From assembly GCF_003573545.1 (NCBI RefSeq), contig NZ_QWET01000027.1, forward strand, positions 1 to 55,087: a stretch of 55,087 nucleotides of DNA. The letters are read 5' to 3'. Both the position numbers and the translations under genes were made by a program. The notes beneath the pieces were generated by a model. It did no database searches and had not been told where the DNA came from. It saw only the letters and a program-made list of their open reading frames with translations. Source of the DNA: Mariniphaga sediminis. Lineage in GTDB: Bacteria > Bacteroidota > Bacteroidia > Bacteroidales > Prolixibacteraceae. Every line of letters starts with the position of its first letter. Position 1 is the first letter of the stretch. Shown piece by piece: positions 1 to 55,087 of the stretch.

Positions 1-3000
1 TAGCGGTAGCTGATGTCTGTCCGTCGCTCCAGAGGTAGGAGTATCCACCCCATCCTCCGGTTGGAGTAACAGTGGCTTCACCGTCTGTTCCGCCTACGCA
101 GGTCACCACGTTGTCAAGACTGGTTTCGCAAGAGAGTTCTGTTTCGGGACCTGTAACAGTAATATTTCCAGTTATTGGATCACAATCTCCACTTTCGCTG
201 ACACTCCAGGTATAAGTCCCTGCTGGAATGTTGGTAAAAATTCCGGTCTGGTTTTCGTAAGAATCTAATGTGTAGGTTAGAGGCCCTATTCCTCCAACAG
301 CAGTGATTTCAACTGTTGCTGTTTCTCCATAGCAGACAATTCCATCAGTAACATTGGCTTCTGCCGATTCAAGAGAGCAACAAACTTCAACTTCGATAGT
401 GGTTTGTGCTGTATTCGTGCAGCCGATTCCCCTATCGGTATATGTATAAGAAATACTATACGATCCAGCCCCTGTTGCAGCCGGGTCAAATAACCCGGTT
501 TCGGAAACCCCTGTTCCTGAGAATGTACCACCTTCCGGATTCCCGGTTAATTGGTATGCCTCGCCGGTAGTACAAAATGGTCCTGCCGGAGTAATTGATA
601 CGGTAGGCAGGGCATTGATAACGATAATTATTTCAGATGAGTCTTTACACTCATTCTCGTCAGTATAAACATATTTTATAGTATTGTTGCCAATACTTGC
701 TGTTCCGGGTGTAAATAATCCGGAAGCATCAACTCCGGGACCAGAATAAACTCCACCTGAAGGACTTCCGTCCAGTGATACCGGTTCGGCATCTTCACAG
801 AATGGTCCCACATCAGAAAGAGTGACTGTTGGGCCGGGAATGGCACTTATGGTTGCATTCAGCGGATCCAGTATTTGGCAATCCCCAACTAATGAAACAT
901 CTTTCACCATAATTGAATAGCTTCCGGCAGCCAATCCATCAATGGTAGTTGATGTATTTCCTGCTCCAAACGGAGTCCAGGAGCCACTATTCAATGAAAA
1001 TTCTAATTCGGGTGCTGGAGAGGAAGTCTCTACAGCGATTGTTATATAACCATTGTCATCTCCACAAGTTGCATCAGCAAAATCTGTAATGGAAGCTTCA
1101 AGGCCTTCAATCGTTACATTAAACTGACAAATTGCACTAGCTGGCGTTCCACTTGAAGGAGTGTATACAGCAGTATAAGTAATTAAAGAATCATTTACAA
1201 CCGGGAAAAATCCGGGAACCGGCCCACTAACAACGAAGTCAATTCCGCCGGTACAGCCGTCATCGAAAATAACACCATCAAAGGATATATTGTCGAGGCT
1301 GTTGGCATTTGATCCGGTATCTCCGGAATTCTGATGTACAACAAATTTAAGTCTGTAAATACCACTTTCGTTGTTGTTGGTTGTAAACGTATAAGTTGTT
1401 TGAGCAGCTGTTACAAAATGTGAACCTGCCATCGGCAAATCATTTCCATCGACATCAACCAAATAGAGTTGAATATCGTAATCGCCATCTGTATAGATAA
1501 TATCAATAGAAGCGGGAATGTTTGCTTCAATATAAACATAAGGTGTAATAAGGGTAGGATGTATACTATCTTTATTACTATTGAATAGTTTCATAAACCC
1601 ACCGGAGCCACCCGCTCTGGTTACATAGTTAAAGTCCCAGCAGTCTTTGCCTAACAGATTTTCGTTTAGTTCGAATTGCATATTGAAGTTGCTGTTACTT
1701 CCCGATCCCAAACAATTTAAATTGAAATCCGGGATAGACCAGTTTATGATTTTTCCGAGTTTTCCATCATAAATCATGTCAGCACATTCAATAATGTCGG
1801 TCGGACAGTTAGTGACAGCAATTGGATCGCTGCTAACTGATACATCCACCGAAGCACTGCTAAAGCAAGTTCCATCGCTGGCGGTAACGGTATATAGCCC
1901 ATCGTAAACACTTGTTGCACCCAAAATGGTCGGGTTTTGTTCGGTTGATGTAAATCCATTGGGACCTGTCCAACTCCAGCTAATTGCTTCTCCTCCGGTT
2001 TCATAAAGATGAAGGTTTCCTCCTTCACAAACTGGCGAGTTGCTTTCTGCAACAACATTAAGTTCCGTAGGTTCTGTTACATCAAGGGTTCCGCTTTCTG
2101 GACCGCAACCAAAGGTATCCGTTACACTCCATGAGTAGTTCCCTGCAATAATATTCGTAAATTCTCCTGTGTTGTTGCTTATGCCATTGAATGTATAAGT
2201 GAATGGTTCAACTCCTCCGGAAGCATTAATGAATACTTTTGCAGTGCCTCCGAAACAGTCAATCTCTTCAGTTATTAAAGCTGATGCGGAAATTGGTGTG
2301 GCAGCGTTAATTGTTAAAGGTTCTGTTACATCATTGTCGCAATTTAATCCGTCTGCTTCCCTTACATAAACTGTGTAGTTATCAGCCGCCAGGTTGGCAA
2401 AAATATTGGAACTTTGGAAGTTAGTCCCATCAATGCTGTAAAGAAAGTTTCCTGTTCCGCCGCTTGCTGATATTTCGATTGAACCACTATTGGGATCGTC
2501 ACATCGAACATTTGCGATGCCCACATCATCAATTGATATCGGATCGTGGATCGTCATCGTAACTGATTCATATTCTGTCGTGGCATCGCAGGGACAACTG
2601 ATTGCTATTTTTACGGTGAATGTTTCAAGGTTGTCTGATGTTCCGTCATTAACCGCTTTATAAGGAATAATTACGGAATCTTGTCCTGCTGGTATTGTAA
2701 CTGAATTGGGGAATGGATTTCCGCCAGGAAGGGTAACAATGTCATTTCCATTGGAGAATGATCCTTCAAGTATGAGCGGAAAGGTTATGTCTGCACTGTT
2801 GTCGCTATCTTTTCTTTTTACAACCAATGCATTTTCGCAATTGACGTTATCAGATTCAAAAATGTTTAAGTTATTCACCATTCCACCGCCGATATTATAT
2901 ATACCAGCGCGATCTGAATTAAAACTTCTGGCTTCCAAAAATACTCCGGCATCCCATTTTTGGTCACTGACGTCGGCAATTGCCAGTTTTATATGATAGG

Positions 3001-3955
3001 TTTCACAAGCCTGTACCTCATAAGTTGCTGTGAGGACAACCGTCATTCCATCAAATTGAGTGGTTGGTGAGTTCTCTGCTGAGGTGTAGCTTTTACCGCT
3101 TCCATTATCAATGTAATATGCATCGTTTTGAGCACTACAAGGATAAGGCCCCCTTTCGTTGTAAGAGTAATAAGAGGCATCAGTTGAAGTAAACGGGCCG
3201 TGTATATTATTAATGGTAACGGCAGTGCCATTGGAAAGCTTTGCCAGGTTTACCGAGCCGGATATGCCGGGACCGCTCAAAAAGAAACCAAAAGCATCAT
3301 TGTATTGAGAGCATGCCCACTCGCGGTATTCTTCTGATGCAAAAACATACCGAAATTCCATCGTATTTCCTGCCGGAACAAAATCAAATTCCAAAATCGC
3401 AGCATCATACGAAGTGTGACCTGCAAGATCTTCAAGATCTTTGTCGCGGGCACTTTCAACCATTTCGTCTGTTTTACTCGCAAGGTTGTTGGGGCCTTCT
3501 GCAGAGCTTATTTTTCCTGTTGAAAGAAGAAGTCCTTCTTCAAGGGGAAAATCAGAATTGCCTTTATGAAAATAACCTAACTGCCTGTTACCTGCTGTTG
3601 ATGACCAGTAGTGATCTGACCAATTCCAGGTGGTGTAGCTTTTCGTGTAATATCCAAATTTTACGTTGCTGGCTTTTAAACAGCCAGAAACCAGGATGTT
3701 CTCTACGAGTTGTTGAGGAGAGTAGGTATTGTATTCAGCATTTTCTGCTACCTGTATAGACCCCGAAGGGACTTCTGCCGACTTGAGCATGGGCGTTGCC
3801 TGATAGTCTTCCTTTTGTTCTTCAGGAATACGGACAAAGTCCGAATCATAAGGCTGTGCAAATGCTTGAGTAGCCCATAACAGCATAAGCAAAACACCGA
3901 ACAATCTTCCTGTCGGTGAAAATTTTAATCGCTTGGAAAGTAAAGATTTTTTCAT
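1..3955 (-). CDS. Choice-of-anchor L / SprB-repeat secreted giant protein (3' end outside window)
   Basis: The minus-strand frame stayed open in every stretch I translated from the ATG at 3955 to the window edge, giving about 1318 residues of a longer protein. Residues 1-33 form a Sec signal peptide (basic start, hydrophobic run, cleavage after AFA). Residues of roughly 65-310 match the choice-of-anchor L domain, including the typical FASEEYREW segment. The rest is Ig/PKD-like and SprB-like repeats with recurring pieces such as GGTGTYSG-type turns, ITVTGP and YLWSDGQTSAT, and some HYR-like blocks. Such proteins are usually exported by the type IX system and act as adhesins or gliding-surface proteins; the C-terminal sorting domain would lie outside the window. 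It faces away from the fucosidase genes across a 583-bp gap. The family assignment is good; the ligand is unknown. Confidence 0.8.
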   Translation of the reverse strand, partial: MKKSLLSKRLKFSPTGRLFGVLLMLLWATQAFAQPYDSDFVRIPEEQKEDYQATPMLKSAEVPSGSIQVAENAEYNTYSPQQLVENILVSGCLKASNVKFGYYTKSYTTWNWSDHYWSSTAGNRQLGYFHKGNSDFPLEEGLLLSTGKISSAEGPNNLASKTDEMVESARDKDLEDLAGHTSYDAAILEFDFVPAGNTMEFRYVFASEEYREWACSQYNDAFGFFLSGPGISGSVNLAKLSNGTAVTINNIHGPFTSTDASYYSYNERGPYPCSAQNDAYYIDNGSGKSYTSAENSPTTQFDGMTVVLTATYEVQACETYHIKLAIADVSDQKWDAGVFLEARSFNSDRAGIYNIGGGMVNNLNIFESDNVNCENALVVKRKDSDNSADITFPLILEGSFSNGNDIVTLPGGNPFPNSVTIPAGQDSVIIPYKAVNDGTSDNLETFTVKIAISCPCDATTEYESVTMTIHDPISIDDVGIANVRCDDPNSGSIEISASGGTGNFLYSIDGTNFQSSNIFANLAADNYTVYVREADGLNCDNDVTEPLTINAATPISASALITEEIDCFGGTAKVFINASGGVEPFTYTFNGISNNTGEFTNIIAGNYSWSVTDTFGCGPESGTLDVTEPTELNVVAESNSPVCEGGNLHLYETGGEAISWSWTGPNGFTSTEQNPTILGATSVYDGLYTVTASDGTCFSSASVDVSVSSDPIAVTNCPTDIIECADMIYDGKLGKIINWSIPDFNLNCLGSGSNSNFNMQFELNENLLGKDCWDFNYVTRAGGSGGFMKLFNSNKDSIHPTLITPYVYIEANIPASIDIIYTDGDYDIQLYLVDVDGNDLPMAGSHFVTAAQTTYTFTTNNNESGIYRLKFVVHQNSGDTGSNANSLDNISFDGVIFDDGCTGGIDFVVSGPVPGFFPVVNDSLITYTAVYTPSSGTPASAICQFNVTIEGLEASITDFADATCGDDNGYITIAVETSSPAPELEFSLNSGSWTPFGAGNTSTTIDGLAAGSYSIMVKDVSLVGDCQILDPLNATISAIPGPTVTLSDVGPFCEDAEPVSLDGSPSGGVYSGPGVDASGLFTPGTASIGNNTIKYVYTDENECKDSSEIIIVINALPTVSITPAGPFCTTGEAYQLTGNPEGGTFSGTGVSETGLFDPAATGAGSYSISYTYTDRGIGCTNTAQTTIEVEVCCSLESAEANVTDGIVCYGETATVEITAVGGIGPLTYTLDSYENQTGIFTNIPAGTYTWSVSESGDCDPITGNITVTGPETELSCETSLDNVVTCVGGTDGEATVTPTGGWGGYSYLWSDGQTSATA

Positions 3956-4538
3956 ATCCTTTTGTCTTTAATTGTTAACATCCTCCATTTAGTCATTACA
4001 TATTCAAAGCACAGTGAACCCGATTTATTCAAATCAGTTACACGTAATAATAATTAACCTGGATTGATGAAATTTTGGGAAGGATATTGAAAATAAAAAC
4101 CCCATATTTTTTTATCTTCCCAAATGTTCCAAAAACCCTTTTTTTTGCGTCATCCAATTTATGACGAAAATTTTTAAAAAACAACTTTTTTTTATGTGAT
4201 GTTGCGTCCATACAACTTCATTTTTATTTCTTGTTTCCGTACTTTTCGGATTCTATTATATATTGCAATGAATGTGCCTGTTTGTGTAAGTTGTTCTTAT
4301 TTAGTGTTTTATGAGTGTGTCATTTTTGGTTCTTTGTCTCGATATGGGACATGGTATCTCGTAACGATAAAGTGAAAATTTATTGTTTTTTCGATATTGT
4401 AAAATATATATTTTACATAAGTTTATAATGTGTGGTTTTGATAAATTGAAATCGAATTTTTTGAAATAATTACCCGGTATTGTATTATTCTGTGTATTTT
4501 GGTTCCGAATTTATCATTGTGCCAGTCAATTCTGAATT
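3956..4538. other. 583-bp AT-rich divergent intergenic region
   Basis: This gap separates two divergent genes and has no convincing ORF. It is very AT-rich. It contains a perfect 20-bp palindrome (4398-4417) and, just before the fucosidase gene, a TATTTTGG stretch near 4495-4502 that is one base away from the Bacteroidota -7 consensus TAnnTTTG. Both divergent promoters presumably lie here, but no complete -33/-7 pair with correct spacing was found. Confidence 0.6.
4398..4417. promoter_or_regulatory. Perfect 20-bp palindrome, candidate operator
   Basis: TGTAAAATATATATTTTACA reads the same on both strands with no spacer. It lies about 120 bp before the first fucosidase gene in the divergent gap. 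A perfect palindrome of this length could bind a dimeric regulator. It is all A/T except for the outer G/C, so part of the symmetry could be due to base composition. Confidence 0.35.
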
Positions 4539-5999
4539 ATGAAACTATTATTCTTTTTTTTCGGTGTCATTTTATTCTGTTCCTGTACTTCTCCCGAGCC
4601 TCCCGAACCGGTTCTTCCCGTGCCTTCTGAGCGTCAACTGGCCTGGCATGAATTGGAATTTTATGCCTTTGTTCATTTTAACATGAATACGTTTACGAAT
4701 AAAGAATGGGGATTTGGGGATGAAAGTCCGGAGTCGTTCAATCCGACTGCACTGGATTGCCGCCAGTGGGCGAGAGTTTGCAGTGAGGCCGGAATGAAAG
4801 GAATTATCCTGACTGCCAAACATCATGATGGTTTTTGTCTGTGGCCTTCGGAATATACCGAACATTCAGTAAAGAATTCGCCCTGGAAAAATGGGGAGGG
4901 CGATGTGGTTCGGGAATTGGCTGATGCCTGTAGGGAGTATGGGTTAAAGTTTGGTGTTTACCTTTCTCCCTGGGACCGAAATCATCCTGATTATGGTAAA
5001 CCGGAATATCTGACCTATTACCGTAACCAGTTACGTGAGTTACTGACAAACTATGGCGAAGTGTTTGAAATGTGGTTCGACGGAGCCAATGGAGGAACAG
5101 GCTGGTACGGTGGGGCAAACGAAGAACGGCGCATTGACCAGAAGTCTTATTATGACTGGGAAAATACCTGGAGAATAGTTCGGGAACTTCAACCCGGTGC
5201 CTGTATTTTCAGCGATGCCGGTCCCGATATTCGCTGGGTTGGCAACGAGCAAGGTTGGGCGGGGGAAACCAATTGGTCATTGCTTTACCGCGATGATTTT
5301 ACCCCGGGGCTGGTTTCCGATCGAACATTTTTGCAGCAGGGACAGGAAACCGGGACCCATTGGGTGCCTGCCGAGGTGGATGTATCCATCCGTCCGGGGT
5401 GGTATTACCATCCTTCTGAGGACAATAAGGTAAAGTCGTTAGAGCAATTATTGGATATTTACTATAATTCTGTGGGGCGCAATGCTTCTTTACTCCTGAA
5501 TTTTCCGGTTGATACCAGAGGGCTTATTCATGAAAATGATGTGGAGCAAGTGCTCAAACTCGCCGGAGCATTAAAAGCCGATTTTGCCGTGGACCTGGCC
5601 AGGGAAAACCGGGTAACAGCTACCAATATCAGAGGAAATTCAAGGAAATACAGGGCTGGAAATATAAATGATGGTAACCCGGATACTTATTGGGCTACCG
5701 ATGATAATATTTTAGAAGCATCACTGGAAATTCATTTGGGAACCCCTGCCGAAATAAACCGGGTTTTAATACAGGAAGACATTCGACTGGGGCAACGGGT
5801 TAAAAAGTTTAAGCTTGAGGCACTGGTTGAAAATGAGTGGCAACTGGTAGCGAGTGAAACGACGATTGGAAGAAAACGGATTTTGCGTTTTCCCAATATT
5901 ACCACTTCAAAACTCCGACTGACAATTGAGGATGCAAAAGCCTCTCCGGTTATTACAAATCTCGAGGTTTACAATGCTCCCAACGTTTTGGTTGAATAA
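4539..5999 (+). CDS. Alpha-L-fucosidase, GH29, lipoprotein with C-terminal discoidin-like domain
   Basis: This 486-residue enzyme is predicted to hydrolyse terminal alpha-L-fucose from glycans on the outer or periplasmic face. The N-terminus has a lipoprotein signal ending in FCSC (Cys16). The catalytic TIM barrel covers about residues 30-345, with the family segments FVHFNMNTFTNKEWGFG, AKHHDGFCLWPSEYT and MWFDGANGG. The Asp of the last segment (D181) is the expected nucleophile. Residues of about 350-480 look like an F5/8 type C (discoidin) carbohydrate-binding domain, including the NDGNPDTYWAT segment. It is followed after 30 bp by a second GH29 gene, so the pair is probably co-transcribed and may differ in linkage specificity. 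Family assignment is secure; linkage preference is unknown. Confidence 0.92.
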   Translation: MKLLFFFFGVILFCSCTSPEPPEPVLPVPSERQLAWHELEFYAFVHFNMNTFTNKEWGFGDESPESFNPTALDCRQWARVCSEAGMKGIILTAKHHDGFCLWPSEYTEHSVKNSPWKNGEGDVVRELADACREYGLKFGVYLSPWDRNHPDYGKPEYLTYYRNQLRELLTNYGEVFEMWFDGANGGTGWYGGANEERRIDQKSYYDWENTWRIVRELQPGACIFSDAGPDIRWVGNEQGWAGETNWSLLYRDDFTPGLVSDRTFLQQGQETGTHWVPAEVDVSIRPGWYYHPSEDNKVKSLEQLLDIYYNSVGRNASLLLNFPVDTRGLIHENDVEQVLKLAGALKADFAVDLARENRVTATNIRGNSRKYRAGNINDGNPDTYWATDDNILEASLEIHLGTPAEINRVLIQEDIRLGQRVKKFKLEALVENEWQLVASETTIGRKRILRFPNITTSKLRLTIEDAKASPVITNLEVYNAPNVLVE

Positions 6000-6029
6000 G
6001 CGACGATGTTGAATTAAAATTATATTACA

Positions 6030-7397
6030 ATGAAACGATTACTAATTGCATTACTGTTGACTGCATTTGTTGGTCAAACCGCCTTCTCCCAGAAGAAAAT
6101 ATGGGATGAAACCGAAGCAGAAAAAACCGAACGCCTTGCCTGGTGGACTGATGCCCGTTTTGGCATGTTTATTCACTGGGGATTGTATGCACAGGCCGCC
6201 CGACATGAGTGGGTGAAAAAGCGGGAACGCATTTCCGATGAAGCGTATCAAAAGTATTTTGAGATTTTTAATCCTGACCTTTTTGACCCTTCAGAATGGG
6301 CCAAAAAAGCAAAGGCTGCCGGAATGAAGTATGCCGTTATTACCAGTAAGCATCACGAAGGCTTTTGTATGTTTGAATCGGATTATACTGATTACGATGT
6401 GATGAATACCCCTTACGGGCAGGATATAATTAAAAAATGGGTGGATGCGTTTCGGGCCGAAGGACTTGGTATCGGATTTTATTATTCGCTTATTGACTGG
6501 CACCATCCGGAGTACACCATTGACAGGGTGCATCCGCAGAGCGCCAACACCCAGGAAGAGTATGATGAACTGAATAAAGATCGCGATATGGCCGTTTACC
6601 GCGAATACCTTAAAAACCAGGTACGGGAAATTCTTACCCAATATGGAAAGATTGACATTTTATGGCTCGACTTTTCGTTTCCCGGCGAATTTGGCAAAGG
6701 TTACGAAGATTGGGGCTCGGTGGAACTGATAAAAATGGTGCGGGAACTTCAGCCCGGAATTATTATAAATGACCGTGCCGATCTGAAAGATTATTGGGGA
6801 GGCTGGGATTTTACCACACCGGAACAGTTTAAAGTGGAAAAATGGCCTGAGGTTGACGGAAAGAAAATTCCATGGGAAACTTGTCAGACTTTCTCTGGTT
6901 CCTGGGGATATTACCGCGATGAACATACCTGGAAAGATAAAAAGCAGCTGCTGGTGTTACTTATCGAATCGGTAAGCAAAGGGGGTAATTTATTGTTGAA
7001 TGTAGGTCCTACTGCCAGAGGAACTTTTGATTACCGGGCAGATAAAGCTTTAAATGAAATGGGCGAGTGGATGAAATACAATAGTCCATCGATTTACGGA
7101 TGTACACAGGCACCTGCTGACTTTGAAGCACCGGACAATACGCTCCTTACATACAATCCTGAAACCAACCGGTTATATATTCACTTGCTCGACTACCCGT
7201 TGCAAAATTTCCTGTTGCGTGGTTACAAAGACAAAATTAAATATGCCCAGTTTTTGCACGATGCCTCTGAGCTTAATATTTCTGAGCCACGCGGGCACTG
7301 GATTAAACAGGAAACCGGTGAGAATGATATAAACCTTTTATTGCCGGTTAATAAGCCAAACGTGGAAATTCCGGTTATAGAAGTATTTTTGAAGTAA
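6030..7397 (+). CDS. Alpha-L-fucosidase, GH29, secreted
   Basis: This 455-residue protein is a second GH29 fucosidase. It has a Sec signal peptide (residues 1-20, cleavage after AFS) instead of a lipobox, so it is probably periplasmic or secreted. GH29 segments are clear: RFGMFIHWGLYAQAARHEW, TSKHHEGFCMF and DILWLDFSFPG, whose Asp214 is the predicted nucleophile. The C-terminal part (about 370-455) is a beta-sandwich as is usual in the family; there is no extra binding domain, unlike the neighbour upstream. The two GH29 proteins are clearly different subfamilies rather than a recent duplication. The next gene starts 10 bp downstream, which supports one operon. Confidence 0.93.
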   Translation: MKRLLIALLLTAFVGQTAFSQKKIWDETEAEKTERLAWWTDARFGMFIHWGLYAQAARHEWVKKRERISDEAYQKYFEIFNPDLFDPSEWAKKAKAAGMKYAVITSKHHEGFCMFESDYTDYDVMNTPYGQDIIKKWVDAFRAEGLGIGFYYSLIDWHHPEYTIDRVHPQSANTQEEYDELNKDRDMAVYREYLKNQVREILTQYGKIDILWLDFSFPGEFGKGYEDWGSVELIKMVRELQPGIIINDRADLKDYWGGWDFTTPEQFKVEKWPEVDGKKIPWETCQTFSGSWGYYRDEHTWKDKKQLLVLLIESVSKGGNLLLNVGPTARGTFDYRADKALNEMGEWMKYNSPSIYGCTQAPADFEAPDNTLLTYNPETNRLYIHLLDYPLQNFLLRGYKDKIKYAQFLHDASELNISEPRGHWIKQETGENDINLLLPVNKPNVEIPVIEVFLK

Positions 7398-7407
7398 GTA
7401 TTTTTAT

Positions 7408-8454
7408 ATGAAAGCAGCCGTACTTGAAGCGTACAATCATTTTATTTGGAAAGATGTTCCCACCCCGGAAGTGAAGGAAGGAGAAGTGCTGGTACGAATA
7501 CAGTTTGCCAGTATTTGTGGAACTGATATGCATATTTTTCCGGGAGATTTTCATCCACGAACACCTGTGCCGTTCATCCCCGGGCATGAAATGGGAGGGA
7601 TAGTTGCGGAAGTAGGGGAAGGTGTTTCCGGTTTCGAACCCGGCGATAAAGTGGCTGTTGATCCTATCATCTGGTGTGGTGAATGTCCGGCCTGCCAACG
7701 GAAACACTATCCGGCCTGTCCCCGTTTGAAACTGCTGGGCGTGGATTTGGATGGCGGCTTTGCCGAATACATTTCCGTACCACCGCACATGTTGTTTAAA
7801 ACGGCTCCTCATTTGCCCGACGAGCATGTGGCACTGGTGGAAATTTATGGAATCGGTTTTCATGCCAATAACCGCGCCGGAACGAAAGAAGGCGATACGC
7901 TGGCCATTTGGGGGGCCGGAAGGGTGGGGCAGGTGATTTTACAGGCTGCCCGCACCAAAACCAAAGGAAAGATTTTTTTGGTTGATCCGGCAGAAAACAG
8001 GTTGCAGATAGCCGTTAATCATTATGAAAATGTGATTCCTGTCAATCCAAAAAAAGAAAACCCGGTGGACGCCATCAGGCGGCATACCGAAGGGAATGGG
8101 GTGGATATTGCCTTTGAGGCCGTGGGCCATGCCGAAGAGATAGCAGGTGTTTTCAATCCTGTACGCTGTTGTGTCCAAAGTTTGCGGGGAGGCGGAAGAG
8201 TATGTGTGCTTGGGTTGGGGGACGACCCCGCACCGGTTGTTTTTAAAGAATTAATCTGGAAGGAAGGACATATTATTACGTCCCGGGTAAGCGACGGAGA
8301 ATTTACCGAAGTAATCGGGCATTTGAATGCCGGAAACCTGAAACCGGATGCACTGATTTCAAAAGTGATGCCCGGTTCGGAAATACAAAAGGCATTTGAA
8401 CTGGTGCAGCATGAAAAAGAGAAGTACCTGAAGGTGTTGCTGGATTTTAGGTGA
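7408..8454 (+). CDS. Zinc-dependent medium-chain dehydrogenase (MDR family)
   Basis: This 348-residue cytoplasmic protein belongs to the sorbitol/threonine/galactitol-1-P dehydrogenase branch of zinc MDR enzymes. The catalytic zinc site is seen as CGTDMH and GHEMGG (His-Glu). The structural zinc site is the cluster CGECPACQRKHYPAC (Cx2Cx2Cx7C). A Rossmann NAD(P)-binding segment is present near residues 165-200 (AIWGAGRVGQVILQAA). It begins 10 bp after the second fucosidase, so it may oxidise or reduce a sugar or sugar acid released by the cluster. Fucose dehydrogenase and fructuronate/tagaturonate reductase are possible roles, but the sequence alone does not decide. Confidence 0.85.
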   Translation: MKAAVLEAYNHFIWKDVPTPEVKEGEVLVRIQFASICGTDMHIFPGDFHPRTPVPFIPGHEMGGIVAEVGEGVSGFEPGDKVAVDPIIWCGECPACQRKHYPACPRLKLLGVDLDGGFAEYISVPPHMLFKTAPHLPDEHVALVEIYGIGFHANNRAGTKEGDTLAIWGAGRVGQVILQAARTKTKGKIFLVDPAENRLQIAVNHYENVIPVNPKKENPVDAIRRHTEGNGVDIAFEAVGHAEEIAGVFNPVRCCVQSLRGGGRVCVLGLGDDPAPVVFKELIWKEGHIITSRVSDGEFTEVIGHLNAGNLKPDALISKVMPGSEIQKAFELVQHEKEKYLKVLLDFR

Positions 8455-8533
8455 AAAGAAAAATTCAGGACATCTTTCCGGAAAAGCAACTAAAGCCAGC
8501 TAAGATTGCTCCAGCCGGCATTAAAACTAAATA

Positions 8534-9895
8534 ATGATAACAAAGTCAGATCCCTATATTCGTTCTGCTGAAGGAGTGAAGCCTGCTCCGGCTACTTTTT
8601 TTGGGAAGCTGAAATATCTTGGCCCCGGATTTATTTTGTCCGCATCGGTTGTGGGATCGGGTGAACTCATTTCCACCACCACCCTTGGGGCCAAGGCAGG
8701 TTTTACTACCTTGTGGGTTATTCTTGTCAGTTGCGCAGTAAAAGTGGCGATTCAGCTTGAATTTGGAAAACAGGCTATTCGTACCGGCGAAACAGTATTT
8801 ACCTCACTCAACCGTATCGGGGGTCCCAGGTTTGGCCGCAAACGGATCAACTGGAGCTTATGGACATGGTTTTTTCTCTGGCTTTTTAAGCCTTTGCAAT
8901 TGGGGGGTATTATCGGCGGTGTTGCCATCACATTGAATATGGCTTTCCCTTCCATTAGTATTAATATATTTGCCATAATCGTGGGAATTATTGTGGCCGC
9001 CCTGGTTTTTAAAGGCTACTATTCTTTTATTGAAAAGATGTCGGTGGTATTGATGCTGGTGTTTACACTGTTTACAATTGTTGCGGTATTTATGATTCAG
9101 TATACTCCTTCGGCCTTTTCATTTGCTGATGTGCTCGAAGGGCTCCGTTTTAAGCTTCCTGCTGCCAGCGTGGGGTTTGCTATTGCCGCATTTGGACTCA
9201 CCGGGGTGGGAGGCGATGAAATTGTAGCTTACAACTATTGGTGCCTCGAAAAAGGATATGCCCGGTTTACCGGTCCGCATGAAAATACCGATGAATGGAG
9301 GGAAAGGGCCAAAGGCTGGATTAAAGTAATGAACCTTGATGCTATTTTTTCCATGGTAGTTTATACGCTGGTGACTGCTGCGTTTTATCTGCTGGGGGCT
9401 GCGGTTTTGTACAAGAGCGGAGATATTCCCCGCGGATTTGCCATGATTGAGACTCTTTCAAAGATGTACACCGGGGCCTATGGAGAGTGGGCAAAGAGTT
9501 TCTTTCTGTTCGGGTCGTTTATTGTGTTGTTTTCTACCTTGTTTTCGGCGTTGGCAGCCCGTACCCGTATTTTTTCTGATTTGTTCGGGCAACTGGGCTG
9601 GATTGATTTTTTTAACCGGGAGCAAAGGCGGAAAACAATTGCCATTCTTGCATGGGTCTTCCCCGTTTTGTGGATCATTGCACTGGCGTGGATAAAACTT
9701 CCTGTGTTGATGGTTACCATTGGTGGCATTGTTACTTTTTTTATGCTGCTTATTATTGTTTATGCCGGTCTGCATTTCAGGTACCGGCAACAACAGTTTG
9801 GCCTCGAATCTTCCCGGTTTTATGATATCGCGTTGTGGGTCAGTTGTGTATCTGTTTTTGTTGTAGGTTTTTATGGTGTAGTCTCACTCCTTTAG
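8534..9895 (+). CDS. Nramp-fold transporter without canonical metal-binding motifs
   Basis: This 453-residue protein has about 11 membrane segments and the overall Nramp sequence pattern (GPGFILSASVVGSGELIS at TM1; IAAFGLTGVGGDEIVAYNY at TM6). The canonical Nramp TM1 motif DPGN is replaced by a GSGE-type segment. The TM6 MPH motif, whose Met binds transition metals, is replaced by GVGGDE. It is therefore unlikely to be a normal Mn/Fe importer. It is the last gene of the fucosidase cluster, 79 bp after the dehydrogenase, which hints at transport of another ion or an organic solute. The fold call is fairly safe; the substrate is open. Confidence 0.75.
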   Translation: MITKSDPYIRSAEGVKPAPATFFGKLKYLGPGFILSASVVGSGELISTTTLGAKAGFTTLWVILVSCAVKVAIQLEFGKQAIRTGETVFTSLNRIGGPRFGRKRINWSLWTWFFLWLFKPLQLGGIIGGVAITLNMAFPSISINIFAIIVGIIVAALVFKGYYSFIEKMSVVLMLVFTLFTIVAVFMIQYTPSAFSFADVLEGLRFKLPAASVGFAIAAFGLTGVGGDEIVAYNYWCLEKGYARFTGPHENTDEWRERAKGWIKVMNLDAIFSMVVYTLVTAAFYLLGAAVLYKSGDIPRGFAMIETLSKMYTGAYGEWAKSFFLFGSFIVLFSTLFSALAARTRIFSDLFGQLGWIDFFNREQRRKTIAILAWVFPVLWIIALAWIKLPVLMVTIGGIVTFFMLLIIVYAGLHFRYRQQQFGLESSRFYDIALWVSCVSVFVVGFYGVVSLL

Positions 9896-9931
9896 TATCG
9901 TTAATTATTCCTGAATAACATTCAAATATTT

Positions 9932-9962
9932 TTTGGTAGTCCAAAATATATCTCTATTTTCG
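9932..9962 (+). promoter_or_regulatory. Bacteroidota-type promoter of the hexuronate operon
   Basis: TTTG at 9932-9935 is followed after exactly 19 bp by TATTTTCG at 9955-9962. This matches the Bacteroidota primary-sigma consensus (TTTG, 19-21 bp, TAnnTTTG) with one mismatch in the -7 box. Transcription would start near 9969, about 50 bp before the epimerase gene. Confidence 0.6.
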
Positions 9963-9974
9963 TGTTCGTACACG
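9961..9974. promoter_or_regulatory. Operator-like inverted repeat overlapping the promoter start site
   Basis: CGTGT-TCGT-ACACG is an inverted repeat with 5-bp arms and a central CG, and flanking T/A runs partly extend it (TTT...AAA). It sits directly over the end of the -7 box and the predicted start site, where a repressor would act. The central CG resembles LacI/GalR-family operators. No LacI-type gene lies in the window. Confidence 0.4.
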
Positions 9975-10019
9975 GAAATACTTTTTCAATACAAATAAAT
10001 CATCTAATAATACGTAAAA

Positions 10020-11267
10020 ATGAAATTGGGAAAATACAGTTTTGGGGTAGGAGATCGCTTTAACCATGAAGGAGAAGCACAACTCCGGGCTATTTTAAAT
10101 GCCAACAAAAAGGGAGTGGAAGTTTCACCTGTCTGGAACAAGTCGAACCGGGAGCACAACACCATTCATTCCGAGCCCCTGGGTACCCGCGAAGAAGCTG
10201 ATGCAGCGGTAAAAAATCTGGGTTGGGACAAGCCTTACTTCGTAGATGCCGATCATATTAACCTTACGAATGTGGATCGTTTTATCGATCATGCCGATTT
10301 TTTTACACTCGATGTGGCTATGTATATTGGTAATGCTTCTTCACCGGAAGATGTTGCTGCATTTAAAAAGTCCTGTGCATCGTTAGGTACAAATGTAACG
10401 ATTCCCGGAATTTCGGAACCAGTTCAGATTTCGGATGAACTTTTGGAAGAAGAAGCGGGGAAATACCTTGCAGCTGTGAAAGAGGCGGGAAAAATTTACC
10501 GGCATATTGAAGCGAAAAAAGGGGCAGGCAATTTTGTAACAGAGGTTTCAATGGACGAGGTGGAAGCGCCGCAAACGCCTGTTGATATGTTTTTTATTCT
10601 GAAAATGATTGCCGATGAAAAAATTCCGGCACAAACCATTGCCCCTAAATTTACCGGAAGGTTTAATAAAGGAGTGGATTATGTGGGTGATGTGGAACAG
10701 TTTACCAAAGAGTTTGAGCAGGATGTGCTGGTTATTGATTATGCTGTAAAAAACTTCGGTCTTCCCGAAAATTTAAAACTCAGTGTGCATTCCGGGTCCG
10801 ACAAGTTTACGATTTACCCCGTAATGGCTGAGATTATAAAAAAATACGATAAAGGTTTGCACGTTAAAACCGCTGGTACCACCTGGCTGGAAGAGGTAAT
10901 TGGATTGGCCGTTTCCGGAGATGAAGGGTTGGCAGTGGCCAACGAAATTTATAAAAGTGCACTGGCCCGCAAAGAAGAACTGTGCGGTCCGTATGCCGAT
11001 GTTATTGATATTGATGATTCCAGGCTTCCTTCTCCGGAAGAAGTTGCAGGTTGGACCGGTGAAAAATTTGGTAATACATTGCGCCATATACCCGGACATT
11101 CTGATTATAATCCCAATTTCAGGCAACTGGTTCATGTAGGATATAAAGTGGCTGCCGAGATGGGTGAAAAATATACCAACTTGCTAAAAAAGTATAGCAA
11201 TATAGTGGGAGGTTGTGTAGAAGAAAATATTTATGACCGTCACCTGAAAAGGTTATTCGATCTTTAA
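10020..11267 (+). CDS. uxaE: Tagaturonate epimerase-like protein (UxaE family)
   Basis: This 415-residue cytoplasmic protein resembles UxaE-type epimerases, which interconvert D-tagaturonate and D-fructuronate so that galacturonate can enter the glucuronate route. Family-type segments include FGVGDRFNHEGEAQLRA near the N-terminus, YFVDADHINLTNVDRF around residue 75 and KTAGTTWLEEVIGLA around residue 285. It is 8 bp upstream of uxaC, whose galacturonate product is tagaturonate, and this strongly supports the role. The gene starts at an ATG 50 bp after a well-formed promoter. The assignment rests on recalled family resemblance plus context. Confidence 0.7.
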   Translation: MKLGKYSFGVGDRFNHEGEAQLRAILNANKKGVEVSPVWNKSNREHNTIHSEPLGTREEADAAVKNLGWDKPYFVDADHINLTNVDRFIDHADFFTLDVAMYIGNASSPEDVAAFKKSCASLGTNVTIPGISEPVQISDELLEEEAGKYLAAVKEAGKIYRHIEAKKGAGNFVTEVSMDEVEAPQTPVDMFFILKMIADEKIPAQTIAPKFTGRFNKGVDYVGDVEQFTKEFEQDVLVIDYAVKNFGLPENLKLSVHSGSDKFTIYPVMAEIIKKYDKGLHVKTAGTTWLEEVIGLAVSGDEGLAVANEIYKSALARKEELCGPYADVIDIDDSRLPSPEEVAGWTGEKFGNTLRHIPGHSDYNPNFRQLVHVGYKVAAEMGEKYTNLLKKYSNIVGGCVEENIYDRHLKRLFDL

Positions 11268-11275
11268 AAACGAAA

Positions 11276-12682
11276 ATGATGAAGAAATTTTTGGATGACA
11301 ATTTTCTGCTGCAAACCGAAACGGCACAGAAATTATATCACGGGCATGCGGCAAAAATGCCCATTTTCGATTACCATTGCCACATTCCGCCCATTGATAT
11401 TGCAAAAGACACACAATTTGAAAATATAACTCAAATATGGCTTTACGGCGATCATTATAAATGGAGGGCCATGCGCTCCAATGGAGTGGATGAACGGTTT
11501 TGTACCGGCGACGCTTCCGATTGGGAAAAATTTGAGAAGTGGGCAGAAACAGTCCCCAATACAATCCGGAACCCGCTTTACCATTGGACACATCTGGAGT
11601 TAAAACGTTTTTTCGGAATAGATAAATTATTGAATGCTGACACGGCCAAAGAAATATGGGATACGTGCAATGCTAAGTTGCAAACCCCTGAATATTCGGT
11701 TCGAAATATTATTCGGATGGCCAATGTCCATACCATATGTACTACCGACGATCCGGTAGATTCGCTGGAATATCATCGCCAGATAAAAGAGAGTGGTTTT
11801 GAAGTGGCTGTTTTGCCGGCCTGGAGACCAGACAAAGCCATGGCGGTGGAGAATGTAACAACGTTCAATGAATATGTGGATAAGTTGGCTGAAGTTGCCG
11901 GAACAACCATCGATTCATTTTCTGATTTTATGGATTCGCTTGAAATTCGCCACCGTTTTTTCCATGAAAATGGGTGCCGTCTTTCCGATCATGGACTGGA
12001 AACTGCCATTGCCGAGGATTACACAGAAAAGGATATCCGGGATATTTTCGAAAAAATACGCGGCGGAAATGATTTGAAGGAGATAGAAATTTTGAAGTTC
12101 AAGTCGTGCATGTTATATGAGTTTGGCATTATGGATCATGCGCGTGGCTGGACACAGCAGTTTCATCTGGGGGCATTGCGCAACAACAGTACCCGCCTGC
12201 TGAATAAATTGGGGCCTGATACCGGATTGGATTCCATCGGTGATTTTGAGATCGCCCGCCCGCTTTCGAAATTTCTGGACAGGCTGGATTTGGAAAATAA
12301 ATTGACCAAAACCATTCTTTACAACCTGAACCCGCGCGATAATGAGTTGATTGCCACTATGTGCGGAAACTTTCAGGATGGATCGGTTCCGGGAAAAATG
12401 CAGTTTGGGTCCGGCTGGTGGTTCCTGGATCAAAAAGATGGGATGGAGAAACAGATGAATGCGTTGTCAAATCTTGGTTTACTGAGCCGCTTTGTCGGAA
12501 TGTTGACCGATTCACGTAGTTTTCTTTCTTATCCGCGGCATGAATATTTCCGCCGGACGCTTTGTAACCTTTTGGGGAATGATGTGGAAAACGGCGAAAT
12601 ACCTGACGATATGGAATTGCTGGGGACTATGGTTGAAAACATATGTTTTAACAATGCTAAGAGTTATTTTAATTTCGGATAA
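11276..12682 (+). CDS. uxaC: Glucuronate/galacturonate isomerase
   Basis: This 468-residue protein is uronate isomerase, converting D-glucuronate to D-fructuronate and D-galacturonate to D-tagaturonate in the cytoplasm. It has the usual family length. The metal-binding start of the amidohydrolase-type barrel is visible as FDYHCHIPP (residues ~31-39). Later family segments include TTDDPVDSLEYH, LPAWRPDK, FHLGALRNN and LTDSRSFLSYPRHEYFRR. It starts with tandem ATG codons (11276 and 11279), the first 8 bp after the epimerase stop. After this gene there is a 175-bp gap with an operator-like site and a new promoter. Confidence 0.96.
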   Translation: MMKKFLDDNFLLQTETAQKLYHGHAAKMPIFDYHCHIPPIDIAKDTQFENITQIWLYGDHYKWRAMRSNGVDERFCTGDASDWEKFEKWAETVPNTIRNPLYHWTHLELKRFFGIDKLLNADTAKEIWDTCNAKLQTPEYSVRNIIRMANVHTICTTDDPVDSLEYHRQIKESGFEVAVLPAWRPDKAMAVENVTTFNEYVDKLAEVAGTTIDSFSDFMDSLEIRHRFFHENGCRLSDHGLETAIAEDYTEKDIRDIFEKIRGGNDLKEIEILKFKSCMLYEFGIMDHARGWTQQFHLGALRNNSTRLLNKLGPDTGLDSIGDFEIARPLSKFLDRLDLENKLTKTILYNLNPRDNELIATMCGNFQDGSVPGKMQFGSGWWFLDQKDGMEKQMNALSNLGLLSRFVGMLTDSRSFLSYPRHEYFRRTLCNLLGNDVENGEIPDDMELLGTMVENICFNNAKSYFNFG

Positions 12683-12725
12683 TTCATGGCCAATCTTTTT
12701 TTGTTTTATGAGAGAATGTTAATTT

Positions 12726-12739
12726 TGCAATCGATTGCA
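12726..12739. promoter_or_regulatory. LacI/GalR-type operator candidate
   Basis: TGCAATCGATTGCA is a perfect 14-bp palindrome with central CG, fitting the general LacI-family operator form TGnAAnCGnTTnCA. It overlaps the -7 box of the predicted kdgK promoter by two bases and covers the predicted start site, which is typical repressor placement. The regulator gene is not in the window. Confidence 0.6.
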
Positions 12740-12790
12740 GAATCGTTAGAATAGAATTATGATGAAGCAAGCCGCGTCAGATATTTTGAC

Positions 12791-12811
12791 TTACGATGAG
12801 AATCATTGTAA
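12791..12811. promoter_or_regulatory. Imperfect inverted repeat in the kdgK leader
   Basis: TTACGATGA-gaa-TCATTGTAA has 9-bp arms with a single mismatch around a 3-bp centre. It lies about 47 bp before the kdgK start, in the predicted untranslated leader. It could be a second regulator site or an RNA hairpin; there is no T-run after it, so it is not an intrinsic terminator. Confidence 0.35.
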
Positions 12812-12857
12812 TGGCGGGGTTACATCAAATACCTTAAAAAATTAACAATTTAAAGAG

Positions 12858-13892
12858 ATGAAAAAAGTCGTTACGTTTGGAGAGATTATGTTGCGTCTGG
12901 CAACACCCGGTTATCTTCGTTTTTCACAGTCAAATGAGCTAACAGCCACTTTTGGAGGTGGCGAGGCCAATGTTGCCGTTTCGCTTTCTAACTACGGTAT
13001 TCCGGTTGATTTTGTAACCCGTCTCCCAAATAACGATATTGGTCGTGCCTGTATGATGGATTTGCGTAAGCACGGAGTAGGAACCGATCAAATCGTATGG
13101 GGTGGCGAACGTCTGGGGATTTATTTTCTTGAAACCGGGGCAGTAAGCCGTGGCAGTAAAGTGGTTTACGACCGCGCCCATTCTGCGGTGTCGGAGATTG
13201 AGCCCGGAACAATAGATTGGGAGAAGGTTTTTGAAGGGGCAAACTGGTTTCACTGGACGGGCATTACACCGGCCATTTCGCAAAATGCAGCGGATGTGTG
13301 CCTGGAAGCTATCAAAAAAGCAAATGAATTGGGAGTAACGGTTTCATGTGATCTGAACTACCGTAAAAATCTCTGGAAATATGGTAAAACAGCCGGAGAA
13401 GTGATGCCGGAACTGGTGGCCGGGACCGATGTGGTTTTGGGTAATGAAGAAGATGCTGAAAAAGTGCTTGGCATCAAACCTGAAGGGGTAGATGTGACCG
13501 GAGGACATGTGGAAGGCGCTGCTTATGAGTCGGTTTCAAGGCAGATTATGGAAAGGTTTCCCCGTTGCAAGAAGGTAATCACAACCTTACGGGGATCTGT
13601 AAACGCCAACCATAATACCTGGTCAGGTGTGCTTTGGGATGGTACAAGACTATACGAAGCGCCCACCTATCAGATTACCCACATTGTTGACCGCGTAGGT
13701 GGTGGCGATTCGTTTATGGGAGGCCTTATTTACGGATTACTTACCTATGAAGGCGACGACCAAAAAGCGCTGAACTTTGCGGTGGCGGCTTCTTGTTTGA
13801 AACATACCATTTACGGTGACTTTAACCAGGTAACTGTGGATGAAGTGGAAAAACTGATGGGAGGCGATGCTTCCGGCAGGGTAGCACGATAA
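12858..13892 (+). CDS. kdgK: 2-keto-3-deoxygluconate kinase, PfkB family
   Basis: This 344-residue PfkB sugar kinase phosphorylates 2-keto-3-deoxygluconate to KDPG with ATP. N-terminal family segments are VTFGEIMLRLATPG and FGGGEANVAVSLSNYG. The C-terminal PfkB signature DRVGGGDSFMGGLIYG carries the catalytic base Asp284. The gene is 36 bp upstream of the KDPG aldolase and downstream of uxaC, so the KDG role is much more likely than fructo- or ribokinase. The start codon follows an AAAGAG sequence at about 7 bp. Confidence 0.92.
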   Translation: MKKVVTFGEIMLRLATPGYLRFSQSNELTATFGGGEANVAVSLSNYGIPVDFVTRLPNNDIGRACMMDLRKHGVGTDQIVWGGERLGIYFLETGAVSRGSKVVYDRAHSAVSEIEPGTIDWEKVFEGANWFHWTGITPAISQNAADVCLEAIKKANELGVTVSCDLNYRKNLWKYGKTAGEVMPELVAGTDVVLGNEEDAEKVLGIKPEGVDVTGGHVEGAAYESVSRQIMERFPRCKKVITTLRGSVNANHNTWSGVLWDGTRLYEAPTYQITHIVDRVGGGDSFMGGLIYGLLTYEGDDQKALNFAVAASCLKHTIYGDFNQVTVDEVEKLMGGDASGRVAR

Positions 13893-13928
13893 TTCAACCG
13901 GAATTTAAACTCGAAATTTTAAACTACG

Positions 13929-14597
13929 ATGGCAAGATTTACAAGAATAGAAGTGGCATTAAAAATGAAAGAAACAGGGATGATCCCTGTGTTTTACAAT
14001 GCCGATGCAGAAGTGTGCAAAAAAGTGGTGAAAGCCTGCTACGAAGGAGGAGCGCGGGTATTTGAATTTACCAATCGCGGCGATTTTGCCACGCTCATTT
14101 TTGCCGAATTAAATAAATGGGCAATGCAGGAATGCCCCGACATGATAATGGGAGTGGGGTCGGTTGTTGACGAAGGAACGGCTGCTATGTACATTGCATT
14201 GGGGGCAAATTTTATTGTTTCGCCGCTTATTGATGAAGCAACCGCCAAAGTGTGTAACAAACGAAAAATTGCCTGGAGCCCGGGATGCGGTACGGTTACA
14301 GAGATTGGCCGGGCGCATGAACTGGGGGCCGAAGTGGTTAAAATTTTCCCTGGTTCGCAGGTTGGTGGCCCCGGTTTTGTGAAGGCAGTAAAGGGGCCCA
14401 TGCCATGGACAAGCATCATGCCTACCGGCGGTGTTTCACCCACAGAAGAGAATCTGAAAGAGTGGTTTGAGGCCGGTGTGACCTGTGTGGGAATGGGATC
14501 AAAATTGTTCCCCAAGGAGGTTCTGGCCAACAAAAATTATGGCTACATTACGCAAAAATGTAAAGAAGCACTTGAAATTATAAGTAAGTACAAGTAA
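13929..14597 (+). CDS. eda: KDPG/KHG aldolase
   Basis: This 222-residue class I aldolase cleaves KDPG to pyruvate and glyceraldehyde-3-phosphate, finishing the hexuronate route. The Schiff-base lysine is expected at K138 in VVKIFPGSQ. Other family segments are GGARVFEFTNRG, MGVGSVVDEGTAAM, SPGCGTVTEI and MPTGGVSPTEENL. It follows kdgK by 36 bp and precedes the TRAP transporter by 16 bp, which supports a single transcript. Confidence 0.95.
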   Translation: MARFTRIEVALKMKETGMIPVFYNADAEVCKKVVKACYEGGARVFEFTNRGDFATLIFAELNKWAMQECPDMIMGVGSVVDEGTAAMYIALGANFIVSPLIDEATAKVCNKRKIAWSPGCGTVTEIGRAHELGAEVVKIFPGSQVGGPGFVKAVKGPMPWTSIMPTGGVSPTEENLKEWFEAGVTCVGMGSKLFPKEVLANKNYGYITQKCKEALEIISKYK

Positions 14598-14613
14598 TAT
14601 CAACTACAAACGA

Positions 14614-15597
14614 ATGAATTATAACAGATTAACCAAATTTTTGGTAAGCCTTCTTTTGCTCGCGACTTTCGCCTGTATGGGGCCTTCTGAAAAAAGGGAA
14701 CTAAAACTGGCGCACGGACTTCCAACAGATCATCCGGTGCATAAGGCTATGGAATTTATGGCCGAAAGGTGCGGTGAATTGTCGGAAGGAAAGCTGACCA
14801 TTGAAGTTTACCCGGCTGAGCAATTAGGATCGGAACAACAGTGTGTGGAACTGGTGCAAATTGGAAGTCTTGCCATTACCAAAGTTTCGGCTGCAGTGAT
14901 GGAAAGTTTTGCCGAAGATTACAAAGTTTTCGGGTTGCCTTACATCTTTACATCAAAAGAGCATGCCTTCAAAATTATGGATGGCGAAATAGGCAGGGAC
15001 TTGCTTCTCAGTACCGAAGACAAATGGATACGTGGCCTTTGTTATTACGATGCCGGCTCACGTAGTTTTTATACCAAATCGAAACCCATTACTCATCCGG
15101 ATGATTTGTCCGGATTGAAAATCAGGGTAATGCGCAGTATTACGGCCGTAGAGATGATTCGGGCCCTTGGTGGTTCTGCAACCCCCATTTCCTGGGGCGA
15201 ACTTTACACCGCCCTTCAAAGTGGCGTGGTAGATGGTGCGGAAAATAATCCGCCCAGCCTGTATACTTCGCGCCATTATGAGGTATGTAAATATTACTCT
15301 CTCGATGAGCATACCACAATCCCCGATGTACTGGTCGTCAGTAAAATTATCTGGGACAAACTTTCTGATCAGGAAAAGAAATGGCTTCAACAGGCTGCTG
15401 ATGAGTCAGCTGTGCTCGAACGGAAGCTTTGGGCTGAATCGGAAATTAAATCGCTGGAAGAGGTACAGAAGGCCGGTGTAAAAATTAATTACCCCGACAA
15501 ACAACCTTTTATCGACAAAGTGCAGCCTTTGCTTGAAAGTTACCGCGATAATGAGATTATCTATTCTTATATAAAACGAATTCAGGCTGTTGAATAA
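14614..15597 (+). CDS. dctP: TRAP transporter solute-binding protein, DctP type
   Basis: This 327-residue periplasmic binding protein delivers an acidic solute, probably a hexuronate, to the TRAP permease. A signal sequence ends in a lipobox-like TFAC (Cys21), so it is likely membrane-anchored as a lipoprotein. DctP-family features include KLAHGLPTDHPVHKAMEF near the N-terminus, the conserved LKIRVMRS segment (the Arg usually contacts the carboxylate) and SWGELYTALQSGVVDGAEN. It is followed by the small and large membrane subunits with gaps of 11 and 5 bp. Confidence 0.93.
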   Translation: MNYNRLTKFLVSLLLLATFACMGPSEKRELKLAHGLPTDHPVHKAMEFMAERCGELSEGKLTIEVYPAEQLGSEQQCVELVQIGSLAITKVSAAVMESFAEDYKVFGLPYIFTSKEHAFKIMDGEIGRDLLLSTEDKWIRGLCYYDAGSRSFYTKSKPITHPDDLSGLKIRVMRSITAVEMIRALGGSATPISWGELYTALQSGVVDGAENNPPSLYTSRHYEVCKYYSLDEHTTIPDVLVVSKIIWDKLSDQEKKWLQQAADESAVLERKLWAESEIKSLEEVQKAGVKINYPDKQPFIDKVQPLLESYRDNEIIYSYIKRIQAVE

Positions 15598-15608
15598 AAT
15601 CAGAAACT

Positions 15609-16088
15609 ATGACGATACGAAAAATCATTGACAAAATACTGGAGTGGGTACTTGTATTTCTTTTAAGTATACTGGTAATTGATGTGTTATGGCAGGTTAC
15701 CAGTCGTTATGTGTTAAGTTCGCCCAGCAGTTTTACCGATGAACTTGCGGGATTTCTTTTGATTTGGGTGGGGCTTCTTGGTGCGGCCTACGTAGCAGGG
15801 AAACGTGAACACCTGGCCATCGATCTTCTTATCCAGAAGAGTTCTCCGGAGCGAAAATATAAACTGGAGTTGTTCATCAGTATTGTTGTAATTATCTTCT
15901 CCATGACAGTTTTGATTGCAGGGGGAAGCTGGTTGGTCTACACCCGCTTTTATCTTTCTGTAAAATCGGCAGCACTCGGTTTGCCTTTAGGGTTTGTATA
16001 CCTGGTGTTACCTATCAGCGGATTACTGATTGCTTATTTTGATATCGACAATATGCGTAAAATGGTTAAAGAAAACCGGAAAAACTAA
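15609..16088 (+). CDS. dctQ: TRAP transporter small permease, DctQ type
   Basis: This 159-residue membrane protein has four predicted membrane helices (about 15-35, 45-65, 90-110 and 130-150). It carries the family pattern WQVTSRYVL followed by SSFTDELAGFLLIWVGLLGA, and a REHLAIDLL segment. It forms the integral membrane complex with DctM. It lies between the binding protein and the large subunit, as in most TRAP operons. Confidence 0.92.
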   Translation: MTIRKIIDKILEWVLVFLLSILVIDVLWQVTSRYVLSSPSSFTDELAGFLLIWVGLLGAAYVAGKREHLAIDLLIQKSSPERKYKLELFISIVVIIFSMTVLIAGGSWLVYTRFYLSVKSAALGLPLGFVYLVLPISGLLIAYFDIDNMRKMVKENRKN

Positions 16089-16093
16089 TTGGT

Positions 16094-17557
16094 ATGGAAT
16101 TTTTAGAAGTATTTGTACTTGTTTTCAGTTTTATCATCTTACTGGTAATTGGGGTTCCCATTGCATTTAGTATTGGAATTTCCGGAATTTTAACCATGTT
16201 GGTTAGCATCGATGTTGTACCGGCGTTAACTACCTTCTCTCAGCGAATGGCTACCGGCCTCGACAGTTTTGCCTTACTTGCCATCCCGTTTTTTATATTA
16301 GCGGGAAATATAATGAACAGCGGGGGGATTGCCATCCGGCTTATCGACTTTGCCCGTGTTTTGGTAGGTGGTATTCCGGGAGGTGTGGCCATGGTAAATG
16401 TGCTGGCTAACATGTTGTTTGGTGCGATTTCCGGATCGGCTGCAGCTTCGGCTTCGGCTATTGGCAGCATCATGCAGCCTGAAATGAAAAAAGAGGGATA
16501 CCCTGAAAATTTCAGTGCAGCGGTAAACATTACTTCTGCCACAACCGGGTTGTCTATCCCACCAAGTAATATTCTCATTGTTTATTCTTTGGCCAGTGGC
16601 GGGGTTTCTATTACTGCATTGTTCCTTGCAGGTTATTTGCCGGGAATTCTTACCGGTTTGGGAATTATTGTAACTGCCATTACTATGCTCATTTACAAGA
16701 GAAAAGGGATGAAGGCTGCATTGAAAGCTTTGGGTGTGGTTTCACTGGTTGTCGTTTCATTTTTGGTTTTTTATCAGGGAGTTTCATTTTCCCGTGCCAA
16801 TCTTTCACCTCTTGTAAACCGGATATTCCTATATGTAATTCTGGCAGCAGTAGCAGTCTGGGGATATATAAAAACGAAAAACAATAAGCAAAAAGCGCTT
16901 CACGGAACGAAAAAGTTTCTGGATGCCATTCCCAGTCTGATGATGCTTGTTATCGTTATCGGGGGAATCGTGGCCGGATACTTTACTGCAACCGAAGCTT
17001 CTGCTATTGCCGTATTATATTCTTTGATACTGGCATTTATTTATCGTCAGATTTCGGTGAAAGATCTTCCGGATATCATTTTACGATCGGTAAAAACAAC
17101 AGGTATTGTTATGCTGCTTGTAGCTACCTGTTTGGGGTTGTCGTGGATTATGGCTTATGAAAACATTCCGCAGAATGTGAGTTCGGGTTTGTTGGCGTTA
17201 ACCAGCAATCCTTTTATGATTTTGCTGATTATAAATATGATTTTGCTTTTTGTCGGAGTATTTATGGATATGACTCCGGCAGTATTGATTTTTACACCTA
17301 TTTTTCTCCCGATTGTTACATCAATGGGAGTAGATCCGACGCACTTCGGGATTATTATGGTGCTGAACCTGAGTGTAGGACTTTGTACTCCGCCGGTTGG
17401 ATCGGTGCTGTTTATCGGATGTAGTGTGGCCGGACTAAGTATCGATAAAGTAATAAAACCGTTGCTGCCCATGTTTTTGGCGATGGTTATTGTTTTATTG
17501 TTGGTTACTTACATTCCTGAAATCAGTTTGTGGTTACCCGGTAAGTTCGGATTCTGA
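16094..17557 (+). CDS. dctM: TRAP transporter large permease, DctM type
   Basis: This 487-residue protein is the transport subunit of the sodium-driven TRAP system. About 12-13 hydrophobic segments are visible. DctM hallmarks include LLAIPFFILAGNIMNSGGIA, FGAISGSAAASASAIGSIM, TSATTGLSIPPSNILIVYS and LNLSVGLCTPPVGSVLFIG. The protein is somewhat longer than the usual ~430 residues because of an extra hydrophobic and polar stretch at about 205-280. It is the last gene of the operon and is followed by a strong terminator. Confidence 0.94.
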   Translation: MEFLEVFVLVFSFIILLVIGVPIAFSIGISGILTMLVSIDVVPALTTFSQRMATGLDSFALLAIPFFILAGNIMNSGGIAIRLIDFARVLVGGIPGGVAMVNVLANMLFGAISGSAAASASAIGSIMQPEMKKEGYPENFSAAVNITSATTGLSIPPSNILIVYSLASGGVSITALFLAGYLPGILTGLGIIVTAITMLIYKRKGMKAALKALGVVSLVVVSFLVFYQGVSFSRANLSPLVNRIFLYVILAAVAVWGYIKTKNNKQKALHGTKKFLDAIPSLMMLVIVIGGIVAGYFTATEASAIAVLYSLILAFIYRQISVKDLPDIILRSVKTTGIVMLLVATCLGLSWIMAYENIPQNVSSGLLALTSNPFMILLIINMILLFVGVFMDMTPAVLIFTPIFLPIVTSMGVDPTHFGIIMVLNLSVGLCTPPVGSVLFIGCSVAGLSIDKVIKPLLPMFLAMVIVLLLVTYIPEISLWLPGKFGF

Positions 17558-17562
17558 TTTTG

Positions 17563-17620
17563 AAAAGGAACTTGCGGTACGATTTTAAAAAATAGAAAGT
17601 ACCGCAAGTTCCTTTTGTAT
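17563..17620 (+). terminator. Strong hairpin terminator closing the hexuronate operon
   Basis: A perfect 18-bp stem (17563-17580 with 17599-17616) encloses an 18-nt A/T-rich loop. The right arm ends in TTTT and the left arm starts with AAAA, so it could stop transcription from either side. It lies 6 bp after the dctM stop codon. Confidence 0.88.
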
Positions 17621-17678
17621 TAACACGCTATTTATTCCCGGTAATTTTTATAATTTTACCTCCCTGAAGGAGGTATAT

Positions 17679-18584
17679 ATGAAGAAAATTGTTGTACTAC
17701 TGATAGCCTTATTTTCAGTAACCACCCTGTTTGCTCAGGAATTACGATGTAATGTTACCGTTTCGGCCCAACGAATACAAGGCGCCAACCGGCAGCTTTT
17801 CAGGACCATGCAGGCCGATATTTATGAGTTCATGAATAACCGGAAATGGACTGAGCATGTTTTTACATACGATGAAAAAATCAGGTGTAACATTCTTATT
17901 CGGCTCGACGATCAAATATCGACGGATGAATTCAGCGGTTCTATCCAGGTTCAGCTAATTCGGCCAGTGTTTAACTCCAGTTATGAAACCACCGTGCTGA
18001 ATCTTAAAGATAATGATTTTCGGTGCCGCTACGTGGAGTTTCAACCGCTTGAGTTTAATGAAACCTCGAACCGGGATAATCTGACCAACATCCTTGCCTA
18101 TTATGCCTACATTATTTTAGGGTTCGATTATGATACTTTTTCGCCGGAGGGCGGAACCCCTTATTTTGAAAAAGCGCAGGCGATTGCGAATAATTCGCAG
18201 AATGCCCGTGAAAAAGGCTGGAAGGCTTTTGAAAGTGAACGAAACCGTTACTGGCTTATCGAGAATATCCTGAATAAATCATATTCCGATTTTCGTAAAT
18301 GTATGTATTTTTATCACCGTCAGGGCCTTGATTTAATGTCTGATAAGCCGGAAGAGGGGAGGGCCAATGTTGCCCAGTCGCTTCGGGATATTCAGACGGT
18401 TTTCCGTCGCAGGCCGTCGGTATATATTCTTCAGGTATTTTTCGATGCCAAAGCCGATGAGATTGTCAATGTTTTTTCCAAATCTTTTCCCGATGAGCGG
18501 AACCGGGTGATGACCATTTTAAATGAGGTGGACCCATCAAACGGCAGCAAGTATGAAAAGATTGCTGAAAGCGAAGGGTTTTAA
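17679..18584 (+). CDS. porD: Type IX secretion protein PorD (DUF4835)
   Basis: This 301-residue protein matches the DUF4835/PorD family, needed for type IX secretion in Bacteroidota. It has a signal peptide (cleavage after LFA, residue ~19), the start ELRCNVTVSAQRIQG, the segment LAYYAYIILGFDYDTFSPEGG in the middle, and a C-terminal alpha-helical part with DIQTVFRRRPSVYILQVFFDAK. It sits 11 bp before recN, a pairing common in this phylum. An AAGGAGG ribosome-binding sequence lies before the start and is unusually good for this group. Confidence 0.88.
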   Translation: MKKIVVLLIALFSVTTLFAQELRCNVTVSAQRIQGANRQLFRTMQADIYEFMNNRKWTEHVFTYDEKIRCNILIRLDDQISTDEFSGSIQVQLIRPVFNSSYETTVLNLKDNDFRCRYVEFQPLEFNETSNRDNLTNILAYYAYIILGFDYDTFSPEGGTPYFEKAQAIANNSQNAREKGWKAFESERNRYWLIENILNKSYSDFRKCMYFYHRQGLDLMSDKPEEGRANVAQSLRDIQTVFRRRPSVYILQVFFDAKADEIVNVFSKSFPDERNRVMTILNEVDPSNGSKYEKIAESEGF

Positions 18585-18595
18585 CTCGTTCAGTA

Positions 18596-20251
18596 ATGTT
18601 GGTCAAACTAACTATTTCAAATTACGCGCTGATTAGTAAGCTGGATGTCGAGTTTCATACCGGATTAAATTCCGTAACAGGTGAAACAGGTGCCGGGAAA
18701 TCCATTATTTTAGGGGCACTTGGACTCATTTTGGGAAACAGGGCAGATCTGTCAGTACTAAAAAATCAAGACGAGAAGTGTATTGTTGAGGGCATTTTTG
18801 AAGTAGGAAATTACCATCTCCAATCTTTTTTTAAAAAGAATGACCTCGACTACGATAAGGTTGCCATTTTACGAAGGGAAATTACTCCATCGGGCAAATC
18901 ACGCGCTTTTGTGAATGACACCCCGGTAAACCTGAAAACACTCAGGGAACTGGGATTAAAATTGATTGACATTCATTCGCAGCACCAAAATCTGGAATTG
19001 GGGAACCGGAAGTTCCAGTTACATCTTGTGGATACCGTTGCGGGCACAGAAAAAGTTCTTAATGAATACCGCGAAAAGTACTCCCGTTTTATTACGCTAA
19101 AAAATGATCTGGAAAAATTAATAGAAAAAAGTGAAAAAGAACGGGCGGATCTGGACTACTGGCAGTTTCAGTTTAACCAGTTGGAGGAGGCCGGATTAAA
19201 AGAAGCTGAACCGGAAGAACTGGAAGCTGAACTGGAACAACTTACCCATGCAGAGGAGATTAAAAGCGCCTTTTCTGAGGTACAGCAACTGCTCGACGAT
19301 GAATCGTTTTCCGTTATTCAAAACCTGAAAGAGAGTGGGCGGAAACTGGAAAGCATCCAGGGATATGTTGCTGAAGTTCCGGGTTTGGCGGAGAGACTGC
19401 AAAGCAGCTTCCTGGAAATAAAAGATATTTTTGATGAGGTGGAAAGGCTGGCCGGAAAAGTAGAACATGATCCTGCCAGAATTGAACTGGTGAACGACCG
19501 CCTTAATTTACTTTACAGCCTTCAGCAAAAACATAATGTAGCAACAGCCGGAGAACTGATTGAATTGAAAAATTCATTTGATGAAAAAATCAACCAGGTT
19601 ACCGGCTACGACCAGGAAATAGAATCGTTAAAAACCGAATTTGAAAACAGCCGGTTGAGACTGGAAGAGAAGGCGGACGAACTAAGCCGGATTCGGAAAA
19701 AATCGTTTGAGCTGATTGAAAAAGCAGTCCGAAAAGACCTGCAGCAACTGGGAATGCCAAAGTCAAAACTGGAAGTAGTGCATGAGCCCTTGCCTGGATA
19801 TACTCCTGTTGGCAAAGATGCTGTTTCTTTCCTGTTCAGCTCGAATGCCGATATGCCGGCTGATGAGATTTCCAAAATTGCTTCCGGCGGAGAAATGTCC
19901 CGCTTAATGCTGGCCATTAAAAACCTGTTACGCACTTCCAAAGCATTACCTACCGTCATTTTTGATGAAATAGACACAGGCGTTTCGGGAGAGATTTCCC
20001 TGAAAATGGGAAACATATTAAAGGAATTTTCCATTTCTACACAAATCATAAATATTACCCACCTTCCGCAAATAGCCGCCAGGGGCAATGCCCATTTTAT
20101 GGTGTACAAGTATGAACAAAACGGTAAAACATATACTTCCATCAGGCAACTCAATGGAAAAGAACGGGTGGAAGAACTGGCCAAAATGGTTGGGGGTGAA
20201 AACCTGACTGATACAACATTAAAAGCTGCAGAAGAGCTGCTGAAGCAGTGA
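18596..20251 (+). CDS. recN: DNA repair protein RecN
   Basis: This 551-residue SMC-like ATPase acts in double-strand break repair. The Walker A motif GETGAGKS is near residue 32, after the usual LVKLTISNYALISKLDVEF start. A long coiled coil fills about residues 150-370. The ABC signature SGGEMSRLMLAIK and the Walker B/D-loop segment TVIFDEIDTGVSGE are in the C-terminal lobe. The length is normal for the family. Confidence 0.96.
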   Translation: MLVKLTISNYALISKLDVEFHTGLNSVTGETGAGKSIILGALGLILGNRADLSVLKNQDEKCIVEGIFEVGNYHLQSFFKKNDLDYDKVAILRREITPSGKSRAFVNDTPVNLKTLRELGLKLIDIHSQHQNLELGNRKFQLHLVDTVAGTEKVLNEYREKYSRFITLKNDLEKLIEKSEKERADLDYWQFQFNQLEEAGLKEAEPEELEAELEQLTHAEEIKSAFSEVQQLLDDESFSVIQNLKESGRKLESIQGYVAEVPGLAERLQSSFLEIKDIFDEVERLAGKVEHDPARIELVNDRLNLLYSLQQKHNVATAGELIELKNSFDEKINQVTGYDQEIESLKTEFENSRLRLEEKADELSRIRKKSFELIEKAVRKDLQQLGMPKSKLEVVHEPLPGYTPVGKDAVSFLFSSNADMPADEISKIASGGEMSRLMLAIKNLLRTSKALPTVIFDEIDTGVSGEISLKMGNILKEFSISTQIINITHLPQIAARGNAHFMVYKYEQNGKTYTSIRQLNGKERVEELAKMVGGENLTDTTLKAAEELLKQ

Positions 20252-20562
20252 TTCTTTTTCAATTAATTAATTTCCTGAATATTCAAAAAAAGACAGTCCC
20301 GTTGTCCTGTGCACGGGAGGTTGTTCTGAGCTATTGCCGTATGGTTGTAAAAGACGTGGTGGTTTCAAATTGAAATGGGAAACAAAAGGAGAGATTCATA
20401 AAATATAAGGGGAAAAGATATTTTTTTTGTGCGTATCTGTTTGATACATTGTTTTTTATTGTTGTCGATAAAAAGCAATGTGAAAAAAAATAACGATTCT
20501 GCTACGGAAGAAGTCTTTTCAAACGTATTCATAGTTGTAATCGAAAATGAATAAGTAAAGGA
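20252..20562. other. 311-bp gap between recN and the fecR/susC/susD locus
   Basis: No gene is seen. The left part has a weak hairpin (CCCGT...ACGGG, near 20298-20317) and a 13-bp odd palindrome TTTCAAATTGAAA at 20363-20375. The right part is AT-rich with poly-A/T runs and probably holds the fecR promoter. No sigma factor gene or remnant precedes fecR. Confidence 0.5.
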
Positions 20563-21525
20563 ATGAATAAAACATCCGAAAATCTGATCAATAAATTTAT
20601 TTCCGGGCAAAGGTTGTCGGATGAAGAATTTATTTTGTTTAACGATTTTTTGAACGACCTGCATTACCGGGATGAACTTATCCGGTTTCTGGAAAAAAAC
20701 TGGCAGCAAAGTCAGCCGGAAGAAGTAGCGTTACAGTTCGAACAGATACGGGAAAAAATCAGGGTTTCATCTTTGAAGGTGAAGATGAATCGATTGTTTA
20801 TAGCTTTGTCAAAGGCAGCAGCAATTTTATTTATACCACTTATTGCTGCTGTTCTTTATTTCTATTTCAACCAACCCATCTCCTCCGAGATGCTTACACT
20901 TTCTACAGAAAAAGGGGAATTTACCCATGTAATTCTTCCGGACGGATCGAGAGTATGGCTGAATGTAGATACAAAATTGAGCTATCCGGCCGATTATGGT
21001 TTAGGCTCCAGGAAACTTGAGTTGGAAGGGGAAGCCTATTTCGAAGTGAAAAAGGATGAAGAGTTGCCGTTTGAAGTGACATCAGGAAATCTGACTACCA
21101 CGGCATTGGGCACCCGGTTTGTCATTTCCGCATATCCGGAATCTTCTGTTATAAAATCGTCGCTGCTTGAGGGATCTGTGGAGATAAAATACGGCAATAC
21201 TTACAAAATAATAGAACCGGGCCAACAGTTGACACTCGATAAAAATAAACAAGCTTTGGTTTTGAAAGCTTTTAGTGAAGAGTATGAATTGTCGTGGAAG
21301 AATAACCAACTGGTATTTCGGTTGACACCGTTTGACCATGTTATTTCGATACTCGAAAAATGGTACGATATCAGTATTGTGTATAATCCGGAATTATTTA
21401 AATCAGAGACGCTTACAGTAAGGTTTGAAAAGTATGAATCATTGGAAAATGTACTCAAAGTTATTTCAAAGGTAAACGGATTCAATTATAAAGTTGAGGG
21501 TAATAATGTTAAAATAACAAAGTAA
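20563..21525 (+). CDS. FecR-family anti-sigma factor
   Basis: This 320-residue inner-membrane protein controls an ECF sigma factor in response to the TonB-dependent receptor. A short cytoplasmic helical domain (1-~80) precedes one membrane helix (about residues 86-104). The periplasmic FecR domain follows, with EKGEFTHVILPDGSRVWLN, LEGEAYFEV and TTALGTRFVI. A C-terminal DUF4974-type domain has LENVLKVISKVNGF. It lies 106 bp before susC, whose N-terminal STN domain is its expected partner. The matching ECF sigma gene is normally upstream but is absent here. Confidence 0.93.
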   Translation: MNKTSENLINKFISGQRLSDEEFILFNDFLNDLHYRDELIRFLEKNWQQSQPEEVALQFEQIREKIRVSSLKVKMNRLFIALSKAAAILFIPLIAAVLYFYFNQPISSEMLTLSTEKGEFTHVILPDGSRVWLNVDTKLSYPADYGLGSRKLELEGEAYFEVKKDEELPFEVTSGNLTTTALGTRFVISAYPESSVIKSSLLEGSVEIKYGNTYKIIEPGQQLTLDKNKQALVLKAFSEEYELSWKNNQLVFRLTPFDHVISILEKWYDISIVYNPELFKSETLTVRFEKYESLENVLKVISKVNGFNYKVEGNNVKITK

Positions 21526-21544
21526 TGAAAGGATGATGTGTATA

Positions 21545-21617
21545 TAAAAAAATCGGGCAAAGTCGCTGGAACCGACGATGCCCGACAGATCAAATTAAAT
21601 TAAGTATTTAACTTTAA
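21545..21617 (-). ncRNA. Predicted cis-antisense small RNA in the susC leader
   Basis: A minus-strand -7 box TAGATTTG (21632-21625) and a minus-strand hairpin terminator (21585-21546) bracket a segment of about 70 nt antisense to the susC leader. This layout resembles the cis-antisense RNAs described beside susC genes in Bacteroides fragilis (DonS type). No clear -33 TTTG was found at the expected distance, so transcription is inferred only. Confidence 0.4.
21546..21585 (-). terminator. Minus-strand intrinsic terminator in the susC leader
   Basis: TCGGGCA (21553-21559) pairs with TGCCCGA (21579-21585), with an inner GTCG/CGAC stem (21562-21565 with 21573-21576). On the plus strand no T-run follows. 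On the minus strand the stem is followed by seven Ts (the A-run 21546-21552). It therefore reads as a terminator for antisense transcription coming from the susC start. Confidence 0.6.
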
Positions 21618-21624
21618 AACGGTT

Positions 21625-21632
21625 CAAATCTA
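21625..21632 (-). promoter_or_regulatory. Minus-strand -7 box overlapping the susC start codon
   Basis: The plus strand reads CAAATCTA, which is TAGATTTG on the minus strand, a perfect match to TAnnTTTG. It covers the first base of the susC ATG. The matching upstream TTTG element is not obvious. Confidence 0.4.
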
Positions 21633-24600
21633 TGAAAAAAAGAAAACCATTCCTAACAGGGAATGAATTTTTCCTGTTACGAAAAATTTTAAGGATCATG
21701 AAACTAACGGCTATTTTTTTGTTGGTATCGACGATGTTGGTTTCTGCGAGTGTGTACTCACAGAGTACCCGGCTGACACTAAAATTTAAGGACATTTCTT
21801 ATGAAGAATTGTTCAAAGAGATTGAAAAACAAACCGAGTTCCGGTTTGCATTCTCCGATTCAAAACTTAATTCGCGGCAGAAAATCAGAATCGATGTCAC
21901 GAATGAAACGCTGGAAGAAATTCTGAACACAACACTTCCGGACGAGATTGCCTATGAAATCATCGACCGATATGTGGTCATCCTGAATGCTATTGAAAAA
22001 AGCCCGGTAATGAAAATTCTGCAACAGCAAGGAACTGTCTCCGGGAAAGTGACAGATTCTGATGAACTGCCCTTGCCGGGAGTTACTGTTGTGGTAAAAG
22101 GAACCACCCAGGGAACGGTAACAAATGCAGATGGAGAATACTTTTTAACAAATGTACCGGCGGAGGCTACATTGGTATTTTCATTTGTGGGTATGCGAAC
22201 TCAAGAAATATCTGTTGGAGCTCAAACAAACATCAATGTGGCGATGGAGGTGGATGCGATTGGCATTGAAGAAGTGGTTGCCGTAGGTTACGGTACACAA
22301 AAGAAAGCAAACCTGACAGGTGCCGTTGGGGTTGCCAATTCTGAACGACTGGAAAACAGAACGATTACATCTTTGGGCCAGGGGCTGCAGGGAGTAATTC
22401 CCGGGTTAAATATAACATATCAGTCCGGAGACCCCAATGAGGCCGCTAACTTTAATATCAGGGGATATGAATCGATTAATGGTGGCGATCCTCTTATTCT
22501 GGTTGATGGCGTTCCTATGGATGTGGAGAAAATCAACCCCAATGATATCAAGTCGGTATCCGTACTTAAAGATGCATCTTCAGCGGCTATTTACGGGGCA
22601 AGGGCTGCTTTTGGAGTTATACTGGTCGAAACGAAAACCGGGCAGGTTGGCAAAACCAATATTAACTTTTCAGTTCAAACAACTTTGCAAAAAGCCATTT
22701 TCCCGGGGTACGAACCGGTAAGAGACGGAGGTACTGCCAGGCAAATTCAGAACGAAGCCTATAAAATAACGAATGGAAGGACGTTGCTGCCCGACCCGGT
22801 AATTCAAGCCGCCCTGGCATATCAGGAAATGGAAAATCCAACTACTGATGATGCCTGGTTTTATTATGAGGGATTTCTTTATCCTTTGGAGAATACATAC
22901 ATGAAGGACTTGGCGATGAGGAATTTTGCTCCGCAGCAACAATATGATTTTAGTATCAACGGAGCCAGTGAAAAGGCCAGTTATTATGTTTCTTTGGGAG
23001 CCATTAATAAAGATGGATTCTTTCGGTATGGAAATGAAAGCTATAAAAGATACAATGTGTTATCTAAAATTGATTTTCAGGTAACCGATTGGTTTAAACT
23101 GGAAGAAAGGATTTCATTTTCTTCTGTATTAAATGATAATCCGCATGATTATCATGACCAGTGGTACTACCAGTCCATAGCAAAACATTTTTATTCTCCT
23201 CATACTTTTCCTGACCTGACTTACTACGTGGAGCCGGGTGACCATGACCAATGGGCGCCATATATCGGAATGCACCTGGATAACAGAAATCCGCTGCCGT
23301 ACCTAAAGAATGGAGGCCGAAATACTACTACTGAAAATGACATCTGGCTAACACAGGGGGTTACAATTACTCCGATTAAAGGATTAAAAATCAGAGGGGA
23401 TTTTTCTTATAGATATTACTGGCAGGACATGGAGAGAGTCAGGTCACAGGTTGATGTGTTAAGAGGTTTTAACGGTTTCGAAATGACGGAAGATATTGTT
23501 TATAAGGGACAAAGTGCCAACGACTGGATAGAAAGTCGATTTGATAAAAATACCTATTATGTATTTAATACCTATGCAGAGTATGTAAGAAATGATATTG
23601 GCGACCATTATATAAAAGGATTGATAGGGTTTAATGAAGAATATGGGGCAACACACAGGGTGACAACGAGATCTACCCAGCTGATTACACCAATCATTCA
23701 TTCATTAACTGCTACAACCGGTGTAAAGTCTAATTCGGATGCCAAGAATGAAATCATGCTCCGGGGGATGTTCTACCGTTTAAATTATTCTTATAAAGAT
23801 AAATATCTTTTTGAGTCAAATGGCCGGTATGATGGAACCTCCCGGTTTCCCCAAAAGGATCGTTTCGGATTTTTCCCATCATTTTCTTTGGGATGGAGAT
23901 TATCGGAAGAAGCATTTATGGAGGGGGCAAGTGTGTGGCTGGATAATTTAAAAATCAGGGCATCTTATGGCGAGCTTGGGAACCAGAGTGTGGGGGCCTA
24001 TTATCCTTATATCTCTACCATGGCATCGGGAACTTCCACATTTTTACTCGACGGAGGCGGAAATCTTACTAATATAATATCCCCGGGAGGGTTAGTTAGT
24101 AATTCTCTAACCTGGGAAACAGTTGAAAGTAAGAATGTTGGTATTGATTTTACCATAAAAAGAAAACTGGATGTATCATTGGATTACTTTATCCGGGATA
24201 CCAAGAATATGCTGATGGAAAAAAGTTATCCCGATCCTCTTGGGGCAGAGGCTCCCAGTGAAAATGCTGCTGATTTAAGAAATACCGGATGGGAACTGGC
24301 AGTAACCTGGCATGATAAGGTAAGTAATGACTGGTCATACAATGTAAATCTTTCACTGTCTGATTACCAAACGGAAATAACAAAGTACGACAATCCAACC
24401 GGCGACATAGGCGACTATTATGTGGGTAAAAAAATAGGTGAGATTTGGGGATATAAGACAGTGGGCTTGTTTCAAACAGAAGAAGAACTGGCCAATGCAG
24501 CAGATCAGTCAAGGTTAGGTTCTAACTGGAGATTGGGTGATGTACATTATGCGAATCTTGATGATGATGATGAGATTACAACAGGGTCTAATACATTGGA

Positions 24601-25108
24601 TGATACCGGTGACAGAATAAGGATAGGAAACTCTACGCCACGATATGCATTTGGTATCAACCCGAGTATCAAATATAAAAATTTCTCTCTCGATATTTTT
24701 GCTCAGGGGGTATTAAAAAGGGACTGGTACCCGTCAAGAGGAAATTTTTTACGGTTCTGGCCTTTTAAATCATTGTCGATGGAGCAATGGTGGCTCGATG
24801 ATACCTGGTCGCCAGAAAATACCGATGCCTATTTCCCGGGTAAACAATTTGCATATTCCGATAATAAAAATACGCACGTACAGACCCGTTATTTGCAGAA
24901 TGCGGCATATATAAGGTTGAAAAATATAACTTTAAGTTATAACATTCCTGTAAAGTTTGTTGCCAATGCCCAGGTTTATCTTAACGGTACAAATCTTTGG
25001 GAAGCCACAGGAATGTATAAAACCCTGGATCCGGAATACTCTACTGATCTGGTGCCAAGATACATGTTTCAACGGTCGTTTACACTTGGCCTGAAAGTTA
25101 CACTATAA
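21632..25108 (+). CDS. susC: SusC/RagA-type TonB-dependent glycan importer with STN domain
   Basis: This 1158-residue outer-membrane transporter imports oligosaccharides with its SusD partner. A leader with a hydrophobic stretch at about 25-40 is followed by an STN (secretin/TonB N-terminal) signalling domain (about 48-115), a carboxypeptidase-regulatory-like domain (about 130-205), the plug (about 215-330, with SVLKDASSAAIYGARAAFGVI) and a beta-barrel ending in an aromatic-rich strand. The STN domain indicates signalling to a FecR protein, and one is encoded just upstream. The start at 21632 gives an extended N-terminus; the internal ATG at 21698 (MKLTAIFLL) is an alternative. Confidence 0.96.
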   Translation: MKKRKPFLTGNEFFLLRKILRIMKLTAIFLLVSTMLVSASVYSQSTRLTLKFKDISYEELFKEIEKQTEFRFAFSDSKLNSRQKIRIDVTNETLEEILNTTLPDEIAYEIIDRYVVILNAIEKSPVMKILQQQGTVSGKVTDSDELPLPGVTVVVKGTTQGTVTNADGEYFLTNVPAEATLVFSFVGMRTQEISVGAQTNINVAMEVDAIGIEEVVAVGYGTQKKANLTGAVGVANSERLENRTITSLGQGLQGVIPGLNITYQSGDPNEAANFNIRGYESINGGDPLILVDGVPMDVEKINPNDIKSVSVLKDASSAAIYGARAAFGVILVETKTGQVGKTNINFSVQTTLQKAIFPGYEPVRDGGTARQIQNEAYKITNGRTLLPDPVIQAALAYQEMENPTTDDAWFYYEGFLYPLENTYMKDLAMRNFAPQQQYDFSINGASEKASYYVSLGAINKDGFFRYGNESYKRYNVLSKIDFQVTDWFKLEERISFSSVLNDNPHDYHDQWYYQSIAKHFYSPHTFPDLTYYVEPGDHDQWAPYIGMHLDNRNPLPYLKNGGRNTTTENDIWLTQGVTITPIKGLKIRGDFSYRYYWQDMERVRSQVDVLRGFNGFEMTEDIVYKGQSANDWIESRFDKNTYYVFNTYAEYVRNDIGDHYIKGLIGFNEEYGATHRVTTRSTQLITPIIHSLTATTGVKSNSDAKNEIMLRGMFYRLNYSYKDKYLFESNGRYDGTSRFPQKDRFGFFPSFSLGWRLSEEAFMEGASVWLDNLKIRASYGELGNQSVGAYYPYISTMASGTSTFLLDGGGNLTNIISPGGLVSNSLTWETVESKNVGIDFTIKRKLDVSLDYFIRDTKNMLMEKSYPDPLGAEAPSENAADLRNTGWELAVTWHDKVSNDWSYNVNLSLSDYQTEITKYDNPTGDIGDYYVGKKIGEIWGYKTVGLFQTEEELANAADQSRLGSNWRLGDVHYANLDDDDEITTGSNTLDDTGDRIRIGNSTPRYAFGINPSIKYKNFSLDIFAQGVLKRDWYPSRGNFLRFWPFKSLSMEQWWLDDTWSPENTDAYFPGKQFAYSDNKNTHVQTRYLQNAAYIRLKNITLSYNIPVKFVANAQVYLNGTNLWEATGMYKTLDPEYSTDLVPRYMFQRSFTLGLKVTL

Positions 25109-25130
25109 GCAAATTTTAAAACGAATAGAA

Positions 25131-26903
25131 ATGAGAAATAAAATATTATATTTTTTAATTTTTGCAGCTTTCCTGATTAGTTGCAACGATGATTCTATGA
25201 ATAGGTATCCCTTGACCAGCATATCTGGCGAAACATTCTGGAATACTGAAAATGACCTTATGGTTTACAATAATGTATTTTATAATTATGCCAAGTCGAA
25301 TGCCATGCGGTTATTAAATGGCAACCATGAAGGCGCAACCAGGGACGGGCAATATTCATTAGACGGAATGACTGACAATGATGTCCGGGCTTTATCTTAC
25401 AATGGAAACCACGTAAGAATTAGGGCCGGGCAAATAACACCCGACAATAATCCAATTTCATTTGGCTGGAATAGAACATGTTTTTATTTTGTGCGTGCCA
25501 TTAATATTGGCCTGGCTAATTATGATAAGGCGGATATCAGTCAGTCAATTATTGATCAATATAAGGCGGAAGCGCGTTTGTTCCGTGGGTGGATGGTTGC
25601 TGACAAAGTTTCTCTTTATGGTGACTATCCCTGGATAGACAAAGAATTGAATATCGATTCTGACGAATTATTTGCGGAGCGTACGCCCCGTGAAACGGTA
25701 ATGGAAAAAGTACTTGCTGATTTGGATTATGCATGCGAATATTTACCTGACGATTGGGGCGACGGCAGTGCTCCGGGAAGACTGAATCGTTGGAGTGCTT
25801 TGCTGATAAAATCGCGTGTTTGTCTGTTCGAGGGAACATGGAGAAAATACCACGGAGGTACAAATCCTGACTCATGGTTACAGGCTGCAGCTACCGCTGC
25901 AAAAGAATTAATAGACAACGGCCCGTATCAACTGTATTCTACCGGCGATCCGGCGCATGATTACAACGCCATATTTCAAATGACAGATCTTACCGGAGTG
26001 GATGAGGTCATGTACTGGAGAAGATACGAGCAGGGTATCGTACAAAATTCATGGCAAATATATTACTACATGTCTACCGCAACAAAAAGTATGGTAGAAG
26101 ATTATTTGTGTACCGACGGATTACCCATCACACTTTCAGATTTATATCAGGGCGATGAGGTTTTTGAGAACTTGTTTGAAAACAGGGATCCCCGTTTAAA
26201 GCAAACTATTTTGCACCCGGATGATGTTGAATATTATGATTACGGCGGGTTAACAGCTATTGGAACTACGATTCCCAATCCGACCGGAAAAACAGGTTCG
26301 TGGACATCGGTAACCGGCTATCACCAGGTGAAGCATGTTAATCAGCCACAAAACGTGTATTTCCATGATGGGTTTACCCCGTGTGTTATATTGCGATTTG
26401 GTGAAGCATTGCTCAACTATGCCGAGGCCAAAGCAGAATTGGGAACATTGTCTCAGACCGACCTGGACATAAGTATAAATCAACTGAGGGATCGGGTTGG
26501 AATGGTTCATATGGATATTAATAACATTCCGGTTGATCCAAGATATACCGATTGGGGTGTTTCTCCATTGATTGTTGAGATTCGGCGGGAGAGAAGGATT
26601 GAATTATTTGGCGAAGGTTTCCGCTTTGATGATATTAGGAGATGGAAACTGGGTGAAAAATTAATGACTAAAAAAGATTATGGCATTCGCTGGGATGAAG
26701 CAAACAGGAACAGCATCGATCCTGCCGGTGCCGTCTCCCTACAGTATGAAGTTGTTCCCGGGACCGGAATTGAATATATCTGCCCTAATAAAGGAAGTGA
26801 CTTTGAAAATCCGGTATTTGAGAGCAAACACTATTTGTGGCCTATTCCGGTAAGCGCCAGGTCTCAAAATCCTACGTTGGGACAAAACCCCGGCTGGGAA
26901 TAA
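25131..26903 (+). CDS. susD: SusD/RagB-type surface glycan-binding lipoprotein
   Basis: This 590-residue lipoprotein forms the lid of the SusCD importer. The lipobox is LISC (Cys18), followed by the usual PLTSISGETFWNTENDL start with the aromatic-rich helix. TPR-like helical segments and the C-terminal RagB signature (LRFGEALLNYAEAKAELG, IRRERRIELFGEGFRFDDIRRW) are present. It follows susC by 22 bp and is closed by a long hairpin terminator, suggesting that susCD can be transcribed at a higher level than the enzymes downstream. Confidence 0.96.
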   Translation: MRNKILYFLIFAAFLISCNDDSMNRYPLTSISGETFWNTENDLMVYNNVFYNYAKSNAMRLLNGNHEGATRDGQYSLDGMTDNDVRALSYNGNHVRIRAGQITPDNNPISFGWNRTCFYFVRAINIGLANYDKADISQSIIDQYKAEARLFRGWMVADKVSLYGDYPWIDKELNIDSDELFAERTPRETVMEKVLADLDYACEYLPDDWGDGSAPGRLNRWSALLIKSRVCLFEGTWRKYHGGTNPDSWLQAAATAAKELIDNGPYQLYSTGDPAHDYNAIFQMTDLTGVDEVMYWRRYEQGIVQNSWQIYYYMSTATKSMVEDYLCTDGLPITLSDLYQGDEVFENLFENRDPRLKQTILHPDDVEYYDYGGLTAIGTTIPNPTGKTGSWTSVTGYHQVKHVNQPQNVYFHDGFTPCVILRFGEALLNYAEAKAELGTLSQTDLDISINQLRDRVGMVHMDINNIPVDPRYTDWGVSPLIVEIRRERRIELFGEGFRFDDIRRWKLGEKLMTKKDYGIRWDEANRNSIDPAGAVSLQYEVVPGTGIEYICPNKGSDFENPVFESKHYLWPIPVSARSQNPTLGQNPGWE

Positions 26904-26915
26904 CATTTTAGGGGT

Positions 26916-26985
26916 GTCTCTAAGAAAGCAAAAGTATGGGTATTCGTTGCTCCCGGATACCTGCTTTCTTAGAGACCGCTTTTTT
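26916..26985 (+). terminator. Long hairpin terminator after susD
   Basis: GTCTCTAAGAAAGCA (26916-26930) pairs perfectly with TGCTTTCTTAGAGAC (26962-26976). Inside, GGTATTCG pairs with CGGATACC with one wobble, around a TTGCTCC loop. A run of six Ts follows (cgcTTTTTT). It would end or attenuate transcription between susCD and the enzyme genes. Confidence 0.85.
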
Positions 26986-27055
26986 CAAAATAAATAGATA
27001 AAATGAATATAAGACGGGCCATGCGCCCGGCTTTTGTGCAGACGGTTGATTTTTT

Positions 27056-27075
27056 ATCCCGATGATTATCGGGAT
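27056..27075. repeat. 20-bp inverted repeat upstream of the first lipoprotein enzyme
   Basis: ATCCCGAT-GATT-ATCGGGAT has perfect 8-bp arms and a 4-nt loop, preceded by a T-run (27051-27055). It is about 65 bp before the next gene. It could be a second hairpin in the susD 3' region, a processing site or an operator. The A/T run on its left would make it an antisense-strand structure with no clear T tail. Confidence 0.45.
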
Positions 27076-27140
27076 GAAGAGTTCCCTGTATGACTGTGCA
27101 GGCCGGACAGGCTGTTTCACCTTTTAAAAATGTATAAAAT

Positions 27141-28790
27141 ATGAAAAATAACCTCATGCCTAAAGGTATCATCCTCATTCTTTTTTGTTCGTTATTTTTT
27201 GTTTCATGCGGCAGTAGTGAAAGAAGTAATAACATTGATTCGATTGAAAAGTATCGGGAATTAAGGACAGAAAAGCTTCATAAATCCAGAAGGGTTATCC
27301 ATAATAACGATGGTTGTGATGCGCTTTATTTTCCTGTGAACGAAAAATATACCGTTACAAATTTCCTGGATAAACGATCTGCAGGTTTAATAGGTACAGA
27401 TGTAAGTACCATTTCATTCTGTCCCACTGCATCAGGATTTGGCAATTTTACATATAATACCCAGGCTGGAGAGCTGTTGGTAAAGCATGGTTTTGAATTC
27501 GGGCTGAGGGATGATACCCGAAATATAACTGCTGAAATGATTGCCGAAGGAACTGATCCTTTAAAAGCCAATGTTGAATTTGCACGTGACAACGGATTTG
27601 AAATATTTTGGTCCAACCGTATGAATGATACCCACGATGCAGCTCACCGGGTTGATAAACCGTTTTATCTGTGGACAAAATTTAAAGAAAACAATCCACA
27701 ATATCTGTTTGGCGATGTGGGTGAGAGACTACCAAACGGAAGGTGGAGTTCTGTTGATTTTACACATCAGGAGGTGAGAGATCGGTGTGTGCAATTCTTT
27801 AAAGAAGTCTGCGAAAACTATGATGTCGATGGTGTTGAAATGGATTTTTTACGGCATTTTGAGCTGTTTAAAAATGTGGGAAGAGGCGGAGTTGCCAGCC
27901 AGGAACAGTTGGATATGCTAACCGATATGGTTTCGCAAATCAGAAAGGTAACCGAAGAGGCCGGTATGAAAAGAGGCAATCCGATTTTGGTGCTCACGCG
28001 GATACCTACCTCGCCGGAATATGCAAAGAGGGCAGGCGTTGATATCGAAAGGTGGATAGAAGAAGGCCTGGTAGATATCGTAGTTGGTTCCTGCTATTTC
28101 CGGTTAGACTTCTGGCAAAATTTCGCCGAACTGGGAGAAAAAGACAATGTAAAAATATATGCCGGATTAAGTGAATCCAGGGTAAGAGAGGAACATCCCT
28201 TACTCGTTCGTCAGCAAAATTCCGTATTTCGCGCCAGAGCTGCCGCAGCATGGGAGGCAGGGCTGGATGGTATGTATTCTTTTAATGAATACAATTCGAG
28301 GGTGAGATACCTTTGTGAGATCGGCTATCCGGAAAAACTGGCAAAAACAAATAACCTGTATTTTGTTACTTACCGTGATTATACAGCAAGCCGCTACCTG
28401 AAAGGCGGAGATGACTTTTTTAAAATGCCCAGATTATCGCCCACTCCCGGCAATCATCTGAAGTTGAATTCAGGTCCGTTTAATTTCGCTATGGAACTGG
28501 GCGATGAATCAGTTCAGGCCGACGTTTACGCCTTGGTATATGCCGATGACATTAATCCCGGTAATTTGACTGTTAAAGTGAATAATTCTGAAGCAGAATT
28601 TAAAGGGAAAACAGAGGATGGCCTTTATATATTTGAAGTAGAGCAAACCGCGATAAGTCGGGGAATAAATGAGCTTTATATTGAAGGCGGAAATCTTAAA
28701 AATGATCCTGAACTGAAAGATGCGGCTTTATTCTTCTGTCGTGATAAAAAAGACATCGAAATGCGGAATTTGATAGCAGAATGTAAATAG
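27141..28790 (+). CDS. Putative glycoside hydrolase-like TIM-barrel lipoprotein, copy 1
   Basis: This 549-residue lipoprotein (lipobox VSC, Cys23) resembles the family-10-like glycosyl hydrolase group (GHL10/COG1649) in the order of its elements. The segment ENYDVDGVEMDFLRH (about 228-242) looks like a barrel strand with catalytic Asp/Glu. VVGSCYFRLDFW, KIYAGLSESR and EAGLDGMYSFNEYNSR look like later strands. Residues after about 430 form a beta-rich C-terminal domain. A close paralog follows at 31647-33302 with the same N-terminal VIHNNDGCDA signature. No characterised family could be named with certainty; a glycan-cleaving role is inferred from fold-like features and the PUL context. Confidence 0.6.
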   Translation: MKNNLMPKGIILILFCSLFFVSCGSSERSNNIDSIEKYRELRTEKLHKSRRVIHNNDGCDALYFPVNEKYTVTNFLDKRSAGLIGTDVSTISFCPTASGFGNFTYNTQAGELLVKHGFEFGLRDDTRNITAEMIAEGTDPLKANVEFARDNGFEIFWSNRMNDTHDAAHRVDKPFYLWTKFKENNPQYLFGDVGERLPNGRWSSVDFTHQEVRDRCVQFFKEVCENYDVDGVEMDFLRHFELFKNVGRGGVASQEQLDMLTDMVSQIRKVTEEAGMKRGNPILVLTRIPTSPEYAKRAGVDIERWIEEGLVDIVVGSCYFRLDFWQNFAELGEKDNVKIYAGLSESRVREEHPLLVRQQNSVFRARAAAAWEAGLDGMYSFNEYNSRVRYLCEIGYPEKLAKTNNLYFVTYRDYTASRYLKGGDDFFKMPRLSPTPGNHLKLNSGPFNFAMELGDESVQADVYALVYADDINPGNLTVKVNNSEAEFKGKTEDGLYIFEVEQTAISRGINELYIEGGNLKNDPELKDAALFFCRDKKDIEMRNLIAECK

Positions 28791-28970
28791 TGTCCGAAGT
28801 GATTTGGATTGTTATAATAGCTTTAAATTCAATAATTTAATTGCTTTTAGGTAAGGCCTTGTTTATTTATCTGTTTGATTCGTCTGTATAATTTAATTCG
28901 TCACATAGCTGTGAGCATTTTTCGCTGTAAAATGAATAATTTGCAAAAATATAATCAAAAACTGATATTG

Positions 28971-30218
28971 ATGAAAGTTATAAAGAGTTTGTTTATTTTT
29001 TTGACATGCATTTTTGTTTTAGGATGGCAAAGTCATTCTGTCAAAGGGCAAGTAATAAATCATCCGACCAATATTTCAGGGATATCTTCTCTACAAGAGC
29101 ACATCCTTATTAGGGGAGATACACATTCCGGCTTATGGCTTAGTGGTGGTATTGCATTTATCCCTGGCAAGGTTCCAAAAGATTTTCATTTCTTTTTTGT
29201 TGAAACCGATCGAAAAGGAGGGGATTCAATGCAAAAGCATCATCATTTTGCCGCGAAAGATTTTCCAAAAGGCGATAAGGTTCTTTCAGACTGGAGGGAT
29301 AGTTGGAAGGAGGTAGCTTATCCTGATGCTTTGCAGGAAAGGAAAGATAAAGAAGGTTACCGGTTTGTCCCCTCTTTTAACTGGAAATATCATAAACAAA
29401 GTGGAAAAGTAATAGGATTCGGCCATCTGTTGCGTCACAAAGGGCAAGCCTTGTCCAATCATTTGGAACACCTTGCAATAACCTATTCTGTATATGATCC
29501 AAATACACAGGCGTTTTCACAATGGAATTCATTTAATATTGAAATTGACGGGAAAGAGGTGCCATGTGTTGCTTACGGTCAACGTGTTGATTTGCCAAAT
29601 GGTGATATCCTAATACCTTTTTCCACAATCAAGAAACTTGAAGGGTGGAATTCTATCCGTTGGTGTGGTTCGGCAAGGTGTAGGTTTGATGGTGAAAAAA
29701 TAACAGTTGTTGAGACAGGTAATCTGGTTACACATCCGGTGCCCCGAGGTTTTGTTGAGCCAAGTATGGCCGAATATAACGGTACATTTTATATGACACT
29801 TCGAGCACAGGATGGCCATTCCCACGTAACTACAAGTAGAGATGGGTTGACTTGGGAGAAGCCTGTACCCTGGAAGTGGGATAACGGAGAAGCAATTGCT
29901 ATGGAGCAGACAATGACAAAATTTATTAGTCGTGATGATGGTTTGTATCTTGTTTATACCCGTATTACCACAAATAACAATAATGTATTTCGTAATAGAG
30001 CTCCTTTATTTGTAGCCCGGATTGATTCGGAAAATCGCTGTCTTGTGCGAAAAACAGAAAGTGTTGTTTTAGGCAACAACGGTTTTCCATTAGGCAATTT
30101 TTGGGTTTATCCCGTAAAACCAAATGAAACCTGGATTATTTCGCAAGAGTGGGATCGTAATGGGCGGGACATTGATTGTAACAATCTTTTGGGGCGTATC
30201 ATATGGAAAACAAACTAA
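28971..30218 (+). CDS. Sialidase-like beta-propeller protein, secreted
   Basis: This protein has about 415 residues from the ATG at 28971, which begins a good signal peptide (MKVIKSLFIFLTCIFVL). An in-frame ATG at 28875 would place 32 non-signal residues in front and is less likely. The sequence looks like a BNR/sialidase-type propeller, with an Asp-box-like SRDGLTW segment and a repeated aromatic/Gly pattern. It shares the motif of the two Tat-type proteins further down: a YTR segment, then RAPLF, then a metal/sugar-site-like LGNFW near the end. The N-terminal Arg-Ile-Pro signature of true sialidases is not visible, so another specificity, including the propeller lyase or rhamnosidase families, is possible. 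Confidence 0.6.
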   Translation: MKVIKSLFIFLTCIFVLGWQSHSVKGQVINHPTNISGISSLQEHILIRGDTHSGLWLSGGIAFIPGKVPKDFHFFFVETDRKGGDSMQKHHHFAAKDFPKGDKVLSDWRDSWKEVAYPDALQERKDKEGYRFVPSFNWKYHKQSGKVIGFGHLLRHKGQALSNHLEHLAITYSVYDPNTQAFSQWNSFNIEIDGKEVPCVAYGQRVDLPNGDILIPFSTIKKLEGWNSIRWCGSARCRFDGEKITVVETGNLVTHPVPRGFVEPSMAEYNGTFYMTLRAQDGHSHVTTSRDGLTWEKPVPWKWDNGEAIAMEQTMTKFISRDDGLYLVYTRITTNNNNVFRNRAPLFVARIDSENRCLVRKTESVVLGNNGFPLGNFWVYPVKPNETWIISQEWDRNGRDIDCNNLLGRIIWKTN

Positions 30219-30236
30219 TTGTAATAAACCATTAAA

Positions 30237-31622
30237 ATGAGAAGCAAATTACAAACAACATACATTCTTTTTATTTTATGTAACTCATTGTTTTTTGTAT
30301 CGTGTGGTAATCTTAAAAAGAAAAGCAATAATGCAGATTCGGATAAGAAACCGATATGTAAGGTTATAAAGGAAATTTATGTAGATAATACTCAGCCAGG
30401 GCAGGCACCTTGGGTATCAATGAGCTATTCCGGAAATTCGCTGCAAAGAGTAGAAATGAGATCCATCATGCAATCCAGCGACTGGAATGAATCGTTGCTA
30501 AAACGTACTTCGGAAGACAACGGACGTACCTGGTCTGATTGGAAGCCGGAGCCTAAACAGGAACAAACCAAAGGAGAATATACCTTGAGTGGAGGGGCGT
30601 TTCAGGGGACTGTTACGTACGATCCTGCATCCGGTAACCTGGTAAAACTGGTTTTTCAACGTATTTTTAAAGGAAAACCCCAGGTGGCTTTAAAGGAAAT
30701 TTGGAAAGGGAACCGGTTATTCTGGGATCACGGTTTTTATCAGCTTTCATCAGACAACGGAACGACCTGGGGAGAGCAACGGCAGCTTAAATATGAAAAA
30801 GGCCCGGACTTCGATCCCTCTGATTGGGGAAACACAAACTATCTGCAAACAAATGAAATGTATATTGGCAATGCCACTTCCTTAAGCAACGGAGATGTTA
30901 TTGTCAGTGCCACCATTCCTGTTCCTTATACAGATGAAGAAGATATGAAGTATCCCTCCATTTATCCAAATAATTACAGAGAGGGGTGCGTGGCCGGAGC
31001 CATTTGTTTTATCGGCAGCTGGAATGAAGAAAAAAAGGATTACGACTGGAAAACGTCAAATGCTGTTTTTTTACCCCGAAAAATATCAACAAGAGGGTTA
31101 ACAGAACTGGATGTGAGTGAATTGAAGAATGGGAATTTACTGCTCATTATGCGCGGCTCAAATGCCGGACTCGATATCTCGGAATCACCGGGCAGAAAAT
31201 GGTATTCTGTATCAAAAGACGGAGGGCTCACATGGAGCGAAGTAAAAGACATGCGCTACGATAACGGTGAACAATTTTATTCTTCTGCCACCATTTCCAA
31301 AACAATACGAAGCTCAAAAACCGGTAAATTATACTGGGTGGGGAATATCAACAGGGAGCCTCCGAAAGGGAATTATCCCAGGTATCCGTTGCAAATTGTT
31401 GAGATTAATGAAGAGGATCCCTCCTTTAAGAAAAGTACCCTTACCGTTATAGATGATCGCGATCCGGATAAGGATTCTGAACATCTTCAACTTTCTAATT
31501 TTTCCCTTCTTGAGAACCGGGAAACATTGAATCTTGAAATTTACCTTACCCGGATTGGTGAAAAGGGTGGTGGAAATGACATTTGGACAGCAAGTGCTTA
31601 TAAGTATACGCTTGAATTATAA
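30237..31622 (+). CDS. Sialidase-like beta-propeller lipoprotein with Asp boxes
   Basis: This 461-residue lipoprotein (lipobox VSC, Cys23) has three clear Asp boxes: SEDNGRTWSDW, SSDNGTTWGEQ and SKDGGLTWSEV. These are typical of six-bladed BNR/exo-sialidase propellers. The region around TNEMYIGNATSLSNGD resembles the catalytic-face strands of such enzymes. It starts 18 bp after the preceding propeller gene. It is unlike that neighbour in sequence, so it is not a recent duplicate. It probably acts on an acidic glycan at the cell surface; whether the substrate is sialic acid is unproven. Confidence 0.65.
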   Translation: MRSKLQTTYILFILCNSLFFVSCGNLKKKSNNADSDKKPICKVIKEIYVDNTQPGQAPWVSMSYSGNSLQRVEMRSIMQSSDWNESLLKRTSEDNGRTWSDWKPEPKQEQTKGEYTLSGGAFQGTVTYDPASGNLVKLVFQRIFKGKPQVALKEIWKGNRLFWDHGFYQLSSDNGTTWGEQRQLKYEKGPDFDPSDWGNTNYLQTNEMYIGNATSLSNGDVIVSATIPVPYTDEEDMKYPSIYPNNYREGCVAGAICFIGSWNEEKKDYDWKTSNAVFLPRKISTRGLTELDVSELKNGNLLLIMRGSNAGLDISESPGRKWYSVSKDGGLTWSEVKDMRYDNGEQFYSSATISKTIRSSKTGKLYWVGNINREPPKGNYPRYPLQIVEINEEDPSFKKSTLTVIDDRDPDKDSEHLQLSNFSLLENRETLNLEIYLTRIGEKGGGNDIWTASAYKYTLEL

Positions 31623-31646
31623 TGATATAACATAAATACAGATCGA

Positions 31647-33302
31647 ATGAATGGGTTAAAGTCATACTTTTTTAGGTTATACGGATTTTCTATTTTTCTG
31701 CCACTGATCATTTTGATGTCATGCACGCCATCAAAGTCGGAAAATGATAACGTTTCAATTAATAATATTGAAAAATACCGGGAAATGCGCAAGGAAAAAC
31801 GTAACCAGCCACGTCCTGTCATTCATAACAATGATGGTTGTGACGCCTATCTGTTTCCTTCCGACCGGGGATTTTCCATTCAGAATTTTCTTGATTTCCG
31901 CTCTGCCGGGCTAAAAGGCACCGATGTCAGTACTATTTCTTATTGTACGATAACCTCATCATTTGGGCAATTTACTCATAATACCAGGGTCGGTGAATTT
32001 CTTACGCTGACTCATAACCGGCCCGGACGGAAGAATATTGTGCCGGAATTTGTAGCGCTGGGAACCGATCCTTTGGAAGTAACCAGTAACTATGCCCGCG
32101 AAAATGGTTTTGAGTTTTTTTGGTCAAACCGGATAAACGATACCCATGATGCTGGTCACCGCCCTGACAATCCTTACGAACGGTGGTCAAAATTAAAGCA
32201 GGCACATCCCGAATATCTTTTTGGAACGGTTGGCGAACGGTTACCGCATGGCCGCTGGAGCTCAGTAGATTTTTCACACAAAGAAATCCGTGATTTATGT
32301 GTGCAATACTATACAGAAGTGTGTGAAAACTATGATGTGGATGGGATTGAACTGGATTTTTTCAGGCATCTCTATTTGTTTAAAGAGGTGGCAAGGGGTA
32401 GTCTGGCTTCTGAGGTGCAACTTGATATGATGACAGATATGCTTACGCAGATTCGGGAAATGACCGAAAGAGTGGGCATGAAAAAGGGAAAAACAATACT
32501 GGTACTGGTGCGAATTCCGGATTCGATGGAATATTGCCGTGGAGTGGGTATTGACCTGGAAACCTGGATGGAAAAGGGATTGGTCGATATTGTTGTAGGA
32601 AGCGGTTATTTTCGGTTGAACTTCTGGAAATACCTGGTTAATGCAGGCCATAAATATGGCGTTAAAGTGTATGCCGGGTTAAGTGAGCCACGGGTGAAAA
32701 AAGAACATGCTTTGTTAATGCGTTTGCAAAGTCCGGTTTACCGCGCGCGAAGCGCCGCTGCCTGGCAGGCCGGAGTAGACGGAATTTATATATTCAACGA
32801 ATACAACACCCGCAGCAGGTATTTGAAAGAAATTGGTAGTGCCGATAAATTAAAGGATAGAAACAAACTGTACTTTGCTACCTACAGGAATGGTAACCCC
32901 AACTCGTATTTGTTTGAGGGGAAAAGCTATTCGAATCTCCCGGATATTACTCCCACAAATCCGCATGTAATCGATTCCAGTCCGTTGAAAGTACAATTTG
33001 AGTTAGGCGATGAAAGTGTTCCCGCACAAATGGCATTTATTCTCTATTCCGAGGGAGGCAATCCGGAATATTTTAAAGCCAGTTTAAACGGTACCGAACT
33101 TCCGTTTCTGAAAAATGTAAAGAATGAAATTACAGTTTTTTCAATACCTCAGGAGTCCGTGCTTTCAGGGATGAATGAAGTGAGTATTTCATATAATCAG
33201 GAGAAGGACAAAGTAACTTTATTTGATTCGGCTATCTTAGTCCAGCGTGATTCTGATGATCCGGATACAAAAGAATTGGCAAATCTGTGTTTCGGAAATT
33301 AA
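31647..33302 (+). CDS. Putative glycoside hydrolase-like TIM-barrel lipoprotein, copy 2
   Basis: This 551-residue paralog of the protein at 27141-28790 is anchored by a lipobox (MSC, Cys26). It shares VIHNNDGCDA, the GTDVSTIS segment, ENYDVDGIELDFFRH and GVDGIYIFNEYNTR with copy 1. The acidic residues of the putative active-site strand (DG.E.DF.RH) are conserved in both, which supports an enzymatic role. The two copies are separated by two propeller genes and are well diverged, so they probably work on different linkages. Regions outside the barrel differ more, mainly residues 90-120 and the C-terminal beta domain. Confidence 0.6.
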   Translation: MNGLKSYFFRLYGFSIFLPLIILMSCTPSKSENDNVSINNIEKYREMRKEKRNQPRPVIHNNDGCDAYLFPSDRGFSIQNFLDFRSAGLKGTDVSTISYCTITSSFGQFTHNTRVGEFLTLTHNRPGRKNIVPEFVALGTDPLEVTSNYARENGFEFFWSNRINDTHDAGHRPDNPYERWSKLKQAHPEYLFGTVGERLPHGRWSSVDFSHKEIRDLCVQYYTEVCENYDVDGIELDFFRHLYLFKEVARGSLASEVQLDMMTDMLTQIREMTERVGMKKGKTILVLVRIPDSMEYCRGVGIDLETWMEKGLVDIVVGSGYFRLNFWKYLVNAGHKYGVKVYAGLSEPRVKKEHALLMRLQSPVYRARSAAAWQAGVDGIYIFNEYNTRSRYLKEIGSADKLKDRNKLYFATYRNGNPNSYLFEGKSYSNLPDITPTNPHVIDSSPLKVQFELGDESVPAQMAFILYSEGGNPEYFKASLNGTELPFLKNVKNEITVFSIPQESVLSGMNEVSISYNQEKDKVTLFDSAILVQRDSDDPDTKELANLCFGN

Positions 33303-33397
33303 GTGATTGGAGGAGCAGGATAGGCTGGGTTTCGAAACGGAGTAGACTGTTTTCGTTTCGATCCTGGAAAATCTTAATGGTAAATAAATTTCAGATT

Positions 33398-34915
33398 ATG
33401 GAATTTTTTCGAAGGTTGAAATATGCCGTTGGAATTGTTTTTTTAGCAAGCATCAATTTTGCCTGCGATCCTGCTGAAGGGAACAGAAAATTGACAAAAC
33501 CAAATGTTCTTTTTATTGCCATTGACGATTTGAGAACGCAATTGGGGTGTTACGGCGAGTCTTCAGTTATATCGCCTAATATTAACAGGTTGGCAGAAAG
33601 TGGTTTGGTCTTTAACAGGGCGTATTGCCAGATGGCTTCGTGCGGCCCTTCCAGGGCGTCATTGCTTTCTGGCAGAAGGCCTGATGTAACCCGGATTTTT
33701 GACAACCGGCCTGTTTTAAGAGAAATGCTTCCCGATATTGTTACGCTGCCTCAGCAATTCAAAAATTACGGATATCATACACAATCTTTTGGGAAGGTTT
33801 TTCATGGAATATTTAAAGGGGAGATAAGAGAAGATTCCCTCTCCTGGACACTTCCGGCCTGGAGACCCATGGCAATTCAGTATTTTACCGATAACGGAAT
33901 TGAGGTGATAAAAGAACGACATTCAGAATACATTAAAAAAGCGGGTAATGTTTGGGATGCAATGGCTGAGAGGCGATTAAAAGGACTTCCATGGGAAGCG
34001 CCTGACTTACCGGATAATGAATTTGTTGATGGTAAAATAGCGGAGAAAGCCGTTGAAACACTAAATCAGGTAAAGGGAAAGCCGTTTTTTCTGGCCGTAG
34101 GGTTTACCAAGCCTCACCTGCCTTTTGTAGCACCGAAAAAATATTATGATCTTTATAAAGGAAAAGATATTAAACCGATAACCGGTGAGCAATTACCAAC
34201 CCGGGCTCCCTGGCAGTCGCATAATTCAGACTCAAAAGAACTCAGGGGCTACAGTTCCATGCCACAACACGGGGCACTCTCTCTGGAAGAAGCTTATGAG
34301 CTTACCCTGGCTTATAATGCCTGTGTTTCGTTTGTCGATGCTCAAATCGGGAAAATATTGGATGAATTGCAGCGTTTAAATCTTCATAAAAATACGATGG
34401 TTGTATTGTGGGGCGACCATGGCTATCATTTGGGGCATTTGGGACTGTGGTGTAAAAATACCAATTTTGAAACTGCTGTAAGGGTTCCGCTGATTATTTC
34501 CTATCCCCATTCCTCATTTTCAGGAAAAAGAACGAACGTAATTGTAGAACTTCTCGATTTGATGCCCACATTGTGCGAATTTGCAGGGCTTCCTGTTCCT
34601 GATGGAACACAGGGAAAGAGCCTTCTGCCGTTATTAAATGACCCCGGAAAAGAATGGGATAAAACTGCCGTAAGTCAGCATACCCGGATTTTGCCCGGGG
34701 AAAAACCGCTGCTCTATATGGGATATAGTTTGCGTACCGACCAATTTCGTTATACTGAGTGGATTCCGGATGATACTGCCAAAGAAACCGAATTTGAATT
34801 ATATGATTTAAGAAATTCGAAGGTTGAAACTGAAAATGTAGCGCTGATCGAAAAATATAATTCGGTAAAAAAGCAGCATGCTAAAATGTTACACGAAATT
34901 TTGGGAAATGAATGA
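33398..34915 (+). CDS. Sulfatase of the iduronate-2-sulfatase type (S1)
   Basis: About 505 residues are encoded from the ATG at 33398, which starts a lipoprotein signal ending in FAC. ATGs at 33377 and 33287 are alternatives, the last overlapping the gene before. The S1 sulfatase core begins with KPNVLFIAIDDLRTQLGCYG. The modification motif CGPSR carries the cysteine converted to formylglycine. Metal and substrate residues appear in GKVFHG, TKPHLPFVAP and WGDHGYHLGHLGLW. The pattern LWCKNTNFETAVRVPLI is typical of iduronate-2-sulfatase-like members. It would remove sulfate from the PUL glycan, and needs an anaerobic or aerobic maturase encoded elsewhere. Confidence 0.92.
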   Translation: MEFFRRLKYAVGIVFLASINFACDPAEGNRKLTKPNVLFIAIDDLRTQLGCYGESSVISPNINRLAESGLVFNRAYCQMASCGPSRASLLSGRRPDVTRIFDNRPVLREMLPDIVTLPQQFKNYGYHTQSFGKVFHGIFKGEIREDSLSWTLPAWRPMAIQYFTDNGIEVIKERHSEYIKKAGNVWDAMAERRLKGLPWEAPDLPDNEFVDGKIAEKAVETLNQVKGKPFFLAVGFTKPHLPFVAPKKYYDLYKGKDIKPITGEQLPTRAPWQSHNSDSKELRGYSSMPQHGALSLEEAYELTLAYNACVSFVDAQIGKILDELQRLNLHKNTMVVLWGDHGYHLGHLGLWCKNTNFETAVRVPLIISYPHSSFSGKRTNVIVELLDLMPTLCEFAGLPVPDGTQGKSLLPLLNDPGKEWDKTAVSQHTRILPGEKPLLYMGYSLRTDQFRYTEWIPDDTAKETEFELYDLRNSKVETENVALIEKYNSVKKQHAKMLHEILGNE

Positions 34916-34955
34916 ATGTATAAGGGAATATTTTTTCCGGTTTAATCGATATAGC

Positions 34956-36002
34956 ATGAACAGAAAATCTCTCCTTTTCGCAATAGTTGGTGTAACTATC
35001 CTTCTCTGCCCGGGTATTATTCAGGCTCATATTAATCCGGAGGCGGTTACTGTACGTAAAATCTGGAGTGATGAGCACCACAATGCATTTACCGGACTTT
35101 TGTTTTTTAAGGGTAATTTTTATTGTTCTTTCCGGCAGGGAAAACATCATGCAAGTGGAGATAAGGGAGTTGTCAGAGTGATAAAGTCGCAAGACGGAAT
35201 TAAATGGGAATCGGTTGCTGTTTTGGAAAAGGAAGGGTATGATCTCAGGGATCCAAAACTTTCTGTAACTCCTCAGGGGAAAATTATGATAATTATGGGG
35301 GGCTCGGTTTATAAAAACGGAGAGCGGCAAAGTATGCTATCTCATGTATCCTTTTCCGATAAAAATGGCAATCGTTTTTCAAGTCCGGTTGCCATAAAAG
35401 TAGAGAAGAGAAACAAAACGGCAAATGATTGGATGTGGCGTGTTACATGGCATCATTCAGTAGGGTATGCTGTACTCCAGCGGGTGAATCCCAGAACAAG
35501 CCTGTTGTTTAAAACCCGTAACGGCAGGAAATACAAACTGATTACAGATTTTAGTGAACAGATAAGCGGAGGACCCGGGGAGTCAACAGTTCGGATTTCG
35601 CCCGATGGTGAAATGTTTATGATGGCGAGAAGAAGGACGGGGAACGGGTTGTGGGGACGAAGTGAACCACCATATCTGGATTGGGAATGGAGTGATACGG
35701 GAATCCGGATGGGCGGCCCTGATTTTGTACCGCTAAATGATAGTTTTTATATTGCCGGTACAAGGGTTGCTAACAACCAGCCATATTACACGGGGCTTTT
35801 TCTGGTAAATAAAGAAGGTCATTTTACTGAGATATACAAACTTCCGTCGGGTGGTGATAACAGTTATCCGGGGATTGTGGTTGAGAATAACAAAATATAT
35901 GTGTCGTATTACTCATCACATGAAGGAAATGCTTCCATTTATTTTGCTGAAATTCCTGTTTCCGCAGTGAAAGACCAACTCAAAAGCCTGATGAATAAAT
36001 AG
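34956..36002 (+). CDS. Sialidase-like beta-propeller, secreted, small
   Basis: This protein has about 348 residues from the ATG at 34956, which starts a clean signal peptide ending in IQA. The ORF upstream of this ATG lacks signal character. It carries one Asp box (SQDGIKWESV). Its N-terminal region, HNAFTGLLFFKGNFYCSFRQG, is seen in many uncharacterised BNR proteins of Bacteroidota and Planctomycetes. It is 40 bp downstream of the sulfatase gene and is probably part of the same transcript. The Arg residues of the CSFRQG segment could bind a carboxylate, but an exact enzymatic role cannot be given. Confidence 0.6.
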   Translation: MNRKSLLFAIVGVTILLCPGIIQAHINPEAVTVRKIWSDEHHNAFTGLLFFKGNFYCSFRQGKHHASGDKGVVRVIKSQDGIKWESVAVLEKEGYDLRDPKLSVTPQGKIMIIMGGSVYKNGERQSMLSHVSFSDKNGNRFSSPVAIKVEKRNKTANDWMWRVTWHHSVGYAVLQRVNPRTSLLFKTRNGRKYKLITDFSEQISGGPGESTVRISPDGEMFMMARRRTGNGLWGRSEPPYLDWEWSDTGIRMGGPDFVPLNDSFYIAGTRVANNQPYYTGLFLVNKEGHFTEIYKLPSGGDNSYPGIVVENNKIYVSYYSSHEGNASIYFAEIPVSAVKDQLKSLMNK

Positions 36003-36042
36003 TATTGTGAGATTTATTTGAATGAATGACTAAAAAATCAAA

Positions 36043-37659
36043 ATGAATAACCATATAAAAGTGCTTAACCTTTTTCCCCTCATACTGCTTACCTGTTTAA
36101 TCTGCTCGCCATGGGCGACAGAATCCCAGGAATCACAACGTAAATACGACAACAGGAAAGATGCTTATAACTATCCTGTACGGCCTGGCATTCCGGGTAA
36201 AACGCCATTTTGGAATACTTATTCGAAAAGATTTATGTATGCTCCGGCTTTTGATTTTAACGAAATAGAAAAAGCTGTTTTTTACCGGTTTACGGCTATT
36301 TCACTTGCTTCAAATGAAGAATTTTCGTTTGATGCGGAAACGCCTTCGGCTTCTCTTGCGCCCATTTGGGAGAAGTTACCTGTGGGACAGGTGGCCCTGA
36401 TATGCGAAGGGCACGACGACAGAGGACAGATTTTCGGACTAGCCGGCACGCGGGTTTTTTACAGGGCTGCAGGCTACAACGGGCCATATTTAAAACAGGA
36501 AAAAGATTACGGGGAAAGCGCCCGGCAGGCTTTGAAGTTTCTGTTCGACTTTAAGCCAATTCAAACCTGGCTGGAAGCCCGTTTGGATACTTCGTATTTT
36601 TTGTATTGTTACCCTTCAAAAATAATCGGAGCTGTTGTTGAAAGTATGTTGCTTTACGCCGACGTGGCCTCGGACGATGATGGGCAAAAAGCTATAAATA
36701 TTGCAAAGAATGCTGCTGGTTTTTTAATGGGTATTAGTGAACCGGAAGGCAAACCTTATGCCTGTTTCCCTCCTACATATTACAAGGATTATCAGACATT
36801 AAGCAGGGGAATGTTCACACGTGCCAAAGAGTTTCAGGGCCAGTTAATGATGACTTATCCGGCGTCTGTGGCAGATATTTATCTAAGTCTTTTTGACGCA
36901 ACCAAAGATCAAAAATATTTTGAAGCAGCCGTAAAAATTGCAAATACCTATTTAAAAACCCAGTTGCCTTCGGGTACATGGCACCTAAAAGTTTGGATGG
37001 ATACCGGAGAGCCGGTAAATAAAAATGTTTGTTTGCCCACTTCGCAGATTGTATTATTTGATCGTTTTGAAAAACAGTATCAGATAACGAATTATAAGTC
37101 TGCCAGAGATAGAGCATTTCAATGGATTATGGATAATCCTGTAAAAACGTTTAACTGGGAAGGACAGTTTGAAGACATTCCCCCGGTGGAGGAATATGCG
37201 AACCTGAGTGGCAGCTGGGCCATGGATTTTGCATCGTATCTGTTCGAACATTCTGCCCGGCAAAAGGATATTGTCCTTGCAGAAGAAATCCTCAGGTACG
37301 TAGAAGATCAGTTTGTGGTGTGGGAGAAACCATTGCCTAAAAAGGAGTATCTGACCGAAACATGGTGTAATCCATGCGTTTTGGAACAGTATCGTTATTA
37401 CACTCCGGTGGGGGCCGCGGCAACAAGAGTTATGCTTGCCTACCAGAAAGCATACGTTGCTACCGGAAAAGAAATTTATCTTGACAAGGCAAAAGATTTT
37501 GCCAATAATCTTACTAAAATTCAGAATGCACAAACAGGACAATATTATACATGGTGGGATACAAATCCAAAGCATCAGATTATTGGGTGGTTTAACTGCG
37601 CAACAGAGGATATTAAAGCAATACTGGAGTTTAATGCATTTATGAAAACAATGAATTGA
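36043..37659 (+). CDS. Secreted alpha-helical barrel-like protein of unknown activity
   Basis: This 538-residue protein has a Sec-type leader (about residues 1-30). The mature part is mostly alpha-helical with repeated helix pairs, like (alpha/alpha)6 barrels of unsaturated glucuronyl hydrolases, polysaccharide lyases or epimerases. Conserved-looking aromatic and charged segments are QLPSGTWHLKVWMDTGE, EYANLSGSWAMDFA, TWCNPCVLEQYRYY and YYTWWDTNPKHQIIGW. I cannot assign it to a known GH or PL family. In a locus with a sulfatase and uronate-related genes, a role on an acidic sugar is a reasonable inference. Its stop lies within 4 bp of the next start. Confidence 0.5.
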   Translation: MNNHIKVLNLFPLILLTCLICSPWATESQESQRKYDNRKDAYNYPVRPGIPGKTPFWNTYSKRFMYAPAFDFNEIEKAVFYRFTAISLASNEEFSFDAETPSASLAPIWEKLPVGQVALICEGHDDRGQIFGLAGTRVFYRAAGYNGPYLKQEKDYGESARQALKFLFDFKPIQTWLEARLDTSYFLYCYPSKIIGAVVESMLLYADVASDDDGQKAINIAKNAAGFLMGISEPEGKPYACFPPTYYKDYQTLSRGMFTRAKEFQGQLMMTYPASVADIYLSLFDATKDQKYFEAAVKIANTYLKTQLPSGTWHLKVWMDTGEPVNKNVCLPTSQIVLFDRFEKQYQITNYKSARDRAFQWIMDNPVKTFNWEGQFEDIPPVEEYANLSGSWAMDFASYLFEHSARQKDIVLAEEILRYVEDQFVVWEKPLPKKEYLTETWCNPCVLEQYRYYTPVGAAATRVMLAYQKAYVATGKEIYLDKAKDFANNLTKIQNAQTGQYYTWWDTNPKHQIIGWFNCATEDIKAILEFNAFMKTMN

Positions 37660-38555
37660 CAGGCTACAACTTTTTCAGTAATACAAAAAAGATGACTGTA
37701 AAATCTATTTTATTCTTTACTCTTATTTTTGCTTGTAATTTTTCATTTTGCTACGCACAGAATGATCCCGCAAAAAAGCAAAATACTTCTGAAGTCAATG
37801 GAACGCCTTTGGTTTTTGGAGTAGTGGCTGACATTCAATATGCTGACAAGGATGCTTTGAGGGGACGATTTTACCGTGCTTCCATCAATAACCTTAAAAA
37901 TTGTGTGGCCGCTATTAATGATGAAAATCCCGTATTTACAGTTCAGTTAGGAGATATTATTGATGGGCATAAGGATGACAATCATAAAACACGCGCTGAT
38001 TTGGATTCGGTAGTTCGCGTTATCAGTCATTTAAATATGCCCCTGCACCATGTTATTGGAAATCATGATATGTTGGCAGGTAAAGCGTACCTGGAAGCGA
38101 AACTCAATATGAAAAGTTTTTATTATGATTTTACAACACCTTCCTGCGACGGATGGCGTTTTGTGGTACTCGATGGCAACGATGGCGGGTACGGGATAAT
38201 GACTGATAGTCAGGTTGAATGGTTTTCATTGTTAATAAAAGAAGCAGAAAAGAGGGGAGAAAAGGTGATTTGTTTTTGCCACTACGCTTTAGTTCCGGAT
38301 GCCGCTGCCAATCACCGGATGGCCAAACCCGAACCTGTGTTGGAAATACTGGATAGCACCGGGTGTGTGAAAGCCTGGTTCGCAGGGCACGACCACAAAG
38401 GCGGTTACTGTCTGCGAAAAGAGGTTCATCATATTACCATGAAGGGGATGGTAGAGGCGCCGGAGAAAAATTCCTTTGCGATAGTTAAACTTTATCCCGA
38501 TAAAATGATTATCAACGGATTGGGTAAAGAAGAGAGCCGGTTGTTACAGTTTTAG
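37656..38555 (+). CDS. Calcineurin-like metallophosphoesterase, exported
   Basis: This 299-residue protein contains the dinuclear metal-site motifs of the family: VVADIQYAD, QLGDIIDGH, GNHD, CFCHYAL and GHDHKGG. A signal sequence lies at residues ~11-35 (a possible start is the ATG at 37692, MTVKSILFFT, 12 residues in). It overlaps or touches the gene before it by 4 bp, which suggests translational coupling. Members act on phosphodiesters or phosphomonoesters, for instance ADP-ribose type substrates. In this PUL it may remove a phosphate substituent, or be a moonlighting neighbour. Confidence 0.85.
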   Translation: MTGYNFFSNTKKMTVKSILFFTLIFACNFSFCYAQNDPAKKQNTSEVNGTPLVFGVVADIQYADKDALRGRFYRASINNLKNCVAAINDENPVFTVQLGDIIDGHKDDNHKTRADLDSVVRVISHLNMPLHHVIGNHDMLAGKAYLEAKLNMKSFYYDFTTPSCDGWRFVVLDGNDGGYGIMTDSQVEWFSLLIKEAEKRGEKVICFCHYALVPDAAANHRMAKPEPVLEILDSTGCVKAWFAGHDHKGGYCLRKEVHHITMKGMVEAPEKNSFAIVKLYPDKMIINGLGKEESRLLQF

Positions 38556-38590
38556 GAGTAAGTATTGTGTATAAATAAAAGTTTGGTATT

Positions 38591-39772
38591 ATGGATAGAT
38601 TTGTTTACATCATTTTATTGTTGGGGGTGACGTTTAATGGGGCATTTGCTGCTTCTTATAATGAAATACTTTCCCCAAAAACAGAAATTTTGAATTCGCT
38701 GGCTGTTTCAGTTCTTGCGGATTCTGATAAGAAAGAATCAACGGATTTAAAATACGTGGATGGTTTTTCCCTCCGGATAATGGGAAAATATCATCCGGAG
38801 AAAAACTACAACAGGCTGCCTGCTAAGTTTGAAGAAATAGTCAGGCCCGCTGTTTGGAGTTTAAGCAAAAATTCATCGGGCATTTCAATACATTTTACGA
38901 CCAATTCGCCCGTTGTTGCTGCAAAATGGAAGGTGACAAGATACCCGAGACGGGCCAACATGGCTCAAATAGGAACCAGCGGACTGGATTTATATTGTTT
39001 GGTTGACGGAAATTGGCAATATGTAAATTCGGCAGTACCCTCCGGGCTTGAAAATGAGAAAACAATTATTTCGGATATGGATACGGCGTATAAAGAATTC
39101 ATTGTGAATCTTCCGTTATACGATGGGGTTGAATATGTTGAAATTGGAATTGAGCGTGGATTTTCCATATCGACGCCAAAGAAAAGTACATTCCGTACAA
39201 ATAAACCCATTGTTTTTTATGGAACCAGCATTACCCAGGGGGCAAGTGCATCGAGGCCCGGAATGGCTTATCCGTCGATTATATCAAGGAAACTGAATGT
39301 GGGAACAATGAATTTTGGTTTCAGTGGAAATGGCAGGTTTGAAGAGTCGGTGGGAAAAGCGCTGTGTGAAACAGGTGCAGGGCTGATTGTCCTGGATTGT
39401 ACCCCCAATTCCTCCCCGGAGACAATAAAGAATAATGCCCCTGAACTCATAAAACAAATCAGGGCCTGTAATCCTGAAATACCCATTCTGCTGGTTGAAA
39501 GTATCGTTCGGGAGTATGCACATTTTCGAAAATCGGACTCCTCCGTATTTGGAGGTCTGAAATACATCGAATCGCAAAATCAGGAGTTGCGTAATTCATT
39601 TTTAAAGGCTGTGGAATTGGGGATGTCGGATATATATTATTTAGAATCTGGTGATTTGATTGGGGCAGATCATGAAGCTACGGTGGACGGCACTCACTTG
39701 TCAGATTTGGGGATGGTACGGATTGCAGAAAAAATCAGCGAAAAAATAGTAGAAATATTAAACCTGGAATGA
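38591..39772 (+). CDS. GxDLY-domain SGNH/GDSL esterase, exported
   Basis: This 393-residue protein has a signal peptide (cleavage after FAA, residue ~20) and two parts. An N-terminal beta-sandwich covers about residues 60-195 and contains the GTSGLDLY element of the GxDLY domain. A SGNH hydrolase domain covers about 205-390, with nucleophile Ser in FYGTSITQG, an Asn/Gly-rich MNFGFSGNGRFE block and the Asp/His pair in DGTHLSDLG. Such enzymes remove acetyl or similar acyl groups from polysaccharides. The spacing from the phosphoesterase is 35 bp. Confidence 0.85.
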   Translation: MDRFVYIILLLGVTFNGAFAASYNEILSPKTEILNSLAVSVLADSDKKESTDLKYVDGFSLRIMGKYHPEKNYNRLPAKFEEIVRPAVWSLSKNSSGISIHFTTNSPVVAAKWKVTRYPRRANMAQIGTSGLDLYCLVDGNWQYVNSAVPSGLENEKTIISDMDTAYKEFIVNLPLYDGVEYVEIGIERGFSISTPKKSTFRTNKPIVFYGTSITQGASASRPGMAYPSIISRKLNVGTMNFGFSGNGRFEESVGKALCETGAGLIVLDCTPNSSPETIKNNAPELIKQIRACNPEIPILLVESIVREYAHFRKSDSSVFGGLKYIESQNQELRNSFLKAVELGMSDIYYLESGDLIGADHEATVDGTHLSDLGMVRIAEKISEKIVEILNLE

Positions 39773-39903
39773 GATCCCTCTGAAGAGAAACAGAATGTTA
39801 TGTTTTGAAATACAGTATACAAGTATAAATTGTAGCAGGAAAGACGCAGGGGAACAGAACAGTGAATGGAATTATGAGGATTAAAAAGAATAGCAAATAA
39901 AAT

Positions 39904-41679
39904 ATGGAGAATAAAAGAACACTTCTTATAGAAGCTGAAAATTTTGAAGATGTTGGTGGTTGGGTGATAGATCAGCAGTTTATGGATTACATGGGCTCTC
40001 CGTTTTTACTGGCGCATGGTATGGGGATTCCCGTGAAAGATGCAGTTACAAAAGTGCATTTTCCTGAAACCGGCATTTTTCATGTTTGGGTGCGTACCCG
40101 TGATTGGGCCGCCCCCTGGAAAAGAGAGGTGCCGGAGGGTGTATATCAGGCGCCCGGAAGATTTCAGCTTCTGGTTAATGGTCAGACTCTTGATGCAATT
40201 TTTGGTACTAAAAAAGCAAAGTGGCACTGGCAATATGGCGGTACCATAAAAATAGAACAGAACACCAATGAACTCCGACTCCACGATTTGACCGGATTTG
40301 AAGGTCGTTGCGATGCGGTTTTATTTTCAAAAGATGCTAAGCTGCTTCCTCCTGATGATGGTTTAGAGCTGAAAAATTTCAGAAAGAAACTTTTAGGTTT
40401 TCCTGATGAGGATAAGAATGTGGGAAAGTACGATTTTGTTGTTGTTGGTGGGGGAATTGCCGGAATTTGTGCTTCTGTAGCTGCGGCCCGGAAAGGCGTG
40501 AGCGTTGCTTTAATACAAGACAGGCCGTTGGTTGGAGGAAACAACAGTTCAGAAATACGGGTGCAGTTAGGAGGGAAGGTAAATTTACCGCCGTATCCGG
40601 CCATTGGCAATCTGGTGAATGAATTGAATCCGAATTTCAGCCAAAATGCCAGACCGGCGGAGCGCTATAAAGACTGGTTAAAGATGGAGTTGGTTAAGAA
40701 TGAAACCAATCTTCATCTTTTTCTGAACACCCATGTAAATGGCGTTGAAACGGATGGTCAGAAAATAAAATCGGTTATAGCGCAGAGTGTTATTACAGGA
40801 GAGAGCCGAAAGTTTGAAGCGCCTGTTTTTGCTGACTGTTCCGGAGACGGTACTTTGGGGTACCTGGCGGGTGCTGATTATTGGTATGGCAGGGAATCCC
40901 GGAAGGAAACGGGGGAAAGGCTTGCACCAAAAGAAGCAGATGAGTTGACGATGGGAACTTCTGTAATGTGGTACTCTGTAAAACGAAAGGGCGAATATAG
41001 TTTCCCGGAAACTCCCTGGGCAGTTCAGTTCGATGAAAGTACCTGTCAGAAAGTGATACGGGGAGATTGGAACTGGGAGCTGGGGCTTGGCCGCGACCAA
41101 CTGGAAGAATCCGAATTTATCCGCGACTACGGGTTCCGGGTCATTTACGGAAACTGGTCTTTTCTGAAGAATAAAAGTTCTTTTGACGAAGAGTATAAGC
41201 GCCGAAGGCTAGAATGGGTTTCGTATATTGGAGGAAAGAGGGAGTCTCGGCGGCTTTTGGGGGATGTGCTGCTGAAGCAACAGGATATAGAAAGCAATAA
41301 ATTATTTCCTGATGCGTGTGTAACAGCAACATGGACCATTGATTTGCATTACCCGAAAGATATAGAGGGACTGGATGAAGAAACATTCAGAACTACGGCC
41401 CGGAAGAAAAAAATTCAGCCTTACAGTATCCCGTTTCGTTGTCTGTATTCCCGGAATATCGATAACCTGATGATGGCCGGTCGGAATATCAGCGTTACGC
41501 ATGTGGCCCTGGGAACGGTGAGGGTGATGAAAACAACCGGAATGATGGGGGAGGTGGTTGGGCTGGTAGCCTCGCTGTGTAAAAAACTGGATACACTGCC
41601 ACGCAATGTGTACCAGAAATATTTATCCCGTTTTAAAGAGACACTAACAGAAGGTGTTCCTGCAAAAAAAGAGAAGTAA
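39904..41679 (+). CDS. FAD-dependent oxidoreductase with N-terminal carbohydrate-binding-like domain, no signal peptide
   Basis: This 591-residue protein combines an N-terminal jelly-roll-like domain (about residues 5-150) with an FAD_oxidored domain (about 175-580). The N-terminal domain has EAENFEDVGGWVIDQQFMDY, segments on a hydrophobic face, and WHWQYGG. The FAD-binding signature is DFVVVGGGIAGICASVAAA at about 178. NNSSEIRVQLGG and LMMAGRNISVTH are typical later blocks. Similar proteins in other PULs usually have a signal peptide, but here the start codon leads directly into the domain and no upstream in-frame extension exists. The reaction is unknown. Confidence 0.82.
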   Translation: MENKRTLLIEAENFEDVGGWVIDQQFMDYMGSPFLLAHGMGIPVKDAVTKVHFPETGIFHVWVRTRDWAAPWKREVPEGVYQAPGRFQLLVNGQTLDAIFGTKKAKWHWQYGGTIKIEQNTNELRLHDLTGFEGRCDAVLFSKDAKLLPPDDGLELKNFRKKLLGFPDEDKNVGKYDFVVVGGGIAGICASVAAARKGVSVALIQDRPLVGGNNSSEIRVQLGGKVNLPPYPAIGNLVNELNPNFSQNARPAERYKDWLKMELVKNETNLHLFLNTHVNGVETDGQKIKSVIAQSVITGESRKFEAPVFADCSGDGTLGYLAGADYWYGRESRKETGERLAPKEADELTMGTSVMWYSVKRKGEYSFPETPWAVQFDESTCQKVIRGDWNWELGLGRDQLEESEFIRDYGFRVIYGNWSFLKNKSSFDEEYKRRRLEWVSYIGGKRESRRLLGDVLLKQQDIESNKLFPDACVTATWTIDLHYPKDIEGLDEETFRTTARKKKIQPYSIPFRCLYSRNIDNLMMAGRNISVTHVALGTVRVMKTTGMMGEVVGLVASLCKKLDTLPRNVYQKYLSRFKETLTEGVPAKKEK

Positions 41680-41799
41680 AAGGTTTATTTTCAATAGTTT
41701 GATTGCTCTAAAAGAAGTCTGAACAGAATGAGGCATTTAAATATTATGGAATTATCTTTTTACCCTTATCACCTAAATATTTTTTCAGAATTAAAGAAT

Positions 41800-42588
41800 A
41801 TGGGAAAAGGGAGGTATAGGAATTTAAGAACTGTTTTTATCCTGTTTATAATTATAATAACAGGCGGTTGCAAGAATACGGGAAAGATTACAGAACCCGG
41901 GGTGATTTTGACATTCGATGACAGGAATATGCTCAACTGGGAAAAGCAGATTCCTTTATTTGCCAAATACAATGCCCATGTAACTTTTTTTGTTGACCGT
42001 TTCGATGAATTGACGCCGGAACAGTTACAGGCGCTAAAAAGGTTAAAAGAGGCCGGTCACACGATTGGCTGTCATGGGTTGAGACATCGCAAAGCCGCTG
42101 AATTTTGTGAAAAATTTTCTGTGGAGGATTATATTGTTGCCGAAATTGAACCTGCAATAAAAGTGATGGAGGAGAAAGGTTTTCCTCCTATGTGTTTTGC
42201 ATATCCCAACAGCAATCACAGTGCGCTTACCGACAGTGTGCTTTTAAACTATTTTCGTTACCTGCGCAGCGGGGGAATAAGAATCGACGACTCTTCTTCA
42301 AACAAAGAAAAGGCATTTGTTCCGGTGAATGATATACGGGGAAAAGGCCGGTTGGATGGAGTAAGCTTTCATCCAAAATCAAAAAATGACGACTTGGTTT
42401 TGCAGGTAAAGGATGCCATCAAACGGTTGAAAGAGAACAATGAGTTGTTGGTTTTGTATGCTCACGATATCCGCAACTTGGGAGAGGAAGGACCTAAAAA
42501 TTACATTACAGTTGAGGCGCTGGATGAAATTTTAAGTTATGCACATAAGTATCAAATTAAGTTTTATTCGTATGAAGAACTACCATAA
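41800..42588 (+). CDS. Polysaccharide deacetylase-like lipoprotein (CE4)
   Basis: About 262 residues are encoded from the ATG at 41800, which begins the signal sequence with lipobox GGC. An upstream in-frame ATG at 41728 would add a non-signal leader. NodB-type motifs are visible: VILTFDDR (motif 1, Asp-Asp), the HVTFFVD strand, and GHTIGCHGLRH (motif 2, metal His pair). FAYPNSNHS resembles motif 3. The enzyme would deacetylate an N- or O-acetylated sugar at the cell surface. Its end overlaps the next gene start by 17 bp. Confidence 0.8.
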   Translation: MGKGRYRNLRTVFILFIIIITGGCKNTGKITEPGVILTFDDRNMLNWEKQIPLFAKYNAHVTFFVDRFDELTPEQLQALKRLKEAGHTIGCHGLRHRKAAEFCEKFSVEDYIVAEIEPAIKVMEEKGFPPMCFAYPNSNHSALTDSVLLNYFRYLRSGGIRIDDSSSNKEKAFVPVNDIRGKGRLDGVSFHPKSKNDDLVLQVKDAIKRLKENNELLVLYAHDIRNLGEEGPKNYITVEALDEILSYAHKYQIKFYSYEELP

Positions 42589-43852
42589 TAAAAAGGATTT
42601 AAAGAATTTCGGAAGACGGGATTTCCTGAAACGCTCCCTGATCAGTGGTATTTCAGTTTGTTGTTTGCCTGTAAGAGGCTATTCATTCCTTTCAGAAAAT
42701 CAGAAAACGGATTTCCGTCTTTCTCTTGATACACCAACTCGTCATTTTGACGAAAAAAGACGCAGTTGGGTACACCCGCGCGCAGGAATTGTACCAGGAG
42801 CCGGGAAGGATGGATTACCCCGTGTAGTAATGACAATGAACCTGATTTCCGGGAGTGATGTTTTTAATACCATTTACGGATTAGAGACTGATGACCTTGG
42901 CAAAACCTGGACGAGCCCTGAAGAGATTATTCCACTGGCGCCGCACTATGAGGAGATAAAAGGTGTTAAACGACCGGTCGTGGTTAGTGATTTTTGGCCA
43001 CGCTGGCATAAAAAAACAAAGGTGCTGCTCGGAACCGGTCATACTGTTATTTATGCGCCCGACTGGAAATTTGTTTCCGGTCCAAGGCCCCGGCATACCT
43101 CATATGCTATTTATGATCAGGGTACTAATGCGTGGTTACCATGGCAAAAGTTAGAAATGCCTGATCCAGAGAGATTTTATGATTGTGGTGCAGGCAGTAC
43201 ACAACGTTATGACGAAGAAGATGGATCAATTCTTCTGCCTGTCTATTTTCGTCTTCCCGGAGCGGGCAGAATAAGTACAGTTACTATTTCCCGTTGTAAA
43301 TTTGATGGCGACAAGTTGCAATGGGTCGAGCATGGCAACGAACTCAGCACTGATGTCCCAAGAGGATTTGGAGAGCCGTCAATTACATTTTTTCAGGGTT
43401 GGTACTTTCTTACAATAAGGAATGATGAAAAAGGTTATGTGGCTAAAAGTGCTGACGGATTACATTTTGATGAACCCATACCCTGGACTTTCGATGACGG
43501 GACTGATCTGGGAAATTACAATACCCAACAGCATTGGGTAACTCACAGCGATGGTTTATTTTTGGTTTATACCCGCCGAGGTGCGAATAATGATCATGTA
43601 ACCCGGCACAGAGCACCTCTTTTTATGGCACAGGTTGATCCGGATAAACTTTGTGTTATTCGTGAAACTGAATGTATTTTAGTGCCGGAGCGAGGGGCTA
43701 CCCTTGGTAATTTTGGTGTTACCGATGTAAGTGAACAGGAAACATGGGTAACGGCAGCCGAGGTGATGTTGCACCCTGGTGTTGAAAAATACGGAAGTGA
43801 TGGGAGTGTATTTGTCGCACGAATTCATTGGGAAAAACCAAATCGTTTATAA
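42572..43852 (+). CDS. Sialidase-like beta-propeller with Tat signal, copy 1
   Basis: This protein has about 426 residues from the ATG at 42572 (17 bp inside the upstream gene). The twin-arginine motif GRRDFLKRSLISG lies at residues ~14-26, so the protein is probably folded, perhaps around a cofactor, before export. The mature part is propeller-like with SADGLHFDE Asp-box remnants, the repeated GTGHTVIY and PRPRHTSY segments, and the late YTRRGANNDH plus HRAPLFMAQ stretch. It is a close tandem paralog of the next gene and a distant one of 28971-30218. The N-terminal sialidase Arg-Ile-Pro motif is absent. Confidence 0.6.
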   Translation: MKNYHNKKDLKNFGRRDFLKRSLISGISVCCLPVRGYSFLSENQKTDFRLSLDTPTRHFDEKRRSWVHPRAGIVPGAGKDGLPRVVMTMNLISGSDVFNTIYGLETDDLGKTWTSPEEIIPLAPHYEEIKGVKRPVVVSDFWPRWHKKTKVLLGTGHTVIYAPDWKFVSGPRPRHTSYAIYDQGTNAWLPWQKLEMPDPERFYDCGAGSTQRYDEEDGSILLPVYFRLPGAGRISTVTISRCKFDGDKLQWVEHGNELSTDVPRGFGEPSITFFQGWYFLTIRNDEKGYVAKSADGLHFDEPIPWTFDDGTDLGNYNTQQHWVTHSDGLFLVYTRRGANNDHVTRHRAPLFMAQVDPDKLCVIRETECILVPERGATLGNFGVTDVSEQETWVTAAEVMLHPGVEKYGSDGSVFVARIHWEKPNRL

Positions 43853-43872
43853 CAGTTTAAAAAATTAAAGCA

Positions 43873-45162
43873 ATGAAATTTTATAAAAAAACTATTCCCA
43901 GCCAAAAGTATACAGGCAGGCGAAGATTTTTAAAAAACTCCCTGGCAGGAGGAATTTCAATTTTGTTTTTACCATTAAACGCCAAAAGTTTTTGGTTGGA
44001 TGAGGGTAAAATAAGTTATGATTTGGCCCTGGATAATCCAACGCGCTATTTTGACGGGGAAAACTGTTTTGTCCATCCACGGGTGGGAATTGTTCCGGGA
44101 GTAGGGAAACACGGCATGCCCAGGGCAGTTATGACAATGACCACTCAGGATCTTTCGGGCAGTGATGTTTTCCGGGCGGCTTACGGGTTGAAAACCGACG
44201 ACCTGGGAAAAACCTGGTCAACACCCAAAGAGCTTCCCGGCCTGGCACCACGTTACGAAATCATTGATGGGGAGAGGCGTCCTGTTGCTTTGAGCGATTT
44301 TTGGCCGACCCGGCATAAAGCTTCAAAAATGTTACTTGGAACCGGTCATACCGTTGTTTACACCCCCGAGTGGAAAGTTACACACCCCCGGCCCCGTCAT
44401 ACCTCATATTCCGTTTATAACCCGGAATTAGGAGGATGGTTGGCTTGGAAGAAACTGGAAATGCCCGACCCTGACAAGTTTTACGACTGCGGTGCAGGTA
44501 GTGTGCAGCGATATGATAAACCTGACGGTACCATCCTGTTGCCGGTATATTTTCGCCCTCATGGGGCCGGACAAGTTAGCTCAGTTACTGTCGTCCGCTG
44601 TTCATTTTACAATGGAAATTTAAGTTATATTGAACATGGAGATGAATTAAAATTAGATATTCCGAGAGGTTACGGAGAACCGTCGCTCACTTTTTTTAAG
44701 GGACAATATTTTATGACGCTGCGTAACGATAAACAAGGTTATGTAACAAAAGGCCCGGACGGATTACATTTTGATGAACCCAGGGTATGGACCTTCGACG
44801 ATGGAGAAGAACTGGGTAATTACAATACACAACAGCACTGGGTTACCCACAGCGATGGATTGTTTTTGGTTTACACGCGCCGGGGGGCTGACAACGACCA
44901 TGTGTTCCGTCACAGGGCACCTTTGTTTATGGCTCAGGTTGATCCTGAAAATTTATGCGTAATCCGTGAAACGGAACAAATACTTGTGCCTGAACGAGGT
45001 GCCAGGCTTGGTAATTTTGGTGTTACCGATATTAGCCCAAACGAAACCTGGGTTACCGTTTCGGAATGGATGCAGCCCAAAGGTGTTGAAAAGTATGGAA
45101 GCGACGGAAGTGTGTTTGTGGCCCGTATCCACTGGGATAAACCAAACCGTTCGTTTGGCTGA
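43873..45162 (+). CDS. Sialidase-like beta-propeller with Tat signal, copy 2
   Basis: This 429-residue protein is the tandem paralog of the preceding gene, 20 bp downstream. It has a Tat leader ([13 protein letters not shown]) and nearly the same domain pattern: [65 protein letters not shown] and [18 protein letters not shown]. The conserved His, Arg and Asp residues in both copies probably mark the active face. The two copies diverge mainly near residues 85-120, which hints at changed specificity after duplication. Substrate unknown. Confidence 0.6.
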
Positions 45163-45328
45163 TTTATTAAATGCAGTGAACCCTAAACAGAATGCAGTGA
45201 TTTTTTTTAGGAATACATTAAATGATTGAATAGGTGAAACAAACCATGAGCACAAATTTTACATACAACAGAATTTTTGTTCTGGCAGGTTCCCTGTTTT
45301 GACCATTAAAAATAAAAATTATAAAAAC

Positions 45329-46255
45329 ATGAAAGAATATTCAAAAATTGACGGACTGATAGCTCCTGTGTTTACCCCCATGAAAGAGAATGCAGATATT
45401 AACACGGTAGAAATTCCGGGTTATGCTGATTTTTTGATTTCAAACGGGTTAAATGGCGTATTTGTTAACGGGTCTTCAGGCGAAGGAATGCTGCTGACAA
45501 CCGATGAACGAAAAATGATAACAGAGGCCTGGGCTCCCTTTGCCAGTGAAAACTTTAAATTTATTGTGCATGTGGGAAGCACAAGTTATCGCCAGGCACA
45601 GGAACTGGCTCTTCACGCCCGGGACTGTGGTGCATGGGCCATTTCCTGTATGGGACCCACATTTTTACAGCCTAAAACTCCACTTGAGTTGGTGGACTTC
45701 TGTCGCCAGGTGGCTTCAGTAGTGCCTGATCTTCCATTTTATTATTACCACATTCCGGAACGTTCGGGAGTGAATATCAGAATGTCTGAGTTTTTAAAAG
45801 AAGGACAAAAAGTAATTCCGAACCTGGCAGGTATCAAATTTACAGACGCCAATTTTATGGAAATGCAGCAATGCCTTGCCCTGAGTAATGGCCGCTTTGA
45901 TATTACCCACGGACAGGAGCAAACGTTGTTGTGTGGCTTGTCCATCGGAGTGAAAGGGGCGATAGGTACTTCCTATAATTTTGTTCCGCGGTTGTACCAG
46001 GAATTGCTGGAAGCATTTAAAAACAGGGATATGGAAAAAGCCAGGGAATTGCAAATGGAATCGGTTAAGATAACGGAAGTCATCATAAAATATGGCGGAG
46101 GTATTGTAGGCGGAAAAGCGATGATGAAGTTGATCGGTATTGATTTTGGCCTTTGCCGGTCGCCACTTAGAAACCTTAGTAGTACAGAGTATATCGGGCT
46201 GGAAAGGGATCTGAAAGAAACTGGTTTTTTTGATTTTATTGCCCGCTTGAAATAA
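45329..46255 (+). CDS. nanA: N-acetylneuraminate lyase-like class I aldolase (DHDPS superfamily)
   Basis: This protein has about 308 residues from the ATG at 45329. An in-frame ATG at 45299 has a lysine-rich tail and is less likely. It belongs to the DHDPS/NAL superfamily. NGSSGEGMLL matches the GxxGE substrate-carboxylate motif. The Tyr of YYYHIPERSG (Tyr140) and the Schiff-base Lys170 of GIKFTDANF fit N-acetylneuraminate lyase, and the YYYHIP pattern is also found in animal NPL enzymes. It would cleave a nonulosonic acid to pyruvate and an amino sugar in the cytoplasm. A related aldolase on another 2-keto-3-deoxy acid cannot be excluded. Confidence 0.85.
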   Translation: MKEYSKIDGLIAPVFTPMKENADINTVEIPGYADFLISNGLNGVFVNGSSGEGMLLTTDERKMITEAWAPFASENFKFIVHVGSTSYRQAQELALHARDCGAWAISCMGPTFLQPKTPLELVDFCRQVASVVPDLPFYYYHIPERSGVNIRMSEFLKEGQKVIPNLAGIKFTDANFMEMQQCLALSNGRFDITHGQEQTLLCGLSIGVKGAIGTSYNFVPRLYQELLEAFKNRDMEKARELQMESVKITEVIIKYGGGIVGGKAMMKLIGIDFGLCRSPLRNLSSTEYIGLERDLKETGFFDFIARLK

Positions 46256-46261
46256 TAAACT

Positions 46262-48703
46262 ATGAATTTGGGATATAGAGATGTTTGCTTATTTCTGGTT
46301 TTGTTGTTCCTTATTTTCGCCGGCTGTTCTGCTCCGGAGGATCGCGTTGTTTCCGGGGAGCTGAGGCAGGAAGCGCTGGAGCAACTTCAGTCTGTTTTGC
46401 GTAGCGGCCAAAAATGGGAAAAAGTACATGCCGCCGAATGTCTGTTAGATCTGGGCTATTCACAGGATATTACAGATATTTTTCGTGAGGAGGAAACACT
46501 AAGTGGAACAGAATATTACTATCGGATAGGTATTTGGCGGGTATTAGCCCGGGCAGCAGCCAGCCCTGCTGAGAAACAGAAATGGGTCGATTCTGTTTCA
46601 TCTGTTTTTAGCAAACCGGAACTGCCGGATCATCTGCATGCAACAGAGTCTCTTGCTAAACTTGGTATTTCGCCCTACCGGGTAAGTCCGTCCATTGCAG
46701 ATTCAATCCTGAATAGCTATCACAACTCATTGTGGTTGTACGTTTTATGGGGAAAAGCGTATTCCGGCGAAGAGGAAATGAATCAGGTAAAAAGTAAATT
46801 ACTCGATATTGTTTGTTCTAAAAAAGAAACGGACACAATCAGGCGATTGGCAGCTTACGCATTGCGTAATATGAAGAATATTAACGATGAACAATGGAGC
46901 GCCCTGGCTGATGCCGCATGTAACGAACCGGATACATCCCTTGCATACACCTACATTCTGAGCAGTGCATTTGTAAATACTCCGGCAGATTCATTGGTAT
47001 CACCACTGGCTGTTTATTGCAAAGAGGCTCTTCTTAATGAATTGTCCAATTCCGGGAAGCCGGAAAATTATGAAGCCCTGTTTGCGCTGGCAGAAAAGGG
47101 AGTTGATGAAGATTTACCGCTTCTTACATCGCTTGTTAGAGAAGAGACCGCAGCAATGTATAAAAACAAAGAGGACATTGCCGTGGCTGCCTCCAATGCT
47201 ATTTTGCGGATTGACCGCCGCCAAAAATACACTTTGCACGGGATTGACTGGGGCGTTATTGTTCTTTACGGAATAGGGATGCTTTTAGTAGGGTTTTATT
47301 ATTCCAGAAAGGCGAGGAATACGGAAGATTACCTTTTGGGAGGGAGAACAATGAGGCCTTTTGCTGTTGGCTTGTCGCTTTTTGCAACGATGGTCAGCTC
47401 CCTGAGTTACCTTTCCTATCCGGGCGAAATGATACTAAACGGGCCGGCTTTTTTTATCGGTATGATTATTTTTCCTCTAATTTATTACATTGTTGGTTGG
47501 TTCCTGATTCCGAAATTTATGGAAATGAAAGCGACCAGCGCCTATGAGTTGCTGGAGAAACGTTTGGGATTGGGGGTAAGAATGCTTGCTACATTTTTTT
47601 TCCTGACGCTGCGTTTCCTTTGGATGGCGACCATCATTTATGCAACCATTAATACCGCACTGGTGGCCATCGTTGACATCCCTCCATCGTATGCCCCATA
47701 TATCAGTGTTTTTTTAATGTTGCTTACAATAACTTACACTTCCCTTGGTGGCTTTAAGGCAGTGGTAACAACCGATGTTATCCAGTCTATTGTACTATGG
47801 AGTGGTGCATTTTTGACCATTTTTGTTGTATCTATGCATTTCAACTCATTAACAGCCTGGCTTCCCGACCATTATTTGGAGCACTGGAGCCCACTTAGGT
47901 GGGGGGCAGATGTGCAGCAACGCACAACAATTGGCAATGCTATGGTGATGCTACTGGTTTGGTTTATCTGTACCAACGGGTCGGATCAGATGGCCGTGCA
48001 AAGGTACCTTTCGACCAAAGACCTGCGGGCAGCAAGGCATACGTTTGGTATATCCCTGATAGCTACTTTTGTGGTAAAAATATTTTTGGCTGTAGTAGGC
48101 CTGGCAATGATTGCCTATTTTACGGCCAACCCACATTTTCTGGATGACGGACAATCGATCACGGGGCAGGCTGATCGGCTGTTCCCAAAATTTATTTTAA
48201 TCGGGTTGCCGGTAGGGATATCGGGCCTGGTTGCTTCGGGCATATTTGCAGCTGCCATGTCAAGCCTTTCGTCCGGGCTGAATTCATCTTCATCGGTTAT
48301 CAACGAAGACATTCTTAAGCGACTGATCCCGCGGTTAGTATCGGCAAATCCTTTACGTCAGGTGAAAAAAATATCTGTTTTGGTTGGAATTATTGCTATT
48401 CTGCTGAGCCTTGTCATTGGCAATGTACAAGGGAACCTGCTGGATGTGGTTGTCAAAGTTGTCAACCTTTTGGTAGCCCCCCTGTTTGTACTGTTTTTTA
48501 TGGCCATTTTTGTGCCGTTTGCCACCAGTAAGGGGACTATAATCGGCGGACTGGCAAGTGTTGCCATGGCTATTGTAGCCGCCTTTTGGCAGTTTATGGG
48601 AATAACCGTACTCTGGATAATGCCATCAGCACTTTTTGTCGGTATTGTGGTTGGGGTAATCGCAAGCTTGTCCGAAAAGCTTATTCGTTCTTTGAGTCGC
48701 TGA
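46262..48703 (+). CDS. Sodium:solute symporter (SSS) fused to an N-terminal helical-repeat periplasmic domain
   Basis: This 813-residue protein begins with a lipoprotein-like leader (lipobox-like AGC, Cys22) and a ~300-residue helical region made of HEAT/armadillo-like repeats (ALRNMKNINDEQW and similar). A full SSS transporter with 13 or so membrane helices (about residues 333-805) follows. SSS features include YYSRKARNTEDYLLGGRTM and the Ser-rich sodium-site segment MSSLSSGLNSSSSVINED. It follows the lyase by 6 bp, so it most likely imports the lyase substrate. Alternatively, it imports another acid monosaccharide released by the PUL. The fusion of an exported domain to a symporter is unusual. 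Confidence 0.88.
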   Translation: MNLGYRDVCLFLVLLFLIFAGCSAPEDRVVSGELRQEALEQLQSVLRSGQKWEKVHAAECLLDLGYSQDITDIFREEETLSGTEYYYRIGIWRVLARAAASPAEKQKWVDSVSSVFSKPELPDHLHATESLAKLGISPYRVSPSIADSILNSYHNSLWLYVLWGKAYSGEEEMNQVKSKLLDIVCSKKETDTIRRLAAYALRNMKNINDEQWSALADAACNEPDTSLAYTYILSSAFVNTPADSLVSPLAVYCKEALLNELSNSGKPENYEALFALAEKGVDEDLPLLTSLVREETAAMYKNKEDIAVAASNAILRIDRRQKYTLHGIDWGVIVLYGIGMLLVGFYYSRKARNTEDYLLGGRTMRPFAVGLSLFATMVSSLSYLSYPGEMILNGPAFFIGMIIFPLIYYIVGWFLIPKFMEMKATSAYELLEKRLGLGVRMLATFFFLTLRFLWMATIIYATINTALVAIVDIPPSYAPYISVFLMLLTITYTSLGGFKAVVTTDVIQSIVLWSGAFLTIFVVSMHFNSLTAWLPDHYLEHWSPLRWGADVQQRTTIGNAMVMLLVWFICTNGSDQMAVQRYLSTKDLRAARHTFGISLIATFVVKIFLAVVGLAMIAYFTANPHFLDDGQSITGQADRLFPKFILIGLPVGISGLVASGIFAAAMSSLSSGLNSSSSVINEDILKRLIPRLVSANPLRQVKKISVLVGIIAILLSLVIGNVQGNLLDVVVKVVNLLVAPLFVLFFMAIFVPFATSKGTIIGGLASVAMAIVAAFWQFMGITVLWIMPSALFVGIVVGVIASLSEKLIRSLSR

Positions 48704-48878
48704 ATGAAAGTTTTTATGTTTTGAATAGTTCTTTGAGTCAGGTTTTTGAAGATGTTAATCTGACAAAATCCGGATTAGGAGGTTGCTGACCTGTTTTTAT
48801 TTGCAAATTCATGACAGCGCAGGATGGAACTTCCTGTTGAAATGTATTAATTTGGGAGAAATTAATGAAAGACCGGAA

Positions 48879-50348
48879 ATGAGCAAAAATTATTTTTTAG
48901 CGTTTGACCTGGGAGCATCCAGCGGCAGGGCCATGTTAGGTATTTTGGAGAATGGAAGGCTTGAACTAGCGGAGGTTCATCGTTTTAAGAACCAGATGAC
49001 ACGTATTCATGGAAGTTATTACTGGAATATTTTCAACCTGTTTGAAGAATTGAAAACCGGCCTGAAAAAGTGTGTTTCAGAGTTGGGTATTCAACCGCTG
49101 TCTGTTGGAATAGACACGTGGGGTGTTGACTATGCTTTGGTTACTGCAGGCGGAAGATTGGCCGGCTTACCATTTGCCTACCGCGATCACCGTACCGACC
49201 AGGCAATGGAACAGTTTTTCAGAATTTTACCACAAAAAGAAACTTACCTTTCATCTGGTATACAGTTTATGCAGTTTAATACACTTTTTCAGTTATTTTC
49301 TTCGGTGAAGCAAAATGATCCTGAACTAAAGGTGGCTGAAAAACTGCTTTTTACTCCCGATGTGCTTAATTTCTTTTTCACAGGTATTACAAAGAATGAA
49401 TACACCATTGCAAGCACTTCTCAGCTTTTAAAACCCGGTCGGCCGGAATGGGAGCCGAAGCTTTTTGAAGCAGCGGGTATTGATCAAAAGTTGGGGGAAG
49501 AAATCGTTCAGCCGGGAACAGTGCTTGGAGAAGTTCTTACTGAAATTCAGGAGGATACAGGTTGCGGTGCCATTCCTTGTGTAGCTGTGGCTTCGCACGA
49601 TACAGCTTCGGCGGTAGTATCCGTTCCGGCAGAGGGGGAGAACTGGGCTTATCTCAGTTCCGGTACCTGGTCACTGCTTGGTATCGAAAGCCCGGAACCT
49701 TTGGTTTCTGAAAAGTCGCTTGAAATGAATTTTACCAACGAAGGCGGAGCAGAGGGAACTACCCGCTTCCTGAAAAATATTATGGGCATGTGGCTTATCC
49801 AGGAGTGTAAACGTATTTGGGATCAGAAAAAGGAAATGGACTGGCAGGAGATTGTGGAGTTGAGCAACGCTGCTGAACCTTTTAAATGTCTTGTTAATCC
49901 TGATGATCCGATGTTCCTGAACCCGGGCGATATGCCGGAGGCGATAAAAAGTTTTTGTAAAAAAACAGGGCAACCGGTTCCTGAAACCAAAGGCGAAATT
50001 GCACGTTGTATTTACGACAGTCTGGCGCTGAAATACAAATATACATTGGGGCAGATTGAAACAGTTACGGGTAAAAAGATAGAAAAACTGCATATAATAG
50101 GAGGGGGAGCAAACAATGAAATGCTGAACCGCTTCACGGCAAATGCTATCGGAATACCGGTTGTTGCAGGCCCGACAGAAGCTACAGCCATCGGCAATAT
50201 TATGATGCAGGCAAAAGCTCTGGGGATGGTGCATTCGGTTCAGGAAATCAGGGATGTAATCCGGAATTCCTTCGATGTAAAAACCTTTGAACCCCATTCA
50301 GATCCCGGATGGGAAAAGGCCTTTGGCGCTTTCTGTAAAATGTTCTGA
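48879..50348 (+). CDS. rhaB: Rhamnulokinase-family sugar kinase (FGGY)
   Basis: This protein has about 489 residues from the ATG at 48879, the same length as typical RhaB; the upstream in-frame ATG at 48783 leads into a non-homologous stretch. FGGY features are FLAFDLGASSGRAMLG at the start, GIDTWGVDYAL (substrate-side Asp), the ASHDTASAV block, YLSSGTWSLLGIE, and the C-terminal IIGGGANNEMLNRFTANA ATP site. It phosphorylates a ketose such as L-rhamnulose. Bacteroidota L-fuculokinases are in the same family, and two fucosidases are in the window, so L-fuculose is a possible substrate. Confidence 0.88.
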   Translation: MSKNYFLAFDLGASSGRAMLGILENGRLELAEVHRFKNQMTRIHGSYYWNIFNLFEELKTGLKKCVSELGIQPLSVGIDTWGVDYALVTAGGRLAGLPFAYRDHRTDQAMEQFFRILPQKETYLSSGIQFMQFNTLFQLFSSVKQNDPELKVAEKLLFTPDVLNFFFTGITKNEYTIASTSQLLKPGRPEWEPKLFEAAGIDQKLGEEIVQPGTVLGEVLTEIQEDTGCGAIPCVAVASHDTASAVVSVPAEGENWAYLSSGTWSLLGIESPEPLVSEKSLEMNFTNEGGAEGTTRFLKNIMGMWLIQECKRIWDQKKEMDWQEIVELSNAAEPFKCLVNPDDPMFLNPGDMPEAIKSFCKKTGQPVPETKGEIARCIYDSLALKYKYTLGQIETVTGKKIEKLHIIGGGANNEMLNRFTANAIGIPVVAGPTEATAIGNIMMQAKALGMVHSVQEIRDVIRNSFDVKTFEPHSDPGWEKAFGAFCKMF

Positions 50349-50458
50349 TTGCAGTTTCTGCTATATTGTTCCAGGGCTTTTTATCGTTTAACTGTTCCAA
50401 ATTATGCACTGGAAAACTGGAAAGGGGGCTTCGGTGTTATACTTCCAATGAAGCTGTG

Positions 50459-51952
50459 TTACCCTCTTATTGTTTCTGTGCCAGCCTTGACAGTTCTCCT
50501 TATTTTCCATTTGTATCCACATTTTTTGCATACCTGATGATCGTCAAAATGATCGTAGGTATGAATTGTGGCATCCTGATGAACATCATAATGAGTGGTT
50601 GTAATAATTTCTTTTTCCGTTTCTTCTGTTGTTGTTCCTTTATACTCCTTACGTTCGCTCCAGGTCACATTTCTCTCAGTTCCTTCATAGGTTGAGCCAA
50701 GACTTTTAGCTTTGGCATACGTATTACAGTTGGCGCATCGGTTGTATTTAATGTTTTTGTTAAAAATACTGATAAATAGAAAAAGTAATCCCAGTCTTAT
50801 AAGAAGATTCAGTGTGACTTCCTCCTGGGTATTCATTGCTACGGATAGCCAGATAAGATAGGTAAAGAAAAAAGATATTCCGAAAACGATCAGAATCAGT
50901 GAGCCATTGGAAATATTATCATTCCAGATTAAACGAACCCCAATAATAAACCCGATTAATAGTGCCAAAATAAAGGTGAACCAAAAGAAAACATTGCTGA
51001 TTCCCAGTATAATATCATTCCCAGTGATTTTCTCTTCCACTTTGTGCGTCACATTAAAATAATAATCGCTTGTAATAGAATAGTTAACCACTTTTAATGG
51101 GATTAAATAGGCTAGCCGTTTTAAAGGTAGGCCAGCATACCATTTGCTGTGCCATGAATCGGGATAACTCAAAGCTGAAACCTTACCGTCTTTAATCACA
51201 AATTGAACACCATCGTGACTCAATTTTGACCGATAGACGGAAATTTTGTCAATAAAAGCATATCCATTTCTTTTTTCCTTGTCAGTATAAACAAGATAAT
51301 CCAGAGGAAATAGTTCTTCCTCCAAATCTTCCACATCTAATCCCAATACCTTTTTCTTTATTTTATTTTCGAAATAGAATTGTCTTTCGTATTTCAGGGT
51401 TTTTATTTTAATTGGAATAGTTTCAGCAATCTCATCCGCCGCAATGTTACCGGTCAATCCATTTTCAAATTTTGCCACTATTGGATGACTTTGAGGGTAC
51501 GGCGGTGTCTCAATAATTTTACCTTTCGTATTTGGCTCAATTTCTGTTGATTTCCACCTGTTGTTTTCTCCTTTAACGCCAATAACAAGTTTCTTATTTT
51601 TTTTGAGTTGTCGAAATTCTTCCAGATCCCAAACTCTGAGAGTACCTATTTCTCCTGTTTTTAGTTTGACAAGAAGGTCGTATTTTCCGGTTCGGTAAAG
51701 CGGTGTAACTTTTTCCCCTTTCTTTGCAATTAGTTTTATGTTTAAAACACTGGCCGGGTTTTTATCATTCTGTACTTTTTTCGAACTTTTTGTTTTGTTG
51801 CCGTAATCTTTAAACTGTGAAGAGTTTATCTTTAATTCTGTGGTTTTGAATACAGTAAAATCTTTATCGTAAGTCGATTTTTCTTTTTTAGGGCTGCAAG
51901 AGCAGAAAATGACAGCAATAAGACTTAGAAGCAGATAGATATATTTTTTCAT
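50459..51952 (-). CDS. Lipoprotein with three membrane helices and a split cytoplasmic zinc ribbon
   Basis: This 497-residue protein begins with a lipoprotein signal (FCSC, Cys19). A periplasmic part (about 20-305) contains a small SH3-like segment (TPLYRTGKYDLLVKLKTGE). Three hydrophobic helices follow (about 313-340, 346-372 and 380-400). The C-terminus has two Cys pairs, RCANC and CKKC, about 80 residues apart, separated by a Thr/Glu- and His-rich insert (TTTHYDVHQDATIHTYDHF). With an outside N-terminus and three helices, the Cys pairs would be cytoplasmic, where a zinc ribbon makes sense. I do not recognise a named family. It is convergent to the kinase gene. Confidence 0.7.
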   Translation of the reverse strand: MKKYIYLLLSLIAVIFCSCSPKKEKSTYDKDFTVFKTTELKINSSQFKDYGNKTKSSKKVQNDKNPASVLNIKLIAKKGEKVTPLYRTGKYDLLVKLKTGEIGTLRVWDLEEFRQLKKNKKLVIGVKGENNRWKSTEIEPNTKGKIIETPPYPQSHPIVAKFENGLTGNIAADEIAETIPIKIKTLKYERQFYFENKIKKKVLGLDVEDLEEELFPLDYLVYTDKEKRNGYAFIDKISVYRSKLSHDGVQFVIKDGKVSALSYPDSWHSKWYAGLPLKRLAYLIPLKVVNYSITSDYYFNVTHKVEEKITGNDIILGISNVFFWFTFILALLIGFIIGVRLIWNDNISNGSLILIVFGISFFFTYLIWLSVAMNTQEEVTLNLLIRLGLLFLFISIFNKNIKYNRCANCNTYAKAKSLGSTYEGTERNVTWSERKEYKGTTTEETEKEIITTTHYDVHQDATIHTYDHFDDHQVCKKCGYKWKIRRTVKAGTETIRG

Positions 51953-52127
51953 AATTATATGTTTTTGTAACAGAATATTTTTGATTGATATGATTCATTG
52001 TTATTAATCCTTGATACAGCGAACGCTTAATCCTTTACTTTTCCATTAAGTTCCTTTAGTAAGGTGTTTATTGTATAACTACAAAGTACGTCCCCAAACA
52101 AGCGAATGGCCATTAACCGTTGAATTC

Positions 52128-52183
52128 AACCAGGTGCCCTTTTCTCCCATTCCAAGGGAGATAGCCTGGTTTTCTGTTTTTTC
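52128..52183 (+). terminator. Orphan nested hairpin with T-rich tail
   Basis: AACCAGG (52128-52134) pairs with CCTGGTT (52165-52171), and inside it CTCCC (52144-52148) pairs with GGGAG (52156-52160). A T-rich stretch (tttctgttttttct) follows on the plus strand. No gene ends just before it on this strand, so if it is a terminator it belongs to a short transcript starting in the preceding ~170 bp. Confidence 0.45.
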
Positions 52184-52672
52184 TCTGTTTCCTTATTTGG
52201 ATGCAAAATGTAAATCACATTATTTCTTGAACCATTGGGAACTCTATCATTTAGAGTAACATAATTTCTTTGGTTTTCAGTCATTAGCTTTTTTAATTAA
52301 AGTTAAAAGCTTCTGTTGTTAAGTCTTTTAAATCAATATTTTACTTTTGGAAAATCCAACCAATTGACATTTCTCTATTCTCAGATGGTAGCTAGGAGAA
52401 AATAGGGTTTGTTTATCATATTATGGCGCCGTAAAAATATTATTTTTTTTATAATCATATGTGCTAAATTTTTAATTATTCATAGCGGTTTTGCAAAAAT
52501 TATTATTTTTTATATCTGCTCTTTTTAAGACACTTTTTTTGCTTCTGATATATTGTATCTCTAAGGAATTTAAAATTTTATTGAGAGTGGTTATTTACAG
52601 GAATAAACAGTTTGGAAAGTAGATGTAGGGAATGTTTGTACATTGTAAAACAATAAATTAATCAGCGCGAAT

Positions 52673-52705
52673 GTTGCTCCGGCCTATTAAGTTTCCTTAT
52701 CTTTG
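52673..52705 (+). promoter_or_regulatory. Promoter of the MerR/B12 regulator gene
   Basis: A perfect TATCTTTG -7 box lies at 52698-52705, with GTTG (one mismatch to TTTG) at 52673-52676, 21 bp away. Transcription would start near 52712, leaving about 90 nt of leader before the ATG at 52801. Confidence 0.5.
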
Positions 52706-52800
52706 TTTAAATGTTTTGTTTTTAAGTTTAAACAAGAATGTGTTGATTTGTGTTACATAATCAGCTATTCAATAAACGGGAAAATAAAGACATTCGACAA

Positions 52801-53679
52801 ATGAAAAACAGGGGCTATTCGATTAAAGATTTGGAAGTACTGTCGGGCGTGAAAGCCCATACCATCAGGATTTGGGAAAAACGTTACGAGTTGCTGGTTC
52901 CGGAACGTACGGATACAAACATCCGGTACTATTCGGATGACGATTTGCGGAGAATGCTCAACGTTGCGATGCTGGTACGGCACGGGTACAAAATCTCCAA
53001 AGTAGCAAAATGGGATGAGGAGCGAATCAATCAAACCGTACTGGAATTGTCAAAGAAAAAAGCATCGGAGTCTGATTTTACGGACCGTTTAATATTGAGT
53101 ATGGTCAATTTTGATAACCGGAGTTTTTACAATCTTGCCACTGAAATAATCGATTCGTTGGGCATAGAAAATGCGGTAGCCAAAGTATTTTTTGAGTTTT
53201 TTGTGCGGGTAGGAACTTACTGGCAGGTAGGCTCTGTTTTTCCGGCACAGGAACATTATGTAACCAATATATTACGGCAGAAATTAATCGCTGAAATTGA
53301 TAAGCTTGGAGTGTCCGGAGAAAAAAATGCTACCATCCTGTTTTTTCTTCCTGAAAATGAATTGCATGAGATGAGCCTGCTTTTTTATTCTTATCTCGCG
53401 CAAAAAATGGGATACAATGTTATTTACCTGGGACAATTTGTTCCGTGGGACGATTTAATAAAAATTCAGAAGAAGGTAAATGTCGATTATGTTTTTACGG
53501 CCTTTATTAATTCTATTTCTAAAACAGAATTGGAAAATTACCTGGAATCACTTAAAGAGCTTTACAGCAAACAGAAAGTTTTTATTACCGGTTGGCAGTT
53601 GCAATTGCATCAGCCCAGGTTGCCACGGAATGTGAAGGTTGTAAAGGATTACCACGAGTTTAAGCGGTTTCTGCGATAG
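52801..53679 (+). CDS. MerR-type regulator with B12-binding-like sensor domain
   Basis: This protein has about 292 residues from the ATG at 52801 (MKNRGYSIKDLEVLSG), which fits the normal start of the family. An in-frame ATG at 52750 would add 17 residues. The N-terminal MerR winged helix has KAHTIRIWEKRYELLVPERT. The C-terminal part resembles the CarH/LitR light-sensor fold: a four-helix bundle with the W-x9-EH motif (YWQVGSVFPAQEHY) and a cobalamin-fold domain. The lower-ligand motif ExHxxG appears as ELHEMS, with the His kept but the Gly changed to Ser. It could be a B12-based light or redox sensor, or a degenerate relative that no longer binds B12. Confidence 0.82.
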   Translation: MKNRGYSIKDLEVLSGVKAHTIRIWEKRYELLVPERTDTNIRYYSDDDLRRMLNVAMLVRHGYKISKVAKWDEERINQTVLELSKKKASESDFTDRLILSMVNFDNRSFYNLATEIIDSLGIENAVAKVFFEFFVRVGTYWQVGSVFPAQEHYVTNILRQKLIAEIDKLGVSGEKNATILFFLPENELHEMSLLFYSYLAQKMGYNVIYLGQFVPWDDLIKIQKKVNVDYVFTAFINSISKTELENYLESLKELYSKQKVFITGWQLQLHQPRLPRNVKVVKDYHEFKRFLR

Positions 53680-53718
53680 GGGCGAATGGGGGGTTAAAAG
53701 CTGCTTAGCGTTTGCTAC

Positions 53719-53958
53719 TCAGTATTTCAGCTGTTTTTCTTTCGTTTCTTCCATGACCATGTTGTGAGGAATTAAATTCCCTTCCTCTGATTCTTTTAAT
53801 CCCTTTTCAATTATAATCTTTTCCTCTTCGCTTAAAGTTTTCCACCAATCATTATTCTTCCCCTTAGTTAGAAGAATTTTAATTGCCATTAGTAATTGTG
53901 TGTCAGTAATATCCTCTATTAAGGAATGTAATTCTGTTTTTAACTCCAGTGTTTTCAT
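53719..53958 (-). CDS. Small orphan antitoxin-like protein
   Basis: This 79-residue acidic protein (MKTLELKTELHSLIEDITDT start) resembles the small, helix-rich antitoxin-type proteins common in Bacteroidota. A conserved-looking LMAIKILLTKGKN helix precedes a charged C-terminal half (EEEKIIIEKGLKESEEGN). No toxin-like gene (RelE/ParE type) is next to it; upstream on its strand is the thioredoxin gene, 176 bp away. It may be an orphan antitoxin or a general small helical protein. Confidence 0.5.
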   Translation of the reverse strand: MKTLELKTELHSLIEDITDTQLLMAIKILLTKGKNNDWWKTLSEEEKIIIEKGLKESEEGNLIPHNMVMEETKEKQLKY

Positions 53959-54134
53959 TTTGAATTTTTATAGTGTTGTAAAGGTGAAAAAATCAGGGAA
54001 TATTGCCGCTATGAGAAAATATGCCTGAGTTGGACAAAGTTTGTTACTGATATTTTATTGCAAAGCTCTATCCGTTGGAAAATTGCAGATAACCCGTCAA
54101 CACTGCATCAAATACCCCGGATACAATATTTTTT

Positions 54135-54593
54135 TTATCTGCATTTTTCTAGTAGCTCCTCCCCGGAAATAAATCCGTACTTTCTGAAAATCTCCTGTCC
54201 GTTTTTGTCAAGAATCAGGTGGGTTGGCACAACGGAAATTCCGAAGTATTTCATCACATTCAGGCTATTTTCATTTAGCACATTTAATACAACCACATTC
54301 ACCCTGGGGGTAGTAGCATTTTTTATTTTTTCCAGTTCGGGCTCCATTTGTTTGCAGATGGTGCAACCGCCCGATTTAAACTGAAGCAGGCTGAACTCAA
54401 AATTTTGTTTGTTTTTTGTGTAATTGAAGAGCGAATCAACCCATTCTTTTCCTGAAAGTATGGTCTCATCTCCGGCTATTTCACGCATTTTAGCTGAGAT
54501 GTAACCATTCAGGTTATCTTTCAGCAGGTAGCCCAAAAAGAGGACAATCACCAGGATGACCAGAAGAATAACCGGAAAATTTTTTCGAACCAT
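54135..54593 (-). CDS. Membrane-anchored thioredoxin-like protein
   Basis: This 152-residue protein has one N-terminal membrane helix (about residues 8-28) and a thioredoxin-like domain whose CxxC is CTIC (in SGGCTICKQME). The cis-Pro segment is VVPTHLILDKNG. The domain therefore faces the periplasm, and the protein probably reduces or oxidises disulfides or carries an unassigned electron-transfer role. It is transcribed toward the antitoxin-like gene. There is no gene on the other strand over it. Confidence 0.85.
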   Translation of the reverse strand: MVRKNFPVILLVILVIVLFLGYLLKDNLNGYISAKMREIAGDETILSGKEWVDSLFNYTKNKQNFEFSLLQFKSGGCTICKQMEPELEKIKNATTPRVNVVVLNVLNENSLNVMKYFGISVVPTHLILDKNGQEIFRKYGFISGEELLEKCR

Positions 54594-54778
54594 ATTGATA
54601 CTGTTTTTGTAAAGATAGTGGTTTCTGTTATGAGTATATGGTACCGGGAACTGATAAAAGGCAATTACGTGTAAGACGGTCTTGCTCTATTTCCCATATT
54701 CATTTTGGCTGCATGCTCAAAATAGGGAATTTTCTGCAACAGAAATCTCTTCTCATTAGGTATTTTGGAATGAATTAC

Positions 54779-54786
54779 TATATTTG
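54779..54786 (+). promoter_or_regulatory. -7 box of the tRNA-Trp promoter
   Basis: TATATTTG is a perfect match to TAnnTTTG and ends 12 bp before the mature tRNA 5' end. The corresponding -33 element at 19-20 bp upstream is weak (TTAG). Confidence 0.55.
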
Positions 54787-54798
54787 CAGTCGCAAAAT

Positions 54799-54871
54799 AC
54801 GGGTGTAGCTCAGTTGGCAGAGCACTGGTCTCCAAAACCAGGTGTCGGGAGTTCGAGTCTCTCCTCCCGTG
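54799..54871 (+). tRNA. tRNA-Trp (anticodon CCA)
   Basis: A 73-nt cloverleaf: 7-bp acceptor stem, D arm GCTC/GAGC, anticodon stem CTGGT/ACCAG with loop CTCCAAA (anticodon CCA at 54832-54834), 5-nt variable loop, T stem with loop TTCGAGT and discriminator G. The acceptor stem has one T-T mismatch (sixth pair) and the T stem one G-T pair. The 3' CCA end is not encoded. A terminator hairpin follows 20 nt later. Confidence 0.95.
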
Positions 54872-54891
54872 CGGGCCGAAAGGCAGATGAA

Positions 54892-54931
54892 AAGCGAGGT
54901 TCAGCAAGGTGTTGAACCTCGCTTGTTTTTT
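54892..54931 (+). terminator. Terminator after tRNA-Trp
   Basis: AAGCGAGGTTCA (54892-54903) pairs perfectly with TGAACCTCGCTT (54913-54924), with a GCAAGGTGT loop, followed by GTTTTTT. This is a clear intrinsic terminator and shows that the tRNA is transcribed alone. Confidence 0.88.
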
Positions 54932-54976
54932 ATTTATACAGTAAATTTTGTACGTTTATCGGATCAATTTAAATTC

Positions 54977-55015
54977 TTGTGGGGTAAGGTTTAAATTTTC
55001 AACTTTGTGGGGTAA
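54977..55015 (+). repeat. Direct repeats of TTGTGGGGTAA in front of the transposase
   Basis: TTGTGGGGTAA occurs at 54977-54987 and again at 55005-55015, 28 bp apart, in the gap between the tRNA terminator and the transposase start. They may belong to the left end of the insertion element. Confidence 0.45.
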
Positions 55016-55029
55016 AAAAATACAGAGAA

Positions 55030-55087
55030 TTGGAACAGATTGATACCTATGGTGAGCTTTTAAAACTAGTGCTCCCTGACGAGATTT
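55030..55087 (+). CDS. Transposase N-terminus, probably ISAon1 family (cut by window edge)
   Basis: Only the first 19 residues are in the window, read from the TTG at 55030: MEQIDTYGELLKLVLPDEI when the TTG is translated as Met. This resembles the N-terminal region of ISAon1-type Bacteroidota transposases, which begin with a similar DTY.ELLKL.LPE stretch. No ATG is found in frame before an upstream stop, so a TTG start is assumed. The identification rests on a short segment only. Confidence 0.45.
   Translation, partial: MEQIDTYGELLKLVLPDEI

Follow-up and report, generated by a model that had tools for sequence, protein, structure and literature searches.

A Predicted Antisense RNA Unit at the Start of FecR-Associated susC Genes in Mariniphaga sediminis

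Predicted Antisense Unit at the susC Start of the Window

The susC gene analyzed here very probably has a small antisense RNA at its start that acts as a check on susC, as judged from sequence and comparison. It lies in a 55,087-nt stretch of Mariniphaga sediminis DNA (contig NZ_QWET01000027.1), which as a whole is called the window hereafter. On the minus strand, a −7 promoter box over the susC start codon and a hairpin followed by a T tract bound the predicted RNA, which would run leftward through the susC leader (Table 1). This arrangement of hairpin and box is beyond chance, as established by its counts in the susC leaders of the same genome and at ordinary gene starts, by the covariation of the stem, and by the match of a covariance model to the window.

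Table 1. Features around the susC start of the window, with positions counted on the forward strand.
Feature	Positions	Strand	Basis
fecR, anti-sigma/transducer protein	20563–21525	+	FecR and FecR_C domains (Pfam)
Predicted cis-antisense RNA, ~70–75 nt; 5′ end ~21618–21620, 3′ end within T run	21546–21618	−	Folding and covariance model R1
T7 tail of the intrinsic terminator	21546–21552	−	Sequence (A7 on the plus strand)
Terminator hairpin: outer 8 bp (G-U at base) and inner 4 bp separated by an internal loop, apical loop of 7	21552–21586	−	Folding, covariation, strand preference
−7 promoter box TAGATTTG (TAnnTTTG), lying across the susC start codon	21625–21632	−	Sequence, own-genome comparison
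susC, TonB-dependent transporter with N-terminal STN-type region	21632–25108	+	CarbopepD_reg_2 and Plug (Pfam)
Second hairpin, AACAGGGAA-TGAATT-TTTCCTGTT, centre ~+36, inside the susC coding start	21655–21678	+	Folding, z −4.0 at the window locus
susD	25131–26903	+	SusD_RagB (Pfam)

Inspection of the plus strand located the outer stem of the terminator in TCGGGCA (21553–21559), which pairs with TGCCCGA (21579–21585), and the inner helix in GTCG/CGAC (21562–21565/21573–21576), which closes the loop at 21566–21572. No T run follows the hairpin 3′ on the plus strand, and the T7 exists for the minus reading only. An earlier note on this DNA, made from its letters, had described a minus-only hairpin with a T7 tail and a minus-strand −7 box over the susC ATG; both were found, at 21586–21546 and 21632–21625, respectively, with TAGATTTG having the A of the ATG in common with susC. 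The minus-strand 73-mer 21618–21546 folded at −23.9 kcal/mol (z −5.1), a value equalled by none of 200 shuffles, and the terminator hairpin alone at −20.2 kcal/mol (z −4.7). When the start is taken at −14, the predicted RNA of this locus is 71 nt long. The hairpin was missed by a simple sigma-70/terminator pattern scan of the window, which its internal loop probably explains; verification was therefore based on folding and comparison. The window locus is among the less typical members of the family in having this internal loop and an apical loop, GTTCCAG, that lacks the GTTnnnGC motif. It also has no −33 TTTG at proper spacing.

The STN-type call for the SusC of the window was made by alignment with paralogues, as the Pfam STN model was not reached at 1e-3. 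In the upstream region (17679–21525), fecR is preceded by a DUF4835 gene and a RecN/SMC-like gene. The earlier note had counted a sigma factor among the controls of this polysaccharide utilization locus (PUL), but the analysis did not support this: a Pfam scan of 20 window ORFs, 4 of which gave no match of any kind, turned up no ECF sigma gene next to fecR or elsewhere among them. The sigma partner of FecR is either encoded elsewhere or was missed.

Conservation and Strand Preference in susC Leaders

The SusC of the window was used to search its own genome and a relatives set of 60 genomes (own included), and 99 leaders were examined, namely 70 from the own genome, which are part of its susC set, and 29 from relatives. 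Two own STN matches (C1:69195 and C12:5073) are outside the counts. A locus was classed as STN-type when its match to the window's SusC extended into the N-terminal STN-type region. Of the 67 own STN-type loci, 64 carried a terminator on the minus strand (all except L088, L090, and L095) and 5 on the plus strand; the minus −7 box was complete in 51 and present at four or more of five positions in 66, and FecR was upstream in 66. The 3 own susC loci without the STN-type part exhibited no minus terminator, no full box, and no FecR, with a plus terminator in 2 and a four-of-five box in 1. A similar picture was obtained for the relatives, where the 23 STN-type loci gave 17 minus terminators, no plus terminator, 14 full boxes, 20 boxes at four or more positions, and FecR upstream in 21, and the 6 loci without the STN-type part gave none, 1, none, 1, and none for the same items. 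Ordinary gene starts (n = 216, from 400 kb of the same genome) had the full box once and the four-of-five box 10 times, a minus terminator 11 times, a plus terminator 19 times, and a minus terminator together with a four-of-five box once. Conservation of the leader hairpin in related susC genes, which the earlier note had proposed as a check, was hence observed in position, strand, and structure (64/67 own and 17/23 relatives), and the −7 box is likewise conserved at four or more positions (66/67 and 20/23).

Both members of the duplicate pairs L014/L015 and L022/L023 were kept in the 67-locus count, and one of each was removed from later tallies; the start of L021 was mispicked in that count and is the right one in the position tallies. 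The paired genes lie on contigs C4 and C12 and have identical leaders, and a third pair (C4:15231 and C12:5436) is alike in model score only. These pairs represent either a duplicated genome region or an assembly artefact.

In every one of the 65 deduplicated own leaders, positions −6 to −4 read AAA and position −1 is T; position −7 is either C (75%) or T (25%). Read on the minus strand, this start context is TAnnTTTG, or the same with A as its final base, and TAnnTTTG is the −7 consensus given for sigma-ABfr in PMC7366714. The counts for the −33 element, and those for duplexes, loop motifs, and YUNR loops given below, refer to the 62 of 65 own loci with a detected hairpin. A conserved −33 element was not found in these leaders, as one of 62 had it and 1.0 was expected from shuffles. 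The same paper reports that RNA-seq of Flavobacterium johnsoniae confirmed the −7 element and not the −33 element. The earlier note had named the missing −33 element as its weak point; the element is indeed absent, but this is a weak objection because the absence is family-wide.

Which reading the stems favor was examined at 88 loci with a stem search that was symmetrical for both strands. The minus reading contained 175 G-U pairs and the plus reading 44, and the minus fold was the stabler one in 77 of 88 loci, with means of −16.6 (minus) and −13.1 kcal/mol (plus). Some of these stems extended into the A-rich flank or did not correspond to the terminator, and 13 of the 88 were set aside in a restricted count. 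Within the remaining 75 terminator stems, the inner 8 pairs included 86 G-U pairs on minus and 17 on plus (59 and 8 without the closing pair), and the minus fold was stabler in 67. The G-U pairs and the stability thus favor the minus strand. In the 20-sequence alignment, 92.5% of the cells of the 12-pair helix were paired, and 9 of the 12 pairs had changed on both sides (55 such cells). The covariation score was 0.653 as compared with 0.259 when shuffled (0/500), and fell to 0.211 or less when the partner column was slid by 1 to 3.

These data bear on the alternative that the hairpin is an element of the sense susC leader, such as an mRNA structure or a protein-binding site, that CAAAnnTATG is a translation signal, and that there is no antisense RNA. 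The palindrome does fold on the plus strand as well, and the box flanks a start codon. However, the G-U pairs and stability lean toward minus, the T tract is on minus only, and C/T at −7 and T at −1 differ from the ordinary start context. In addition, one Bacteroides finegoldii locus (L260/L294) keeps the box and the hairpin though its SusC-like frame begins at the next Met. We consider this alternative highly improbable.

A motif around GCCTATGA ([GC]C[CT][TA]ATG[ATG]) was also noticed in 30 of 65 own leaders (e.g., L019 and L071), for which about 2 are expected by chance. In 28 of these leaders, its distance upstream of the antisense terminator is 14–59 nt; the leader of the window lacks the motif. 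By eye, it often contains a start codon and, a few codons on, a stop; it may be a promoter element for the sense strand or a tiny ORF.

Covariance Model, Distribution, and a Hairpin in the Coding Start

A covariance model, R1, was built from 20 sequences (19 from this genome and 1 from a relative), leaving the window locus out of the training. Its sole match in the window at E ≤ 1 was 21634–21545 on the minus strand (36.1 bits, E 5.8e-4). A genome-wide scan, in which 150 of 7003 first-look candidates were scored, gave at least 59 matches at E ≤ 10. Among the matches listed, all 41 at E ≤ 0.05 end antisense at a susC ATG, and 22 of them are outside the training set. Copies acting in trans from elsewhere in the genome were also considered and rejected, as these 41 listed matches all sit at susC starts. 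The window locus is absent among the genome-wide matches listed and was found when the window was scanned alone. Of the 18 weaker matches among the 59 listed, 9 are at examined susC starts; the other 9, including C7:88045, C3:44291, and C3:81503, are not. The first of these (L120, C7:88045–88141, plus strand, E 0.107) ends at the ATG of a non-SusC ORF beginning MSYSDDFEQW, and its leader has a hairpin; it is perhaps an antisense RNA on another type of gene, or perhaps a chance match.

At the gathering score, Rfam 15 identified one tRNA only in the window, and the antisense locus was unmatched. On 20 of the 99 leader loci, it gave three matches (E up to 1), all under the gathering score and from other families. 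This touches a further explanation, in which the start-codon box is conserved not as a promoter but as the binding site for a trans-acting FopS-type sRNA. Such sRNAs of B. thetaiotaomicron bind near susC start codons, according to PMC11697453. The Rfam result speaks against this explanation, although the Rfam copy used may lack a FopS model, and the minus terminator that accompanies the box would be left unexplained. We therefore regard it as most improbable.

Within the relatives set, R1 matched at 0.01 in 36 of 60 genomes (own included). Over 36 family genomes, the 302 R1 matches tracked the 658 STN matches with a Spearman coefficient of 0.97, a value that is uncorrected for kinship and to which genome size and strict filters may contribute. 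In B. fragilis Q1F2, there were 9 R1 matches at E ≤ 1 and 28 STN matches; by eye, 7 of 8 fetched R1 matches run up to the ATG of a SusC-type ORF and 1 lies elsewhere, and 6 of those 7 loci adjoin a Pfam STN match. B. salyersiae, B. finegoldii, B. stercorirosoris, and B. timonensis together gave 15 matches at E ≤ 1, of which 8 run up to the ATG of an STN-SusC-like ORF. Among the others, L260 has the box ATG with a SusC-like frame from the next Met, L264 is at a SusC-like ORF with neither STN nor box, L244 has a box ATG whose frame is closed after 5 codons, with no long frame following, and 4 (L255, L261, L265, and L266) lie elsewhere. The counts exclude the Bacteroides starts that had been chosen by distance, which frequently fell on a wrong Met (box in 2 of 26). 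At the B. finegoldii locus L260/L294, a stop follows 5 codons after the box ATG and an STN-SusC-like frame opens at the next Met, with the box and the antisense hairpin retained. Phocaeicola coprocola had no R1 match, and none of the 7 matches in Chryseobacterium, Bergeyella, Elizabethkingia, and two Clostridium (E 0.009–0.97), every one of which was fetched, was at a SusC-like start; L262, of this non-Bacteroides set, ends early at its contig edge. In a sample of the phylum, R1 matched at 0.001 in 13 of 247 genomes (own included), and 16 of 17 non-own matches end by eye at the ATG of an STN-SusC-like ORF, L313 being the exception.

The second hairpin of Table 1, on the sense strand, is also a family feature. 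In own STN-type susC genes, the region +12 to +60 had a mean z of −2.08 (n = 65), and the next two windows had 0.01 and −0.33; relatives with STN gave −2.05 (n = 23). The signal was weaker in Bacteroides (−0.91, n = 15, next window −0.62) and at the phylum loci (−1.40, n = 16), and it was absent from susC genes without STN (−0.14, n = 9). The coding stems have their median centre at +34 and contain 124 G-U pairs in the sense and 50 in the antisense reading (own loci). Across the STN-type susC genes of the genome, this hairpin, located within the first 50 nt of the coding region, is kept in position and not in sequence. As a bare inverted-repeat score, its excess is modest (15.8 versus 13.8 shuffled). 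Between the two hairpins, from −40 to +15, the sequence shows no structure (z 0.18 and 0.03). As a guess, the coding hairpin might have a role in translation initiation.

Proposed Action and Comparison with Known Systems

The explanation that we consider probable is that the locus encodes a cis-antisense RNA of the DonS kind, ~70–75 nt in length, that represses susC; its transcription, its pairing in the cell, the repression, and the threshold described below are inferred from sequence. A housekeeping-type promoter with its −7 box over the susC start codon would fire leftward across the susC leader, and transcription would end at the hairpin-T7 terminator near 21546. The resulting RNA would be perfectly complementary to the susC 5′ leader from about −14 to −86. 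It would lower SusC production, most likely through pairing with the leader that blocks translation initiation or makes the mRNA prone to decay; colliding transcription may add to the effect. In this view, FecR-gated susC mRNA would have to outpace the antisense RNA, which would place a threshold or lock on FecR-associated transporters. The cognate duplex was the best one for 62 of 62 own RNAs, with a gap to the next leader of at least 47.9 kcal/mol, so that by full pairing each RNA would be specific to its own locus. In B. thetaiotaomicron, ten further RNAs in DonS-like orientation were detected, five of them confirmed by Northern blotting and some anti-correlated with susC (PMC7366714). An atlas (PMC10994844) shows PUL antisense RNAs that correlate with susC as well as ones that anti-correlate with it, and repression is hence perhaps not universal.

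The main rival is transcription interference, in which the leftward polymerase collides with or occludes sense transcription, the RNA is a by-product, and the terminator shields fecR. The box and the terminator are the most conserved parts, the leader is short, and the geometry is head-on, all of which speaks for it. On the other hand, the terminator stem covaries, and the loop motif [CU]GUU-N3/4-GC[AG] was found in 21 of 62 family terminators against 1 of 137 ordinary ones, both of which point to a role for the RNA itself; a further mid-leader hairpin was also seen by eye, uncounted, in several leaders. We favor RNA–RNA pairing with repression of SusC synthesis and regard interference as unlikely. 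As interference is allowed as a helper within the favored explanation, the two overlap and the odds we assign total slightly more than one.

A broader proposal is put forward tentatively, with more doubt than confidence. FecR-associated SusC across Bacteroidota might be under an almost obligatory two-part RNA lock, composed of a cis-antisense RNA at the start codon and a sense hairpin at about +34. In that case, the N-terminal extension of ~20 residues would exist for RNA signals and not for the protein, and antisense RNAs of different loci might communicate through the apical loop they share.

This kind of RNA is already known from the DonS-like RNAs of gut Bacteroides, and the window locus is a further member. 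Here, the unit is present before nearly all examined STN-type susC genes of the genome, and the analysis adds the tight coupling to FecR-associated SusC, the enriched apical loop, and the second, sense hairpin in the coding start. No printed statement of a near-universal presence on STN-type susC was found in the literature searched, which was thin in subscription journals. If the RNA works as proposed, nearly every examined FecR-associated SusC here would have a second, RNA-level gate in its start codon, and antisense RNA would govern nutrient choice in such Bacteroidota generally rather than in individual cases. The proposal would account for a promoter box frozen within the start-codon context, and the work yields a covariance model and B. 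fragilis loci that are usable for testing.

Among known systems, plasmid copy-control antisense RNA offers a likeness in the loop. The UUGGCG loop is known from such RNA, as a reference title in PMC10724649 indicates, and this hexaloop of the ColIb-P9 Inc RNA is also on the antisense strand of the own loci L028 and L077; UUGGCG further recurs in the antisense region at 5 of the 16 phylum loci from other genomes. YUNR loops serve antisense pairing in general, according to PMC4485353. A YUNR U-turn was discarded as a general rule here, as the excess was only modest: either loop had one in 27 of 62 loci (18.9 shuffled), the antisense loop in 18 (12.8 shuffled), and the sense loop in 13 (10.0 shuffled). 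The window locus differs from YUNR systems in having it (CUGG) in the sense loop only.

FopS of B. thetaiotaomicron has RNA control around susC-like start codons in common with the present locus (PMC11697453). FopS RNAs, which are multicopy sRNAs with a conserved 5′ seed, act in trans on several targets, whereas complementarity here is full and in cis, and the 41 strong matches listed are all at susC starts. The boundary is blurred, since 4 of 14 FopS were classed as antisense RNAs in the same paper.

The closest likeness is to DonS and the DonS-like RNAs of B. fragilis and B. thetaiotaomicron. The likening to B. fragilis antisense RNAs in the earlier note was right, as R1 matches B. fragilis susC starts; it relies on homology to those loci and not on the sequence of DonS itself. 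The unit is more pervasive in M. sediminis, where nearly every examined STN-type susC has one, than in B. fragilis Q1F2 with its 9 R1 against 28 STN matches. DonS-like RNAs are 78–128 nt long as cited in PMC7366714, and the ~71–75 nt predicted for the window locus, with both ends predicted, is just below this range; the predicted lengths for the family, taking the start at −14, have a median of 76 and a range of 53–112. They have their own promoter and terminator, and the present unit has the −7 box and the terminator but not the −33 element. Like DonS, which is a short RNA divergent to the susC homologue of a PUL, the predicted RNA of the window is divergent to susC and antisense to its 5′ leader and start.
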